Source: Parietichytrium sp. I65-24A (Eukaryota > Sar > Bigyra > Thraustochytrida > Thraustochytriidae). Taken from it: DNA of 64,000 nucleotides. Location of the stretch: NCBI GenBank assembly GCA_012862575.1, contig BLSF01000002.1:1116001-1180000 (forward strand), read 5' to 3'. Under the pieces are notes generated by a model. The model searched no databases and had not been told where the DNA came from. It worked only from the letters and a program-made list of their open reading frames with translations. The position numbers and the translations under genes were made by a program. Of this stretch, positions 1-64,000 are shown one piece after another; positions within the stretch are counted from its first letter, which is position 1, and each line of letters opens with the position of its first letter.

Positions 1-315
1 TGGCCACCCGTAGCATCGCCGCCCGCTTTTCTCTCCACATTGGCAAATATGCCGCTCAGAAACTTTGCAAGTAGCACCTTCGATAGTCCGCTACAGAGCA
101 ACATCATCCCGCAGAGCTCAAAACAGATTCCCTTTCCAAATGTTCCAGGCCAGGCAACCAATACTTGGCGTGGATCATCTCTTCCGCTTCTCGCAAGCTC
201 TGCTCTGGCAAGTCTGTCAAATCCAGAGGAGTCGCTGAAGAGAAAGAGGGATTCTGATGAGCTCAGCTCCTTCCCTTCCCAGCACGGGTTCAAGTCACCA
301 AGGAAGGAGAGTTAG
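1..315 (+). CDS. C-terminal fragment of an unknown protein
   Basis: The frame is open from the left edge of the window and ends at a TAG at 313-315, so only the last ~104 residues of the gene are present. The fragment is rich in Ser, Pro, Asn and Gln and has a basic patch (LKRKRDSDE) that could serve as a nuclear localisation signal. No folded domain is visible and I do not recognise a family. It reads toward the JmjC gene on the other strand, whose stop lies 222 bp away, so the two form a convergent pair. The AT-rich stretch at about 440-465 lies between the two 3' ends. Composition looks like a disordered tail of a regulatory or nucleic-acid-binding protein, which is only an inference. Confidence 0.5.
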   Translation, partial: WPPVASPPAFLSTLANMPLRNFASSTFDSPLQSNIIPQSSKQIPFPNVPGQATNTWRGSSLPLLASSALASLSNPEESLKRKRDSDELSSFPSQHGFKSPRKES

Positions 316-537
316 ATAGGTTTTCTCCTCAAGCTGGATTCAATCCACCTGTTCATATTAGAATACCCAGCTTTGATAGATGAGGGAGAGAAAGTGAGAG
401 AAAAGCTTACTGTGCAGCGTTGTTCGAGTACCGTCCGGTAGATATAAATATATATATAAAACAAATGTTCTTATCATCCCATTCTAACTAATCACATGGC
501 CGAGCGACCGAAGAAAAACGGGCTACAATCAAACAAA

Positions 538-1956
538 TCAAAAGAAGGAGAACTTGAACTCTCCTTCTTTTTTAAAGTCAATTCTTCGCCTCTTTTTCGC
601 CAACTCAGCCTCTTCAAATTGCTCCAAAAGATTTGGGAACTTCTCACGAAGTGCGTCTGTGAACTCGCGAAACAAGTCAGCCCTATTTCTTTCGCACGAG
701 AGACCGGATACGAGATGAGGGGAATCACGCATAAGACGCAGTGACTCGGAAAGATTGGCGGACGAAATGTAGTTTTGCGTAATCGCCACACATGGCTCAA
801 TGTTCAAAACGCAGTGCCACCAGCCCTTCGGGACAAAGACAAGATCCCCAGCCTGCGCAGTAAACTCGATCGGGGCCTGCTCAATCTCGTAAAAGTTTAC
901 AAACCACTCCAAAAGCGAGACTGGTTGGGTCACGTCGGCCCCATCCTCGCTTGGCGTCACGCCAGGCGGCGCATGGCCAGGAGGAAACATAAGCCAGCGC
1001 TTCGACCCGCTCACTACACCGTTCCAGGCATGAGTAAAATTTGGATCTATGTGCCACTTACTCCCGCTCTTTGCAGCTCCTGCTATAAGCCATCTGTAGT
1101 CGGGCCGGGAGCTTCCCATTGTCTCAAACAGATCGCGGTGCGGGTGTTCTTCAGTGTTTCGAAAGTAGAGAGGCACTTTGTAGATGGAGTCGCGGTAGTC
1201 CTGTCCGCACTCTTCGCCCAAGGACTTTGCAATACGCTCTACAAATTTGCAGTCGAACAAGTACAAAGGCGACTCTTCCTGTTGGTTCTCAGAGTAGTCG
1301 AGGAAGTCACAAAGACGCATGTCGACTGGACCAACTCGAAATGCTGTTTCGATGCTGTCCAGTCCACGCATTGCGAGACGCGCCGGACGTGCGGGGTCGA
1401 CACGATCCCCCCATGTTTTAAAGGCGTTCCACTCATGGCGAAGAGCATTCCGAATCAGCACCGGCCGGCATGGCGTCTCGTAGTTCCTAATGAACTCGTC
1501 GACCGAAAAGGTGGCCGCGTCTCTCGAATCCACGCATTGTCTCCGCAGCCACTCCTCCTTCAGCTCGGCCGTTGCGTATTGCCACGGCCAGTAGAGCGCA
1601 TTCGAGCACACAGACTTTTTAGGACAGAACAAGTCTCTGTCTCTCCTTCCCAGCATCGCATTCTTCCACCCATCTCTGAATACGAACGCCTTCTCCGAAT
1701 CCCAGCTCTGCAGCATGGCATCTCTCCAAAACCTATCGTCCGTGCAATACACCGCTGCGCCGGAGCTTGCGCACGCAAGGGCCGTCAAATCGCCGGGAGC
1801 AAGATAACTCAGCATTTCCAGCACAAACTCCTCTCCGGCTCGCCCCAGTCTGGGCCCGAACGCTTCTCCAAGCGTGAGTACACGGCTCGCGTCCAGCACC
1901 CACGCGTTGCCGCTCGGCTTGACGCCTCTCGGGTGTGCGGAGCCTTCGCTCGCCAT
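538..1956 (-). CDS. F-box / JmjC-domain protein (JMJD6-like 2-oxoglutarate oxygenase)
   Basis: This 472-residue protein has an F-box-like helical segment near residues 25-70 (EMLSYLAPGDLTALACASS) followed by a JmjC cupin. The Fe(II)-binding HxD is at about residues 302-304 (WHIDPNFTHAWN), and the second iron-ligand histidine is in VPKGWWH near residue 378. The stretch around GSKRWLMFPP and the ITQNYIS strand are typical of the F-box/JmjC clade that includes plant JMJ22 and is related to animal JMJD6. Such enzymes are 2-oxoglutarate-dependent demethylases or hydroxylases acting on histone or other protein residues, and the F-box suggests SCF recruitment. The frame is open 33 codons further upstream, but that part has no ATG and is a translated 9-bp repeat (VDC units), so the ATG at 1956 is preferred. 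The C-terminus is Lys/Glu-rich. Confidence 0.9.
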   Translation of the reverse strand: MASEGSAHPRGVKPSGNAWVLDASRVLTLGEAFGPRLGRAGEEFVLEMLSYLAPGDLTALACASSGAAVYCTDDRFWRDAMLQSWDSEKAFVFRDGWKNAMLGRRDRDLFCPKKSVCSNALYWPWQYATAELKEEWLRRQCVDSRDAATFSVDEFIRNYETPCRPVLIRNALRHEWNAFKTWGDRVDPARPARLAMRGLDSIETAFRVGPVDMRLCDFLDYSENQQEESPLYLFDCKFVERIAKSLGEECGQDYRDSIYKVPLYFRNTEEHPHRDLFETMGSSRPDYRWLIAGAAKSGSKWHIDPNFTHAWNGVVSGSKRWLMFPPGHAPPGVTPSEDGADVTQPVSLLEWFVNFYEIEQAPIEFTAQAGDLVFVPKGWWHCVLNIEPCVAITQNYISSANLSESLRLMRDSPHLVSGLSCERNRADLFREFTDALREKFPNLLEQFEEAELAKKRRRIDFKKEGEFKFSFF

Positions 1957-2291
1957 CCGGACTTGGGCTCTTTTCTGTGCGTCGGTTGGCTTGGGTCGGG
2001 TCTCGCAGTCTACGCAGTCTACGCAGTCTACGCAGTCTACGCGGTCCACGTGCACAAGCCCTCGTTTGTACTACTGTTCGTACACACATGGAAGTTTGCA
2101 AGCAATGGTTGGCTGCTGGTCTTGGTCTTAGTGTGGCTACTGGTGGAAGAGGTTAATGTCGACGGGCCGTCATAGCCGTCATGGATGCTGGGCGAAGAAG
2201 GAAAACACGAAAAAAAGGAATCGAGCCGAAAAGGGATGTGCTCGAGTTGTTGTGGAGAGGGATTGCTGTTCTGTTAGTTCGGATGTAATGT
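1957..2291. promoter_or_regulatory. Upstream region of the JmjC gene, with 9-bp minisatellite
   Basis: This 335-bp spacer separates the JmjC start from the stop of the ARM/RasGEF gene, both on the minus strand. It must hold the terminator of the latter and the promoter of the former. Apart from the 9-bp tandem repeat at 2004-2048 I see no recognisable element or gene. Confidence 0.5.
2004..2048. repeat. 9-bp minisatellite, 5 copies
   Basis: Four identical copies of cgcagtcta at 2004-2039 are followed by one degenerate copy (cgcggtcca). The array lies 48-92 bp upstream of the JmjC ATG, probably in its 5' leader or core promoter. Confidence 0.95.
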
Positions 2292-5200
2292 TCACATGAA
2301 GGCAGAATCGAGAATGTCGGTGGGCAGCTCGATGTTGAGAAGGTGACCCAGAGCAATCTCAAACGTTGTGAGATAATAGGCCGCCTCACCAGATGCAAAA
2401 TCATCGCTCAGGAGCTCGCGAAGTAGCATCGTGGTGGAGTAGGCATGAAGAAGCTGAGTGCGAACGAGAACCAAAGTCATGACAGGGAGAAACTCATCCG
2501 CATTCATATCCAAGACTTCTTGTCGTGCCGCTTCCTGGTAAATCTCGTCTTTCATCCTCAGTAAGACCTTGAGCTTTTGCGAAGGCATGTCCACATCATC
2601 AAAGCTCCTCAGCGTTGCGATGGCGCCTTGCCATCGACACAGGTGCAGGTCGTTGCGCTGTGGAAGCCCCAGAATTCCCGAGAGACGTTCGTGATCGACA
2701 CTCCGTAAAAGCAAAAGACGCTCCTGCAGGGCACACTCCTCTTTGATATGCTGGCGCATCGTACTGAGCAACAACCGCGACCACACAGGGGTCAACACAT
2801 TACGCTCGACACACAAACGCACATGGCCAACGATCTTGTCCCAATGCTCCGCAGACCTAGACCCGGATTCAAGAAGCAGCCTTTCCCGCCGAGCGACGGA
2901 GATCTTCTTCACCAGAGAAGTGATTAACTTGCCGGCAGCAGCGGCAGGGATCACAGGAAGCGGATCTGAGAGACCTCCCAAGCCGCCTTGCTGGCCGGAA
3001 ATGCTGTTCACCACAGCAGCGGGGTCCGCAGCGCTGGTGCTCGACGTGTTTGAGGAGCTTCGAAACAGGATTTGAGCCGACTCTCGAAAACGGGAGGCCG
3101 CCTGTCTCGTGTCTAAAAGACCACCGCCTAGGACAGACGAATTTGGAAGCGAGGATGGACCTCCCCCAGTGGATCCCTGGTTGGATGCACCCGTCCCGTT
3201 TCCTGCCCCTCCTTGGCCAGCACTGGCAGCGTTATTCTGCTGATCCTGCTTTCTCACGCGTTTGCGAAAGGCACGGATGACCTTGCCCTCCTCCTCGGTT
3301 TCAGAGTCAAAGAGAGACTCAATCCAGCCTTCGATCGCGTACATGCTTTCCAAGAGCATTTGCTCCAGAGACCAAGGCGGTTCCTGGCGGAGGGACAGTT
3401 GCTCCATCTTACCCTCAACCGATCTCTTTCGAGGCTCCAAACTTTTAAGAAGGATCTGAAGTTGTACAACGGGTTGATGCGCATACACGCGCTGCGACCA
3501 GTCACCGTTTCCTCTCACAGTCGGGATCCACTGAGACAACACCTTGTAGTACGAGTGGAGCTGCATTAAATGTAGCTGGTTGACTTGATGAGGCAGCGAG
3601 TCAAGGTCGCTCTCAAATAGCCCGTTGGATGAGTCCAATTTTCCGTCGTCGACTGGGCTGCTGCTGAATAGTCCGAGTGGATCAAAGTCACTACTACACG
3701 TTCGGCCCAGGGGCTCGGGGGTGGGGATATCAGAGCTGTCATCAGCATCCTGTGACAACTCAAGAAGATTTGCTTCCTTCTTTTCGACGATGTTTTTTGG
3801 CGATCTGATCGGGGTTGAAGGTGCCCTGGCTCCGAGCTCTGGGGAAGGGCTTGAGCTGCGTATCCGTGGGGACTGCAGTGCCCCAAAGGAGGCCCCCCTT
3901 GCTCGTCTCAGAGCAACCAATACTCCGTGCAAATAAGGGATCCGAGCACCCCCAATTAAAGGTGTGGGGATTTCACCGACAGCTGGAGCTGAGCGGAGGA
4001 GAACAGAAACGTCGCAAATCACCGATCCCTCCGTCGGATTCCTCTCAGCCTCTGCAGATCTTTCGGCCACTTTAGAAGAAGCTCCAGAACTTGTGATTGG
4101 CGACATTGGAGGTGGTTCAAGGCCCACGGCCTGATTCGAGTCTCCCATAAACCCACATACTCTCTTGATCTCTTCAAACAACTGCCATTTCCCCTGCTCC
4201 ACGTTTCTCCACGTGAGCTCAAGCCTCCTAACAGGAGCCGAAATTAGAGCTTCCAGACACGCCATAGAGAGAGCTGCGTTCCGGAGTAGAGGGCTCACCG
4301 CGTGGTAGGCTACATCTATGATGCACTCCACTATCTTTGCCCTTTGGAGAGGGGTGGGGCTGTTCAGAATTTCCGTCTTCAGAAAGTAGACCAGCTTGTC
4401 GTATTCGTGCAGAAAGCGCAGCTCGGCGGCGCAGAGCGTTTTGGCTCGATCTGGGCTAAGGAATCCGAGCAGGAGTACTTTTGCTGGGTTCATGACCATG
4501 TAAATTCTCTCCAACCTCAAGGATATCTGGATCGCGACGGTCTCTGCGTCTTGGTGCCAGTCTTGTAGCGTGAATGTCTTTCCGTCAGAGGAACCTCCAG
4601 AGCGTGGCGTATTTGGCTCTAAAAGGGAGTCATTCGCAAACTGATTTATGGAGTCCTTGCTGGTTTCCAATAAGGCACCTTCTTCGCTGCCAGCGTCCTG
4701 GTCGTGAGACTTGCTACTGAAGTCGTTCAGTAAGGGAGAAAGTACGACATGGCTGTGCGACGGAACATAGGGCGCGCTAACTTTTCGGACATCACGACTG
4801 GACGCCGACTGCTTTAAAGAAAAATGTGGCGACAAGCCAATTGAGGCCGTCAACGATGCTCTGCGACCGCTGCCCCCGTGAGAGGAGGTATCCACCTGCA
4901 ACGATCCATTCGAATTTGACCCTCCAGAAGCATTGGAGGATGACGAGGAGGGCCGACCCGATGAAAAGCTTTTTGACTTCAAAATACCTGGGCTGTTTGA
5001 GAAGGAAGTGCGACGAGATGTAGTTGGCACTTGCTCCTCTAAATGAACCGACCCACCAACCGGAGAAGGTGGCTCAACGGAATTCTGTCTTTGCAAGGGA
5101 GGAGCGGTGTCCCCCGACACCAACGCGGACTCTATAATTGGGAACGAACGGTATGGTAGCATTGGGAACACTTTGACTCTGCAATCGGAGATGTCGACCA

Positions 5201-7400
5201 AACACCCGAGACACTTCTCGAGTGTAGATGTGAATTCGCGCAACTCAATATCACGAATGATGGTGAGAAACGAAAGAGCGTCTTTCTTGACCTCGCCGCT
5301 TTCACGCGGGCCAACCACAAGCTCCAATGCACCGGGAGTCTCCTGAAGCGTTCGCTGCAAGAATGGGTGCGCCAACAAAATGAAGACAAACGAGAGAATT
5401 CGGGAGGCCTTCAGAGGAATGGGCAGCATCGTGGGCAACCCGTCGTTAGGTTCCATGAGCAAGGATGTGAAGTTTTGAAGCAAGGTTTGCAACAGAACCA
5501 GGAGGTTGAGGTCCGAACCAAACTTCTCTGCGATATAGTCCAAGCCGAACAAGATAGCGCGACTGCCAAAGTCATCGTCGTCGTGTTGCAAAGACTCTAT
5601 CAGACCTGGTGCATTGCCAAGAATGTCGTCCACAAGTAGGGCGGTGAGGGACTTGTCCAGCCTATCACCATCACCCTGGTCAACCCCTTGTTCATGCAAG
5701 AGTGTGCTGTGAGGATTATTTGACATGCACTCCTTTTCGTCGTCATCTTCGTCAAATAAGAGTAGGTCGCCAGACTCTGCCCGCTCCTGAAGCTTTGGTG
5801 GGGGCGCAGCCGATGCTTCCGCAGACGAGCACACGGCTTTCATGTTTTGTAAGACTCGATGGTGAATGGTTTTGCTTCGCTCGTTTTCAAGAGCCATATT
5901 GCTGGTCTCATATGCTTGCGAGATCACCATGCGCATCTGCACATCGTTGTGACTGCTAATACACAAGTTATTCATCAGCATTGAGCACCACGACGCGGTG
6001 GCGCTAGCATTTTTGGCTTTCAGTCGGTTTGCCTCATCCGAGCTTGGAGAGGGCACGCGGCTTTGTTGCTGGGCACGTTGCGTGGCTTGCTGCCTTCTAA
6101 TGAGGTTGTTGAAAAGTTGCGATCCGGCTGAGACTGCATTGCGAGCTGTGCTATTTATGGTGTCCATAGAGAGAATTTGGTCCCCAGTGTTTTGGCTGCT
6201 GATCGAATCGCTCGCGGCTGCGCCGTTACTACTACCCTTGGTGTTGAATGCACCGGGTGAGGACGACGGTGTTGGAGAGGACTGCATCATGGCCGAGAGG
6301 GACTGACCTTGTGAGCCAGAAGGAGAAGAAGACTGTGATATACTAGCTGCGGAAGTGTCTCCAAGAGAGTCCTGCACTAATAACTGCTCCTGCAGTTGCG
6401 CGGCTGCAAGTCTGTCGTTCTCGATTGAGTCTCTCTGTGACTGTGCCGAGGCTGCTGACGAGGCGTGCAAAGTATTTACAACATAGCCTAAGGTGCCTTC
6501 GCAGCCGAGCAGTGTCGTCGCGCCAGCAGACCCTGTGCTGACCATGCAAAGGAGAGCGGCAAGATTCTTGTGAACAGCAAAGTCGTCGTTGGTGGAGACG
6601 GACTCCACCAAATTTATCAGCGCCTGAACCTGCGCCGAGTCGTCGCTCCCCTCGAACAGTTGCCTCGGAGCCGTGTGAAAAGTGGTCATGCACACGAGGA
6701 CTTCTAGTGCTAGCAGAACACTTGCGCGGTCCAGAAGCGCCGCTTGCATCTCACTCGCAGCCACAAGGATCTTGACAATCTCCCTGTGTGCGCCAACCTC
6801 CAGCAGCATTCTGGCGCCTTGCTCAGCGGCGGCCACGTTCGCCAGTACTTCTAGTGCCGCCGCCACCGCCGCAAGGCTTGCCGTCTGCTGCTGCTGCTGC
6901 CTACCCCTCGCCACGCCGTGCCCTGCCGCCGTATCCCACTGCGCCCGCATCACCTGCACCACCGCACCAACGCCTGAGGCTCGCAGCAGCACCGCCGCAG
7001 GCACCTCTTCCAGCTCATCCAATTGCACGAATGCGCGCAGCTCCGCAAGTGCTTCCAAGCTCGACGCGATGAGCATGGCTTTGTCAACCGATTCCTGCTG
7101 GCTCTCTTGTGGCTGCTGCGCATGCTGCTGATACTGATTCTGATGCGACTGACTTGGGTGTGGCTGATTCTGCAAGCTTAGATGCGACAGGCCGAACCGG
7201 CGCAGCACCATAACCAATGCATCCACGGCGCCTCTCTCAACAGCCACGCGGCGGTGGCTGCGCGGCTGAGACGCCTGGAGAAGCTCGCGAAGAAGGTCCC
7301 GCGAAAGCTGCCTACAAGCCTTCACATTCCCGTTCCGAGCTGCGGACTCCAGGCCCCCCAGAGCGCGAACGACAACGTCGTCCAGCGACACTGATCCCAT
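2292..7400 (-). CDS. Giant ARM-repeat protein with C-terminal RasGEF (CDC25-homology)-like domain
   Basis: This is a 1,702-residue protein in one exon. Residues ~1-300 are helical repeats of armadillo/HEAT character (for example VDALVMVLRRF, LEALAELRAF, LEVLANVAAAEQGARMLL) interrupted by Gln-rich linkers. A Ser/Asn/Gly-rich disordered middle follows. From about residue 935 a RasGEF catalytic-domain pattern appears: a QDWH...VAIQISLRLERIY opening, then LQRAKIVECIIDVAYHAVS, ALISAPVRRLELTW, and finally RIPYLHGVLVAL, equivalent to the IPFLG strand of CDC25 domains. The domain is split by a long Ser/Pro-rich insertion and ends near residue 1,345. It would activate a Ras-family GTPase by nucleotide exchange, with the ARM part as scaffold. 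The ATG at 7400 is the first in frame; upstream codons are a 9-bp repeat without ATG. RasGEF assignment is by motif reading only. Confidence 0.78.
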   Translation of the reverse strand: MGSVSLDDVVVRALGGLESAARNGNVKACRQLSRDLLRELLQASQPRSHRRVAVERGAVDALVMVLRRFGLSHLSLQNQPHPSQSHQNQYQQHAQQPQESQQESVDKAMLIASSLEALAELRAFVQLDELEEVPAAVLLRASGVGAVVQVMRAQWDTAAGHGVARGRQQQQQTASLAAVAAALEVLANVAAAEQGARMLLEVGAHREIVKILVAASEMQAALLDRASVLLALEVLVCMTTFHTAPRQLFEGSDDSAQVQALINLVESVSTNDDFAVHKNLAALLCMVSTGSAGATTLLGCEGTLGYVVNTLHASSAASAQSQRDSIENDRLAAAQLQEQLLVQDSLGDTSAASISQSSSPSGSQGQSLSAMMQSSPTPSSSPGAFNTKGSSNGAAASDSISSQNTGDQILSMDTINSTARNAVSAGSQLFNNLIRRQQATQRAQQQSRVPSPSSDEANRLKAKNASATASWCSMLMNNLCISSHNDVQMRMVISQAYETSNMALENERSKTIHHRVLQNMKAVCSSAEASAAPPPKLQERAESGDLLLFDEDDDEKECMSNNPHSTLLHEQGVDQGDGDRLDKSLTALLVDDILGNAPGLIESLQHDDDDFGSRAILFGLDYIAEKFGSDLNLLVLLQTLLQNFTSLLMEPNDGLPTMLPIPLKASRILSFVFILLAHPFLQRTLQETPGALELVVGPRESGEVKKDALSFLTIIRDIELREFTSTLEKCLGCLVDISDCRVKVFPMLPYRSFPIIESALVSGDTAPPLQRQNSVEPPSPVGGSVHLEEQVPTTSRRTSFSNSPGILKSKSFSSGRPSSSSSNASGGSNSNGSLQVDTSSHGGSGRRASLTASIGLSPHFSLKQSASSRDVRKVSAPYVPSHSHVVLSPLLNDFSSKSHDQDAGSEEGALLETSKDSINQFANDSLLEPNTPRSGGSSDGKTFTLQDWHQDAETVAIQISLRLERIYMVMNPAKVLLLGFLSPDRAKTLCAAELRFLHEYDKLVYFLKTEILNSPTPLQRAKIVECIIDVAYHAVSPLLRNAALSMACLEALISAPVRRLELTWRNVEQGKWQLFEEIKRVCGFMGDSNQAVGLEPPPMSPITSSGASSKVAERSAEAERNPTEGSVICDVSVLLRSAPAVGEIPTPLIGGARIPYLHGVLVALRRARGASFGALQSPRIRSSSPSPELGARAPSTPIRSPKNIVEKKEANLLELSQDADDSSDIPTPEPLGRTCSSDFDPLGLFSSSPVDDGKLDSSNGLFESDLDSLPHQVNQLHLMQLHSYYKVLSQWIPTVRGNGDWSQRVYAHQPVVQLQILLKSLEPRKRSVEGKMEQLSLRQEPPWSLEQMLLESMYAIEGWIESLFDSETEEEGKVIRAFRKRVRKQDQQNNAASAGQGGAGNGTGASNQGSTGGGPSSLPNSSVLGGGLLDTRQAASRFRESAQILFRSSSNTSSTSAADPAAVVNSISGQQGGLGGLSDPLPVIPAAAAGKLITSLVKKISVARRERLLLESGSRSAEHWDKIVGHVRLCVERNVLTPVWSRLLLSTMRQHIKEECALQERLLLLRSVDHERLSGILGLPQRNDLHLCRWQGAIATLRSFDDVDMPSQKLKVLLRMKDEIYQEAARQEVLDMNADEFLPVMTLVLVRTQLLHAYSTTMLLRELLSDDFASGEAAYYLTTFEIALGHLLNIELPTDILDSAFM

Positions 7401-7401
7401 C

Positions 7402-7437
7402 GCGAGCTTCGAGAGCTTGGAGAGATCCGAGAGCTTC
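7402..7437. repeat. 9-bp minisatellite, 4 copies, abutting the ARM/RasGEF start codon
   Basis: Units of gagagcttc with 1-3 changes (gcgagcttc, gagagcttg, gagagatcc, gagagcttc) end 2 bp from the ATG at 7400. Translated in the gene's frame the array would encode LSK-type triplets, but no ATG precedes it. Confidence 0.85.
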
Positions 7438-7767
7438 GAGGTATCGCGAGCGCTCTGTTCCCGCCGAAGCGCCGCTACCTGCGAGAGATCGCGGAACACT
7501 GCGTGGGCCGTCGCCGTCGCTGCCGTTGTTGCTGGCCGTAATCACGCACCCGACTCCAATTCTCCAATTCTCCAAATTCCACTGCTCCGTTCTCGTGCAC
7601 ACTTGTGCTTTTCCGCCTTGTCAATGCAGTCCCCGTGAGTACCCGCGTGCGTGTATTGCGTATCTATGCTTGCGCGTACCGGTAATCAGTACTAGTACAT
7701 ACGTCACCCTGCCAGCCTCTCTCGCATTCTGCTCTGCGCACTTGTTCTGAAATTATGAATTCTGTTT

Positions 7768-7802
7768 ATGATTCATGATTCATGATTCATGATTCATGAT
7801 TC
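7768..7802. repeat. 7-bp tandem repeat, 5 copies
   Basis: Five perfect copies of atgattc, about 370-400 bp upstream of the ARM/RasGEF start. Confidence 0.95.
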
Positions 7803-8217
7803 ATTGGATTGTTTGTATGTAACTCACAGTCACTTTGGTACTTGAGCCGCTCTAGCTAGCCTAGCCGCCAGTAGCGGAGTAGTAGGAGAACAGGCCAGGT
7901 AGTTTGCTTATGTGGAACCCACCTGACGGCATGTGTGATGGTGGATTCGGGGTTCTGGTTCCAAATAGAGTGGAAGAATGGGAGGGAGATGAGGAGAAGG
8001 GATCGGGCCAGGCGGCTGACTGTCGCGGTGAAAAAAGTTAAAAGCGAAGAGGAAGATGCGGAAGGGTGCTTTATGACATGGACGATGTTGTTGAACATCT
8101 GGAGATGGTGGTTGGAGTTGAATTGAAAGAAAGGTGCGGTTGAACAAACGGAACTAATTCAACACTCCTGCTTGTGGCAACATAGTCGGTTGGTTGTAAT
8201 TTGCGATTGTAATTTGT

Positions 8218-8252
8218 GATTTGTGATTTGTGATTTGTGATTTGTGATTTGT
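8218..8252. repeat. 7-bp tandem repeat, 5 copies
   Basis: Five perfect copies of gatttgt lie about 50 bp beyond the stop codon of the cytochrome b5 gene; partial diverged units (taatttg, cgattgt) precede them. Confidence 0.95.
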
Positions 8253-8304
8253 AGGTTGGGATGTTGGGGGACACGGGGAGGTTTGGCACGAAGAAAAGCG
8301 TGCA

Positions 8305-8769
8305 CTAGAGGATGTGGCATAGGCAGTCAGAGCTTGAAGAGTAGTTGAGGTCTGTTTGAAAGTCGTTGTGATGGCGTGGCTGGTAATATGGATCGGGACG
8401 TGATACCGGCTGGACCACTGGTGCCACCTTGTTGGCTGAAGGGCGGTTCGGGCCGTTGGCAGTGGGCGGAGCCCGCTTCGCAGCTGGATCGTACAAACTT
8501 CCAAGTTTGCCAAGGCAGTATTCTTCCACCTTGGCGCTATGTCTCGCGCTGTGACCCGCTTCGCGAAAGTCTTGTGTCGCGTCGAAACCTCCAAGGCTGA
8601 CGATAGTAAGCTTTCCTCCCGGGTGCTTTTGTGCAAACTTTGTGAGGTCGTAAACTTTGCCGGACACGATCATCCAACAGCTCTCCTCCGTGTTGTGTTT
8701 CTTCACCTCTGCTGCGTCGAGGATCACCTGCGAGGGAGCCACCGCGGCCTTGCTAGCAGCGAGGGACAT
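8305..8769 (-). CDS. Soluble cytochrome b5 domain protein
   Basis: This 154-residue protein carries a cytochrome b5 heme-binding fold at residues ~15-92. The HPGG motif is at 49-52 (His49 as first axial ligand), and the second axial histidine is probably His73 in AGHS. The [21 protein letters not shown] stretch is characteristic of the family. It is an electron-transfer module, typically feeding desaturases, hydroxylases or reductases. There is no C-terminal membrane anchor; the last 60 residues are Pro/Asn/Ser-rich and probably disordered, so it should be cytosolic or tethered by a partner. The frame stays open 55 codons upstream of the ATG at 8769 without another ATG, so an unseen spliced 5' exon is possible. 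Confidence 0.85.
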
Positions 8770-9674
8770 TAGGCTTTGTGTCCATGCCTCGCCTTTCCTC
8801 GCGTCTTCGCTCCGCTTCGTAAACAAGAACGGGTTGTTGCGGAGCAAACAAACGAAGGAAGCGTCGCACTTTACGTAAGGCTCAGCGCCTGACACGGAGT
8901 TGCATATCGGTGCATTTTGGGCTGTGAGTAGCACCTATCTGGATTCTAAATTTACCGATACGCAACTTGATCGTCGTGCCCGCTTTGCAGCAGCTGAGAC
9001 TGAAGCAAATTGGCGCAAACCCATAAGCCGTTCAATATTCCAAAAATACCCACAAATTCTACTGACGCAAGAGAGAAAGAGAGCGAGAGAGAGAGAGAGG
9101 TCCTAGCATCGCTAAAGTACGAAGTAGTGCATGCATGAGCAGAGAACATTCAATTTACCTTACGTCAAACAGAGCCGTTGGACAATGCTAGGCGGCGCTC
9201 AGCTCAGCTCACCCACGGTCGAAGTTCAAGTTGTTGTCTCCGGCCAAGGGGGAAAGCCGCAGCACTGACATTGCGGAAGGCTTCTTTCAGTCCACAATAC
9301 AATAAGAGCCATCTGTCGACTTATTGGTCCGGCCGGAAGCCTGGCCTGACGTGAACCGGTCGGAGTAATCAGGCAGCCACCTCCTCTTGTGAACCAACTG
9401 TAAGGACGACAATTGCCCCAGAGGAAGAAGAGGTGTTAAACGTTTTTATGGCTGTTGCATTCCATTACGGACGAGGGTAAAGTTGTGAAGACACACAAAG
9501 TAGTACGGAGACTCTCGTGGGTAATTATTATTGATTGCACAAATTAGACTTGTCGGCGAGCAGAGAGGGGGTCAGAGGTGGCGGTGGCACGACCGGGACG
9601 TGCAAGTTCCACTTCAAAGACGAGCCAGGAGACGCGCGGGCGTGCGTGTTCCTGAGTCAAACGGAGGCAGAAAG
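8770..9674. promoter_or_regulatory. Divergent promoter region, cytochrome b5 / GPR180-like
   Basis: This 905-bp region separates two divergently transcribed genes and should contain both promoters. A GA-rich tract at 9071-9100 is the only clear element. The open frames that reach back from both genes lack ATG codons. No other gene is visible. Confidence 0.55.
9071..9100. repeat. GA-rich tract
   Basis: An almost pure GA run (with single a or c interruptions) about 300 bp upstream of the cytochrome b5 ATG and 575 bp upstream of the divergent GPR180-like ATG. Confidence 0.9.
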
Positions 9675-11213
9675 ATGCTGACCAAAGTGGCAGTAGCGGC
9701 GCTGACCTTCGCGGGGCTGCTGAGCTCGGCGATAGGTGAACAGGTCACCGGATATTATAAAGGAACAGAAAGCTGGATTTTTCTGGGCAAGTTCGACTAC
9801 GCGAAAGGAGATGGACTCCTCACCGCGACCTTGGTTTATCCGAAACAGACACACCTCACTCTCGCGGCGTATTTGCTGGAGGGCGATAAGCGCATGCTGA
9901 CAGAATTTGAGCGCTGGAAGTCGATATACGGCGGGTCGCTTACTTGCGAGGAAAGGCTTCGCGAGTCGGACTTTTTGATCACGATCGCAAGTGACAGTGG
10001 CGGGAACGTGCAAGTGAAAGATGTGGCCGGAACCGACATGAGGCTTGCCACAATTTACTTTGAAGTGGAGACATCTCGAGCCCGGTGGTTGTTTCTTGCG
10101 GCAGGATCGTGTAACCTCGGGTGCACCACAAATTATTGCAGCTCCCCGATGGAGCTCAATTACATGGTGAATTTTACAAGCGGCACGAGCTGGAATTTTC
10201 ACTTGGGCTTTCAGGATCGCGCCAAATTCAAGGTTTATGTCACCTTTACTCTCTGCTATGTCGTTCTGATGGGCCTCGTCGCGCGAGCCGTTCAGGCGCT
10301 CGTTGCACAGCGCAAATACCACGCCACGGTACACTTGTTAGTTGTTTCTGTCGTGATTGCCCCACTGGCGCTGACGTGCTCCATTGTGGACATTCTTTTT
10401 CGTGCCGTAACGGGGTCCCCTGTCGGGGAAGTTGCCTTGTTTGCCCAAGTGTTGTGGGCGCTGTCGGACTGGATTCTCATTCTGCTTGCGATCCTGTTGG
10501 CGAAAGGCTGGACGATTACCATTCGCAAGGTCAGCGCACAGGGCCGTATGCGTATCGCCGCGTACATGATATTCACATCCCTGCTTTCTTGTGTGTGCAT
10601 CATGTACTACGCTTATGCGGTGCCAAAGGAAGACATGAGCTACATGTACGACACAGGCGTGGGATATTTCCTGATGTGCCTGAGAGTCCTGGTGTTTGTC
10701 TATTTCATTCGAAGTGTCCGCCTAAACCTTTACAAACATCACAGCAAGAAAGGCTTTTACCGGAAGCTAAGCGTGGTTTTGGGCTTTTGGCTTCTTTCCA
10801 TGCCGTTTATGGTCCTCGCCAATAGGCTCATCGTGGAGAGTTACCGAGACCTCTTCATCGCCATCGTCTCGGTTGCAGCCACATTCACCGTCCATTTGGT
10901 TCTCGTGCTCCTCTACGATCCTGCGGGATACTTTTCTTCGAGCTTCCCATTTCATGTCACAGTCACAATGATGGCACTCCGCAAGGGCCAAGCGCACGAC
11001 GAAAGGGGCGAGCCCATGAGGAAGGCCGGCCAAATGAACCAGACTATCGGAAACTCTTTGCAGCTCTTTGCGCGTCACACCTACGACCTAATCCGGTTCC
11101 TGGACGAAGTGGACCCGGACGCAAATGAACTCGTGGAGAACGACGAAGACCTCCCAGAGGAGCCAAGGAGACCTACCCTGACCAATAATTGGACAGGGCT
11201 CAGCTTCGGCTGA
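9675..11213 (+). CDS. GPR180/TMEM145-like seven-transmembrane protein (GOST-type)
   Basis: This 512-residue protein begins with a signal peptide (residues ~1-20, LTKVAVAALTFAGLLSSAIG). A Cys-containing lumenal domain of about 165 residues follows, with cysteines near GSLTCEER, AGSCNLGCT and NYCSS. Seven hydrophobic segments then run between residues ~188 and 425, and a charged cytosolic tail closes the protein. The strongest family signature is the ILLAKGWTI segment, together with the late YDPAGYFSSSFPFHVT, which match the intimal-thickness-related receptor family (GPR180, TMEM145; Pfam GpcrRhopsn4). These belong to the wider GOST group of Golgi or surface proteins with an extracellular GOLD-like domain; function in protists is unknown. 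The ATG at 9675 is chosen because it starts the signal peptide; the open frame upstream has none. Confidence 0.82.
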   Translation: MLTKVAVAALTFAGLLSSAIGEQVTGYYKGTESWIFLGKFDYAKGDGLLTATLVYPKQTHLTLAAYLLEGDKRMLTEFERWKSIYGGSLTCEERLRESDFLITIASDSGGNVQVKDVAGTDMRLATIYFEVETSRARWLFLAAGSCNLGCTTNYCSSPMELNYMVNFTSGTSWNFHLGFQDRAKFKVYVTFTLCYVVLMGLVARAVQALVAQRKYHATVHLLVVSVVIAPLALTCSIVDILFRAVTGSPVGEVALFAQVLWALSDWILILLAILLAKGWTITIRKVSAQGRMRIAAYMIFTSLLSCVCIMYYAYAVPKEDMSYMYDTGVGYFLMCLRVLVFVYFIRSVRLNLYKHHSKKGFYRKLSVVLGFWLLSMPFMVLANRLIVESYRDLFIAIVSVAATFTVHLVLVLLYDPAGYFSSSFPFHVTVTMMALRKGQAHDERGEPMRKAGQMNQTIGNSLQLFARHTYDLIRFLDEVDPDANELVENDEDLPEEPRRPTLTNNWTGLSFG

Positions 11214-12701
11214 GTGCGTCACGTCTCGTCATCCTAATCTGATTCTGATCGTCCACTCAGTCCACTCTGTCCCTGACTCCCGTCTCGACACGCAGTCGAT
11301 TAATTAAAAACTTCAGATAATACCTCGATGTCCTAGTTGCTTTCTTCACCACCGTGACCGACAGCCGAGCTCTCTTCTCGCTCTTCCGATCCAAGCAGGG
11401 CTTGGTTCTCTCTGCCCATCATGATATATCTTATCATCCACCACTAAATACTCGTCTCAGTTTCAGGATCCTGGTACTGACAGTGAGTGTACTGTCGTAG
11501 GTCTATTATTTTGGACCCAACACTTGACTTTCGTTCGCTTCCGCCGTCGACCCATCATCCAACCAACTCATGACGCGGCAACTAACAGTGATTGGTGTAA
11601 GTTTGAAACTAGAACTCGTTCCAAGGTGATTACAATCTTGTCCAGGATCTTCGTTTTCACCATCAATCTCGATCAACCAAAATTATTTCAGTCAGTTCAG
11701 TTTTGATTTCGATTGATTGATTTACAGTGAAGAGACGCCCAGCATCACCCAGCTCTTGGATCTTTCCGAATCCTGAGTGTGGTCCCGACTGCATTTACAG
11801 TAGTGTACTATGGCACTGGTAGCAAGCTGTCCTAGTACTCAGTTGCAAAAGATCGGCCAGTGTCAGAGATTTTCTCAGAGATTTTCTCCTTCCACAAGCA
11901 GCTCCAAGCATAGTAAGCAACCTACGCATCATCTGGCAACGACGTCGTTGGGAGTCGCCTGGTCGCCAGTAGAGAGTCCCAGCCTGCCCCTCACGCAGAA
12001 ATATATCCGTTTCGTAATAGCGCGAACTACTATGCTCCGGTACATGGCTGTTTGCGCACTCCTCGTGGGGGGCACCATAGCAGGTTTTGCGCATTTCAAT
12101 CCTCAGGAGCTGAATTAGCTTCCTGGTAGCAGTAGACACAGCCTTGTTAGTCAAGGTGCTGGTGCAAGGAGTTTCATGTCAGCAAACCTGGTCCATTCCT
12201 TGTTTCTTCAAAAGTCTTTTTCAAAGGTTTGGTATGAATGGCACCTTCGTGCGTCCTCAGACTCCGTAGTTACAACCCACTAGGGTTAGCTCAACTCATA
12301 GGTGCTATACCTGCCTACTTACCCCAAACGTAGCATACAATAAGAGCAGAAGCAGTGTGTGAAAAAGTAATTCTGTTCTGAATTCTGACTCGGACTCTCT
12401 GACAACAACGTTCTGATTTCGCATTCAAAATCAAATAATTCAAAACACGTGATTCAAAACAGATGTTTTTCAGTTGTGATGGCCTCGACTTCTGTCTCTA
12501 ACCTTGTTCGGTTCCAGCAAAGCAAACCGATTGAATTACTGAGTGGCAGGCACTACACAGGAGTACCGGTTCCGAGCAGCAGAAAACACGAAGGAGGAAG
12601 ACGTCGCATGAAATTCGTCCAGTACTAGCCGGCTCTTAAGAGTGCTTCCCTAATGCTACCTACTTTGCTGGGTACCACCACACCCGCTCAGCTTAGTCTT
12701 C

Positions 12702-12718
12702 GGTACTGTGGTAGTACC
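12702..12718. repeat. GTAC-type inverted repeat
   Basis: Arms ggtact and agtacc are separated by 5 nt. It is one of several GTAC-centred dyads in noncoding parts of the window. Confidence 0.8.
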
Positions 12719-13108
12719 CTCGTCTTGGGGTTGCTTGTCGGAAATGAAGTAATTCAGCTCAGTAATGTGTGCTATCTAGCCATCATGTGTGGGAAGGTGG
12801 GTACCGAGTACTATTCCTGCCAGTGCTAGGGTACAGCACTACCCCACCGCCTAGCTCATTTAGTTATCCAGAGCGATCCACACGTGACTGACTACGACTG
12901 GCGCGAAGCTTTAGTAAGATCACGTGGGCCTTACCTAATTGGCACAGTACCAGTCACCGAGTGCAGAGTGTAGAGTGTGCTAACCGGCTTGTGCGCTAGC
13001 CTATGAGCTCCTAAGAACAGTTACAAACAAACTTCCGTGTTTCATTTTTCCAGCCAGAGTGTGTCAGAGTTGGAGAAGAAGCCAGACGTGTGAGTCGCAT
13101 GTGAGTAA

Positions 13109-13123
13109 CAGAGAGAGAGAGAG
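13109..13123. repeat. GA tract
   Basis: Short uninterrupted GA dinucleotide run inside the gene-poor stretch. Confidence 0.85.
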
Positions 13124-13355
13124 TTTTCAGAATAAATTCAGAATTCAGCTTTCAGTGTCTTTCCTAAAGTGAGGCCCCAATTCCGACATCTTCAGACGAC
13201 AGAGTACAAAAGTAGCACAGATAGCAGAGCGTTAGTCGAGCGGTTACCACACAGAAGTCAAAAAGTCGAAGCTAATCAGTAACTTACCCTCGCAGCGTCT
13301 GAGGAAGGCGGCCTAGGGATGCCTAAAGGACCAAGTAGGAGGACGGGCAGGTGAG

Positions 13356-13409
13356 GTCAAGGAGTCGTAGGAGTGTAAGGAGTGTGAGGAGAGTGAGGAG
13401 GGCAAGGAG
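13356..13409. repeat. Degenerate 9-bp minisatellite, 6 units
   Basis: Six units share the pattern NNNNaggag (for example gtcaaggag, tgtgaggag, agtgaggag), each in exact 9-bp register, about 600-655 bp upstream of the small gene at 14012. Confidence 0.8.
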
Positions 13410-13743
13410 GCAAAACACATCCAAAAGCAGACTAAGCAGACGCAAGAAGCGCAAACTGAAAAGACGGAGTGCGTAGTGCGCTTTCGCACGGTTGAGCAGA
13501 TTGGACAGGCTGGAAAGTTGAACTCACAGTCAGGCGGTGGAGGAGTCGAAAGTGCGGATTGGCTACTGATTTAAAGTTGCTGCTGCTGCTGCTGTCGGTG
13601 GAGGACAGGCGTTAGGCAAGGGTGACTCAGTCCTTTGGGTCAGTCCCTGTCTGCACTGTCTGCACTTTTAGAAGCAAAGAGAGTCGGGAAACGACCCCTA
13701 GATTGGTTGATCGATCGGAGACAGAGGACGCTGCAGGTTGGAG

Positions 13744-13760
13744 TGTACTGGACCAGTACA
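13744..13760. repeat. Near-perfect GTAC palindrome
   Basis: Arms tgtactgg and ccagtaca (8 bp each, perfect complement) flank a single central base. Confidence 0.85.
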
Positions 13761-14011
13761 GATACTTGCTGGTTCCCGAGTCGAATTGTGACCCCCACAC
13801 CGCGCCCCGTAGTCAAATTCTGACTCTCGGTTTCGTGTTGTTGTGGAAAGTGGCAAAACGTCCACGCACTTACACACGACTTCTTTTCTGCGGTTTACCA
13901 GCAGGCTCCCTGAGCGAGTTTGTGTGCTTAAAGAGAGGTTGCTCGCTAAACAGTGACGTAGGCACAATACGTTCCACATCTCGCTGACAATCGAAAAAAA
14001 AAACGCTGTGC

Positions 14012-14461
14012 ATGACCCCAGGCAGACCCATATCTCCTTCACCTTTGCAAGAAGGCACACACGCGGCAAGTGAGGTGACGAACGGAGACACCTGTGCTTT
14101 GCATTGCCTGGTAGACCACCAGGTGAGGAATGACAGAGTGTTTGAACAGGCGGTAAGAGCGATGATTTGCCTGAGACTCGAGGACGAGCGCGCAGGGCTC
14201 TTAATTCAAAATGACTTCAGCCGGCGGGTGTCAATATTGCACCGCAAGACCAACGGAGATGCTCTTGTACACGACGGCAGCCGTATTATGATGGTTCCTG
14301 CTAATTGCGTGAAGAACAAGGAGGAGGCCCACAGGATGGACGAGGTTGATGGGCAACTTCGCTTCACGCTTGTGAAGGCCATTTACGACAAGTGGGAGTC
14401 GGGCGAGCTAGACGTGCACTTTGTGCGCGAGCAGTGCGCCAAGATCGGCCTGAGCTACTAA
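14012..14461 (+). CDS. Small hypothetical protein
   Basis: The frame encodes 149 residues from an ATG preceded by an A-rich run. The last ~100 residues look like a real protein: alternating hydrophobic and charged positions, a segment with RRVSILHRKTNGDALVHDG, and an amphipathic C-terminal helix (FTLVKAIYDKWESGELDVHF). There is no signal peptide or membrane segment. I do not recognise a family. The first ~20 residues are Pro/Ser-rich and may not be translated; the next ATG candidates lie well inside. It is convergent with the 6-phosphogluconolactonase gene, 440 bp away. It could be a complete small gene or the last exon of a gene whose earlier exons lie in the gene-poor stretch upstream. Confidence 0.45.
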   Translation: MTPGRPISPSPLQEGTHAASEVTNGDTCALHCLVDHQVRNDRVFEQAVRAMICLRLEDERAGLLIQNDFSRRVSILHRKTNGDALVHDGSRIMMVPANCVKNKEEAHRMDEVDGQLRFTLVKAIYDKWESGELDVHFVREQCAKIGLSY

Positions 14462-14901
14462 CTTTTCCTTTCTGGCCCGAGGAAATCGTGTGCAGAATGA
14501 CTTTTGCAGCGCGTGTAATGACTTATTTATGTGCAATCTTTTGGCCTTGCTTTGGGTGCAACGGCAAAAGAGCGACTCTTTTTTTTTAACCTTTTATAAA
14601 AGTTCCTGCTCGTCCCGCGCGGCGGTTCACAGCAGGAATTGCATGAATGGAACTCGTACCTTTTATTTTCTTTTTCTTCCTTCCCTACATTTGTCACACA
14701 ATAGATGGTGCATGCACGATGACGACACATATGGTACCGTGTAAATCGCAAGGACAATTCCAAGGACCATGCGGGAACGAGAAACAACAAGGAAAGACGG
14801 CCCAAAAGAATATACTTCAAATTTGTCAAACTTCGAGAAGCCGCAGAAGTGCAGCGTGGGCTGTGTTTGCATAATGCAACGATCTATGGGGTACAGGGAG
14901 A
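14462..14901. other. Convergent 3' spacer
   Basis: This 440-bp spacer lies between the 3' ends of the small hypothetical gene and 6-phosphogluconolactonase. It has T-rich runs (around 14579-14588 and 14660-14690) compatible with 3' processing signals, and no coding sequence. Confidence 0.45.
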
Positions 14902-15768
14902 TTAGATCTTGGAGGCGGCTTCCTTGTCCAAAAACCAGATCAGCTTGCCAGTGTGAGGCCGCACTCGAGCTGCAGGCAAAGCTTTCTCGCCAAGATTCTG
15001 CACTTGCTCAGTGGAGAGACCCGCGGTGATAGGAATCATATCTTCCTTGCTCTTTCCGGCTGCGAGAAAAAACACATTGGCGGCTTCGTTCAAGACAGGA
15101 AATGTAAGAGTGATCCGCTCTGGAGGTGGCTTTGGAGAGTCCTTAATCGGGGAAACCCAGGCATCCATCTCGTCGAGCAAAGGGTGGTCAGGGAACAGCG
15201 AGCAGGTGTGCCCGTCCGGCCCCATACCCAGCATGACCAAGTCAAATCGTGGTTTCTCGCCGCTCTCATGCGAGACGCCGGTCACTTCTTCGATCTTCTT
15301 CTGGTACAGGGCCGCAGCCTCCTCGACTGGAACCGAGATATCAATCCCATACACCTGCTCATCAAGAACGCCGGGAATCTTGTCAAGAAACTCTTTCCTG
15401 CACGCGAGCAGGTTGCTGTCAGGGTGGTCATGGGCTACATATCTCTCGTCTGCAAAGAAGATGTGCCACTTGCTGAAGTCGATCTGGCTGGCATACTTGA
15501 GCAGGCCTTGCGCCAGCAGCGTGGGCAGCGACCCTCCGGACAGCGCAATCAAAAACTTGCCGCGCTTCTCGCTCTCCTTGAACGCGGCCAGAACTGCCTG
15601 GCCCACCGCGTCACTGAGCTCGTCCTTGCCGTCGAACACGGCCAACTTTGGCTCTCCCATCACGACACCGTCAAATACGCAAAGCTCTTCCGTCTCCTCT
15701 CCTGCTGCGAATGGGTTCTTGCACCACCAGCTCAACATGCTCAGCGCCGCACTCTTCCACGCTCGCAT
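14902..15768 (-). CDS. PGLS: 6-phosphogluconolactonase
   Basis: This 288-residue protein has the full set of 6-phosphogluconolactonase motifs: SGGS at residues 77-80, the FADERYV strand at ~105-111 followed by HPDSN, and GPDGHTCSLFP at 183-193. It hydrolyses 6-phosphogluconolactone to 6-phosphogluconate, the second step of the oxidative pentose phosphate pathway that supplies NADPH. The lactonase domain begins near residue 39. The ~36 preceding residues (a WKSAALSMLSWWCKN stretch) could be a weak targeting peptide, or translation may start at the internal Met at residue 38, giving a cytosolic form. The ATG at 15768 is the first in frame. It is divergent from the glycosyltransferase gene across a 1.3-kb spacer. 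Confidence 0.93.
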   Translation of the reverse strand: MRAWKSAALSMLSWWCKNPFAAGEETEELCVFDGVVMGEPKLAVFDGKDELSDAVGQAVLAAFKESEKRGKFLIALSGGSLPTLLAQGLLKYASQIDFSKWHIFFADERYVAHDHPDSNLLACRKEFLDKIPGVLDEQVYGIDISVPVEEAAALYQKKIEEVTGVSHESGEKPRFDLVMLGMGPDGHTCSLFPDHPLLDEMDAWVSPIKDSPKPPPERITLTFPVLNEAANVFFLAAGKSKEDMIPITAGLSTEQVQNLGEKALPAARVRPHTGKLIWFLDKEAASKI

Positions 15769-16834
15769 CGCCACTTTTCAATAGTACGCTAGCACCCCAC
15801 CGCCTCTCAGACTGTCCCCAGCCTCACCGCCAAAACTATCTAAACTTCTAAATTTCTTCATTCTTCACCGACTTCTACCGTAGTCGCTACTTGCCCGAGC
15901 GGGAGCTTACTGCACACTTCCTATTCTGCCACCTTCATTCAGTGAACACGTCATGTAATAGTTGGCGCAAGCCCAGCATTGACCATTGAGTGAATTGAGT
16001 GACATGCATATGTCAGTGCCCGGAACTTGCTGCTGTTGGTTGAATGTTGGTTTGATTTGGCCAAGATGAGGGAAAGTGGATCCAAGTGAAGAGGAAGAAT
16101 TGATGCGGCGCACAGAGGCCCTTCCGCGCGAACATGAGCTAACAAGAGTAAGAATGGATCGAGGTTTTCGGCGCTGTGGGTGATGGCTGTGCCCATTTAC
16201 AGCTCGCAAGTCTCGCAAGTCCCGGGTTCACAGCCAGGCACAGCGATTTGCGATTTCGGGCAAGAGCTCTTGGTGGCACTGAAGAACAGACCTTGCGCGA
16301 TGGGAAACCCGCCCCCGCAAGACCGAGAGCCGCGTTGCGCGAAGCCCAATCACAATCGCGTCCAAAAGAGAACTCGAGATTGTCAACGGGTACTCGCACC
16401 GAGCTGTCCGACCCGAGGAAAGTGACACACCAAGTCTCCGCTCTTTCTTTCAAGTTCCGCAACGACGCCATGGACTCTCGCTGAGCTGGGTCCTTTTACT
16501 CTACCCAATTCCCGGTCCTCCTTGCTTGCGCCAAGATTCCTCCCGCGATAACGAATGGCAGGAACTGCGCAACAGCTCTCGCGCATCTCAACAGGTCCCG
16601 TGTACAGTCAGTAAATTCAAGTTGACAGTTTTTCCAAAAAACAGTTCTCGTTTCTTGTTTCCCATGTTTTTCTCAACTTCCATCTGCCATCATCAGCAAC
16701 GAACTCTTACTGCTACACGCGACGGTATGACGAGGATGACGACGGTGGACAAGTATGAGCAAGTATGGGCAAGTAAGGGCACAGCAGAAGGGTAACGGGA
16801 CACAAGACACGGGAGACGGGAGACGGGAGGAGGG

Positions 16835-16854
16835 GTACTCAGTACTGTCAGTAC
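16835..16854. repeat. Overlapping pair of GTAC dyads
   Basis: Gtact-c-agtac at 16835-16845 overlaps gtactg-t-cagtac at 16842-16854; both have perfect arms around a single central base. Confidence 0.85.
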
Positions 16855-17015
16855 ACTTTGGCTCGCACGACTTTCTCGCGCAGCCACGAATAGCCACGGC
16901 GGCCATCGTTTTAGTGGGGCTTTGGCTGTTCCCGTGGCGCAGATTAACGGCAAGTGTGGGAAAGTGAGACCGGAGCGGTACTGTTTAGGTGCAGTGCTCC
17001 CGCGCAGACACGGAC

Positions 17016-17022
17016 TATATAT
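17016..17022 (+). promoter_or_regulatory. Possible TATA box
   Basis: The sequence tatatat sits 31 bp upstream of the glycosyltransferase ATG. If used, the 5' leader would be only a few bases long, so this is a weak call. Confidence 0.3.
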
Positions 17023-17052
17023 CAAAGTGAAGACGGGTAAGCTGCGACAAGG

Positions 17053-18519
17053 ATGCGATCGCGGGCAGCAATTGCGATGTGGTTGTCGCTGGCGCTGAGC
17101 TTGTGCGCGGAGTCACAGAGCCGCGACCCGGACGAGGCCGGGTGGCACGACCCAAACATCGTCTCTGTGAACGGCAAGTGGCGCAAGGTCCCCGAGGACA
17201 CGTGGGGCACGCCGCATCCACCGTTCGACAACCGCTGGCACGATCCGGGCACCACTGTGCTTGTACTCATCGCGGCGCTGCGAGAGTCGCGGCTGTCCGC
17301 GACCATTTTGAGCGCGTTTGATAACGCCGCGGACCCATCAAGGGTGCGCGTTGGCGTGGTGCAGCAGAATGCGGCCGAGGACAAGGACTGCATTGAGGAA
17401 GTGTGTGAGGCGCGGGGCAAACCGCTGCTCAAGAGTGGCGCCGGGAAGAATGTGGCGTTCAGCAACCCGAATGGGTGCGAGGAGTTCGACAAGGTGAGGG
17501 TGCACAGGATGGACGTTTCAGAGGCGGCGGGGCCAGTATACGCGCGAGGGCATCAGCCTCTGCTGGTTCGGGATGATGACTTTTGCATGCAGATCGATGC
17601 GCACACCATCTTTGGCAAGGACTGGGATGACCTCATGTTGGAGGAATGGGCCAAGACCCAGAACGAGTATGCAGTGCTGACCACTTATCCAACCAACTAC
17701 AAGGATATTGGGAAAGACTCAAATAAACACTGGGAGATGCCCCATATTTGCGGAGTGTCAATGTCACACTCCGGAACGATATCGAATCACCAGGCGGGCG
17801 CAGCAGCCAACCTCAATAAACCTTTGCTGGCACCTGTGTGGGCAGCAGGACTGTCTTTCAGCCGCTGTCACGCGGAGCGCAGGGTGCCCAACGACAAGAA
17901 TTTGAAGCAGATCTTCTCTGGGGAGGAATTCAGTCGCGGGGCTCGCTTGTGGACGCATGGATATGACTTTTACAGCATCACCAGGCCAATCATCGGCGTT
18001 TACTATGGAAGTGAGAAGGGTGGCCGAGGGCATTGGCGTTCGAACTCTGCTGAGTTTGCAGCTTCTACTAGTAGACTGAAAACTTTGCTTCGTTTTCCTG
18101 ATAGCGACCAGAGCCCTGAGGCGATTGAAAGACTCGGTGACTTCAAGCTTGGCAATGCACGATCTCTTGAGCAATATATAGAGTTTTCAGGGGTCGATCC
18201 GCCAAATCTCAAGGCAACGGATAAGTGCATAGTCAAGTACGTCCCATTTGACGACTCCGAGGTTAGAAGAGATATCCTTGAGCAGGAGAACGAACTGGCC
18301 GAGAAATACGGCTCAGTCCGGAAAGATCCTCACATCTTTGCTCCCCGGGTCATCGAGTCTGGACTTCGAGGCGAGCCTGTTTTCAAGTCGATGGAAGAAT
18401 CCTCTCAAGTTGACATCCTTTTTGTAGTCCTCTTCATGATAGTTCCCTTCTCGTGCTGCATATGGGGCGTTTCCGCTTACCAACGTTCTTCTTATGCTAA
18501 AGGTAGACGCACGCAATAG
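17053..18519 (+). CDS. GT60-like polypeptide alpha-GlcNAc-transferase (secretory)
   Basis: This 488-residue protein belongs by motif to the family that includes Dictyostelium Skp1 GlcNAc-transferase and trypanosome mucin GlcNAc-transferases (Pfam Glyco_transf_GlcNAc, CAZy GT60). The family hallmarks visible are the opening TTVLVLIAALRESRLSATI (residues ~74-92), the LVRDDDFCMQIDAH segment with the metal-binding DxH near 179-181, and GKDWDDLMLEEW. A later KQIFSGEEFSRGARLWTHGYDFY stretch is also typical. Unlike cytoplasmic Skp1 enzymes it has a signal peptide (residues 1-20) and a C-terminal membrane segment (~452-472), so the catalytic domain should face the Golgi or ER lumen. It would then initiate O-GlcNAc glycans on secreted or surface proteins, as in trypanosomes. 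The acceptor is inferred, not seen. Confidence 0.82.
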   Translation: MRSRAAIAMWLSLALSLCAESQSRDPDEAGWHDPNIVSVNGKWRKVPEDTWGTPHPPFDNRWHDPGTTVLVLIAALRESRLSATILSAFDNAADPSRVRVGVVQQNAAEDKDCIEEVCEARGKPLLKSGAGKNVAFSNPNGCEEFDKVRVHRMDVSEAAGPVYARGHQPLLVRDDDFCMQIDAHTIFGKDWDDLMLEEWAKTQNEYAVLTTYPTNYKDIGKDSNKHWEMPHICGVSMSHSGTISNHQAGAAANLNKPLLAPVWAAGLSFSRCHAERRVPNDKNLKQIFSGEEFSRGARLWTHGYDFYSITRPIIGVYYGSEKGGRGHWRSNSAEFAASTSRLKTLLRFPDSDQSPEAIERLGDFKLGNARSLEQYIEFSGVDPPNLKATDKCIVKYVPFDDSEVRRDILEQENELAEKYGSVRKDPHIFAPRVIESGLRGEPVFKSMEESSQVDILFVVLFMIVPFSCCIWGVSAYQRSSYAKGRRTQ

Positions 18520-18993
18520 TTTTCTCTGTTTGAACTGCCACACAGCTTTAAAACTTTCCTCATGTTCTTTGGTCTTGTTCGAATTTCACCTTTTTGGTTG
18601 ATACTCTCTTTCTGTTGATGTAAACTGCTTGACTTGACAGCGTTTCCCGCGTTCCCTAAATCTGGACACGTAATTATTGAGTTCCTCGAAGCGGAGATAC
18701 TAAACTTCACAGTCAGTTCAAAAAAAAATCCATCCTTTGGTCCTGGCGAGCACCTCGGTGAACTGACAGCATGATAATTTCAGGTTGGACGAAGTCAAGA
18801 AAAAAAAAGGTCGATTAAAATGAATTGCTCCAGACAAATATTCTTTTTTGGTAGTGGTTTTTTAGTATCTCATATTTCCATGCTGGAGGATAAAAAAAAT
18901 AAAGTTCGCCGGTGTTGCAGTTTGTCCTGTGGTAATGAACCATGGGCACAAGCCGGCAGAATACTTACAATCATTTATATAAAATTCGGATCA
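18520..18993. other. Convergent 3' spacer
   Basis: This 474-bp spacer lies between the 3' ends of the glycosyltransferase and the E2 gene. A-runs near 18720-18730 and 18798-18810 are the main features. No gene is seen. Confidence 0.45.
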
Positions 18994-19584
18994 TCAGCAG
19001 GCGTACTTTTTCGTAAACTTGGAGGCCTGCGAAGCAAATTCTTCCGGATTCTCTTGGAGGAGCTGCGCAATTTCTGGCTCCAATGGGCTCTCGGTGGATG
19101 GCTCCTTCAAAAGCTCGTGCAAGATGGTCAAAATCCACTTGATGTTCAAAGTGGGCTTCCACTCTGTCCTCAAGATATCAGCGCAGATCTCGCCAGAGTC
19201 TTTCTTCACGCTTGGGTGAAACACCTTGGTGGTAAAAACGACATTTGGCGGCTTGAACGGGTAATCGTCTGGAAACTTGAGGCTCAGATTGAACAACCCA
19301 CCTTCGTATGGGGTGCCTTCTGGCCCTGCAATGGATGCCTCCCACACAAACAGCTGTGGCGGGTGAGAATTAAAGGGAAAGCAAACAAAAGACACTCGTC
19401 AGTGAGAACCCTTTTTTCTCCGGCAGAAATTGGACATTGCGACACCCAAAGTCCGTCCATATCTTTTCACCACCCGCTCAGAAACCAAAACAACTCAACT
19501 TACATTATCCGTTGGCTCGGCCGACGCCCATTCCAAGTCTTCTCCCGACAACGTCTCAGCTTCTTTCTTTAGCCTCTTTGCCAT
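18994..19584 (-). CDS. Ubiquitin-conjugating enzyme E2 (two exons)
   Basis: The gene is spliced: exon 1 at 19504-19584 encodes MAKRLKKEAETL to residue 27, and exon 2 at 18994-19353 encodes residues 28-146. The 150-bp intron (19354-19503) starts with the consensus donor gtaagt and ends in cag, in phase 0. The joined product is 146 residues, the usual length of a minimal E2. The UBC fold is clear: WEASIAGPEGTPYEGG, FPDDYPFKPPNV and the active-site segment SGEICADIL with Cys84. It would accept ubiquitin from E1 and pass it to substrates with an E3. One oddity is that the HPN tripeptide preceding the active cysteine reads HPS (73-75), replacing the oxyanion-stabilising Asn. The specific E2 subfamily cannot be fixed by eye. 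Confidence 0.9.
19354..19503 (-). other. Spliceosomal intron in the E2 gene
   Basis: A 150-bp GT-AG intron with donor gtaagt (19503 downward) and acceptor ccacag (ending at 19354). Phase 0. Joining the flanking exons gives a continuous UBC domain. Confidence 0.88.
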
Positions 19585-20541
19585 CTTGCTAGCTGCGCGA
19601 AACAATCCGAAAGATAAAGACGCGTGTGTCAGATTCCACAAATTCCGCCAACTTTCACCGACTGACAAGGAGGAGACTCGTTCTTTGCAGCTAAACTCGA
19701 CGACAATCCCTCTCCTCCCCTCTCTCACAACAACGTTGCGTCACTTACTCTCTTCAAGCCTCTCACAATTTCCTCGCGGGTCTCTCTCGGCAAATTGCAG
19801 TGTCCTCGCAGCGAACGCGGTTTATCCCGAGTGCTGGAAAGAGAGGAGAGTGGAAAATGATACTGGTGTTACTGGTGTGCAACCGAAACCGGGGAGCAAA
19901 ATCGAGCCTCTGGTTGTTCGCGAGAACCAAAGAAGCTTGAGGAATGAGGAGAATAGACATTCGTTCTGTAGGACTCAATGAAGCTTCTTTCGATCGTTTT
20001 CTTTGTTCCTCACTTTTTTCTCAACACGTGTGCACCGGTTTACATTGTTTACCTGTGCTACATGTGCACCGGTTTTCAGAAGAGTTTGTTGTCAGATAAA
20101 CATAGACATAGAGAAGCAGTCAATCAAAAAAAATCAATCTACCAACCAACAAACAGGATGGTGTGCGCATCGGTTTAGGTAAAATTCAGAATTCAGATTG
20201 CGCGAAAGATTTCGCTGTTCGCGAAAGTAGAGAGAGATCGGCCAATCCTGGCAATTGGCCCCTGAGCAAGTAGAGCAAGTCTTGCTCTCTCAGCTGATTT
20301 GGTTGATTTGGTTGGTTTGGTTGGTTTGGTTGGTTTGATTGGTTGCTTGGATCTCCTTGAGCGCTCTGAGCGCTCCTCCGCTTTGCAGCCACGGCGAGTA
20401 GAGTACCGTTCAGGTAAGGAGATCGGATTGACAGAGTCACCACTGTCACCACCAGTCGCCGAGCGAAGCAGGCAGTCCCTCATCGCATTGCATTACAACG
20501 ACGCGACGGGCGGTGCCTGCGAGAAGATAAGACCACGCAAG
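19585..20541. promoter_or_regulatory. Divergent promoter region, E2 / SCCPDH-like
   Basis: These 957 bp separate the divergent E2 and oxidoreductase genes. A 9-bp minisatellite (20296-20340) lies about 200 bp upstream of the oxidoreductase ATG. No coding sequence is supported; the frame that runs through the minisatellite into the downstream gene lacks an ATG. Confidence 0.5.
20296..20340. repeat. 9-bp minisatellite, 5 copies
   Basis: Units gatttggtt (twice), ggtttggtt (twice) and ggtttgatt in exact 9-bp register, 202-246 bp upstream of the oxidoreductase ATG. Confidence 0.95.
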
Positions 20542-22047
20542 ATGGAAAACCCAGCGAATGCGAGCCTGGAAGAGGGCCGGAAAGAGCAACTTCCGAAGTT
20601 TACGGACTTCAAGAAGAGAGATGGTAAAGTGCAGCCGTATTCTGGGGCGGGCGGCATTGCCACGCTGTTGTCGAGTGTGCTGGTGAAGCTTCCGCTCCTC
20701 GTGACTGTCGTTCTGCCGGTGCAATTAGTGTATCTTTGCGCCAGCAAGCTGTCTCCGAAATCGAAAAAGCCGTCCAAGAATCTCGGCGATGAAAACGTCG
20801 AAGAAGAAATCGCCGTCGCAGAGAACCTACTGCCGCGCGAAGAGCGGCCATTTGACATTGTGTTGTTTGGGGTCACCGGATTCACCGGGAGGCTAGCTGC
20901 AGAGTACATGGCAAAGCAGTATGGCACCAAGGTGAAGTGGGCAATAGCAGGAAGAAAGCTGAGTGCGTTGGAAAAGATTGCAGGCGACCTCGCTGCCAAA
21001 CACCCAGAGCTGCATGACCTGCCTCTCATTGTTGCCGACTCTTCCAACAGCAAGAGTCTTGCGGATATGTGTCGCCAGACTCGTACTGTTGTGAGCTCGG
21101 TCGGGCCTTTCGCCAAGTACGGCACACCCCTCGTGAGGGAATGCATTGCAAACAAGACTGACTACTGTGACACTACTGGGGAAATGTCGTGGGTGCGGCT
21201 AATTATCGAGAAGTATCAAGCGCAAGCAAAGAAACTTGGTGTCCGCTTGGTCCCATTGAGTGGCAATGACTGCGTTCCTTACGACTTGATGGTGTTCAAG
21301 TTGGCCGAAAAACTGAAAGCAAACGGCGAGGACCTGACCAACGTGGAAATGATGGACGACATGCGCTCTGCGCCTTCGGGTGGAACGTTGTCGACGATGA
21401 TCTATCACATGACCGACTACCGTCCTCCCCACTCAAAGCTTGGTTTCAACCCAGTTGACATGAAGCAAGATGGGTCCAAGTCAAGTTCCAAGCTCATTTC
21501 CAAAATCAAGGCCGGTCCTGGCTACTCTACCCAACACAAATCTTGGTACACATACTTTGTCCTGAGCGGTGTGAACAAGGAGTGCGTTCGCAGAAGCAAC
21601 GTCTTGAATTCGTACTCTGACAAGCTCGTCTACAAAGAGCAGCTGGTGTTGAAGAACTTTGGGGCAACAATCAGCTGGGTTATTGGAAACGTGCTAATTG
21701 GAGCGTTCCTCGTGAATAGCTGGCTCCGCACCGTAGGGTTCGCGATTGGGGCTTTGCCAAAGCCAGGGCAAGGGCCGAGCCGTAAAGACATGGACCAGGG
21801 CTATCTTCTTCTCACAGGTTATGGCCAGGGAAGCAAGGGCGGAAAAGCCAAAGCGCAACTCTACTTTCCAAGCGACCCAGGCTACATCGACACCGCTCGC
21901 ATGCTCGTCGAATCTGGGCTGTCCTTGTCGCTCGAACGCGATAGCCTTCCAGAAGGCATGGACGGCATCGTGACCCCTTCTGCAGGTCTCGGAAACGTCC
22001 TCTTGCAGCGCCTTCTCGCGACTGGCTGCGAGTTCGAAATCCAGTAA
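20542..22047 (+). CDS. Saccharopine dehydrogenase-like oxidoreductase (SCCPDH / trans-acting enoyl reductase type)
   Basis: This 501-residue protein has a Rossmann-type nucleotide-binding start (DIVLFGVTGFTGRLAAEYM, around residues 105-123) and a second strand with VVSSVGPFAKYGTPLV. Both are diagnostic of the SCCPDH/trans-acting enoyl reductase family rather than lysine-pathway saccharopine dehydrogenase. It also contains the conserved CDTTGEMSWV and PLSGNDCVPYDL segments and the SGGTLSTM loop. Members act on lipid-linked substrates and associate with lipid droplets or membranes in animals. An extra hydrophobic segment at residues ~40-70 (LLSSVLVKLPLLVTVVLPVQ) precedes the domain and would anchor the protein. 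Cofactor and substrate are not determined. The ATG at 20542 is the first in frame; upstream is an ATG-less extension through a minisatellite. Confidence 0.86.
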   Translation: MENPANASLEEGRKEQLPKFTDFKKRDGKVQPYSGAGGIATLLSSVLVKLPLLVTVVLPVQLVYLCASKLSPKSKKPSKNLGDENVEEEIAVAENLLPREERPFDIVLFGVTGFTGRLAAEYMAKQYGTKVKWAIAGRKLSALEKIAGDLAAKHPELHDLPLIVADSSNSKSLADMCRQTRTVVSSVGPFAKYGTPLVRECIANKTDYCDTTGEMSWVRLIIEKYQAQAKKLGVRLVPLSGNDCVPYDLMVFKLAEKLKANGEDLTNVEMMDDMRSAPSGGTLSTMIYHMTDYRPPHSKLGFNPVDMKQDGSKSSSKLISKIKAGPGYSTQHKSWYTYFVLSGVNKECVRRSNVLNSYSDKLVYKEQLVLKNFGATISWVIGNVLIGAFLVNSWLRTVGFAIGALPKPGQGPSRKDMDQGYLLLTGYGQGSKGGKAKAQLYFPSDPGYIDTARMLVESGLSLSLERDSLPEGMDGIVTPSAGLGNVLLQRLLATGCEFEIQ

Positions 22048-22680
22048 TTCCCGCCAAACTCTAGACCCGCTTTCCCATTCATCATGCAAATAGTTTCTGT
22101 CCAATTTTCCTATTTTCCAACACCGAATCATCATCATCACCCTTTCTGGATATCAAAAGTCTCGGTCGGCGACCAGCTTTTTCTTTCTTCTTTCAAAGCT
22201 CCCGGTCTCTTTCCATCGCCGTGCATGCTCTCGCCACTTTCGCCCAACCTCGCTGTCAGAACCCAAACTCCACACGGGTTCCAATCGATAGCCTTCCCCT
22301 ATCGCTTTCCATCACTTACCCGCGAACACATCGAAACCCTAATCCTTCCGAGCCACCAGCCATTCTCGCGGCGTAAGTCATCTATCTCTTAGTGACGTGT
22401 GCCGATTCATAGATTAGCAATTAGTAATTAGTAGACGTGTGTGTTGTGTGTTCGCTCGAGCAGACAGCAGACGCTGGCGATCGCTGGTCGTACACGCGTC
22501 CTTCGAAAGGCATTGGCAGTCGCTCACAAGGCGAATTGAACAGTTGAACACTTGAACACTTGAACAGTTAAACAGTTGGGCAGGATCGGGGAAGGAAGGA
22601 ACAGGTGCGCGTAAATCGTCGCAGCAGGCGCAGCAGGTAAAAGGCCGGTACAGGGAAGAGGAACAGGAAGAGCTGTCAAA
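22048..22680. promoter_or_regulatory. Spacer upstream of the ZNF706-like gene
   Basis: These 633 bp contain the 3' end of the oxidoreductase gene and the promoter of the small zinc-finger gene. A degenerate 8-bp array at 22536-22583 is the clear feature. No gene is seen. Confidence 0.5.
22536..22583. repeat. 8-bp tandem repeat, 6 units
   Basis: Units ttgaacag, ttgaacac (twice), ttgaacag, ttaaacag and ttgggcag, located 98-145 bp upstream of the ZNF706-like ATG. Confidence 0.88.
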
Positions 22681-22911
22681 ATGGGTGGCGGGAACGCGCA
22701 GAAGACCAAGATGAAGAGGGAGAAGAACCTCGAGAAGGCGAAGAAGGGCGCCAAGGGGGTCTCCACTCTCAAGGACACCGCCACGAGAATGAATATCATG
22801 TGCAAGGTGTGCAGGCAGTCCTTTATGTGTACCACTCAGCCAGCTGAGCTGCAGCAGCACGCAGCGAATAAGCACAAGGCGTTTAAATATTCTGACTGCT
22901 TCGATGCCTAA
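22681..22911 (+). CDS. ZNF706-like mini zinc-finger protein
   Basis: This complete 76-residue protein matches the layout and length of animal ZNF706 and plant At2g23090-type proteins. A Lys-rich disordered half (QKTKMKREKNLEKAKKG) resembles the SERF/4F5 family and is followed by one C2H2 finger, CKVCRQSF...LQQHAANKH (residues ~41-62). ZNF706/SERF-type proteins are small, basic and abundant; animal ZNF706 has been linked to translation or transcription control in stem cells and SERF to amyloid modification, so function here is open. The ATG is at 22681 and the frame has no plausible extension. It sits in the same direction as, and 633 bp downstream from, the oxidoreductase gene. Confidence 0.86.
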   Translation: MGGGNAQKTKMKREKNLEKAKKGAKGVSTLKDTATRMNIMCKVCRQSFMCTTQPAELQQHAANKHKAFKYSDCFDA

Positions 22912-23425
22912 GTTGCCCTCCACGCAGATGTAAGGCAGAGAGGAAAGTGCCGGGGAAGTGTATGAGCCAGTCGCGGGGAGCTATTGCAAACTGCACTTAA
23001 ATTGAGCTATGAGCTCGTCTCTTCTTCATGCAAACTGGAATCGTAAATTGGTTAAAGTAATAGTAATTCTATGTACAGCGTTCGCATCAATTTGACGAGA
23101 CTTCTCGATGGACCGAATGCGAACGAATAGACCCCCTAGGTCGCACTCGAACGAGTTCCTGTATTACGCGATTCCGATCTTGTAAATGACGATGATCTTC
23201 TCGCACTCGTGAGAGAGTCAAAGTCGCTTACGATGTGGATTTTTTGATGAAATTCAGAGCCCAGACGATTCAGCAAATTGTGCAAGAGTTTGGCGAAGGT
23301 CGATCGATAAATGCATCAAGAGCTGATTGCACCGCTGATTCATCTCCGAAACAGCAAGCCGCAAGACCGGTTGTGAAAGCTACCTAGATTGATTCCCTTT
23401 TATCACTTTCTACTCTTTCTTTTCT
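22912..23425. other. Convergent 3' spacer
   Basis: This 514-bp spacer separates the 3' ends of the ZNF706-like and the helicase/AAA genes. It has an inverted pair gcgttcgcat / atgcgaacg (about 23079-23126), but no gene is supported. Box C/D snoRNA-like words were considered and rejected. Confidence 0.45.
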
Positions 23426-26400
23426 TCAGAGAAAAAAACTATTTTCTACTGGTATAAAACTGGATATGTACGGGGCAACATAGCACACTGGTGTAGGTCT
23501 ACCACCTCGGTGACACACTGCACAATGCCAAATGGCAACCAAAGCAGCATCCTTGGATTGTGCTCTCTGCCTTTCCACTTCATCATGGGCTTCCTGCCAG
23601 GCTTTCAGAATATCCTCACTTGGCCTCCCAAGTCTCCTTGAGAGCTCCTTCGCAAGTCTTTGAAACTCGGGACCGAGCTTCCTGAGCTTGAGGATCCCTT
23701 CCTCACTATTGAGATTCATCTCATCAACGATATCATTTATGTGTTTGAGAGCGTCTCTGTCGATATTCGCAAAAGGTGATGGGGGTTCTAAGTCATCGAC
23801 TAACTCCTTCGCTTGACTTTGCAGCGCAGACTCTGGTTCCTTCTCTTGACAGACGGTGCTGTGTTTCGTATTGATTCTTGTTGGGGGATGTGGCGGTAAA
23901 AATTGTGGAGGTGCAGCTTTCTGGGCTGCGCACAACGGTGGGGTGACTGGATCGAGTGATTCCCCATCTGGATCCTGGCGATCATTTATGAGTCTTTCAA
24001 GTGCTGCTTCAAGATGGACACTGGTGGTACTTGGTACATGTGCCATACTAGATTTCCACTCTTTGGCTTTCTTGCGGTGCGCAAAAGTGCATAATGTGAT
24101 GACATCTCGAGCATTGCTGAAGTCTTTAATCTCTGACAAGCGTTTCGAGAGGTCACGGAGCAATTCGTCGGGAATTTCCAGAGGAACGTCTTCCTCTTTG
24201 TGCCATAGCTTGATGAGCTCTAGTATCGCGTCCACGTCGAAGTCATGGAAGTCGACACGTTCGGTGAAGCGGGATCCCAACCCAGGATTGGTTTGAAGCA
24301 TTCTTTTGATGGGAACTGCGTACCCAGCCAGAATCACGAGGATTTTATTCTGGTACTTTGGATCGGTGAGAGCGCCACAGAGCTCGTCAAGCACCTCAGT
24401 CATGAAAGATCCACCGCGGCTGGGATCGAGCTGATAAGCCTCATCGATGAAGAGTACTTCTCCTCGACACATGTCAAGGATTTCACGGGTTTTTTGGCCA
24501 GCTTGGCCAACGAAACCCGTAAGAAAATCAGATGCAGAATGAACATGCACTTTGTCACCTGCGAGCAAGCCAAGAGTGTGGTACATCTTTCCCATCAACT
24601 TTGCCACTGTGGTTTTTCCAGTCCCAGGGTTCCCGGTGAAGAGATAGTTGAAGCCTGCTTCTTTTAATGGTGACTTTCCGGCGGCCTTGGACATCAAAAT
24701 AAGGTTGCGCTTTTCGTTGAGATTTTCTCGCACCCCCTGAAGCCCAATAAGACCATCAAATAACTCGTCGAGGGTCTGTTCGTTGAGGGCATCGCCGGTG
24801 TGTCCAAAGTCTTCTGGCGTCAGGTAGCTAGAACTGGCATCTCGGGTCTGTTTCTGTTGTATTGCCTCGGAAAGCAACGTATCCACGGCGCCGCCGTTTC
24901 CAAAGTGTGGCTTCGCCCTGGCCCTAGCTAGCATTCGAACCGCTCTTTTGGCTGTGGCTATGGATACCTCGAAATCTTGGGCCTTTGCTTTCATCAGTAG
25001 AAGCTTGACAAGCTCTGCATCATTAAAGTCTGGGAAGTAAAACGCAATTTCGAGCTGGAATCGCCTTGACAGCCCTGGGTTGCTATGCTTCAGCATTTGG
25101 CGCATCTCGTCTTCATATCCGAGAAGTATCACTGCACGGTCATCACCCGGCCGAGCTTGGATTTGTTCTACGAGGGTGTCGATAACTGCCTGCCCATAGA
25201 GGTCTCCTCCACCGCTCATGCCATTGTAATTGCAAAGAGAGTAGGCTTCGTCAATGACGAGGACACAGCCTTCTGAGGCACGAAGAATGCTTCGAGTTGT
25301 GTTTTCGGATTCCCCAAGAACTTCGCCCTTGAAATCGGAAGCACATTTCATGACGACTTCTCCTTTCGATAGCAGACCAAGTTCTGCAAGCAATTTACCG
25401 TAGATCTTCGCAACTGTAGTCTTGCCAGTACCTGGATTTCCAAGAAAGATTCTGTTCAGCACCACCTCTTGCAGTTTCTTGCCCTCCTTTTCGCGCTGGG
25501 CATTGTCAACTACCATTCGCATCAGCTGATCAATCTTTTCCTTCACTGGTTGCAAACCAAGCATTTTCTGAAGGTCTTTGTATGTCGAAGTTTTTTGCAT
25601 TCGTTGCAAGCTGGGCTCCGGACCCAAGAGATCGCTTCTGACGAATTGAAACACGTTCTTCTTGCTCTCATCGGGATCGTGTCTAAGTCGCTCTGCCTGG
25701 CGCTTCCGTACTTCATCAAAGTAGGTTCTAACAGCTCGTGCGTTACCAAAACCGGGACGACCGGCGCGTCGGGCCAGGCGTTCCATTGCAATCCTGGCAC
25801 TATTTGAGTCACAGGTGAAGGGAGTTTTTCGAGGTGTCGACTTCTTGGAGGCTGCAGGTTGACTCTCTTCCTCCTCCTTTTCCTGCTTCAAGTATGTCAG
25901 CGAGCCGCTCTGGTTGTAGCTGAAATTTTGGTATGGAGAGGGCGGTGCCGTGTACAAGTTGTTGTATGTGCCTCTATTGTAGTTGGGTTGCAGGGAACTC
26001 TGATTCTTGCTTGGCGTCGATGAGGTCGTAACATCCTGGTTCTCAAGGAGCCCCTTAAAAATCAAGCCGAGCTCCGCCGCGGTGTAATCCTCGAATATGA
26101 AGCGAACTGGGAAACGAGATGGCAATCCTTCGTTGTGCTCAAAGAGACGTTCCATGTCCTTTTTATACCCAGCAAAGATCCACACTAGCTTCCCAAACTT
26201 GGTGTCCAGGCTCTCAGCAAAGGGCAATATGTGATCGAGAATTTTTTTGCCTTGGGCATCAGAACCAAGCTGGTACGCTTCATCGACGAAAATAACGCCA
26301 CCACCAGCCTTCTTGACCTTTTCAAGCTCTGCATCAAGATGTTTCACCCCCTCGTTGATAAGTGAGGCTGCTGTGAGCTCCACCGATCTTGCTTTTGCGG

Positions 26401-29400
26401 GAAGTACTTTGAGCTCACGAAGAAAGGCGCTGTAGTGTCGGGCTATGGTTGTCTTTCCGGTCCCTGGGTTGCCTTCAAACCGCACGTTGTAGCTCGATAA
26501 CCCACTGTCACCTTGCAATTTTGCAAGCGTGATTTGGCGGTACTGAGCAATCATGTCTTTTTTCACTGCCTGCAGGCCAATCATTTTAAGAACTTCTTGC
26601 ATGATTGGAGGGGCATCGGGATCCTTCGTCAAGATCTGTCTCCACTCATTGTTGAGACCTGTGTTCGGATCCGTTGACCCTTCTTCCTTGTCAGCAAAGT
26701 TTTCAATGGATATCACGGCTGCGATTCGCTGCCGAGCTTTGTTCGTCGGGAACTGCGAAATGGGAGTAGTACTATCAAGAAAACGCTCAAGAGTCTCAGC
26801 TGTGGTTTTGGCGAGTGCTGGGAAATCCGTCGCGAGACTTTCAAACGACGCCCAGCAATGCAGCGCAGTCTCTGTTGACGTCACAGGGCCCTGGAACTCG
26901 ATTGGCTCAGATGAGGGGCTTCCAAGCTCGAGACCGATAAGAGAATGAAGAGCACGCGTGGTCCTTTCATTCACCCCTTTGACAAGATCAAGTTTGTCAG
27001 AGGCCTCCAAAACGTCCCCCCGTTTGAAGCATTCCAGGGCTTTCATAAAATTTACATTCGACTCAAAAGAGTTATTCTCAAGACCAACTGAGCCTATCGT
27101 CTCCTTGGATGAAGCAGGACTGAAAGAAGGTTTTGTGACACTTGCCCTCTTTGTCTGCCCTACCTCTACCTCCTTGGCGAGTTCGCAAGGGGGGTTAGAA
27201 CTCTCGTTTTCTACACCGCCTTTGTCTTCTGAAGGCGCGTGCTCAGAAGAAGGTCGAGTCTTCTGTTCTAGTTGAACAAGCGTGCGAGGAGGGTTCACCT
27301 CCTTCTTGTCAACCGTAGCCTTCTCAGTCTTCGCCTTACCTGCAGGCATCTCTAATACGCTCTCTTCTGTCAAACTCTCTCGTGCTGTAAGATGTCTGGC
27401 CAACTCTCGTTCCTCTGCCTTGGCAATCTTGTCACAGTGGCGGCATTTTGTTGACCGGCCTTGACGACATTCCCCCTTCAAAAGATGACCACGAGGACAC
27501 TTCCATGTGGCCAGCTTCTTGCAGATCGGCTTCTCGTCGCTACATTTCCGCAAACAAAAGTGGCCATAGCCGCAGACATCGCGAACCTTTTCCTTACAGA
27601 GACCCCCCCGTAAGTGAACCATTTCCTTCTGTAGGGGAGGATGGCAATTTAAAGGACACGGATGACCACAAGAGAGTTTTTCATTACATTTCTCTTTGCA
27701 ACCACCGCAAGGAACTAGCTCTTCAAAATCCTCCGCGGAACGAATATTTTGCACAGATTTGTGCGTTTCACACTTGGCGGGGAAATGGTCTAAAAGGAAT
27801 TTATCCCCTTGCGCTCTCTCTCGTAAATTTCTCCACACCTTGCTCCCGGACGACAAGGTGTCGAAGTTGCCCACCAAAAACATTCCCTCCCGTGCACGAG
27901 AGAGAAGCACGTTGATTCGTTCTGCCTGCGCAATAAACCCGATTCCACCTCGTCCAGAGCGAACAAGGCTCGCCACAATGATGTTTGACTCCTCGCCTTG
28001 GTAGTTGTCGATCGTGGCGACACGAAACGTACCACCTCCGGTTGATTGTACAGGCATCTGACGGCTCGTCACCACTTCACCTGTCTCCTGGGCCCGGGCA
28101 AGATCTGCACTGTCAAGGTCACCAATGTCCGCTTTGATTTCACGTCGTGCCAGCTCCTCAAGGATTAGTGCCAGTTGTCCGACGTATGGTGTGAGGATTG
28201 TGATGTCTTCGTGTTTGTGTTGTCCTTGGCTCACGAGGTGATTCGCAATCGCAACGACAAGGCGCGCCTCGAAGGTGTTTTGTTTCGTTCGGCTCCCCAC
28301 CACTTCCAGCTCTTCGGAGTTGTCCTCAGGGTTCTGGTGGGTTACAAACACGACATTCATCGTCACTCCAACAACGTTTGGTCGCCCTTTAGTTGTGCTG
28401 GCATCTTCGATGGACCGGTACAATCCCATTTTTCGAATGATGTTCGAAATTTCTGGTCGCATGCGGTGCTGCACATTCAGGCACACAACGGGAAATTTCC
28501 CGATTACCAGGCGCTCAAATAGGCTCACATTCAAATCGAAGCCCTTCCCAGAGGCTTTATCCAAATCGTATTTGGAAACTTTAGGGCGCAATTGTTTGTG
28601 ATCGCCAATGAGGATGAGCTGCCTGGTATCTTTGGACAGGTTTACCAGAACATGGGCTTCAAGGATCTCCCCAGCTTCCTCCACAAGAATCACGGACGGT
28701 TTCAGCAGCCCACGGAGGTTTGCAGCACCCACTGTTGTGCATCCAATTATTTGGGCGTTTTGAAGCGCCTTACATTGAATATGGCGTCGCAAAGTTGCCG
28801 AATATTTGCGATACTGTCCGATCTCCCCCATGATTCGAAGGAATTCTGTTCTTTTTGGAAGTGTCCATTCTTCATTCCATCTGGCGCGTTCCGCATTGCG
28901 CTCTTTCTTGTTGAGGCACCAGATACCTTTCTGGTCGAACTCATCTCCTTTGAACACCCCGCGGTCTTTGTCATCACACCATCGTTCCCACAAGTACCCC
29001 TCCGTGATGGCCTTCCCACGACTGCCAACCTTTTGAAAGTGGTCATTTCCCGAATACGGAACACGAAGTTGTTCCCATTCGTCGTGATATTCCTCAAAGA
29101 GCCATTTAGATACAGTCCGTACCCACCAAGAGCCGCCCTTTCCCCACTGACTACGATTCAGATCGTCCCGGACCTGTTTCAACTTCTGTGTGAGCGCTTC
29201 TAGTTCTGTTTTAATTGCCCACTCTGCACTCTTATCTGCAGGGCTGCGGATGGCAGTTGCAACCTCTCGCAACGTACGATCCTGAAGATCGTTGTGAATC
29301 TTGGACGATCCACCAGCTCGGATGATAACTTCTTTTGAGACCCCACTCTTGATCAGATCAAGGAGAAACGAGTCGAGTGCGTGGTTGGTATAGCAGAGAC

Positions 29401-31213
29401 ATAGGATCCTGAGAGGCATTATGTCACCTGTGCAGTATCGTTTTTCCATTTTAAGCATGGCTTTCACCATTTGCACACCCACATACGTTTTCCCAGTCCC
29501 AGGTGGTCCTTGAACAAGCACCACACTCCGCGTGAGGATTCTTTCGAGAGCGCGCTCCTGCTTTGGGTCTGTTTCGACAGCCTTCCGAATACTTGATGGG
29601 AGACGTGGAAAGGACGTGTGCGCAAGTTCCCCCCTGGGGACCAAAGTATCCTTGAGATCCACGAGCGCCTCGCTGAGCTCAATGTCGTCCATTCCTTTCA
29701 ATGCTCGTAACACAGGCTCGACATCAAACATTCCCACGCTTGAACAAAATAGAACTTCCGGTCGTCGTATCCCCTTCTTCTCCATCTCTACGCGATCCAA
29801 CAGGTGTGAAATTGCAGCCAAACTTTGTGGGGTGAACCAAACTCCAATCTGTATCTCTAGTTGATCGTCTGCGATCATGCCTCTACGTTCAACAACAGTT
29901 CCTAAGGCTGTGATCTTGCTGACGCAGACCTCAGACTTTGAATTCTTTGTTGTTGCCAACATGACGAGCGAGTTTTTGGGGAGGACACGGCGTCCAGGGC
30001 CATTCTCGAAAAACTCCTGGCGTTCTTCACGTTTCATCTTTTTCAGCCTTCTAGCGAGTCCTCGTGGCATGGCGATCCGCACTACAACATGCGGTAGAGG
30101 CTCAAGTCCCAGTCCCATGAATCTGACACCTTCGAAAGTCCGACGCCGCTCCTCGCTGGCTTTTGACATCTCAGCTTGCAGCTCCTCTTTGACGGTACCA
30201 ATGAAATCCTCTCTCAACAAACGAAATTGACGATCAATCGTTGCAAGCTTTGGACATGAAACATATTCAGACCCTTCTCCACACTTTAACGGGAAAGGAA
30301 GATAGGGATCATCCTGAGAAAGAAGCTCCTTGCAAGTAGGGAAAATTTCCACATCTCGGAAGTTCTCTTTGTCGTTGTCATGTTCCCTACGTCCTGGAGG
30401 AATTGCCGACGAGAGCTTGGTTGATTCCAACGAGCGAGGTGCTTCTTGAGTTCCTCTGGCTTCAATGATTCCAATCATAGATCCCAAATTATGCGCAATC
30501 TTTGCTGCTCCTCGTTCAAAACTCTGTTGTAAAAACTCGCATAGGCGTCGAGTTTCAACACTCTCCCGAACAGTCTTCCCGTGCTCTTCGGACATTACCA
30601 GGCGCAAAAGAAACCACCCGACAGCGGCATGAAAGCCGTTCCCCCCTTTTTGGATCGAACTCAACAGCTCCTTCTGGCAAAGTTCAAACACAGTCCAGAA
30701 ACAAGCTAGAGTGCGGGTTTCAAAGATGCCGAACTTCATGGATTCTCCCCCAAGGCATTGCAGCAATTCAAAGATTTCGTGTACATTTGGCCACAGCAGG
30801 CGAATTGCCTGTCGCAAAACTTTGAGCAGCTCCTCATCAAGCTTGACGGCAAGAGCTTCTGGTGAATCTTCACCCAGTTCCACCAACTTGTCAAGAAAAC
30901 GTCGTGCATCTTCAGGATTGTGGAGCTTCTCGTCCTCGCATCGCAGTTTTTCCAGCCACGACTTCCTCGGGTTTTTTTGGGGGTCAGTTCTTCCCTTTAT
31001 TTTGTGAGGCCTATCCTCTAGCGTCTTCGTGCCTTTCCAAACTCTCCCGGAATGATTGCCACCCCCTTTTTTGTTTCCGGGCCCACCACCTTCCTGCTTG
31101 CTCTTCTTTCCCTCAGCAACCTTGCTGCGTGCAACCCCTGGTCCTTTGCCCTTCATGCTGTTGGGTGCACTTCCACCATGTCGACCCTGCCCAGATCCCT
31201 TCTTCGAGCTCAT
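23426..31213 (-). CDS. Helicase / NF-X1 zinc-finger / triple AAA+ fusion protein (ZNFX1-like N-half, CbbX/SpoVK-like C-half)
   Basis: A 2,595-residue protein without introns. A basic Gly/Lys-rich N-terminus is followed by a superfamily-1 (UPF1/ZNFX1-type) helicase. Its motifs are Walker A GPPGTGKT at 569-576, motif II VEEAGE near 844, GDHKQLRP near 870-877, QHRMRPE near 915 and VLLSRARE near 1102-1109. A Cys/His-rich NF-X1-like region follows at ~1168-1262 (CGGCKEKC, CGHPCPLNCH, CGYGHFCLRKC). After a linker come three AAA+ modules of the CbbX/SpoVK type, each with GNPGTGKTT (1581-, 1925- and 2194-) and Walker B VDEAY/IDEAY. Animal ZNFX1 senses viral dsRNA and supports small-RNA inheritance; CbbX-type AAA+ proteins remodel complexes. 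The fusion suggests an RNA-surveillance or defence remodeller, which is inference. The N-terminal Met at 31213 is the first ATG. Confidence 0.93.
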   Translation of the reverse strand: MSSKKGSGQGRHGGSAPNSMKGKGPGVARSKVAEGKKSKQEGGGPGNKKGGGNHSGRVWKGTKTLEDRPHKIKGRTDPQKNPRKSWLEKLRCEDEKLHNPEDARRFLDKLVELGEDSPEALAVKLDEELLKVLRQAIRLLWPNVHEIFELLQCLGGESMKFGIFETRTLACFWTVFELCQKELLSSIQKGGNGFHAAVGWFLLRLVMSEEHGKTVRESVETRRLCEFLQQSFERGAAKIAHNLGSMIGIIEARGTQEAPRSLESTKLSSAIPPGRREHDNDKENFRDVEIFPTCKELLSQDDPYLPFPLKCGEGSEYVSCPKLATIDRQFRLLREDFIGTVKEELQAEMSKASEERRRTFEGVRFMGLGLEPLPHVVVRIAMPRGLARRLKKMKREERQEFFENGPGRRVLPKNSLVMLATTKNSKSEVCVSKITALGTVVERRGMIADDQLEIQIGVWFTPQSLAAISHLLDRVEMEKKGIRRPEVLFCSSVGMFDVEPVLRALKGMDDIELSEALVDLKDTLVPRGELAHTSFPRLPSSIRKAVETDPKQERALERILTRSVVLVQGPPGTGKTYVGVQMVKAMLKMEKRYCTGDIMPLRILCLCYTNHALDSFLLDLIKSGVSKEVIIRAGGSSKIHNDLQDRTLREVATAIRSPADKSAEWAIKTELEALTQKLKQVRDDLNRSQWGKGGSWWVRTVSKWLFEEYHDEWEQLRVPYSGNDHFQKVGSRGKAITEGYLWERWCDDKDRGVFKGDEFDQKGIWCLNKKERNAERARWNEEWTLPKRTEFLRIMGEIGQYRKYSATLRRHIQCKALQNAQIIGCTTVGAANLRGLLKPSVILVEEAGEILEAHVLVNLSKDTRQLILIGDHKQLRPKVSKYDLDKASGKGFDLNVSLFERLVIGKFPVVCLNVQHRMRPEISNIIRKMGLYRSIEDASTTKGRPNVVGVTMNVVFVTHQNPEDNSEELEVVGSRTKQNTFEARLVVAIANHLVSQGQHKHEDITILTPYVGQLALILEELARREIKADIGDLDSADLARAQETGEVVTSRQMPVQSTGGGTFRVATIDNYQGEESNIIVASLVRSGRGGIGFIAQAERINVLLSRAREGMFLVGNFDTLSSGSKVWRNLRERAQGDKFLLDHFPAKCETHKSVQNIRSAEDFEELVPCGGCKEKCNEKLSCGHPCPLNCHPPLQKEMVHLRGGLCKEKVRDVCGYGHFCLRKCSDEKPICKKLATWKCPRGHLLKGECRQGRSTKCRHCDKIAKAEERELARHLTARESLTEESVLEMPAGKAKTEKATVDKKEVNPPRTLVQLEQKTRPSSEHAPSEDKGGVENESSNPPCELAKEVEVGQTKRASVTKPSFSPASSKETIGSVGLENNSFESNVNFMKALECFKRGDVLEASDKLDLVKGVNERTTRALHSLIGLELGSPSSEPIEFQGPVTSTETALHCWASFESLATDFPALAKTTAETLERFLDSTTPISQFPTNKARQRIAAVISIENFADKEEGSTDPNTGLNNEWRQILTKDPDAPPIMQEVLKMIGLQAVKKDMIAQYRQITLAKLQGDSGLSSYNVRFEGNPGTGKTTIARHYSAFLRELKVLPAKARSVELTAASLINEGVKHLDAELEKVKKAGGGVIFVDEAYQLGSDAQGKKILDHILPFAESLDTKFGKLVWIFAGYKKDMERLFEHNEGLPSRFPVRFIFEDYTAAELGLIFKGLLENQDVTTSSTPSKNQSSLQPNYNRGTYNNLYTAPPSPYQNFSYNQSGSLTYLKQEKEEEESQPAASKKSTPRKTPFTCDSNSARIAMERLARRAGRPGFGNARAVRTYFDEVRKRQAERLRHDPDESKKNVFQFVRSDLLGPEPSLQRMQKTSTYKDLQKMLGLQPVKEKIDQLMRMVVDNAQREKEGKKLQEVVLNRIFLGNPGTGKTTVAKIYGKLLAELGLLSKGEVVMKCASDFKGEVLGESENTTRSILRASEGCVLVIDEAYSLCNYNGMSGGGDLYGQAVIDTLVEQIQARPGDDRAVILLGYEDEMRQMLKHSNPGLSRRFQLEIAFYFPDFNDAELVKLLLMKAKAQDFEVSIATAKRAVRMLARARAKPHFGNGGAVDTLLSEAIQQKQTRDASSSYLTPEDFGHTGDALNEQTLDELFDGLIGLQGVRENLNEKRNLILMSKAAGKSPLKEAGFNYLFTGNPGTGKTTVAKLMGKMYHTLGLLAGDKVHVHSASDFLTGFVGQAGQKTREILDMCRGEVLFIDEAYQLDPSRGGSFMTEVLDELCGALTDPKYQNKILVILAGYAVPIKRMLQTNPGLGSRFTERVDFHDFDVDAILELIKLWHKEEDVPLEIPDELLRDLSKRLSEIKDFSNARDVITLCTFAHRKKAKEWKSSMAHVPSTTSVHLEAALERLINDRQDPDGESLDPVTPPLCAAQKAAPPQFLPPHPPTRINTKHSTVCQEKEPESALQSQAKELVDDLEPPSPFANIDRDALKHINDIVDEMNLNSEEGILKLRKLGPEFQRLAKELSRRLGRPSEDILKAWQEAHDEVERQRAQSKDAALVAIWHCAVCHRGGRPTPVCYVAPYISSFIPVENSFFL

Positions 31214-33009
31214 TCTCAACTTGCAACAACAGCCGTACAGCAAGATTCCTCTCTTCTCTTTTCCTTCTCTCTCTTTCTGCTCGCGTCAAACACGCCACGC
31301 GCCGACCTATCAACCTTTCGCAAGTGCGCTTTATCAGTTCTCGAGACATTTTCTTACTAAGTTAATGCACTTTCTTTCCTTGAGTTGTCATCGCCGAACA
31401 GCACTTCCAGCGGATCTACTAGCTAGCTACTAGTAGCGGATCCAGCGGAGGCGAACGCAGTGAGGAGGTGTAAGTAACCTCTGTCTAGAGTAATGCAGAC
31501 GTATGCCATTGCAGCTGTATGAAGTTTCCCACGGCGCGCTCTAACTCGCCGTAGGTCGGCTATGGATACCCAGATTCACATGGAATGCCTCGATCAGGGT
31601 TTTCTATCCGACTTCGATGTGCCGCATCAGTGAAAGCAGAGTGAAAATTTTGGTATGGAAATATCATGGGTCTCCTGAATTTTGATCCCCATCACACCTA
31701 TGCAGAGCTTCAATCAGCAGGATTTCAAACACTCGAGGCCAAATCCTCGTTCGTTAAAACTTCACTAAGGATTTGGATTTGAGCACGTCCGGTACGGTAA
31801 GATGAGCTAACCTTGGAAATCTGTTGGCTGCCATAGTGGGGTGTGCAAATCCAGCGAAACGCGAGTCGCAAACTGTAAGCTGCGAAGACTAGTAGAGCAT
31901 CCATTGTAGATGCAGAAGATCAGTGCTTATGCACTTCTGAAAATTTCTGAAATTCGAGATAATGCGAGTAGGGATTGGAGCAGTACTCGAGGTACTAAGT
32001 TTACTCAACATTCTGTCAAGCACAAAATTGACAGTCTGTTATGGACGAGAGTGACCGAGTCCACGAGCCGTGTCCAGCCATGTCCAGCCCACCGTGACGT
32101 GATTAAATCGGCAGCACGTGGAAGCTGCGCGGCACTCGGCGCTGACAGAGCGACACCAATGAATGATCGGTCGAAAAAAGTTGACATTGCAGTTAATGTA
32201 ACTTGAATGTAAGGAAGGAATTTTTTGAACTTGGTATATCAGAGGGATCGCGAGAGACACGTCGCAGATTCTGCGACAAGACGCGTACCGGTGCAACTTT
32301 TTGCTCCAAGAAAAACAAGACGGTTTGGACGTAAGGTGTAGGTTAGATATAGTAAATGATCCCCTTCGGTGACGAGTGCTGGCCCCCGCGATTAGGTGCT
32401 TGTTCCAATTGGACAGAATGGAAGAACGGAACGCAACGGAGCCATTGAAATTTGAAACACTCGATGACATTGCTCGATACTGGCGAGTGAAGACCGAATG
32501 GGTGGTGGAATTGATATGAATTGGACTTTGACAGTGAATTGGAACTCGTCATCAGCTTATAAACGCACTCTTTCCATCTTCGAGTTGTTCAGGTGTTTGT
32601 AATGGATCAAGGAAATGCCGTGGTACGGAGAAAACCGGAGCCTTGTAGGACTTGATAAAATAATTCCGTCAATAATAATACACGAAGTCGAGGAAATGAG
32701 AACAAGGGCCCCACGTGAACGTGACGCCGTACGACAACATGCGATTGTTTTCGCTGCTTCCCCGCCCTGGCGGTAACGAAGAACTTGCACTGTAAGTGCT
32801 TTACTTGTGCGACCGGGGAACTTTCTGACGCAGCTCGCGCCTGCAGCCATCGACCCTCATGCTGGCGGACTGGAGAACAGCGCGGCGAGAGCACGGATCA
32901 CCCACGAGGTACGGCTGCTGTCTGACTCGTTGCTGTATTGTATCATTGTGTCGGGGGACGAAGATTGGTGGCTCGGGGATTGCGTTCAACACGTCTAGCA
33001 CTAAACACC
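31214..33009. promoter_or_regulatory. 1.8-kb noncoding region upstream of the helicase/AAA gene
   Basis: This region contains the promoter of the large helicase gene (right of 31213) and the 3' side of the small gene at 33010. I see GTAC-containing words around 31983-31996 and a cacgtg palindrome near 32712, but no convincing gene; reading frames up to 143 codons here are poor in coding character. Confidence 0.45.
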
Positions 33010-33369
33010 TCACGGGCTGCCTTCCCGTGCAGTGTCGCCCGAAGGAAATAACTTGTAGATATCAGGCACCGAAAGCATTGTTTGGTCTTGCTTTGAGAGC
33101 TCATCCATCAGTCGGCACAGATACACCAAGTCCTGCTCAGCTCTTTCGCCCCAGTCACCAGCTGCTTCCAGGTGACCTGCCTCTTGCCGCTCCTGCATGC
33201 ACTGCAACAAGATGCTCACATCGTCCATAAAGCAATCAAGCGACTCCGGCGTATGTTTTTCCAGCTCTGCGGGCCAGCTCGACACTCTCCCTGCGTCCAA
33301 CCTCACGTCTTCCACCGTCACCTTCGACTCGCCTCTCTTGGTCTTTCTGTTGCTTTCCATCCTGGGCAT
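33010..33369 (-). CDS. Small hypothetical helical protein
   Basis: The frame encodes 119 residues from the ATG at 33369 (a second ATG three codons later is equally possible). The sequence is rich in Glu, Asp and Leu with long amphipathic helices (LDCFMDDVSILLQCMQERQE, DLVYLCRLMDELSKQD) and ends with a short PDIYKLFPSGD segment. There is no signal peptide or membrane span; the upstream open frame adds a hydrophobic stretch but has no ATG. I do not recognise a family. Helical composition suggests a subunit of a larger complex, which is a guess. It is flanked on both sides by long noncoding DNA, so an additional exon cannot be excluded. Confidence 0.45.
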   Translation of the reverse strand: MPRMESNRKTKRGESKVTVEDVRLDAGRVSSWPAELEKHTPESLDCFMDDVSILLQCMQERQEAGHLEAAGDWGERAEQDLVYLCRLMDELSKQDQTMLSVPDIYKLFPSGDTAREGSP

Positions 33370-33633
33370 CAACCACCGTACACCGAATACCGAAACAAAG
33401 ACTGGCACCACAAGCAACCTTCCGCTAAGATTCCGCGCCCGCCTCGACGGCTCTCCTGTCTCTGTTATCCCTGCGCGCGTTGCTCCTTCACCTCCCCCGT
33501 CCACGACTCGCTCGCACCTTCCTCTCTTGGTGGAACTGGGTAGGCCTGCGAATTCTGTAGCATCGACCACGCATTATTGTAGTAGCTGAGCTCGTGTTTC
33601 AAATATGTGTCATGAAGGTGAGAACCTGCCGAG

Positions 33634-33647
33634 GGTACTCGAGTACC
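33634..33647. repeat. Perfect 14-bp palindrome
   Basis: The sequence ggtactcgagtacc is its own reverse complement. Confidence 0.95.
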
Positions 33648-34165
33648 TTTCGCGGTATCTTTCCGAGGTGATCCTGGAGCTCAGAACAGAGAAGAGGCCT
33701 TCATGGCATTTGCCTGACTAGCAGCGAGTTTCTGTGTTGAGATACGAGACGATGAAATTGCCGGCTGTGTAGTGAGATGAGGGGGATGCTATGTTTCCCG
33801 CCTCGGGCCACGAATGAATCCAAACCATCACGCGCATGAAGGAAGCCAGCCACCTGCGCGCGCCGAGCGACTCCAACCAGCAAATTGATGCGAGAAGCCT
33901 TTTACAAACCTACATTTCATGGATCGTGAAGCCAATTGACTCATAGTCAAGCCGACAGAATCCAGGTTCAGAATTCAGCTCTTTTCATAGTCCAAAGCTG
34001 ACAAAATATTGCGGACGCAGAGACGCTCCAAACGAGACAACCCATCATCATTTTTCCATCCTGATTTTAGCAGTCAAGTGCATCCAGCCCAGAAAGTCAG
34101 CGCTTACCGTGACTTGTTTTGCTCAGGACAAACATTGAGCAAATCCACTCTTGCTCCAACGAAGT

Positions 34166-34179
34166 AAGTACCGGTACTT
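34166..34179. repeat. Perfect 14-bp palindrome
   Basis: The sequence aagtaccggtactt is its own reverse complement. Confidence 0.95.
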
Positions 34180-35238
34180 CAAGCAAGGCCACGGTTTGAT
34201 TTCGTTTTTTTGTCTACTCTTCTTTTACTGTCATAGCAAACAGCTCTCAGCTGCAAAAACTCTGTTCTGCATTTTGAAAATGTGTTCTGATTGCCTTTTC
34301 ACGAATTCAACGAACTCGAATCCTTTGGGATCGTTGGAAAGTCACTACCACTGGTACGGTAGAGTAAGGCAATCCATTCCCAACTTGACTTTGCCCAAAA
34401 GTGTTTTGGTGATTAATAGGTTAGGTTAGGCACAGGTTAGGTAAACGTTAGTTGGGCTCGCTCAAGAAAAGACCTCAAGATCGCCATGATCCAAAGCGAT
34501 CTTTGAGATCAAATCTATCGGCAACTTACTTGCACTCTATCCGCTCTCACACCCCGGACTAATTTGCGCACGGCTCGTGTCCAACAATCCGAGCTTGACA
34601 AGCCACGCAAGATCTTCAAGTTGCTCCAATGGTAACGCTCGACGTAGCATCGGCAGCCCCATTTGTCAGCTTAGCAAACTTGGAGCGATGAACGAGTTGT
34701 CCATGCCGGTGCAGTTCTCAGTACTCAGTAACTGTGAATTGCGAACTCCTGCAACTCTGCTCACAGCCAGCTTTCACATTCACTGTCAGTCCGCCGAGCT
34801 GTAAAACCTTGTAGCAAGAACGAACCCCTTTTTCCCGCCGTCTTCAATCCCAAGATCGTTGATTCTCAATAACGGCATCTCGTCAATGCCACGCTGGTTT
34901 CGGCGCACGTCCGCACTCTTGAGCACACTCAACCACTGCCTCCTCTACGTACCCACGAAACCAACTCGCGCACATCCTCGCGGACACATCTTCGCGTCTC
35001 TCCTTATACTTGCTCACCTTCTCCACTCTTGGCACACTTGGCGCTGTCCAGGAAAAGTCCTCAACCGCTACGCCACCCGCTAGATACTCCTACTTAGCTC
35101 CCTCGGGTTCGCTTTGTTCGCCCACGCTCTGTGGTCCAAGTCTCGCGAGAGCTGACCCCTTTGAGCGAGGAGGTGCGCGCGTACCTTGGGTATTGACATT
35201 CAAGAGCGGGAGCTGCGGGTTGAGCGTAAGTTACAGTG

Positions 35239-35269
35239 GAGAGAGAGAGAGAGTGTGTGTGTGTGTGTG
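35239..35269. repeat. Composite GA/GT microsatellite
   Basis: A GA run changes directly into a GT run, ending 257 bp upstream of the sirtuin ATG. Confidence 0.92.
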
Positions 35270-35525
35270 GTGGGAGCTTGCACAAGAGGGCGAAGGGCCG
35301 CGGAGAATTAGCGTCTTGTTAGGAAGGAAGTCAATCCACGAGAAAACGGGGCCGAATAGTTGGGCCGCGTGTTGCCCGAACGGATCCTGCGCGGGCTGTT
35401 GGCGCTGTTGGCGCTGCTGAGGGTGTGAAGTTGGAGTTTGAGCTAACCTTGTTTGGCTGCGTTGGTGTAAACTACAATTTGTGCTGAATTGTGGGATTTC
35501 GGCGTTGGGGACTTGACCGTGCAAA

Positions 35526-37295
35526 ATGGGCAGGAGAAGAAGCAGGAGGAAGAGTCGGGATACTCAAATCCCTGTCCAGCCTGTATATTCGAGCAGCAAC
35601 TTTGACTATTTTGCAGGCAAGGAAGTCGTCTCGCCGTTTCCGAGGAGAAAAGCCAAGCCCCAGAAGCGCAGAGTCAAGTGGAAGAGAGCTCTCAGAATGG
35701 GAAATGCTCATGCTCGATCGGATCTCCCCGAGGAGATGCAACAGGAGGTGCTGGAGTTCGATTGCAGTGCACAAAAGATCATCGACAATATCAGGGATGG
35801 CGTCTATACCAACATCGTCGTAATGGCTGGGGCAGGTATCTCCGTGTCATGCGGGATCCCAGACTTTCGAACGCCAGGCACCGGTCTGTACGACAACTTA
35901 CAGCGTTTCAACTTGCCGACTCCTGAATCGGTATTTGAGCTGGACTACTTCAAGAAAACCAAGGGGATGGCCTTCTACAAGCTTGCGAAGGAAATGTGGC
36001 CAGACAATTTCAAGCCTAGTCCTACACACCTCTTTGTCCGCATGTTGTGCGACAAGGGCATTTTAAAGCGATGCTTTACCCAAAACATCGATACCTTGGA
36101 GCGCGCTGCCGGCATTCCAGACGAAAAAATTGTGGAAGCGCATGGCTCGTTCGCAAGCGCGAGCTGCACAAAGTGCAAGAAGCCATTTGACTATCCAACG
36201 TGTAAAAAGCAAATCCTGGAAGGCAACTTCCCAGTGCGCTGCTCCCAGCCTGGCTGCGGCGGTCTCGTCAAGCCGGATATTGTCTTTTTTGGAGAAGGGC
36301 TTCCGCAGCGGTTTGCACTTTGCGCGCAGTCTGATATGCCAGAAGCAGATCTTCTCATTATCATGGGCACTTCTCTCTCCGTTCACCCATTTGCTGGTCT
36401 TGTTGACCAAGTAGCCCCGAACTGTCCAAGGCTGTTGCTAAATATGGCCCCTGTCGGGCTACGGGTTCCTGACCCGAACTCTGACGGGCTCCGATTGCGT
36501 CAAGTTGAGAACTATAGAGATGCAATGATTGAAGGGACTTGCGACGATGCGGTTCGAGCAATTTGCGATGCCCTGGGCTGGAGAAGCGACCTTGAAAAGT
36601 TGGTGCAGGAATACGAGTGCAAGGTTGGATCCAACCAAACTCCGATTGACATTGCATCGGCGTTTCCCAAGATGCAGCCTGGGGGCCTGGGCTACAATTG
36701 GCGTTTTAGCAGAAACCTCACGACAACAATGCCCTCTCCCAAGCGCTGCGACTTCAAGCCTGAGACCATTACACTTACAGAGCTGGAGGCCATGGCGAAT
36801 CAAGACCCTAATGGGATTGCGCTCGTCGCTTTCGAGGAGTACACCAAGCTCAAACGTGGGGGAACGTTTGCCGCGATGCTCTGCCTGGCGAATGAAGCGC
36901 ACCAAGAATGGGAGATGTTTCACAGCCTCGCACTGGTTCCAGCAACCACAAAGTCTCTTGATATTAGTTCAATTCGTAATTCTGAGCCTCTCATGGAGCC
37001 AATGCAAAAGGAAGGCCACACTGAGGATACGCTTTCTTTCCACCAAGTTGCCCTGGAGATCCCTTTTGAAGAAGAGTATTCGTCCTTCTACATTTGGTAT
37101 GTGAATACAAGCAAAGGCGTGATTTCGCACCGTTGGGGCCCATTCAATCTTTCTGCTCCGCAGCCAGCCGATGACGAAAACGATGTCGTGCAAGATGTTG
37201 ACGACGAATTTAACGCCGCTCTGGAGAAGGACATGGATGAAATAATCAGTTCAATGGGCGAACTGCCTTCCCATTTACAAGAAAATTCACAATAA
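35526..37295 (+). CDS. Class I sirtuin (SIRT2-like) with a long C-terminal extension
   Basis: This is a 589-residue NAD-dependent protein deacylase. The N-terminal 60 residues are very basic (RRRSRRKSR, RRKAKPQKRRVKWKR) and could direct nuclear or nucleolar localisation. The sirtuin core spans ~75-350: GAGISVSCGIPDFR at 102-115, TQNIDTLER, the catalytic His at about 206 in EAHGS, a CxxC...CxxxxC zinc ribbon (CTKC, CSQPGC), KPDIVFFGE and GTSLSVHPFA. These place it with class I (SIR2/SIRT1-3). The remaining ~240 residues are unusual: they contain a hydrophobic region with EYSSFYIWYVNTSKGVISH and an acidic C-terminus, and match no domain I recognise. The ATG at 35526 is used; a second Met at residue 58 would remove the basic leader. 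The ABCD gene follows in the same direction. Confidence 0.93.
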   Translation: MGRRRSRRKSRDTQIPVQPVYSSSNFDYFAGKEVVSPFPRRKAKPQKRRVKWKRALRMGNAHARSDLPEEMQQEVLEFDCSAQKIIDNIRDGVYTNIVVMAGAGISVSCGIPDFRTPGTGLYDNLQRFNLPTPESVFELDYFKKTKGMAFYKLAKEMWPDNFKPSPTHLFVRMLCDKGILKRCFTQNIDTLERAAGIPDEKIVEAHGSFASASCTKCKKPFDYPTCKKQILEGNFPVRCSQPGCGGLVKPDIVFFGEGLPQRFALCAQSDMPEADLLIIMGTSLSVHPFAGLVDQVAPNCPRLLLNMAPVGLRVPDPNSDGLRLRQVENYRDAMIEGTCDDAVRAICDALGWRSDLEKLVQEYECKVGSNQTPIDIASAFPKMQPGGLGYNWRFSRNLTTTMPSPKRCDFKPETITLTELEAMANQDPNGIALVAFEEYTKLKRGGTFAAMLCLANEAHQEWEMFHSLALVPATTKSLDISSIRNSEPLMEPMQKEGHTEDTLSFHQVALEIPFEEEYSSFYIWYVNTSKGVISHRWGPFNLSAPQPADDENDVVQDVDDEFNAALEKDMDEIISSMGELPSHLQENSQ

Positions 37296-37984
37296 ATAAA
37301 AATACATCAATATGATTGTTTCGTTCGTCTACTTGCCAAGACTTGGAAACCTGGCTGCTGCTGTCTTGGAGTTCTTGGAGCTCCAGAAAACCAATCTACG
37401 TTGACCACAGCAGAAACGCGCGCAACTTGCAACCGGCATCATGCCGAGTTGTAATTCCTATCCTAATACACTCGGGGACTTTTAATCTGCAATTGCAACA
37501 GAGCTCGCTCGCGCGCTTTAAAATAAAAAAGTCAAACTCCTTTTTTTACCGCTCCTCAGTCTCCTCAGGAGTGCACTGTGACTACCAATCACTACCCACT
37601 ACCCACTAGAAACAGTTTTGATGGCACTTTTGCTACAACATGAGTGCTACAAGAGCTACGAGGGCTATGATGCATGACGATGACACCAACTAACAGTGTA
37701 AGCCAACTCACAGTACTCACTGTACTCACTGTGGGACGGAAGGAGGGCTCTCTCATGCTCTCTCTTCTGAGATTCTGAAATTCTGAAATTCTGAATTCTG
37801 CTCTCTCTGTCGCCAAAGGAATGTTGAAACACCAGGTGTTTGTGCTTGCAATACGGCCGCAATCCCGAAACTACCCGTTCCGGAATTAGAACTCGTGCAC
37901 AGCGCTCACGCTGCTTGCGGCGACTTGACCGCACTTTGAGTTCGGAGAGCGAGCGCGGGGGAAAAGGCTGGGCCCCAGGGCAAG
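37296..37984. promoter_or_regulatory. Spacer between sirtuin and ABCD genes
   Basis: These 689 bp hold the 3' end of the sirtuin gene and the promoter of the ABCD gene. A 9-bp array at 37706-37732 and attctgaa-type repeats around 37770-37797 are visible. No gene is seen. Confidence 0.5.
37706..37732. repeat. 9-bp tandem repeat, 3 copies
   Basis: Units actcacagt, actcactgt and actcactgt, 253-279 bp upstream of the ABCD ATG. Confidence 0.85.
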
Positions 37985-39901
37985 ATGGTGGCAGCTCGCG
38001 AAGGAGGCCTGGGCAAACACTTTTTCGGCTCCGTATATCGGTCTGGCCATGGGAAAGTGCTGTTGTCGATTTGGGGCGGATATCTTGTGTGGCTACTGAC
38101 CTTGAAGAAGTCCAAGCAAGCGAAGCGTCTGGTCGTCGAAAAGGTCAGCGAGGAGGCGGAGAAGGAGAAGCGGCCAAAAGGTTCCAAAGATGCTGCGCTC
38201 AAACATTTGCTCAGCCTTTTGAAGCCATATGCGCTCAGACGCGAAGGCGCCGTGTTTGTGCTCTACGTCCTTTCTCTGTGCTCGCGTGTGTTGATCACTG
38301 TGCACCTCTCAGATATTTCCGGCCAGGTCGCCGGATACCTCGGTGCGAGAAAGTGGGGCAAACTCTTTCGGGGTCAGGCTTGGTTTGGCCTCGTTTGCAT
38401 CGTCGCAGCAGCTACGACGACTGCGATGAAGTACTTGGAAAAGAAGTGCGCACTTACAGTCAAGTCGATTCTGTTTGATCATCTCACGAAACGATACCTT
38501 GAGACAGGGCCAAATCGGTATTTCCATCAGGATCTAGCAGACGCTTCTGCAAGAATGACGAGTGATCTGGAGGACTTTTCGGACGAGCTAATCCACCTGG
38601 TGGGTCACTTTCTCAAGCCCCTTATCGATATTGCACACCTTTCCACGGTGATGGCCTATCGCATTGGTTTCGGCAACCTCGGGATCTTTTATGCTTTCTT
38701 TTGGTTCAGCGACTTTTCGCTCAGCAGAGTGAGGAACCTTGCGCTGAAAAAGAGCCTTAAACAGTGTGCCATTGACCGAAACCAACAGCAAGCAGAGCTG
38801 CGCTCTTCTTTGCAAGCAATCCATCACTATCGGGAGCAAATCGCCATGCAAAAGGGTACCGAGCACGAGAGACGCACGGTGGAATTACAATTTAGGGACA
38901 TCAAGAACACCTCGGAGCTCGAGAACGCTCAGTACGCTCTTGTGGACTTCACCTCTTCGTATACCCTCAAGTACGGGGGTATGATGACTGCCTTCTCGAT
39001 CCTCACGCCTTCTACCTATTACAACCCAGCGAAAACCGGAGAGGAGATCACGACGGCATTCTTCTCTAACAGCAATTTGTTAGGCGCCCTCGCGAGCGCA
39101 GTCAAGGATATGGCTGACTCATTTTCGCGGCTTCCCAAAGTCAGAGGACTTGCAGAGCGCGTTTTCGAGCTTGAGCATCGCATGAAGCTTGTCGACGAAC
39201 GCGCCAAGAGCGCACACAAAGATGTCATCCAGGTCGACTCTGCGAACGAAGCTATCGTTTTGGAGCACGTCACAGTGATCCCACCTCCACCATTGGATGG
39301 TGTGCAAGTCAACAAGCCTCTTCTCCAAGATGTCTCCCTGCGCATCGGCCAAGGGGAACATCACGTCGTCCGCGGTGCGAATGGGCTCGGCAAAAGCTCT
39401 CTTGGAAGAACAATCATGGGCCTCTGGCCAGTCGGTGACGAAACAGAGGGAGCATCACGAATTGTCGTCCCTCAGTCCATCTTCGTGCTCCCACAAGACT
39501 CCTATCTGCCCAAAGTGACGCTGAGAGAACAGATAACTTACCCACTCTCTGGCGCACTGCTCTCCGACCAGGATGCAAACAAGTTGCTCTCTGTCGTGGG
39601 GATGGACGACGTCGCCGAGCGCTACCACCTTGATCAAGTCGTCGACTGGAATAACTCCTTGTCTGGCGGTCAAAAGCAGCGTCTAGGATGGGCCAGGCTA
39701 TTCTTCCACCGCCCGCGCTTTGCGCTTCTGGACGAGGCCACCAGCGCGATCAGCAAAGACACCATCACCGAGCTCTTCCAGTATGCCAAGTCTCTCGACA
39801 TGACACTGCTGACAATCTCCCACACACCGCAAGTTGATGCCGAGCACCTCTACGCGATCGACCTCGAGGGGGACGCAAAGTTTACTCACCGCTCTTTGTG
39901 A
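37985..39901 (+). CDS. ABCD-family half-transporter (peroxisomal fatty acyl-CoA type)
   Basis: This 638-residue protein has an N-terminal membrane domain (residues ~20-400) and one nucleotide-binding domain. The latter has Walker A GANGLGKSS from 464, the signature LSGGQKQRLGWARLF from ~559, Walker B FALLDEATSAI and the H-loop ISHTP. In the membrane domain NRYFHQDLADASARMTSDLEDF corresponds to the conserved NPDQ-type region of ABCD proteins, and VVRGANGLGKSSLGR-like wording in the NBD is typical of that subfamily. ABCD proteins dimerise and import very-long-chain or branched acyl-CoA into peroxisomes for beta-oxidation. The length matches family members of 630-750 residues. The ATG at 37985 starts the protein. 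An acyl-CoA synthetase that could supply substrate lies 9 kb downstream, but there is no sign of co-regulation. Confidence 0.9.
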   Translation: MVAAREGGLGKHFFGSVYRSGHGKVLLSIWGGYLVWLLTLKKSKQAKRLVVEKVSEEAEKEKRPKGSKDAALKHLLSLLKPYALRREGAVFVLYVLSLCSRVLITVHLSDISGQVAGYLGARKWGKLFRGQAWFGLVCIVAAATTTAMKYLEKKCALTVKSILFDHLTKRYLETGPNRYFHQDLADASARMTSDLEDFSDELIHLVGHFLKPLIDIAHLSTVMAYRIGFGNLGIFYAFFWFSDFSLSRVRNLALKKSLKQCAIDRNQQQAELRSSLQAIHHYREQIAMQKGTEHERRTVELQFRDIKNTSELENAQYALVDFTSSYTLKYGGMMTAFSILTPSTYYNPAKTGEEITTAFFSNSNLLGALASAVKDMADSFSRLPKVRGLAERVFELEHRMKLVDERAKSAHKDVIQVDSANEAIVLEHVTVIPPPPLDGVQVNKPLLQDVSLRIGQGEHHVVRGANGLGKSSLGRTIMGLWPVGDETEGASRIVVPQSIFVLPQDSYLPKVTLREQITYPLSGALLSDQDANKLLSVVGMDDVAERYHLDQVVDWNNSLSGGQKQRLGWARLFFHRPRFALLDEATSAISKDTITELFQYAKSLDMTLLTISHTPQVDAEHLYAIDLEGDAKFTHRSL

Positions 39902-40936
39902 CCAAACAGACCTCGGCTCGAGCGCAGGCACAGCAGACACTCCGTTCCATCGCAATGGCCCTGACCATGGTCAAACTAAAACCATGCAACTCTCTCACCA
40001 CATCCCTCCAACCATCCACTCGATTCGTTAATCTCAACAAATCATACTTTTCAGTTTGATGCACCTGGACTCGAGGCCCAAATCCAGCTTGGCACTGGCA
40101 TCTCGAAGCAGCAACTGTGACCTCGCTGGCGGTCTCTTGTTTCACAAAGTTTCACATCTTCAATCTTCAATCATAAACTTTGACTTCCAAAACGTATTCC
40201 CATTGTTTGGCCTATCCAGTAGTAGTGATTAACTTACATCGTAGCACCGGCGGGATTTTAAGGAGCTTTTTAAGGAGACAAAGGCCGGACATAAACCCGA
40301 CCAATTGCGGCTTCACGACAATTCGCACATGCACAGCTCTCCGCGTTTCTTCCGGACCTTGCGGACGGAAGCGAGATCGATGGCCGATGGGTGGGTGCGG
40401 TAATCGGTGGAGAAATCTTGACGCGAATTAATGGCGGAACCAGGATTCAAGAGGAAGCTGGGCTTGCCCGCGGTTTCCATGCCCACATCCTTTTCGACTC
40501 ATATACATTACATGACCATTTACTCATTACATGTACATACATCTGGCGAACACACAGCCTGAGCGCCGCGCAAGCATAGGACGTAAGAGGTACGAGTACT
40601 CACAGTGCCCATCGGCAAATTCAGATGCAGAGGTCACAGTGGTCACAGTTCCAAACTAGCTCTTGTAAGTTTGGTGGCCTTTTTCGAGGCAGACGCGAAG
40701 CTGGAAACGAAGCCATTGCGTTGGGAAGTCTCGCAGGTCGACGCGGAAGCTGGGCACATGAGATAGATACATATACAGAGAGAGACGGAGAGATCTGAGT
40801 GTGCGCAAACGTGAGAAAGCCACAACTCTGGCACCAAGAAACGGAGGGAAGGAAGACTTGGAAGACTCGAAGAGGAAGTGGTGCAGAGCCTCGAAGTTGT
40901 GTGAAGTTCAGTGAGCTTGCTCTTGCATGAGCAGAA
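39902..40936. promoter_or_regulatory. 1.0-kb noncoding spacer upstream of the Cys/His-rich gene
   Basis: No gene is seen. A GTAC-containing word (ggtacgagtactc, about 40589-40601) and a short GA-rich run (40776-40793) lie in the right half, toward the start of the next gene. Confidence 0.45.
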
Positions 40937-42415
40937 ATGCTGACATGCACGAGCTCGGCATCGCCTGGCTCTGGAGGCAGCAACGGAATTAGCGAGCCAA
41001 GCTGCACAGAAGAAAATGGCGAGCGTGAGCATCAGGGAGTTGGCGAATTCTGGAAGTTCATCCCAGCAAAGTTTCAGGAACGCTATCAGCGGAACAACAA
41101 GAGGGGTGGCTTGAAGAACCTGAGATGCTTTCCGCAGTGCGGAGCGCAGCACAAAGAACGAGGCTTCTGTGGCCGCCCAGTAATTGTCAAATTTACAGGC
41201 CCTTCGTCGACCATGCGCGAAAAAGTAGTCTGCTGGGCCCAATTCGTCCCAGTGAGCAAAGTCATGTCCATCGAAATCGGTTCTCGCCTTCCGTTAAGCG
41301 AACTGCTCTCTCTGGAGCGAACAAAAGACAATCCGCTCTTGCCACTGATACGCGGAAGGCGCTTGGCGACCAAAGCGGTCCAAGAGCATATCGCAAGTCA
41401 AAATTTTGGTGAGATTGACGACGATTGCACCTATTGGGGGATAAACGTTGACATGAAGGGATGGCATTACGGTTGGGCTTCCAACAAACACAGTTGCAAC
41501 GCCGAGCATTGTATGCAGATTTATGTTTTTAAGGTCGCAGACGGAGATCCGATTTCCGATGCTGTGATGAAGAAGATCAAGCAGGAGTTCGTTGAAGTGT
41601 GCGTACCTCTCCAGCACCACGCTTCAAAAGTAGCATCAGTAAAAGCCACTGCTGTCCTCTCAGCAGCAGCGCAAACACGGCAGGAGATTACCACAAATGC
41701 AAATTGTGTGAAAATCGAGGGGAAAGACAGCGCCCCGGAGGTTCATAAGAGCCTGAGTATCGGACTTGTACCAAATGACGATGAAAGCGATGAGTACGAC
41801 GAAGAGAATGAAAATGCTGAGGCCGCTCAAAACAGGCCGAAAATGGCCCCTGACGCTCCTCACGACGCATCTGACACATTATTTCAAGAACTTGGCATTC
41901 AATCAGCCGCTGATAGCGACGCTGTGGTTCTGGAGTGCTTGGCCATTCTTCGATCCCCGGCATTTCAACTCTTCTGTCGTCGCAGGCGGCGGTTCCAGAT
42001 TGCTCCCACCGCTCCTCTCGCAGCTTCGAGGCACTTTCCCAAATACCGAGCGCAACGACCGCTTCCTTCTCGTCTTTCTCCTCCTGAAAACGTCATCGAC
42101 GGCAGCTCAACAAATGTCGCAAAGAAGCGCAAATCGAGAAAGAGCAAACCTTCAAAACTCGCTCAACAACCTCTCTTTGACTCTCCTCGCTCAAGATCGC
42201 TCTCCACGAGTGCTGCAGCGCCGGCGCAACCGTCCATACAAACGGATGGCCTGATGCAACTTGTCAGTGCCATAGATCAATCTTCTGGTACTTGCGAAAG
42301 TCAGAGCTCGGCAAGCTCATCCCCAACCTGTAAAAAGCAACGATCATTTTCTGAATCCGGCGCCGATGCAATAAGTCTCTTGCTGGACCTGAAGCAAACG
42401 CATGAAGAAAACTGA
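40937..42415 (+). CDS. Unrecognised Cys/His-rich protein, probably nuclear
   Basis: This 492-residue protein shows a compact N-terminal domain (residues ~38-230) rich in cysteine and histidine: C64, C68, H72, C78, C99, C164, C187 and C192, in segments such as CFPQCGAQHKERGFCGRPV and NKHSCNAEHC. The domain also has a conserved-looking WGINVDMKGWHYGW run. The rest is disordered: an acidic block (DDESDEYDEENENAE) near residue 280, Ser/Pro-rich stretches and a strong basic nuclear-localisation-like motif (KKRKSRKSKPSK) near residue 395. I recognise no family. The zinc-finger-like spacing, acidic block and NLS suggest a DNA-binding regulator, but this is inference. It is convergent with the TALE homeodomain gene, with 272 bp between the stops. 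Confidence 0.72.
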   Translation: MLTCTSSASPGSGGSNGISEPSCTEENGEREHQGVGEFWKFIPAKFQERYQRNNKRGGLKNLRCFPQCGAQHKERGFCGRPVIVKFTGPSSTMREKVVCWAQFVPVSKVMSIEIGSRLPLSELLSLERTKDNPLLPLIRGRRLATKAVQEHIASQNFGEIDDDCTYWGINVDMKGWHYGWASNKHSCNAEHCMQIYVFKVADGDPISDAVMKKIKQEFVEVCVPLQHHASKVASVKATAVLSAAAQTRQEITTNANCVKIEGKDSAPEVHKSLSIGLVPNDDESDEYDEENENAEAAQNRPKMAPDAPHDASDTLFQELGIQSAADSDAVVLECLAILRSPAFQLFCRRRRRFQIAPTAPLAASRHFPKYRAQRPLPSRLSPPENVIDGSSTNVAKKRKSRKSKPSKLAQQPLFDSPRSRSLSTSAAAPAQPSIQTDGLMQLVSAIDQSSGTCESQSSASSSPTCKKQRSFSESGADAISLLLDLKQTHEEN

Positions 42416-42687
42416 CCTCGGGGGTTCGAAACTGGACACAATTTACAGTAAAATTCATTTCGTAATAAATTATTTATTAGTACACGGCATTAAGAACTCG
42501 TTTCTGGTCCACACGTCAGTTCTTGGTGAGAACAGACTCTGAAAAAAAAAGAAAAAGAAAAAGCGCTTATTGATTCATGAACAAAACTCTGCTTATAATA
42601 ATGAAGGGAAACACATGATGACTAACCTAACTCTATCTTTTCTTTCTTCTCTCTTTTTTGGAGACAACTTTTTATCCCAAAGTCTCT

Positions 42688-43608
42688 TTAGAAAATAACA
42701 AAAGCTTCATCCTCAAAGAGTCTCTGCTTTTTCTTTCCCCTTTTAGAGCCCGCAGAAGTATAAGAGTCTGTGGATGCCGTAGAAAGCGGTGAACCAGGGA
42801 TCTCTGTCTCCGATTTCTTCCAGTTTCTAACCCTTTCGTTGATGAACCAAGTGCCCACCTGGTTTGGTGCAAGCCCAGTTATTTTGCAAAGTTTTGCCTT
42901 CTCTTCAGTGTTAGGATATGGATGTGCTTGGTGAGCATCGAACCACTCCTTCAAAATGTGCCGAGCCGAAGAGGGGAACGCTGACCGAACTTTGTTGATG
43001 CCGCTGGTTACAAACTCTGAATTGCCTTTGTCGTCCCGCATCATTTGTTCGTGCGCCCCGAAAATGCTGGTAAATATATCATCGACGCTCTCGGATTCTT
43101 CGTTATCTTTGGCCTGCTCGCGATGAGAGTTTTCCAGGAGGGCGTGCAAGAATTTTCGGCACAACTGTGTGCGAAGATTGCACCACTGCAGTTGGGAGCG
43201 TAGCTTTGCTTGATCGAGCTCCCAAGACGAAGTGTAGCACAGCTCCAACTGGTCTGCAAAGTATGTTTCCTGAATGTGCAAAACCTCGTATGCGTCTTCG
43301 AAGATGAGCGCGTAAGCGTCAAGCTCGGCGAGGAACTCAGAAGACTCCCTCTTTCGCTTTCCAGCAAGCAGGCAGCGAAGGTCACTCTCGAGGTCTTCTT
43401 CTTCATTGACTGCAGAGCAGAGTTGCTGACGAAGCTTTTGAAATGATGGGGCATGGTGGTCTGCCGACGAGTCGCCCTCGAGCGAAGGAACGAAGTCAAT
43501 GTCAAGAAGGTCTATTTCAACCTCGCCCAGCCCAAGACTGGCGAGTGACGCCTTTCTTTTGAGTGATTCGGACTGGTAAGGAAAGCCCTGGACCTCGTGG
43601 TGCATCAT
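42688..43608 (-). CDS. TALE-class homeodomain transcription factor
   Basis: This 306-residue protein carries a homeodomain at residues ~205-266 with the three-residue loop extension signature: HPYPNTEEKAKLCKITGL, then the recognition helix NQVGTWFINERVRNWKK (WFINER at 254-259). The Pro-Tyr-Pro of the loop extension and Ile in the WFINxR motif are typical of TALE proteins (KNOX, BEL, MEIS, PBX). Upstream, residues ~90-160 form an acidic helical region that could serve as the partner-interaction domain found N-terminal to the homeodomain in KNOX and MEIS proteins, though no MEINOX match can be claimed. Nuclear localisation is likely. Two adjacent ATGs begin the frame (43608, 43605). TALE pairs often switch life-cycle phase in algae and other protists; that role is inference here. 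Confidence 0.9.
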   Translation of the reverse strand: MMHHEVQGFPYQSESLKRKASLASLGLGEVEIDLLDIDFVPSLEGDSSADHHAPSFQKLRQQLCSAVNEEEDLESDLRCLLAGKRKRESSEFLAELDAYALIFEDAYEVLHIQETYFADQLELCYTSSWELDQAKLRSQLQWCNLRTQLCRKFLHALLENSHREQAKDNEESESVDDIFTSIFGAHEQMMRDDKGNSEFVTSGINKVRSAFPSSARHILKEWFDAHQAHPYPNTEEKAKLCKITGLAPNQVGTWFINERVRNWKKSETEIPGSPLSTASTDSYTSAGSKRGKKKQRLFEDEAFVIF

Positions 43609-44809
43609 TTTGCTTTGTACTTGGGGTTATCTCTTTTTCAAGTGGTGTTGCTCCGATTAGTTGGAATTTGGATGTTGGTGTTTTGGGTTTGATGTCAAAT
43701 TTCGATTGCAAACTCGCTCGGAATGGGTCATCCGTGTGCTCAACTGGTCCAAGTTGAGGATTGGGTTTCGATAGCCAATACGACCAAGTATCCAAGTTTC
43801 TTCAGCACAATTTCCTATCGAGCAAAATTGCTGTACGCGGGTGGCGAGAATCTCGCTGACTTTGTTTGCCTCGCTAAACGATCCACCAGGTGAATACTCT
43901 ATATCGTGTGCACGCTTGCAGTGAATACCGTCTGAAGGTCGAGAAGGCATGTGAAGCCCTCTCATTGCGCAACTGACTTGCTGCCGAGAATTGTGCATTT
44001 TCGCATCTAACACTTCAGTTGCATTCGGCGGTGCCCTATTGTCCATCAGACGTGCAGTATTGCAACGAAGGGGGGATCACGAAAAAATGGACTCCGCTCG
44101 CACACTTCAGAAATTGCTCCTACCCTTTTCATTATCTATCTTAATAGTCCACGGAATGCGGTGGGACCAATGGGGTCCAGTGTGGTGCAGTCCTACGCTG
44201 GTGTGCAGCTATAGCTCTGTTACCCTTTACTGCATCGTATGACTCCTGGGACTCGCAGCATCAGGCGCAATGTTTGTTGTTACTTTGAGATTTAAGAGAC
44301 TTGACAGACTTGGAGCTTATGCTGTGATGATAAAGGCCAATTGGTTCAGGCACTTTATGCATCGACAGAAGCAAAGCTACTCACAATGACCCGTCTTGGG
44401 TGGTGGGACACTTTATTGGTGGAAGGTTCAAACTCCCACGTGTATTTATTTATTTTTGCTTAGCGTGTGTGCTGGTTGTATTCGCGTGAGTCGCTCACAG
44501 CCAAGAAAATTGCTTGATGTCCGAAACACGAGCGGGAAATTCAAGCTGATGAAAAATCTGCGTGGGACCGCGTGCGCCAGAAATCGCTTCCAGCCATGAT
44601 GCCCTAATTCGTCGTGCAATAAATAAGTGAAGTCAGAAACATTTGTGCAAACGGACAATCGCACGCGAAGTGGTTGATATTGTAAATATTGTGAAGGGAG
44701 TTTGAGGCAACCACGCCCGAACAGAGTCACGGGCGTGAGGGCCATGGGAAGAAATACCAGACAAGTGATGGATGGTATCGAAGCTTTCTTATTTCTACAA
44801 TGGGGTCGT
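43609..44809. other. Spacer upstream of the TALE gene, with an undecided short frame
   Basis: These 1.2 kb lie between the TALE start and the RPT3 stop, both on the minus strand. A 129-codon frame with ATG at 44046 and stop at 43657 occupies part of it; its product is Cys/His-containing but of no recognised family. It could be an upstream reading frame in the TALE leader or chance. The rest shows nothing. Confidence 0.35.
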
Positions 44810-46024
44810 TTAGGAGTAGAATTGGTACTCTGTGTCGGATTTGTTGGTATGAACCTTGTAACCCTCTTCAAAGTCTTTTGGGAGGATGACATATCGGTTG
44901 TTTCTGACAGCCTGCATACCGGCCTCAAGGCAGATGGCAGAAATCTCGGCTGCCGAGATTTTCTCCGGACGGTTAACAAAGTCTTCGAGGTCCACCTCGT
45001 CACTAAGATTCATCTTGGACGTACACGCCTGGAAAATGAGGCGCTTCTGGCGTCGATCAGGATTTGGGAACTCGATCTTACGATCAAGACGGCCTGGACG
45101 GAGCAACGCAGGGTCCAGTGTATCAGCGCGATTGGTTGCCATGATGACCTTAATGTTTGTTGTTTGATCGAACCCATCCATTTGATTCAATAGCTCCAGC
45201 AGGATACGCTGTACTTCACGATCAGCACCAGTCTGCGAGTCAAAACGTTTCGTTCCGATCGCGTCAATCTCATCAATGAAGACGATGGCAGGAGAGTTCT
45301 CGCGGGCGAGCCTGAAAACATCACGAACCATGCGCGGCCCTTCTCCGAGATATTTCTGAACAAACTCTGAGCCGACCATCTTAATGAAGGACGCCGTGGT
45401 GGCATTCGCAACAGCTTTAGCCATCATGGTCTTTCCGGTCCCTGGTGGGCCGTACAGAAGAACACCCCTCGGAGGGTCGATTCCGATTTGCTTGTACAGA
45501 TCGAAGTGTGTCAACGGCAGCTCCACGGCTTCGCGCACCTCCTGCTTTTGCACGTCCATTCCACCGATATCTTCATAGCGTACGTCAGGCTTTTCGGTGG
45601 CCATCATGTTCTGAATGGAGGAGTCCGCCTCAGGTGGCAGGGCCTCCACCACCGCATGCGAGTGTCTGTGCAACGCCGTAGACGAGTTGGGCTTGAGCTG
45701 CTCCCTGTCCAGCGTGGACAAAATCCTCACATAATATGTCGACCCTGCCGTGGAGCTGACGATACCGTGATGCTCATCGATGAGCTCAATGAACTGCCCA
45801 ATCACCAGCGGCACACTCTGGATCCTGCGCACTTCCTCCTTGGCCCGCAGCATCTCCCTCTTCAAATTCTTCATCTCATCCTTGATGTACGACTCCTGGA
45901 TCTCCGTGAACTCCAGCAGCTGCTCCAGCTGCTTCATACGCTTGTAAAGGTCAGACTCCACCTTTCCCCCATGCGCACCTCCTCCTCCGTCCAACTCCAT
46001 CGCCGACACTGCTGCGCTCGCCAT
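44810..46024 (-). CDS. RPT3: 26S proteasome regulatory ATPase RPT3 (PSMC4)
   Basis: This 404-residue AAA+ ATPase is an almost full-length match to RPT3. The order is coiled coil ([27 protein letters not shown] as two segments, residues ~27-70), OB domain ([21 protein letters not shown]), then the AAA core. The core has [20 protein letters not shown], Walker A GPPGTGKT at 190-197, Walker [15 protein letters not shown] and the SRH ending in [15 protein letters not shown]. The GGMD-QKQE-LTHF wording separates RPT3 from the other five RPT subunits. The C-terminus YQFYS fits the HbYX-related end (canonical FYK, here FYS) that docks in the 20S alpha ring; the terminal residue differs from usual. 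It unfolds substrates in the 19S base. The ATG at 46024 is chosen; the ATG-less upstream frame is a translated CT/GA repeat. Confidence 0.97.
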
Positions 46025-46053
46025 CCTCCCCGCCCTTCTCGCCGTTACCCCAA

Positions 46054-46055
<2 letters not shown>

Positions 46056-46085
<30 letters not shown>
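46056..46085. repeat. CT/GA dinucleotide tract
   Basis: An unbroken CT run 32-61 bp upstream of the RPT3 ATG, reading as GA on the gene strand. A second CT-rich run lies at about 46144-46172. Confidence 0.95.
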
Positions 46086-46370
46086 GAGACCCACACCAAG
46101 CAGCGATTCTGCGATTCACACCGCGCACCCCTCTCTGCTCTCTCTCACACTCTCTCTCTCTCTCTCTCTGTGTGTCTTCTCTGGTCTCCGTCTCGTGTTT
46201 GTGAGTGTGTGTTGTTGGGTTTGGAGTGTTTCCTTTGCTCTTTCTTTTCTTCCTCTGTGTTGTTGAATTGATTATGTTTGGCTTCCTTTGACGTTCGTTC
46301 AACTTCGCCCGGCGGCCGGGGTGCAGGGTCGCTTGGAACAACGACCTGTTCATGAACGGTGAGCTGCTCG

Positions 46371-46406
46371 CTAGAGGGGCTAGAGGGGCTAGAGGGACTA
46401 GAGGGA
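46371..46406. repeat. 9-bp minisatellite, 4 copies
   Basis: Units ctagagggg (twice) and ctagaggga (twice), midway between the divergent RPT3 and acyl-CoA synthetase starts. Confidence 0.95.
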
Positions 46407-46530
46407 AGCGTTCTCTGTTCGTAGGGGAAGTTGGTGTGGAGAGGAGGAACGAGGGAAGGGTTCGCTGGGAGGAGGATAGGACAATTGCAGCTGTGAGATG
46501 AAACGAGATGAAAACGAAACGAAAAGGAGA

Positions 46531-46550
46531 CTGACTGACTGACTGACTGA
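46531..46550. repeat. Tetranucleotide repeat (ctga)5
   Basis: Five copies of ctga, about 165 bp upstream of the acyl-CoA synthetase ATG. Confidence 0.95.
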
Positions 46551-46712
46551 CAGTGAGTGCGAATTGATTGGAATTTGGGTTTTCCATTCGGAATAGCTAC
46601 TAGTAGAGAAATTGAGAGATCTTTCCGTGCTGTGTTGTGGTGGTCGGGGAGGCAGAACGCGTGCGAGTCTTCGGGAATTCACAGTGATAGTCATCGACAC
46701 AGATTGAAGAGG

Positions 46713-48608
46713 ATGTTGCGCTGGAGCAAAGGGCAGCTCAAGTATGTGGTCGGACTTGCGGCCCTTTATGGGCTTTTGAAGTTCGTTCGGCCGTGGCTCG
46801 CCAAGCTAAAGGTTCGAATTGCGGCTTACATGGTCGGGAAGACTATCGACAAGATCACGTCCACGCCAGGACACCGGTGCGAAGTGGGAAAGCTTCAGAA
46901 AGAGGACGAGATATACAAGTATTTCATCAACGCGCCAAGAAATCTTCCTGAGCTTTTCGCAGAAGCTGAAAACTTTGCTGACAAAGAGTTTTTGGCTTTC
47001 CTCGACAAGAGCAATGGGATCGAGGAGCGGCTGACCTACAGAGACACCTTGGAGACGGCAAAAGCTCTGCAACACGCTCTCGTTAGTGAGTACGGAGTGA
47101 AGCCAGGCGACCGAGTAGCCATTCTCATGGCGAACGTCACCGAGTTTCCGGTCTCCTTCATCAGCGTCGTGTCATGCGGAGCGATCGCAGTGAACTTGAA
47201 TGCGTTCTGGTCCGGAGACCTTATCAGGTACGGAATTCAGGACAGTCAGGCTTCGGTATTGATCGCTGACGAGAGGCGGCTCGGGCGACTCATCAAAGTT
47301 GACGGACTGAAGCCCCTCATGGACCAGGGCCTCAAGGTGATTTTGGTTCGCGACCCCAAAGAACCGAGCGTCAAGGTCTCTTCGATTAAGGAGTTTAGCC
47401 ACATCATTGAATCTGCCAAGCAAGCCCGCTCTGCAAAACAAGAGCAGTATTCGCCAGAGCCCGAAGATGTCGCTTGTATTATGTACACTAGTGGAACGAC
47501 TTCAGCACATCCTAAAGGGGTGTGTTTGACGCACGAGAGCTTTTGCCAAGCCACTGTCTCATACGCTTTGTTTCTCGATGTTTTAGCCGCGTTTCAGGGT
47601 CATACGCATGTGCGGAGAGTCGATCTGATCACATCCCCACTGTTTCACGCCGCAGCGTTCACGTCCGCATTCCTACTTGCATTCTTCAATGGCAACAAAC
47701 TCGTTTTCTTGCCCAAATGGAGCACCAGTGCCGCAATTGACGCCTTCATTGAAGAGCAGGTAACTTTCGTTGGGCTGATGCCAACCATGCTTAACGACCT
47801 GCTTTGTGACCCTCGGTTCAATGCGGAGAAAGAAAGGTTCGCCTTAACGAACATCGGAACCGGCGGAGCCTCTTGCCCTTCAGAGCTCATCAAACGTCTA
47901 CACGCGACACTCCCTCACGTAAGTCAAGGCACCGGCTGGGGCCTGACTGAATCCAATGCCATGGGAACCTTCATAGGAGGTCCAGAATTCAGAGAGTACT
48001 TTTTGAGCTGCGGCAGGCAGCACAAAATCGTGGACATTAAGGTCGTGGACCCAGAGACAGCCAAAGACATTACCGACCCCGATGTAGAAGGGGAGCTATG
48101 CATCCGAACAATTTGTAATATGAAATCATACTGGAACATGCCCGTCGACACGAAGAAGGCGTTTTACCCAGGCGGGTGGCTGCGCTCAGGAGACATTGGT
48201 CGAATCAACTCGCAGGGATACGTGTACATTACCGACCGGATCAAGGACATTGTCATCCGCGGAGGAGAGAACATTTCTTCCGCGCTTGTTGAAGACGTGA
48301 TCCTCCGAGTCAACCCGAGGCAGGTCGTGGAAGCGGCTGTTTTTGGGCTCCCACACCCAAGGCTCGGAGAGCAGCTTTGCGCGGCCATCACCGTCAAAGA
48401 TGACGAGGATGACCTGAAAAGTCCCATTTCAAAGGACCGTGTCTCGGAGTACCTCACACAGCACCTCGCTCCTCACATGGTCCCATCTTGCATTTTCCTC
48501 CGAGACGCCACGCGCAAACCCCTTCCCCGGGGCCCCACAGGCAAGATACTGAAAAAATCGCTCCGCGAAGAATACCAAGACTACACAGAGACCATCTCCG
48601 CGGCATGA
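46713..48608 (+). CDS. Long-chain fatty-acid-CoA ligase-like protein (ANL superfamily), membrane-anchored
   Basis: This 631-residue AMP-forming ligase starts with a hydrophobic segment (YVVGLAALYGLLKFV, residues ~10-26) that should anchor it in the ER or peroxisome membrane. The ANL motifs are in order: the P-loop YTSGTTSAHPKG near 257-268, GWGLTES near 408, the GWLRSGDIGRI hinge near 488 and DRIKDIVIRGGENI. The catalytic lysine lies in PRGPTGKILKK near the C-terminus. It would activate a fatty acid as acyl-AMP and transfer it to CoA. The P-loop is unusual in having Ser for the canonical Gly plus one extra residue. Related families are FATP/SLC27 and 4-coumarate ligases; substrate length cannot be told from the sequence. 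The ATG at 46713 is the first in frame. Confidence 0.92.
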   Translation: MLRWSKGQLKYVVGLAALYGLLKFVRPWLAKLKVRIAAYMVGKTIDKITSTPGHRCEVGKLQKEDEIYKYFINAPRNLPELFAEAENFADKEFLAFLDKSNGIEERLTYRDTLETAKALQHALVSEYGVKPGDRVAILMANVTEFPVSFISVVSCGAIAVNLNAFWSGDLIRYGIQDSQASVLIADERRLGRLIKVDGLKPLMDQGLKVILVRDPKEPSVKVSSIKEFSHIIESAKQARSAKQEQYSPEPEDVACIMYTSGTTSAHPKGVCLTHESFCQATVSYALFLDVLAAFQGHTHVRRVDLITSPLFHAAAFTSAFLLAFFNGNKLVFLPKWSTSAAIDAFIEEQVTFVGLMPTMLNDLLCDPRFNAEKERFALTNIGTGGASCPSELIKRLHATLPHVSQGTGWGLTESNAMGTFIGGPEFREYFLSCGRQHKIVDIKVVDPETAKDITDPDVEGELCIRTICNMKSYWNMPVDTKKAFYPGGWLRSGDIGRINSQGYVYITDRIKDIVIRGGENISSALVEDVILRVNPRQVVEAAVFGLPHPRLGEQLCAAITVKDDEDDLKSPISKDRVSEYLTQHLAPHMVPSCIFLRDATRKPLPRGPTGKILKKSLREEYQDYTETISAA

Positions 48609-49675
48609 TCCTAGTGCTTGCCGCAGCTATTGCAGGTTCCATACTCCCCCTTTCTCGATTCATCTCCTTCTTTCCCAACCTATTCCATCGATTTCTCTCT
48701 TCATAATCAAATAAGAAGCAAGTTCGCATCGACCTGCTCCTGGCAAAATTACACTTGCCACACTTGCCACACCATTCGCACTCTTACTGTAAAGAGTATC
48801 ACATTTTCAGTACGCCACTCTCAGCGACTCATTACACATGCACGTAGATAGGATACTACCAAATCGATCATGGTCTTCTAGTGAGGATTGATAGCCCCAT
48901 GGTAGCCCCTGTCTCTTTCACCATCACTTCACATCGCGAAACACCAGCACTCCAACTGACAGTGAAACATGTGTTCAGACTCGTCAGCGACCTACGACTC
49001 TAGCTACTGCTCGCTACGCCCAGTGAGACATATTAAGACCGGTGCAACGCCAAGATAGCGTATTAAACTCCTACTCTCTTGCACACCCTACTGCCCCGAG
49101 TAATGAGCACCTAATACCAACACCTTAAGAGCCATAGCAACTGAAGGTAAGCCAGGCGCGCACAGTGCCCCTGCAGGCACTTGCTACTTCTATAGTTGAT
49201 GCTAGATATAGCATTACTGTTACGCCGTCGGGACTTTGTTTCTTTTTGGAGAAGAGGCAAAGTTGGAAGAGACATAGAGACAGAGACACACTCAGAGAGA
49301 CAGAGAGAGACAGAGAGAGACAGAGAGAGAGAGAGCAAGGTTCGATTTGTGTATATCCGAAGAGTTGTCACGGCTTCCAAGGCTTTCTCAGCTGGCCAAG
49401 TTGTTCGAATCTGCGTAGTTTTTTCACTCAAGGTTGCGGGCTCCCGAAAGTTGCTGTGCGCGCGGGTCACGACGCTGGGAACGCTCAACGAAGGCTCAAA
49501 GTACGAGCTAAAGTTGGTTATCGAGTCTGAGGTTGCTAATTCGCAGTCTGCTTCATAAGCTTGAATCTTGCAGAGATTTCCTGATTCTTTTGAAGTAACA
49601 GCTCGAGCACCAAGAATTTCGGGCCACCCCGGAGATAGTGCGCTTTGTGTTTCTGCAGGGTCGTGAGAAAAGGGA
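48609..49675. promoter_or_regulatory. 1.07-kb spacer upstream of the VPS9 gene
   Basis: This region contains the 3' end of the acyl-CoA synthetase gene and the VPS9 promoter. Its main feature is the CAGAGAGAGA-type array at 49291-49335. No gene is supported; a long minus-strand frame across 49.1-50.0 kb is a shadow of the VPS9 gene's disordered N-terminus. Confidence 0.5.
49291..49335. repeat. GA-rich array with 10-bp units
   Basis: Units cagagagaga in tandem (from 49301, 49311 and 49321), preceded by a partial copy and ending in pure GA; about 340-385 bp upstream of the VPS9 ATG. Confidence 0.92.
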
Positions 49676-51379
49676 ATGGGAGCAGCGGATATGGCGGGCG
49701 AAGACCTGTTGGGATTGGGATCGATGGACGAAGGGAGTAGAGATGGCGGTGCGAGCGCTTCGACATTGGAGGATAGAATGGGACTCGGCGAACTGGGAAA
49801 GCTGTCACTGACTGGAGTGCTCGGGAACAGCAGCAGGTCACTGGCAGCACCCGAGGACGACGATACAAGATCTGAAGGGTCAGGCAAGGATTCATCAAGC
49901 GTAAGCAGTAGTGGGGAGAAATTGCCGGACGGTTTTGCGTTTCCCGTTACGAAAAAGATTATCCACTTCTTGAACAGATTCTCTTCTTCGCAGAACGAGC
50001 AAGGCGGCACCCCTGCGTTTCACCAGCCACAGCAAGAGCAAGGCGGGGAGAAGCAAGTTGAGCAGCCAGGACCACAGCAGCATCAAGAAGTAAATATTCC
50101 GCGGGACCAGTTCAATACGGAAGGAAAGGAGAATTCCCGTGCAAGCATTAGGAAAGACAACAACGTCTACACCAAGTTTGTGGAGTACCTTCGGAATCCT
50201 CGCGCAAGCGACGTACTGCAGAGCATCAAGCTATTTATTTCCCGATTTGTTGTGTCAGAGTCCTCCACCTTAGGAAAAGGAAACGAGGAAGGTATCTGCA
50301 CCGGGTGGGATGGTGATCGGATGCCAGGGCAAGACAATCAGTCCGCAAAACGAGTGCACGCTTTTCTTCGCAAGATGGAAGGCCAGCTCCGCCAGCATCC
50401 GCTGTGGAGGAGTCTACCCGCCGAGGAGTGGGAACTTATGGACGAAAGTCTGGAAAAGTTCGTCATGGTGAAGATTGAGAAGAAAGCTTTTCAGCCCACC
50501 GTTCGGGATGAGCAGCTTGATAACGCCATCCGAAACAAAATTCTGGACCTCACTTTTCTCAGACCAGACCACCTTGAGGTGAATCGCGTGTCTGACAATA
50601 ACTTGTCGCGCTGGATGCGGGCTGGAGACGAACTGTGTAAGATGAGCAATTTTAAGTCGCCGCGAGACAAAATTGTTTGCATTCAGAATTGCGCCAAGTT
50701 GATTGTCAGTATATTGCAGGAAAAAAGTACTCAAGTGAAAGGCCCACAAGTCGGCGCTGACGACTTTGTGCCTGCCCTAATATACGTTGTTCTCAAGTCG
50801 AACCCGGCAAATCTGTTCTCTAATCTCGAGTATGTTGCGGCATATAGAAACCCGGCCCGCCTTTTTGGCGAGGCTGGATATTACTTCACTCAGCTGACCC
50901 TGGCTGTCAGCTTTATCGAGAGCCTCGATAGCAAAACGTTGGGAATGGATCAATCCAAATTTGAATCTGGAATTCTCCTTTGCCGAGCAAAGAGGAAGGC
51001 CGACTCATCTTTTAACTTCGGCTGGCTCGGAAATCAAGAGGAAGGGGATGGCGAGCTGAGCAGCAGTGACAGCCCAGAATCAAAAGTTGCAACAGGCTCG
51101 CTATTGGAACCATTGATCTCCTCTACTTCTTCTTCACAGAGTGGTGCCCAGACTTCCCTTCTTTCCCCTGAATACGATGCTCCACCAGCATCGAACGGAG
51201 AGAAGGATGGGCTTCCGAATTGGAGCTCTCCTGAACAAGTGAATGAATGGAAGGAGGGTACTTTTCGTTTCCGAAATATGAACGTGGAGGACCTGAAGAT
51301 AGGAGACGTTGCAGCTTTGCTTGAAGAGTACAAACAGCTCGCTGGTGCTGTTGACTCCCTTTTGCAAGAAAGGAAATAG
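49676..51379 (+). CDS. VPS9-domain Rab5-type guanine nucleotide exchange factor
   Basis: This 567-residue protein has a VPS9 domain at ~327-441 with the family hallmarks SPRDKIVCIQNCAKLI, GADDFVPALIYVVLKSNP and NLEYVAAYRNPARLFGEAGYYFTQL (read as two segments), then AVSFIESLD. A helical bundle characteristic of RABEX5/VPS9 proteins precedes it (residues ~160-325, with HPLWRSLPAEEWELMDESLEKF). VPS9 proteins load GTP on Rab5-family GTPases at early endosomes. The N-terminal 150 residues are acidic, Gln- and Ser-rich and disordered. No ubiquitin-binding finger or CUE domain is visible. The ATG at 49676 is used; Met6 is an alternative. Its stop lies 93 bp from the stop of the convergent EGF/7TM gene. 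Confidence 0.89.
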   Translation: MGAADMAGEDLLGLGSMDEGSRDGGASASTLEDRMGLGELGKLSLTGVLGNSSRSLAAPEDDDTRSEGSGKDSSSVSSSGEKLPDGFAFPVTKKIIHFLNRFSSSQNEQGGTPAFHQPQQEQGGEKQVEQPGPQQHQEVNIPRDQFNTEGKENSRASIRKDNNVYTKFVEYLRNPRASDVLQSIKLFISRFVVSESSTLGKGNEEGICTGWDGDRMPGQDNQSAKRVHAFLRKMEGQLRQHPLWRSLPAEEWELMDESLEKFVMVKIEKKAFQPTVRDEQLDNAIRNKILDLTFLRPDHLEVNRVSDNNLSRWMRAGDELCKMSNFKSPRDKIVCIQNCAKLIVSILQEKSTQVKGPQVGADDFVPALIYVVLKSNPANLFSNLEYVAAYRNPARLFGEAGYYFTQLTLAVSFIESLDSKTLGMDQSKFESGILLCRAKRKADSSFNFGWLGNQEEGDGELSSSDSPESKVATGSLLEPLISSTSSSQSGAQTSLLSPEYDAPPASNGEKDGLPNWSSPEQVNEWKEGTFRFRNMNVEDLKIGDVAALLEEYKQLAGAVDSLLQERK

Positions 51380-51472
51380 CGATTCGGAATCAAATTGTTC
51401 ATGACCAAAATTAATTGTATTTTACTGTCGATTCGCCTTTAAGCCTTCGGTGTGAAAAATAATAGTTTCTTG

Positions 51473-52567
51473 TCACGAGTTTGCGACGGAGTTGCCGATT
51501 TTCAGCGGAGTTAAAATTCTAGAGTCTGCAAGCGACGGCAAATTGGTGCGATGCATAGAGGAGTTCGGGGCTGTCATTGGAGTGATTGACCGGCTACGCC
51601 CAGATTTTCGACTATGGAAAAACTTTCGAATGCTGAATATTACGGAAGCACTGATTGCCAAGCTAGAAAAGAAGGCTCTCAACGGCCCGTAGTATAAATA
51701 GAATCTGAACCCACTCTCCGAAAAACCTGCCCACGTGTCCACTATGAGGGTAGGAAAATGAACCGCGACGATGAGAAACTTGCCGCTAAATGATATGGCC
51801 TGAGCCGCGAGAAGCACGCGCATGTTCGTTTTCTCCTGGCCCTGAATGGCCCGCATCTCCTTCATTTCTTTCAAGTGCTTGAGAACAGTGTTCATAGTCA
51901 TGCGAATCAATACAATGCGACAGGCAGATCCAGCCGCTGATATTCGCCACGACCACGCCATCAGGCTTGTATGTAGCCACGGATCAGACGTAGCTGGGGC
52001 AATGAGCAGCACTAGTCCGGCGACGGCGCTCGAGGCGCTCAAGATGTTAATCCCTTTGCGGAGCCTCTTGGGCTCGTACTTGACAGGAGAGGCGGTATGA
52101 CGAAGAACCATGTGCAGATAGTGCGTTTTCTTCAATAATGTGGAGTCTGTGGAAATAAAAGCCACGGGCATCCCGATTGCACCACATGCTGTGGCAAGAA
52201 AGTCATCGCCAAGGTATGGGTCGAATAGGTTCGCGAGATGGCGTATGCAATATACGACGCCCGTGCCACACACGATTATGCAAAGCAGCAAGCCGAACCC
52301 CATCTTGACTGACAGCCTACGAATCCCCAGCCTCAGCGCAATCAGGAACAGTGTAAGCGACACACCGACGAGGGACGAGATTGTGGTTGCGACCAGAACC
52401 CCCTTGAACGTCGCGGTGTGGACAATGCAAGCGCTTGACTCGAAAGGTTGATCCTCCCACGCGACCTCCCGTGTTTGGTGCCAGCCAGCGAAGCATTCGC
52501 ACCGGGATACGCCGGTGCTATTCTCCGTGACGCATTCCCCCTTGAAACAGTCAAACTCGCAGGCCAT
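51473..52567 (-). CDS. EGF-like / seven-transmembrane protein
   Basis: This 364-residue membrane protein begins with a six-cysteine EGF-like module (C3, C7, C12, C23, C25, C47; CECFAGWHQ is the recognisable core). Seven hydrophobic segments then run between residues ~57 and 335 (for example VLVATTISSLVGVSLTLFL, FGLLLCIIVCGTGVVYCI, SFSGKFLIVAVHFP). The basic, Ser-rich C-terminal tail (residues ~335-364) contains several SR/RS sites and should be cytosolic. The layout is that of an orphan GPCR-like receptor, but no known GPCR motif (DRY, NPxxY) is visible and I do not recognise a family. There is no signal peptide before the EGF module with the ATG at 52567; the upstream open frame lacks ATG, so a 5' exon supplying a signal peptide is possible. 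Confidence 0.7.
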   Translation of the reverse strand: MACEFDCFKGECVTENSTGVSRCECFAGWHQTREVAWEDQPFESSACIVHTATFKGVLVATTISSLVGVSLTLFLIALRLGIRRLSVKMGFGLLLCIIVCGTGVVYCIRHLANLFDPYLGDDFLATACGAIGMPVAFISTDSTLLKKTHYLHMVLRHTASPVKYEPKRLRKGINILSASSAVAGLVLLIAPATSDPWLHTSLMAWSWRISAAGSACRIVLIRMTMNTVLKHLKEMKEMRAIQGQEKTNMRVLLAAQAISFSGKFLIVAVHFPTLIVDTWAGFSESGFRFYLYYGPLRAFFSSLAISASVIFSIRKFFHSRKSGRSRSITPMTAPNSSMHRTNLPSLADSRILTPLKIGNSVANS

Positions 52568-53469
52568 CTCGAGTCGTCTCGGCTGCAACGCCGGCTCTGC
52601 GTGTGGCCTCAATTTGAGTCTTGCATCTTTTACTTCATCTCCCACTCACGGTCCCCATTGTCCCCATTACCTCTGAGCTTAAAAAAACTTGCCGCCAGCA
52701 ACAAAGGTTTTCGGCCTACCGTACACACCATTCAACGTATGGGTCAAGTTGCGTAATTTGCTATGACGCTTCTGTCCAAATCTAGCTCCTCTCAATTGTT
52801 GCTCGTTTCATTTTTCCTTTCATCTCCCACCCGACAGCAGACCTTTACAGCGACCGTGTATGTCTTGTGCCGAAGAAGTTTAGACGCTACTGGACAGCAT
52901 TGCACTTGTCCGTTGGGGGGTCGACTCACTGTGGCACTGACATTGTGGCACTTTTGTGCTGCGTGGCCTGCCTGTGTGACTTGCCGGCGGCGTATCGAGA
53001 GTGGGCGAAGATCCGCAGTTGCAAATTGGCTCTTGAAGGAGCGCTGGCCATTCGACCATTCGACCATCTCGCTTCTCGCATGTAAGAATTTATGTAAAAA
53101 GTTTACAATTTGACTACTTCGCATCAGCTCTTGACCTGGTGTTCAGTTATGGACAGCGTTAGCAATCGGAGATGGAGTAGCGTAGTTTTATGTTCTGAGA
53201 GAGTCCAAAAATTATGCAACGGAACGAGAAAGAGGTTTTTTGGTTTTAATGGTTGGAAAGGTTGGAAAGGCTCTCATAAACAACAATACCATGGAGACAG
53301 GTTGAGGCGGGGTGTGGCTTAAACAAAGGTTGGCATGGCATCATAGCATAGCAGGAAGAGAGAGCTCTCCACAAAGTGTGTGGAATTCGTGATTGTGAAA
53401 GAGTGCTGAGCAGCAAGTGCAGAGGCCCGACCTTGAGAGCTCGGGGGAAAATCATAGAGGCTCGCCAAT
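52568..53469. promoter_or_regulatory. Spacer upstream of the EGF/7TM gene
   Basis: These 900 bp should contain the EGF/7TM promoter and the GFA-like 3' end. Gtgagt near 52640 and gcag near 52590 on the minus strand could mark an intron of the EGF/7TM gene, but no signal peptide results from joining them. A two-copy gttggaaag unit lies at about 53253-53270. No gene is seen. Confidence 0.4.
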
Positions 53470-54162
53470 CTATTTCCTACCCGGCTTCAAGTCTTGGAGC
53501 AATGTGGTTGGCACTTGTTGGAGCAAGTCGTTGTCTCCTTTCATCGTGAAGATTCCGTAGACTACTTTACAGAGCGTCGTTGCGAGGAAAGAAAAGGGCA
53601 GCTCTTCCGCGACTTTGGCGCCAGGAATGAGCGGTAGTCCCTCGGGCCAACGATGGCTGGCATGCAGGTAATAGGTGGGCTGACCGAAGATTGACTTGTC
53701 GGCGCAGTTCTCGATGAAGAGGATGACCATTGGGTATGCCGGAAGCTCAGGCATGATCAAGAGCGGCGTCTTGCAATGCTTGCAGCTCAGGCGTTTCAAG
53801 AAGCTGTCCTGATAGAGCTTGAGAAACTCGACGCTTTCCGCTCCTTTGATTATCTTCAAATCTGATTTCCATACTTGTGCCGACTCAATCGCTTTGTACG
53901 GCGTGTTGATGTCAGCGCCGAGCCTATCACGCATGTGATGAAGGTATTTGGAACAATCGCCACAATAGCAAACGGCATTGAGATAGCTTTGGCGAGGCTC
54001 GAGCTCAGCTTGAAATTTGCAGCACCTGCACGAAATCAAGACACGCTCCTGGGTCGCTTTCTCGGCGGCGCTTTGTTTTCTCCATAGCCAGCGCAGCCCG
54101 ACAGCAGCCCCTGCTATCACGACAGCTCCAACCGCTAGCTCCAGCTCGGTTGAGCGCTCCAT
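53470..54162 (-). CDS. GFA/CENP-V-fold protein with N-terminal membrane anchor
   Basis: This 230-residue protein has one hydrophobic segment (residues 7-26, ELAVGAVVIAGAAVGLRWLW), then a zinc-binding domain of the glutathione-dependent formaldehyde-activating (GFA)/CENP-V superfamily. Cysteines are arranged as C45-R-C47-C48, C65-Y-C67-x2-C70 and C127-x2-C130, with the typical NAVCYCGDCSKYLHHM block. It resembles the uncharacterised DUF6151-type branch more than true formaldehyde-activating enzymes. The fold binds two zinc ions; enzymatic function of this branch is unknown. A single-pass anchor would place the domain on a membrane surface. The ATG at 54162 is the first in frame. It is followed on the same strand by the EGF/7TM gene and preceded by the deacetylase. 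Confidence 0.76.
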   Translation of the reverse strand: MERSTELELAVGAVVIAGAAVGLRWLWRKQSAAEKATQERVLISCRCCKFQAELEPRQSYLNAVCYCGDCSKYLHHMRDRLGADINTPYKAIESAQVWKSDLKIIKGAESVEFLKLYQDSFLKRLSCKHCKTPLLIMPELPAYPMVILFIENCADKSIFGQPTYYLHASHRWPEGLPLIPGAKVAEELPFSFLATTLCKVVYGIFTMKGDNDLLQQVPTTLLQDLKPGRK

Positions 54163-54705
54163 CCTCCCTAAACGAAATGCCCACTCAATGCCACAGTCGC
54201 CACCCTGGCCTTCTGTTTGGGCTGAGGCTTCAAAGATCGGGAAACACGTCAACTCCACGCCGCGTTGCTCCTTTTCTCTATTCCGAGCAGCTCACATCAC
54301 CTATGGGCTGGGTGGCCACTTGACCCGATATCTTTGGTAGTACTCGTATACTGACCGGTACACAGTATCGTGTCTCTCGCAGCCACTGGACGTGTCTTGG
54401 TCCGACGAATGCTCCGAGAGCGCGGCTTGCTTGCCACTCGTATGTATGCGCATGTCTTTGGTCCTACAGGCACGCCAAAAGCCGACAAGAGCGCTTGAGT
54501 GTCGTTGTGAAAATAATGGCCAAATCTATTCTTTTTCTTCTTTTCTCATCAAGAATTCAGATCGCATTCAAACCTTCGTCAATATCAAAGCAAATAAACA
54601 AACGCAAAACCACCTAAAAAACAAAACGCAAAACAAGAAGAAATTTAAAATTAGGACGGCATGTGTTACGTAGAATCTGCGTCAAAGAAATAGTCGGATG
54701 TTTGG
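54163..54705. other. Spacer between deacetylase and GFA-like genes
   Basis: These 543 bp are AT-rich in the part next to the deacetylase stop (A-runs around 54595-54650). A GTAC-containing word (ggtagtactcgtatactgaccggtac) spans about 54335-54360. No gene is seen. Confidence 0.45.
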
Positions 54706-55905
54706 CTAATTTTTGTCAAACAACAGAGCTGAAAGAAGGTCTGCGCGCTTCTCACTTGGAACAGATGCAAGGAGTTTTTCGACTTGATCGCGGATTGACT
54801 CCCCCTCCTCCCCAAGCTCAGATTCGACAAGCGGCAAACCAGCGGCTTTTGCCACCTTCCGAATAAGCGCGAGCTGGTGTGGCTGGCAAGATTGGTAGCC
54901 TCTGGCGTTCACCTCGTGCAGGCTCTCGTCGCAGCATTTCTGTGCGCGCTTTCCAATCAACTCCTCAACCACAGCCATTCCGCAAAAAGGAACATACTCT
55001 TTTGAGTAACCGCCTTCGTGGGCGAAGATGATCTGCCCACCGCAGTGCTTCGCGGCAAGCTCGATCATCGACTTGGCTATGCTACGGTAAGCTTCGCTGG
55101 AAAGCATCATTGAAGCAAGAGGATCGACGTAACTGGCATCAAAGCCAGAGCTTACAAAGATCAGGTCCGGCTTGAAGTCCTCGATGGCAGGAATTACAAT
55201 GTGTTTAAATGCTGCGGCGTATGCTCCAGTTCCGCAGCCTGGAGGAAGCGGCACATTTATGGTTGTCTTGTCTCCAGTGATAATGTCGCCAGTACCGATA
55301 GGGTAGTTATTATCTTGGTGAAGGGAAATGAAAAGAGTCTCCGGATCATTGCGAAAAGCCTCCTCCGTGCCGTTCCCGTGGTGCACATCGTAATCCACGA
55401 TAGCGATTCTTTTCTTACCTAGAGTTCTGGCGTGCATTGCGCCAAGAACGACATTATTAAAGATGCAAAAGCCCATACCTTTATTTGACTCGGCGTGATG
55501 CCCGGGAGGACGAACGAGGCAGTACGCATTGTCTACCTTTCCCTCGAGAACTGCTTCGACTGCTGCAAGCACGCCGCCTGCCGACAGTGTAGCAATGTCG
55601 TAACCGAAAGGTCCGAGCCTAGCCACCTCCCCAGTCTCCCCGCCCGCTCCTTGGCTGAGCTTGATCACCTTCTCAATATACTCGGTGGTATGAAAACGCG
55701 CGATCTCCTCCTTGGTAGCCTGCCTCGCTTTAATCCGCACCATCTCGTCCAGCAGGCCGCTCACTCCGAGCAGAGAGTGAAACCTGTGCTTGGTGTCCTT
55801 GTTCTCCCAGTGCTCCCCAGTCATCACCCACTTGCTGTAAGAAATCGACCCCGGGTCGTGCCACAAGTAGTGCTCTTCGAACACATATCCCGTCTTTCGC
55901 GCCAT
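54706..55905 (-). CDS. Class II (AcuC/HDAC-type) zinc deacetylase, bacterial-like
   Basis: This 399-residue arginase-fold deacetylase has all the catalytic elements. RPPGHHAE is around residues 130-137, the zinc ligands Asp and His are in DYDVHHGNGT around 166-175, and the third ligand is in SGFDAS around 252. EGGYS is near the end of the catalytic core. The opening GYVFEEHYLWHDPGS and VDNAYCLVRPPGHHAESNKGMGFCIFNN (as two parts) are strikingly like bacterial class II deacetylases of the acetoin-utilisation/acetylpolyamine type and plant HDA8/14-like proteins, rather than the nuclear HDA1 or RPD3 groups. The substrate could be acetyl-lysine or an acetylated polyamine; the sequence does not decide. 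No targeting peptide is seen. ATG at 55905. A bacterial origin by transfer is plausible but ancient sharing is equally possible. Confidence 0.95.
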   Translation of the reverse strand: MARKTGYVFEEHYLWHDPGSISYSKWVMTGEHWENKDTKHRFHSLLGVSGLLDEMVRIKARQATKEEIARFHTTEYIEKVIKLSQGAGGETGEVARLGPFGYDIATLSAGGVLAAVEAVLEGKVDNAYCLVRPPGHHAESNKGMGFCIFNNVVLGAMHARTLGKKRIAIVDYDVHHGNGTEEAFRNDPETLFISLHQDNNYPIGTGDIITGDKTTINVPLPPGCGTGAYAAAFKHIVIPAIEDFKPDLIFVSSGFDASYVDPLASMMLSSEAYRSIAKSMIELAAKHCGGQIIFAHEGGYSKEYVPFCGMAVVEELIGKRAQKCCDESLHEVNARGYQSCQPHQLALIRKVAKAAGLPLVESELGEEGESIRDQVEKLLASVPSEKRADLLSALLFDKN

Positions 55906-56316
55906 CTTTCTCGCTCACCCCGCGCTCTATCTCCGCTCTTCGCCCTTCGCTGCAAACTCTCTTCGCTTTGTTGCTCCCTTTCCAATCTTTCCAATCCAGA
56001 ATCTCCCTATTATCCATCCTGCCACCTCACGCTACCCGAACAGGCAGCTGAGCTCATAGGACCCGTCTCCATCTCGAATAAGTTCTATGCTTGCTGATGC
56101 TTGCTGATGATGCTTGCTGATGCTTGCTGGGTCAGCAGGTCCAGGAAGGGGACGAAAGATATATAATAAAGTTGAAACATTGGGCTCTTTTCCTCTTTCC
56201 CTTTTCCCCCTTTCACCCCGTACGATTCGCACCTTGCCTTCCTCCGCCGGCTCACCTCTTCCGTGGTGTCAGGGGATGTCAGGGGTCTGCCACCTACTTT
56301 TACGCGTCGCCTACAC

Positions 56317-56361
56317 TGTCCACATTTTCCAATTCATCCGCATTGTCCACATTCTCCACAT
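56317..56361. repeat. Degenerate 9-bp minisatellite, 5 units
   Basis: Units tgtccacat, tttccaatt, catccgcat, tgtccacat and tctccacat in exact 9-bp register (consensus nntccacat). Confidence 0.85.
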
Positions 56362-56439
56362 GTGGCGTGATAGTATAGTACTTTCGTCCTTCTCGCACTT
56401 CCTGCCACTTTTGGCTGACTACAATCTCAATGATCGACA

Positions 56440-56505
56440 GATGCATGCATGCATACATGGATGAATGATGAATGGATGCATGCATGCATGCATATGCAAT
56501 GCATG
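56440..56505. repeat. Gcatgcat-rich segment
   Basis: Alternating purine-pyrimidine runs of gatgcatgcatgc type, able in principle to form hairpins or Z-like DNA; no gene nearby on this side. Confidence 0.7.
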
Positions 56506-57118
56506 TCGACGACTATGAAAACTTGATTGAAATTCTATCTATAGACGACCAAGTGCTACCAAGCAGCGCTGTTCGCACCCTTTCCACGCGCCACACGCCA
56601 CATGCAACATGCAACATGCAATATGCCACATTCTGCGTCGTTCGATGAGTTGGAAGAGTTGTGATGAGTTGGATGTTCTACGGCTCGCGGTACTCTGACT
56701 GCTAGTCAACGGTCATTCTTGCTGTGCATGTGGCATGCGGCAGCGACTCCGTGTCAACGCAGGCGTCTCCGCCGCATCGTCCGCGCAATTTTAAAAGAAA
56801 CAAACAAACAAAAAAACGCGTCCTCGCCCGCGTACTCTCTCCGCCATCGCGCACCCGCTTTATCCTCCGCGCACCCTCGCATCGCGCCGACACACGCTCC
56901 GGTTCTCCACCCAAGAACCCGCGCGGAACCCGCCGGAGTCTTACCTGTCCTTACCCATTGCTACCACCGGAAAAAACAACAAGAGACCCATTTACATTCC
57001 CAACGTGGAGGACAGAGCGACATACATACACTACACACACTACATACGCGACGTACAATACGTACATTGAGGCGTCCTCGCGTACGGGTGGTAGTGTAAT
57101 AGCGGTAGCTGCGCAGCG

Positions 57119-60100
57119 ATGGGTTCGTTGTTCCCAGAAGAGTTCCGCGACCTGCCGCGTGACTGCATCGAGCGCATGTGGGAAGCGTGGTTCGATTGCG
57201 GCGCGGGCGTGTACCTGAGCGCGACGCAGTTTGCGAATGTGTTCGGATCAGCAGACCAGGAAGTGAAGGTGTTCACGGAAGACGAGTCAGTGCTGCGAAA
57301 GAGAACCGGCACAGAACGACAGAGCACGGTATTGGAGGCTTTGAGGAGCATGTACGAACTGGAATTGTGCAAAGGATGGGTGGACGCAGTGGAGGTGATG
57401 GCAGGCGTTATCATGTGCTCAGGGCAGCTGAGCAGACGCGAGAAACTGCTGATGGTGCGCGATAAGTGCATGCTCTTCTCGCCCTTGAACCTAGCGTCGG
57501 CTATCAATGGCACAAGCCTGGCTGTGTCGAATCAGCGTGTTCTCGTCACGGACCAGGATAAACTCAACTGCCGCGAAGCAGACCTGCTCGCGCTAGTAGA
57601 CAAGCTGCCGCACCAGAAGGTTAAGATTAGGGTGGAGATTCTCAAAACCGGGCCCGATGTGCTTGAGCAGAATCTCAAGCTCGCCGTGCGTGGCGCGGTA
57701 TACCCGTTCTCGCAAGACGGTGTCGCGGAGGTTGTTGCGGAAAGTAACACGGAAGCTATCATAGGGGCGTGGCGATTCAAGCTGAAGACGAATCCTTGCT
57801 TGAAGCTGAAGGGCCGCACAGACTATGACGAGGCGGAGATCAAAATCTTGGAGCTCGACGGCTTGAACGAGCGGGGAGACGATGACAACGGAGATGATGA
57901 CTCTGACGACGACGAGGACAGAGACTTTCGCAAAATTGCTGAAGAGAAGGGCGTGCAGAGCGTAATGGGGAGCACCCTTGACTCACACAGCACAAGCACC
58001 TCTTCAGGCAATGTTCCCTTGTCTTCCATCAGCGAGAAGGATTTAGGGGATGTGGAGTTTGTACAAAGCTTTGGCATCGACAATAGAGTCGGGGCTAAGC
58101 AGATCGCCTCTGGAGAAATTGTCTACTCCGCCGGAAGATTTATTATTCTCGAAGACCTGCTAGCGATTCAGCCGGGCTCTAAACGCAAAATATGCGCTCA
58201 GCACCGCTCCCCAATCACGGCTATGGAGGTGCACGTGAACGGCCGGTGGATCTTCTCCGCTGATTGCAGGTCTCACAAAGTACTTGTGTGGGACGCCCAG
58301 AAGATGCAGTTGCACACGTGCATTGATACAATTTTTCATGGTCCAACAGCAATGTCTCTCTCCAAGTGCGGGACAACTCTATTCGTGTACTCTAATGACA
58401 GCGATCTAGCCTTTGCGTTTTATGACGTGTCCCGCTTGGACCGCCCTCAGTTAATGCAATCGGAGCTGCTCCCCGCAGGATTCAAATTTAACAAGTCGGA
58501 GATGCTTTCAAAGGATGAAGCCATCGTCGCAGGGTCGGAGATGCTGCGGGTCTCTGCTTCTGGCAGAATTGAGCGCATGCGGTGGGGTAAGACAGCTCCA
58601 AAGGCAGTCCAGAATAGCCTTTGCGTGGCTTTCGGGAGCCGTGTGTGTCTCACGGCATCTGACAGTGGTTCCACTGTCTACCTTTGGACAAATGACGTGT
58701 GTACAAAACACGCGTCACTCAGCGCCACTGCCAAGGTGACCTCCCTCTCCATGAACGGCGCCAATTCTGTGGCTTGCGGGCTTTCCGATGGCACCTTGGC
58801 GATCATCAACGCACGCTCTTTGGAGCCATTCGTCGGCCCTGATCAGAAAGCTTTGGCGTCTGCGCTGCCTGCCTCCGTGGCGAGTTTACCCAACTCACAC
58901 CCAGCAAAGCCGCAAAGCTTGGTTGCGATCTTTTACGGCCTCTCCGGATTGCTCATAACTTCGAGCAACGGGTCTTTGTTTTGGTTTACTTTGACGCCCG
59001 TTGAAAATACGTGGAAGTTGCTCAAGGCCGGGCACGGTGGGACGGATCAGCTGATGTGGAGTTGGTGTGGCCCACACATGATCGTCTCCGGTAGTAGCCA
59101 AGATCGTCAGATTCGCGTTTGGCGGCTACCGTCCACCACCCCGTCGATCACATCCGCAAACTCCTCAGATCCTGAGAAAGCAGTGTCCGATACAGAGGCT
59201 ATTCCTGAGCTCACAAGTAAATTCGACCTGCTGATGAGCAGAAGCGACATGCAAAGCAACATCACGGCGATTGCAGGTGATAAAACAAGGGTGTTCGTTG
59301 CGCTTGAAGGACGTGGAATTCAGGCTGTCGACATTCACGCGCCAAATTCGTCCACTTATGATCTCGTAGAATGCTCGCTTCCTCGTATCGACATTCTCGC
59401 GGCTTCAGACAACTTGATCGCAGCCTGTTGCACAAAAGCGAAGTCCATCGAAATCAGAGCGTTTCCATCTGGAAAACGAGTGGCAAGGCTTCGCTACGAT
59501 GCTCTCGAAACCAATGTGAAAAATGATACACTGGTGTTCCTCCCTAGCGAGTCTGGGGAGCTTCGCCTCTGCTTTGATGGCTCAATGGCTTGGGACGTCA
59601 ACACTTGGAGCCGAGTGGACAAGGCCCCGACTCACAACCCTCTTGCGAGCGAGGTATACTGCCCTTTGGCCGTTTCGTCATGCATTGTACTGTACAAGAA
59701 ATCAGATGCGCCAAAAGAGGCCCAAGATAGATACAGACAACGCCCACAGGATCTTCCTAGTTATAAAACCGTCCGAGCCATACCGGTTCCAAGTCAGCTG
59801 GGACAGTACTCCATCGTTGCAGCAAATGAGGAAACAGTATGGGGTGTTGCTGTTCATCCTGAATGGAGCAAAGGAGTATTCGCTTTGGTGACAGAATCCG
59901 ACTACGTTCAGGTCGGCAAATTGAGACTCTCCGTTGGATCGCGAGCTCAGCGCATGGTGTTTCACGGCTCCAACATACTTGCTGTGGCAACAAAAGAAAA
60001 GGTTATTCTCTTTGACTGGTCAAGTGGCCTTGTGCTCGCTTCATCTGACCTACCTTCCGAATCTTGCAATACCTTTGCCCTGGCTGTCACAACATGTAGT

Positions 60101-61117
60101 GGCAAAGAGTTTGCTTCGATGTGTAAGCTCCCGGAAGAACGCGCCTCCTCCCAAAGCGAGACTCTTGTTTCCCGCGTCAACGGATTCGGAGATATAGAGG
60201 TTTGGAGGTGGGCAGAGAATAGTGATAAGCTTGTTTGGGTTCCTGCTCTTTCTGTGATCGGTTCTAAGTGTACGAGCCTAACGTCCTCCGGGTACTACGG
60301 CACAAAAGACGGGAAGATTGGAAACTGGAAGTCGAGAGCAGCTCAAGTAGGCGAGCATTCACCTGCCATCTGCGATTTGTTCGAAGACAGAATGGGAGTG
60401 ATTTCTAGCAGTGAAGACGGCACCATAAAATGCTGGACGTTAGACTTGCAGCCTATTCCTCTGCGCAAGGAAGACGCTATTAAATACGACTCTTCGATTG
60501 TCAGTATTCAGCGCGTCCCGCAGACAGATAGTCTTGTGATCCGCACGTCCAAAGAAAACGTTTATGTGAATCACGAACACGTTCTTGGGCATTTTCTCAA
60601 CGTCAGCCTGATTCATGCTCGACCAAACCATTTTAGCTTCGATCATCATGCGGAAACCCTTCAAAAGGTTCAACAGCTCGACGCAAAGAAATTGGAGGAG
60701 CTCAAAAACGGTTCTGATGAGTTCGAACAGACTACACAGGTTTTGGTAAACCTTCGGGGAGAAAAGGTCTATATACATGAACATATAGCTGTGTTGCAGG
60801 ATGAGCCCACACGCAAATTTGTCTTTGATGATCCAGTCCGCCACGTCGCGATTAGCGACAATAAGAGAGTCATTGCAGCAGTCACAGTCACCAACGATCT
60901 GTACATACTTGACGCGGGGACTCTTCTACTGGTGTACTTTTACCCAGTAGCCATCGTCAGCTGCTTTGTGGAAACCCTTGCATTCAGGATTGAACACGAT
61001 CTGCAAAACCTTTCGTCAGGGGCGATGAGATATTCTAGTGGATCGGCCAAGGACAGCTCCCAAGATCTGTTTGAGGACCTTTTTATTAATGGACTCATGT
61101 TTGCATACCGACGCTGA
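57119..61117 (+). CDS. Large WD40-repeat protein of unknown family
   Basis: This 1,332-residue protein is in one exon. WD40-type blades are recognisable throughout the middle and C-terminal parts: WIFSADCRSHKVLVWDAQ, SVACGLSDGTLAIINAR, MIVSGSSQDRQIRVWRLP, NILAVATKEKVILFDWSSG and GVISSSEDGTIKCWTLD. That suggests two beta-propellers. Residues 1-130 are helical and Cys-containing (IERMWEAWFDCGAGVYLSAT), reminiscent of an EF-hand/EMAP-type N-terminus but without clear Ca-binding loops. A strongly acidic block (GDDDNGDDDSDDDED) lies around residues 255-272. I cannot assign a family. Large WD40 proteins of this build are often ciliary or ribosome-biogenesis factors, and both are guesses. ATG at 57119 directly follows a purine-rich leader. 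Confidence 0.8.
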   Translation: MGSLFPEEFRDLPRDCIERMWEAWFDCGAGVYLSATQFANVFGSADQEVKVFTEDESVLRKRTGTERQSTVLEALRSMYELELCKGWVDAVEVMAGVIMCSGQLSRREKLLMVRDKCMLFSPLNLASAINGTSLAVSNQRVLVTDQDKLNCREADLLALVDKLPHQKVKIRVEILKTGPDVLEQNLKLAVRGAVYPFSQDGVAEVVAESNTEAIIGAWRFKLKTNPCLKLKGRTDYDEAEIKILELDGLNERGDDDNGDDDSDDDEDRDFRKIAEEKGVQSVMGSTLDSHSTSTSSGNVPLSSISEKDLGDVEFVQSFGIDNRVGAKQIASGEIVYSAGRFIILEDLLAIQPGSKRKICAQHRSPITAMEVHVNGRWIFSADCRSHKVLVWDAQKMQLHTCIDTIFHGPTAMSLSKCGTTLFVYSNDSDLAFAFYDVSRLDRPQLMQSELLPAGFKFNKSEMLSKDEAIVAGSEMLRVSASGRIERMRWGKTAPKAVQNSLCVAFGSRVCLTASDSGSTVYLWTNDVCTKHASLSATAKVTSLSMNGANSVACGLSDGTLAIINARSLEPFVGPDQKALASALPASVASLPNSHPAKPQSLVAIFYGLSGLLITSSNGSLFWFTLTPVENTWKLLKAGHGGTDQLMWSWCGPHMIVSGSSQDRQIRVWRLPSTTPSITSANSSDPEKAVSDTEAIPELTSKFDLLMSRSDMQSNITAIAGDKTRVFVALEGRGIQAVDIHAPNSSTYDLVECSLPRIDILAASDNLIAACCTKAKSIEIRAFPSGKRVARLRYDALETNVKNDTLVFLPSESGELRLCFDGSMAWDVNTWSRVDKAPTHNPLASEVYCPLAVSSCIVLYKKSDAPKEAQDRYRQRPQDLPSYKTVRAIPVPSQLGQYSIVAANEETVWGVAVHPEWSKGVFALVTESDYVQVGKLRLSVGSRAQRMVFHGSNILAVATKEKVILFDWSSGLVLASSDLPSESCNTFALAVTTCSGKEFASMCKLPEERASSQSETLVSRVNGFGDIEVWRWAENSDKLVWVPALSVIGSKCTSLTSSGYYGTKDGKIGNWKSRAAQVGEHSPAICDLFEDRMGVISSSEDGTIKCWTLDLQPIPLRKEDAIKYDSSIVSIQRVPQTDSLVIRTSKENVYVNHEHVLGHFLNVSLIHARPNHFSFDHHAETLQKVQQLDAKKLEELKNGSDEFEQTTQVLVNLRGEKVYIHEHIAVLQDEPTRKFVFDDPVRHVAISDNKRVIAAVTVTNDLYILDAGTLLLVYFYPVAIVSCFVETLAFRIEHDLQNLSSGAMRYSSGSAKDSSQDLFEDLFINGLMFAYRR

Positions 61118-61334
61118 TTTCGCAGGTGCGCGCAGCTCGGGCATGAATTACTTTTGTTTCAACCTTTAATTAAAAAAATTGTCTTCCCTGGTTGACCGGA
61201 CCAACTTCATTTCCAGAGAGCCATCCACCTCGTTAGTCATTCTCGACGCTGGTGTGGCCACAAGGTGCCAAGAAAACCTAAAATTGAATAATTGAGGGAA
61301 AGCAAATATATGTGGACGGAACAAATGGATTATG

Positions 61335-62675
61335 TTACACGGAATCCCGCCGAGCCTGTAGCTCTGAGCGCTTGACTATTTCAGTTAACGTTTTTTCTGA
61401 CTGGCCCAAGGTATTCTTCCGTAAGTCCAGACTCACAAGACTGCAACGCCTCTTTAGCACCTGGATCATGGCCTCGCCATCTTCCTCCTGCAGGTCATTG
61501 CAGGACAGATCAAGCGCGTTGAGATTTGAGGAGCTCTGCTCTAGCACCCGGCAGAGTGCTCGAGTAGTCTTTCCTTTCAGCGAATTGGAGCTTAGGTTTA
61601 AAATGGAGAGGGATCCGTTCTGCTCCAGGCCTTCGCAAAGCAGCGCTCCACCTTCGTCTGAGAGTCTATTAAGTCGAAGGTTGAGCTCCAGCAAACTACT
61701 ATTCCTGCGGAGCGCTCGACCGAGAAAGCGGCCTCCTTCGACGTGAATCTGGTTGTCGCACAAGTCCATGCTGGAGAGCACTGATCTCGGCCCTAATAAC
61801 TTGGAGAGAAGCCGGATGCCGTGGTTGGTAATCTTGTTGTGCGAAAGATCTAGGTGCGTCACGGTTGAATTGGAAATCAAGCCCGTCATAAGCATCCTTA
61901 GCAGGTCATCGTCGATCAGGTTGCAAGGCAAGGCAAGTGACGTGAGAGTGCAACTCTTCTTAATAGCGCACGCGAGTGAGGTTGCGTCGCACATCTTCAT
62001 CCCAAATAAGGAACGGTCGTATTGCATCCCAATTTTCTTCACCCCAAATGTAAGGTCCAGTCTCGAGAGATTGGGCAATCTGTCAAACAGAACATTGAGA
62101 TCAATATGTGACAGTAACTGCCCAACCTTGAGCTGAAATACGTAGTCTTGTGAAGCGCGAAGATGGCTGAGGATTATTTCCTCGGTGACTTCCGGCTCCT
62201 TTTCTTCCCCATTTCTGCTGTGCGCTCTTTCCTGGTGAAGCTCTTCGTCAGGAATGTAGTCTTCGAGCAAATTTTCGAGCCTCCGCTCCAGAAAGAGTTG
62301 CTTCCAGGTCATGCCATGGTTTGACAACTGAAAGTGCTTCCAGTCCTGTTGCATGGACCTCCTCTTCCAATAGTTCTCGTCATATATGTTCGCAGAGGCC
62401 ACCTCAATGTCCAGATCCAGGTCCAAAAGGGCCGTCAGCAGCGGCACCTGCTTGTCTGGCAGCTTGTGAATGATCGGCCGCGCCGCAAAATGCTCGGCAA
62501 TGACCTTGAGGCAAATGCTCTGTAACGACTCCGGGTTTTGCACTGGTTTGCGTCTTCTCGGGGACGCGCCTTCCTTTTCCTCCTTCGCGCTGCGATGCAG
62601 TACTCGGCTCTTGAACTGCTTCACCTCATCCGCCACTGCAATCTCCGACGTTGTCCCGCCTATTGTGCTCTCCAT
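61335..62675 (-). CDS. Leucine-rich repeat protein, DRC5/TCTE1-like
   Basis: This 446-residue protein has an N-terminal helical domain (residues ~50-190) containing SLQSICLKVIAEHF and DENYWKRRSMQQDWK, then the HGMTWKQLFLERRLENLLEDYIP block. This is the arrangement of TCTE1, subunit 5 of the axonemal nexin-dynein regulatory complex. Ribonuclease-inhibitor-type LRRs follow to the end, with repeats such as LTSLALPCNLIDDDLL, VTHLDLSHNKITNHGIRLL and LNALDLSCNDL. DRC5 helps regulate dynein-driven bending of motile cilia. The match is by motif reading, so an LRR paralogue outside cilia is possible. The ATG at 62675 is the first in frame. It is convergent with the WD40 gene (218 bp between stops). 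Confidence 0.8.
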   Translation of the reverse strand: MESTIGGTTSEIAVADEVKQFKSRVLHRSAKEEKEGASPRRRKPVQNPESLQSICLKVIAEHFAARPIIHKLPDKQVPLLTALLDLDLDIEVASANIYDENYWKRRSMQQDWKHFQLSNHGMTWKQLFLERRLENLLEDYIPDEELHQERAHSRNGEEKEPEVTEEIILSHLRASQDYVFQLKVGQLLSHIDLNVLFDRLPNLSRLDLTFGVKKIGMQYDRSLFGMKMCDATSLACAIKKSCTLTSLALPCNLIDDDLLRMLMTGLISNSTVTHLDLSHNKITNHGIRLLSKLLGPRSVLSSMDLCDNQIHVEGGRFLGRALRRNSSLLELNLRLNRLSDEGGALLCEGLEQNGSLSILNLSSNSLKGKTTRALCRVLEQSSSNLNALDLSCNDLQEEDGEAMIQVLKRRCSLVSLDLRKNTLGQSEKTLTEIVKRSELQARRDSV

Positions 62676-63444
62676 CCTCGCCACGCAAAACTTTCCGCCC
62701 GCCCGCGCCTCGTGAACGAACGAACGAACGAACGGACGGACGGACGAACGAACGAACGACTTCTTCGTTGATGGGACGCCCGTCGGCTGCCGGGGACACT
62801 TCCGAGGACACTTTCTTATTACTTCTCCTGCGCGTCTTGTGCGAGCGTCCTTCCTTCCTTGTTATCCGCGTCCTCGGATTGCTTGTTGTTAGTGCCTACA
62901 AAACATAACCGTTGGCACCGTTGGCGGTGAAGCCTTCTTTGATCGCTCTCAAAAGAGATGATGTAGAGAATGTAGAGATAACCCGATGTGCGCTGCTTAG
63001 CTTGACCCCTTTTCAGAATTCTGAAGTCAGGTAAAGTGTATAGTATAAATAGTGTACCGGTAGCTGTTTTTTTAACGTCGTTCACTTCTTGACTCAGTAG
63101 TGAGTCAGTGAGCATGTGCCACCGTGATGGAGAGACTAGCTGGCTGGCTGGTATAGGGGATTGGAAAGATTGATTGGAACATTGGAAATCATTGGAACTT
63201 GGGAATTTGGAAGGAAAAGTCGAGAGGAATAATCTGTTTACATCAAATAAGCAAAAGATGGCGACCACCAATGCGTCCTCCGATGAAATTGCTGGTTCCT
63301 GCGCAAGCATTCGCGTACAAAGATCTCTCTACACAAGCGCCGTACAGCAAATCGTTGCATTCTTTTCAATGCCGACAAGGTGCAGTCGCGATCCGGGGTT
63401 TTTGCCTACTAGCTAACTGAAGTGGGGGGCAAATGCTGAGCTCT
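62676..63444. promoter_or_regulatory. Spacer upstream of the DRC5-like gene
   Basis: These 769 bp contain a (cgaa)/(cgga) tetranucleotide run at about 62713-62759 just upstream of the DRC5-like start, and gattggaa-like repeats at about 63157-63210. No gene is supported. Confidence 0.5.
62713..62759. repeat. Tetranucleotide microsatellite (cgaa)n with cgga interruptions
   Basis: About eleven 4-bp units, 38-84 bp upstream of the DRC5-like ATG. Confidence 0.92.
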
Positions 63445-64000
63445 TCAGTTGACGTTGAGCTGCTGCTCCGGCTGAGTGGACTTTTGTTCTGGCTTGACTT
63501 CATCCTCGTCAATCACCTTTGCCTGCTCAAGGTCACCATCAGGGGCAACAGTTTTGGTAAGGTTCTGGAACGACGCTGAGGGGTTCTCTTCGTCCGCGCT
63601 CTGAGACTTTCCTCCGTCCGATCCGTCCAAAGAGGCCTTTGCGTCACGACCGGCTTCCGCCACAGCCTCTGGATACTTGCGGCAGCAGAGCTTTGCCTTG
63701 AGGATTTGTTTGTAGCCTGGAAGGCCATTGTCCATGCGGCGCTGCGACTTGTAGCGGAGCACCAGGGCAGTCCAGACAAAAAGATGGTAGAGCAAGTACA
63801 TGAGAGCTTCGAGGCCAGTTGGCGTTGGCGTGTACCCGACGAGAACTTTGGAGATGACCCAGAACTCGGAGTTCTCCAACGCGCAGCAATCGGTAATGTT
63901 CCACATGATCGTGTTGATTGGCGCACGGTCTTCCTCTGGTTCCCAGGTCCCGAGGACCTCGGCGTCTTGCTGGAGGGTTCCGATTCCGTTCACAAAGACT
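63445..64000 (-). CDS. C-terminal part of a probable FTR1-type high-affinity iron permease
   Basis: The frame is open to the right edge, so the gene is partial, with ~184 residues present. The segment WNITDCCALENSEFWVISKVLVGYTPTPTGLEALMYLLYHLFVW (as separate pieces) resembles the last lumenal loop and last membrane span of FTR1 permeases. There, a conserved Trp-Asn-Cys-Cys loop precedes a hairpin with G[WY]TxTxT and a final helix ending in a basic YKSQRR. FTR1 imports Fe(III) together with a multicopper ferroxidase. The glutamate-containing REGxE motifs would be in the missing N-terminal part, so the family is not confirmed. The cytosolic tail of ~110 residues is acidic and Gln/Glu-rich and ends in EQQLNVN. 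Confidence 0.6.
   Translation of the reverse strand, partial: VFVNGIGTLQQDAEVLGTWEPEEDRAPINTIMWNITDCCALENSEFWVISKVLVGYTPTPTGLEALMYLLYHLFVWTALVLRYKSQRRMDNGLPGYKQILKAKLCCRKYPEAVAEAGRDAKASLDGSDGGKSQSADEENPSASFQNLTKTVAPDGDLEQAKVIDEDEVKPEQKSTQPEQQLNVN

Follow-up and report, generated by a model that had tools for sequence, protein, structure and literature searches.

A single chain joining a ZNFX1-type helicase to three CbbX/SpoVK-type AAA+ modules in Parietichytrium sp. I65-24A, a candidate RNA-activated remodeller

The window analysed here, a stretch of 64 kb of DNA from Parietichytrium sp. I65-24A, holds on its minus strand a gene (23426..31213; ATG at 31213, stop codon ending at 23426) that reads as a single exon for a protein of 2595 amino acids, and it raises the question of whether one chain really unites an RNA helicase with a series of AAA+ modules and, if so, what such a chain would do. 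An earlier note on this DNA had described one uninterrupted frame with Walker A sites at residues 569-576, 1581-1588, 1925-1932, and 2194-2201. Translation and a motif scan place all four at exactly these positions, and the frame, which had been given without a strand, can now be assigned to the minus one. Its stop-free stretch, of 2620 codons, is the longest in the window (the runner-up has 1750), and the other five frames across 23426-31213 are interrupted by 58 to 143 stops each (2.2-5.5%).

Judged from its sequence, the first half of the protein is an SF1 helicase of the type of ZNFX1, an antiviral protein in humans, as had been proposed. Pfam recognises helicase domain 1 (AAA_11) at residues 549-879 (28577..29569, minus strand), which includes the Walker A site at 569-576, and helicase domain 2 (AAA_12) at residues 894-1116 (27866..28534, minus strand). 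The top PDB match of residues 300-1270 is ZNFX1 (9q9z, 2.1e-83), whereas Upf1-type chains reach 1.5e-27 and weaker in a search with the whole protein, and a profile built from this protein and its paralogue on C12 gives 3.9e-104 for 9q9z against 3e-41 for Upf1. The alignment with 9q9z extends beyond the SF1 core on both sides, over a pre-helicase signature (residues 277-366; 30116..30385, minus strand; PT..E....P.L ... FRLLREDF) with its FRLLREDF segment and over the finger region, so that the likeness to ZNFX1 comprises signature, core, and an NF-X1-like finger region in identical order. The N-terminal armadillo-type fold is among the features of the ZNFX1 family; here, residues 1-545 contain no Pfam domain above cut-off, and residues 85-545 searched alone have 9q9z as their sole PDB match at E values up to 10, a weak one (E 0.03).

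Downstream of the helicase lies a Cys/His-rich region (residues 1169-1260; 27434..27709, minus strand) that aligns with the ZNFX1 finger region in 9q9z. The protein has two NF-X1-type cores (C-x1-6-H-x-C-x3-C), at residues 1182 and 1214; in 2000 shuffled versions of it the average was 0.004. Pfam zf-NF-X1 gave no match in the protein or the genome, although this 19-position model was also silent in all 14 prokaryote control genomes. The Cys/His-rich region announced between the two halves is thus present and NF-X1-like by alignment, but reduced to two cores. The C-terminal RZ finger of ZNFX1 is its E3 part in animals; searches of this gene detected no RZ finger, the fingers are followed by the triple AAA+ cassette, and the only RZ match of the genome belongs to another gene, on C3. 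ZNFX1 itself is described with six fingers in PMC11959080, against the two cores seen here.

The second half of the chain holds three AAA+ modules of a bacterial kind, and their assignment to the CbbX/SpoVK type stands, since every module taken singly has SpoVK as its best profile match, followed by CbbX and EccA (TIGR02880, TIGR02881, and TIGR03922 among the profiles of this group). Module 1 (residues 1540-1860; 25634..26596, minus strand) carries Walker A at 1581-1588, DEAY at 1644, R1700, and the sensor-2 arginine R1826; module 2 (residues 1879-2126; 24836..25579, minus strand) carries Walker A at 1925-1932, DEAY at 1988, and R2051; and module 3 (residues 2150-2400; 24014..24766, minus strand) carries Walker A at 2194-2201, DEAY at 2257, R2315, and the sensor-2 arginine R2369. 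The TIGR02881 scores of modules 1, 2, and 3 are 139.6, 173.1, and 146.1 bits, the single-protein cut-off being 422.95, and the whole-chain SpoVK score of 443.3 is a sum over three stretches. AAA_lid_6 exceeds its cut-off in modules 1 and 2 and reaches 14.6 bits, against a cut-off of 24.3, in module 3. In a PDB search the AAA half matches the CbbX structures 3zuh/3syk at 3e-31. Structure prediction of the trio from a 14-sequence alignment gave three AAA+ folds (pLDDT 76), with very low confidence in the lid insert of module 1 (residues 1734-1802), which is predicted to be disordered; one predicted module superposes on CbbX 3syk with a TM of 0.75 by target and an rmsd of 4.0, while the arrangement of the modules in the prediction is unreliable (pTM 0.38). 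The top Foldseek ranks, two-module alignments to Cdc48/p97-type proteins with a TM of at most 0.38 and an rmsd of 23-28 Å, were not read as a shared arrangement. In PADLOC the AAA half weakly resembles IetA (4e-11) and TRIP13 (7e-10), which was put down to general AAA+ likeness.

In CbbX and other AAA+ proteins the pore loop grips the substrate, and the arginine finger and sensor 2 sense the nucleotide. All three modules retain Walker A, Walker B, and the arginine-finger position, both in the window protein and in its paralogue on C42; the earlier note had named, as grounds for abandoning its reading, one Walker A degenerating with its neighbours in all relatives, and the core motifs are kept in both proteins. 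On sequence, all three modules therefore look capable of binding and hydrolysing ATP. The pore loop, in contrast, is lost in module 1, and module 2 has V1965 in place of the aromatic residue and G2108 at the sensor-2 position, so that only module 3 keeps an aromatic (F2234), a trend shared by C42, whose modules 1, 2, and 3 have none, K, and Y, respectively. The term triple remodeller used before is accordingly too generous for a chain in which two of three modules lack the pore-loop aromatic. Unlike CbbX, SpoVK, and EccA, which the modules resemble in fold and motifs, this chain has three copies in series, an aromatic pore loop in one of them, and a helicase as its head.

Searches of the organism's own genome (42.5 Mb in 172 contigs) found a single copy of the whole fusion protein. 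The next matches are one gene for each half, on C42 (356 bits, AAA half) and on C12 (288 bits, helicase half), and no other gene scores above 42.8 bits. The C12 gene (L030:2652-6962; 1436 amino acids as read) encodes a ZNFX1-type protein (9q9z, 1.7e-64) without AAA modules, which has one NF-X1 core and a Cys-rich tail. By eye this tail looks RING/IBR-like, an assignment that neither Pfam nor a PDB search confirmed, the best PDB match being TFIIE (E 0.066). The C42 gene (L029:1638-6491; 1617 amino acids from a TTG start) encodes ankyrin repeats and three CbbX modules without a helicase. In its module 1, Walker A and Walker B are separated by some 60-70 additional residues, which might form a small beta-barrel that, to the eye alone, recalls Tudor/SH3 folds. 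The three AAA_lid_6 matches of the genome are confined to the window gene and C42, and the ten AAA_12 matches comprise the window gene, C12, and eight other loci. With C12 and C42 each holding one half alone, the window gene combines two families whose members also occur on their own. This suggests that the part through which the helicase would normally act was swapped for a motor.

How far the triple as such is shared with C42 differs between modules. For module 2 the signal of common ancestry is clear (45%, 211 bits); module 3 scores 124 bits against its C42 counterpart, almost level with the 126 that it scores against C42 module 2; and module 1 scores 90 bits, below SpoVK at 107. These pairwise scores support a triple shared with C42 for module 2 and roughly for module 3, but not for module 1. 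A module tree did pair the two module 1 copies (SH-aLRT 93), a grouping flagged as long branches meeting, and did not resolve the source of the eukaryotic modules.

A scan for the AAA half in bacteria yielded at least 528 relatives from at least 594 matching stretches, of which the best 80 loci (L053-L132, with flanks of up to 6 kb) were kept, a choice that biases the sample toward proteins with several modules. Counted by a strict motif, three CbbX modules are present in 15 of these, two in 57, and one in eight, so that 72/80 have two or three; the counts are minima, because the strict motif misses divergent modules. The cassettes, among them those of Streptomyces beta-helix proteins, thus have modules in series as in the window protein, and the heads placed before them vary. 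Profile scans of the head region in 10 of the 80 loci found Sel1/TPR repeats in L053 and L107, a beta-helix in L069, and probable zinc ribbons in L072, L079, and L085 (below the Pfam cut-off) and L120 (just above it), where the window protein has a ZNFX1-type helicase. An additional AAA copy over cut-off lies within the part scanned as head in L072, L085, and L120; the heads of L055 and L104 gave only weak P-loop-type matches, and that of L091 none. These unrelated heads, in the ten loci scanned, make the cassette seem an exchangeable motor. Among 87 bacterial loci (the best 80 and seven plasmid loci), with 2154 frames in all, no ZNFX1-type helicase was found; the profile of the window protein and C12 gave one chance-level match, in L088 (E 0.004), whereas it scores other helicases of the thraustochytrid genome at 89.7 to 136.1 bits. 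Near the copy on one Streptomyces plasmid (L046) there is an eccC gene of type VII secretion. A plasmid tblastn search with the helicase returned 17 records, all weak, the best 15 of the 17 covering at most 35% of the query, and viral contigs scanned with the helicase region and with AAA and helicase alignments, whose patterns were few and short, contained no relative.

We tentatively favor, as a reading that falls somewhat short of probable, an RNA helicase of the ZNFX1 family that has, as its effector half, a remodelling cassette of three CbbX/SpoVK-type AAA+ modules activated by RNA. In PMC13270118, ZNFX1 is reported to be a helicase whose recognition of long single-stranded RNA depends on ATP and which drives ubiquitin-dependent assemblies; the same review presents two views of the fate of the RNA, both of which include higher-order ZNFX1 assemblies on it. 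By analogy, the helicase half of the window protein would bind and clamp long or aberrant RNA, using ATP, and the RNA-bound helicase would then position or switch on the AAA+ half, which may pull on RNA-bound protein and so dismantle a ribonucleoprotein particle. As the aromatic pore loop is kept in module 3 only, the grip on the substrate is probably there, and modules 1 and 2 may serve as a motor or a scaffold. Speculatively, a ring of six AAA modules could be built from two chains. The substrate, the RNA trigger, the coupling between the halves, and a role in surveillance or defence are matters that we only infer, and the two halves could also act independently.

The same missing residues lend themselves to a different function for the AAA+ half. 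Modules 1 and 2 without the pore-loop aromatic, and module 2 without the sensor-2 arginine, argue against ordinary threading by all modules, and the cassette might instead be a platform for oligomerisation, gated by ATP, on which chains bound to RNA are clustered, a form of quarantine in which no protein is threaded. Such an RNA-triggered scaffold, which we consider rather unlikely, would fit the higher-order assemblies or clusters that ZNFX1 is said to form on RNA (PMC13270118). Nevertheless, the retention of Walker A, Walker B, and the arginine finger in three of three modules, together with the aromatic of module 3 (F here, Y in C42), argues for a working motor.

A role in general RNA quality control or splicing, as for helicases of the Upf1, Sen1, or Aquarius kind, with an AAA+ tail and no link to defence, is in our judgment unlikely. 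The Upf1-like SF1 fold and the eight additional AAA_12 loci of the genome are compatible with it, but in the PDB searches the SF1 core lies far nearer to ZNFX1 than to Upf1, IGHMBP2, Sen1, or Aquarius, and the organism's other helicases, C12 excepted, stay at or below the 42.8 bits already mentioned.

The fusion itself might be an artefact, produced by a retained intron, by a mis-assembly, or by taking two adjacent genes for a single one. It would suit this that each half also occurs on its own in another gene of the genome; the gene was read from genomic DNA, and the linker between the halves (residues 1261-1540; 26594..27433, minus strand), which has no recognised domain and does not resemble the part of C42 that precedes its AAA modules, contains one GTRAG word, at codon 1292. 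However, even at the lowest stop rate of the other five frames, 280 codons would be stop-free by chance with a probability of only 0.0018, and GTRAG is absent from the lid insert of module 1. The codon score of the linker (-0.04 to 0.25 per codon) falls within the spread of the window's other genes, among which this score is a weak discriminator, and GC3 hardly changes (0.51 before the linker, 0.50 inside, 0.53 after). We therefore regard an artefact as very unlikely. The blocks with the lowest codon scores are those of the finger region (-0.09 and -0.08) and the C-terminal end (-0.14), the latter slightly below the lowest block (-0.12) of 14 comparison genes; this tail (residues 2401-2595; 23429..24013, minus strand), with a GC3 of 0.42, is without recognised domain or RZ finger. 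The fusion gene (0.51), C42 (0.53), and C12 (0.54) have a lower GC3 than almost all 14 comparison genes from the window (0.54-0.69). Elsewhere in the window, simple-sequence tracts lie in the 5' parts of frames at about 2,000-2,055 and 20,299 (V-D-C and V-G-L repeats) and at about 46,000-46,250 (R-E repeats), the last before a proteasome-ATPase-like gene.

Membership of the ZNFX1 family also brings to mind small-RNA silencing or inheritance, the field of worm ZNFX-1. This role appears highly improbable here, because no Argonaute was found: the Piwi domain had no match in the 42.5 Mb genome, by a search that rang in one of 14 control genomes. RdRP likewise had no match, in a weak search that rang in no control, and RNase III domains occur in three short frames only (271-330 amino acids). 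In the same genome, a gene on the plus strand of C3 (L135; 621500-631450) reads as an RNF213-like frame of more than 3300 amino acids with an RZ-type finger at residues 2777-2818 and an AAA region that gives a short match to RNF213 structures (E 2e-6). Finally, a Rubisco-activase-type function, suggested by the CbbX similarity, is hardly credible for modules that are fused to a helicase, match SpoVK better, and score 347.6 as a whole chain and at most 132.2 singly against a cbbX cut-off of 459.25.

Two known antimicrobial systems invite comparison. The helicase core matches MkoA of the bacterial anti-phage system Mokosh in PADLOC (2.9e-64), over residues 513-1128 only. Mokosh pairs this helicase with a phospholipase-D-type nuclease; no nuclease appears among the families listed for the window protein, in one scan the best 25 of 43. 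The AAA modules of RNF213 are dynein-like, and it is an E3 without a helicase. It resembles the window protein as an antimicrobial giant with AAA modules and zinc fingers in one chain, and PMC12075652 describes it as a giant AAA protein activated by ATP binding that has the RZ finger in common with ZNFX1. Each half of the window protein is of a known kind, and the joined form is absent from the open-access literature searched, in which no paper was found that names a ZNFX1/NFX1-type protein together with CbbX, CbxX, SpoVK, or stage V sporulation protein, or Mokosh together with ZNFX1. Fungal proteins annotated with this domain mix may exist, and the earlier note places related fusions in fungi and other protists. 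The name "NF-X1 finger and helicase" occurs in work on Aspergillus and on a wheat-Fusarium interaction, which shows a usage of the name and not a fusion.

Only in 2025-2026 was ZNFX1 described as a helicase that is activated by RNA and has a ubiquitin effector attached to it (PMC13270118). If ZNFX1 couples RNA sensing to a part that writes ubiquitin and clusters RNA, the window paralogue has an AAA+ remodeller in the place of that part. Carried further, to an exchange of effectors in which the Cys-rich tail, possibly a ubiquitin ligase, was retained by C12 and the remodeller is carried by its window paralogue, the comparison would put an RNA-triggered builder and an RNA-triggered dismantler of the same particles into one genome, which we hold to be quite unlikely. 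Were the same sensor to drive a remodelling motor, "RNA sensing" would become separable from "ubiquitin output", and each could be tested alone. On the side of the motor, the finding hints that CbbX-type cassettes are general motors with an exchangeable head for recognition, in bacteria and in this eukaryote.
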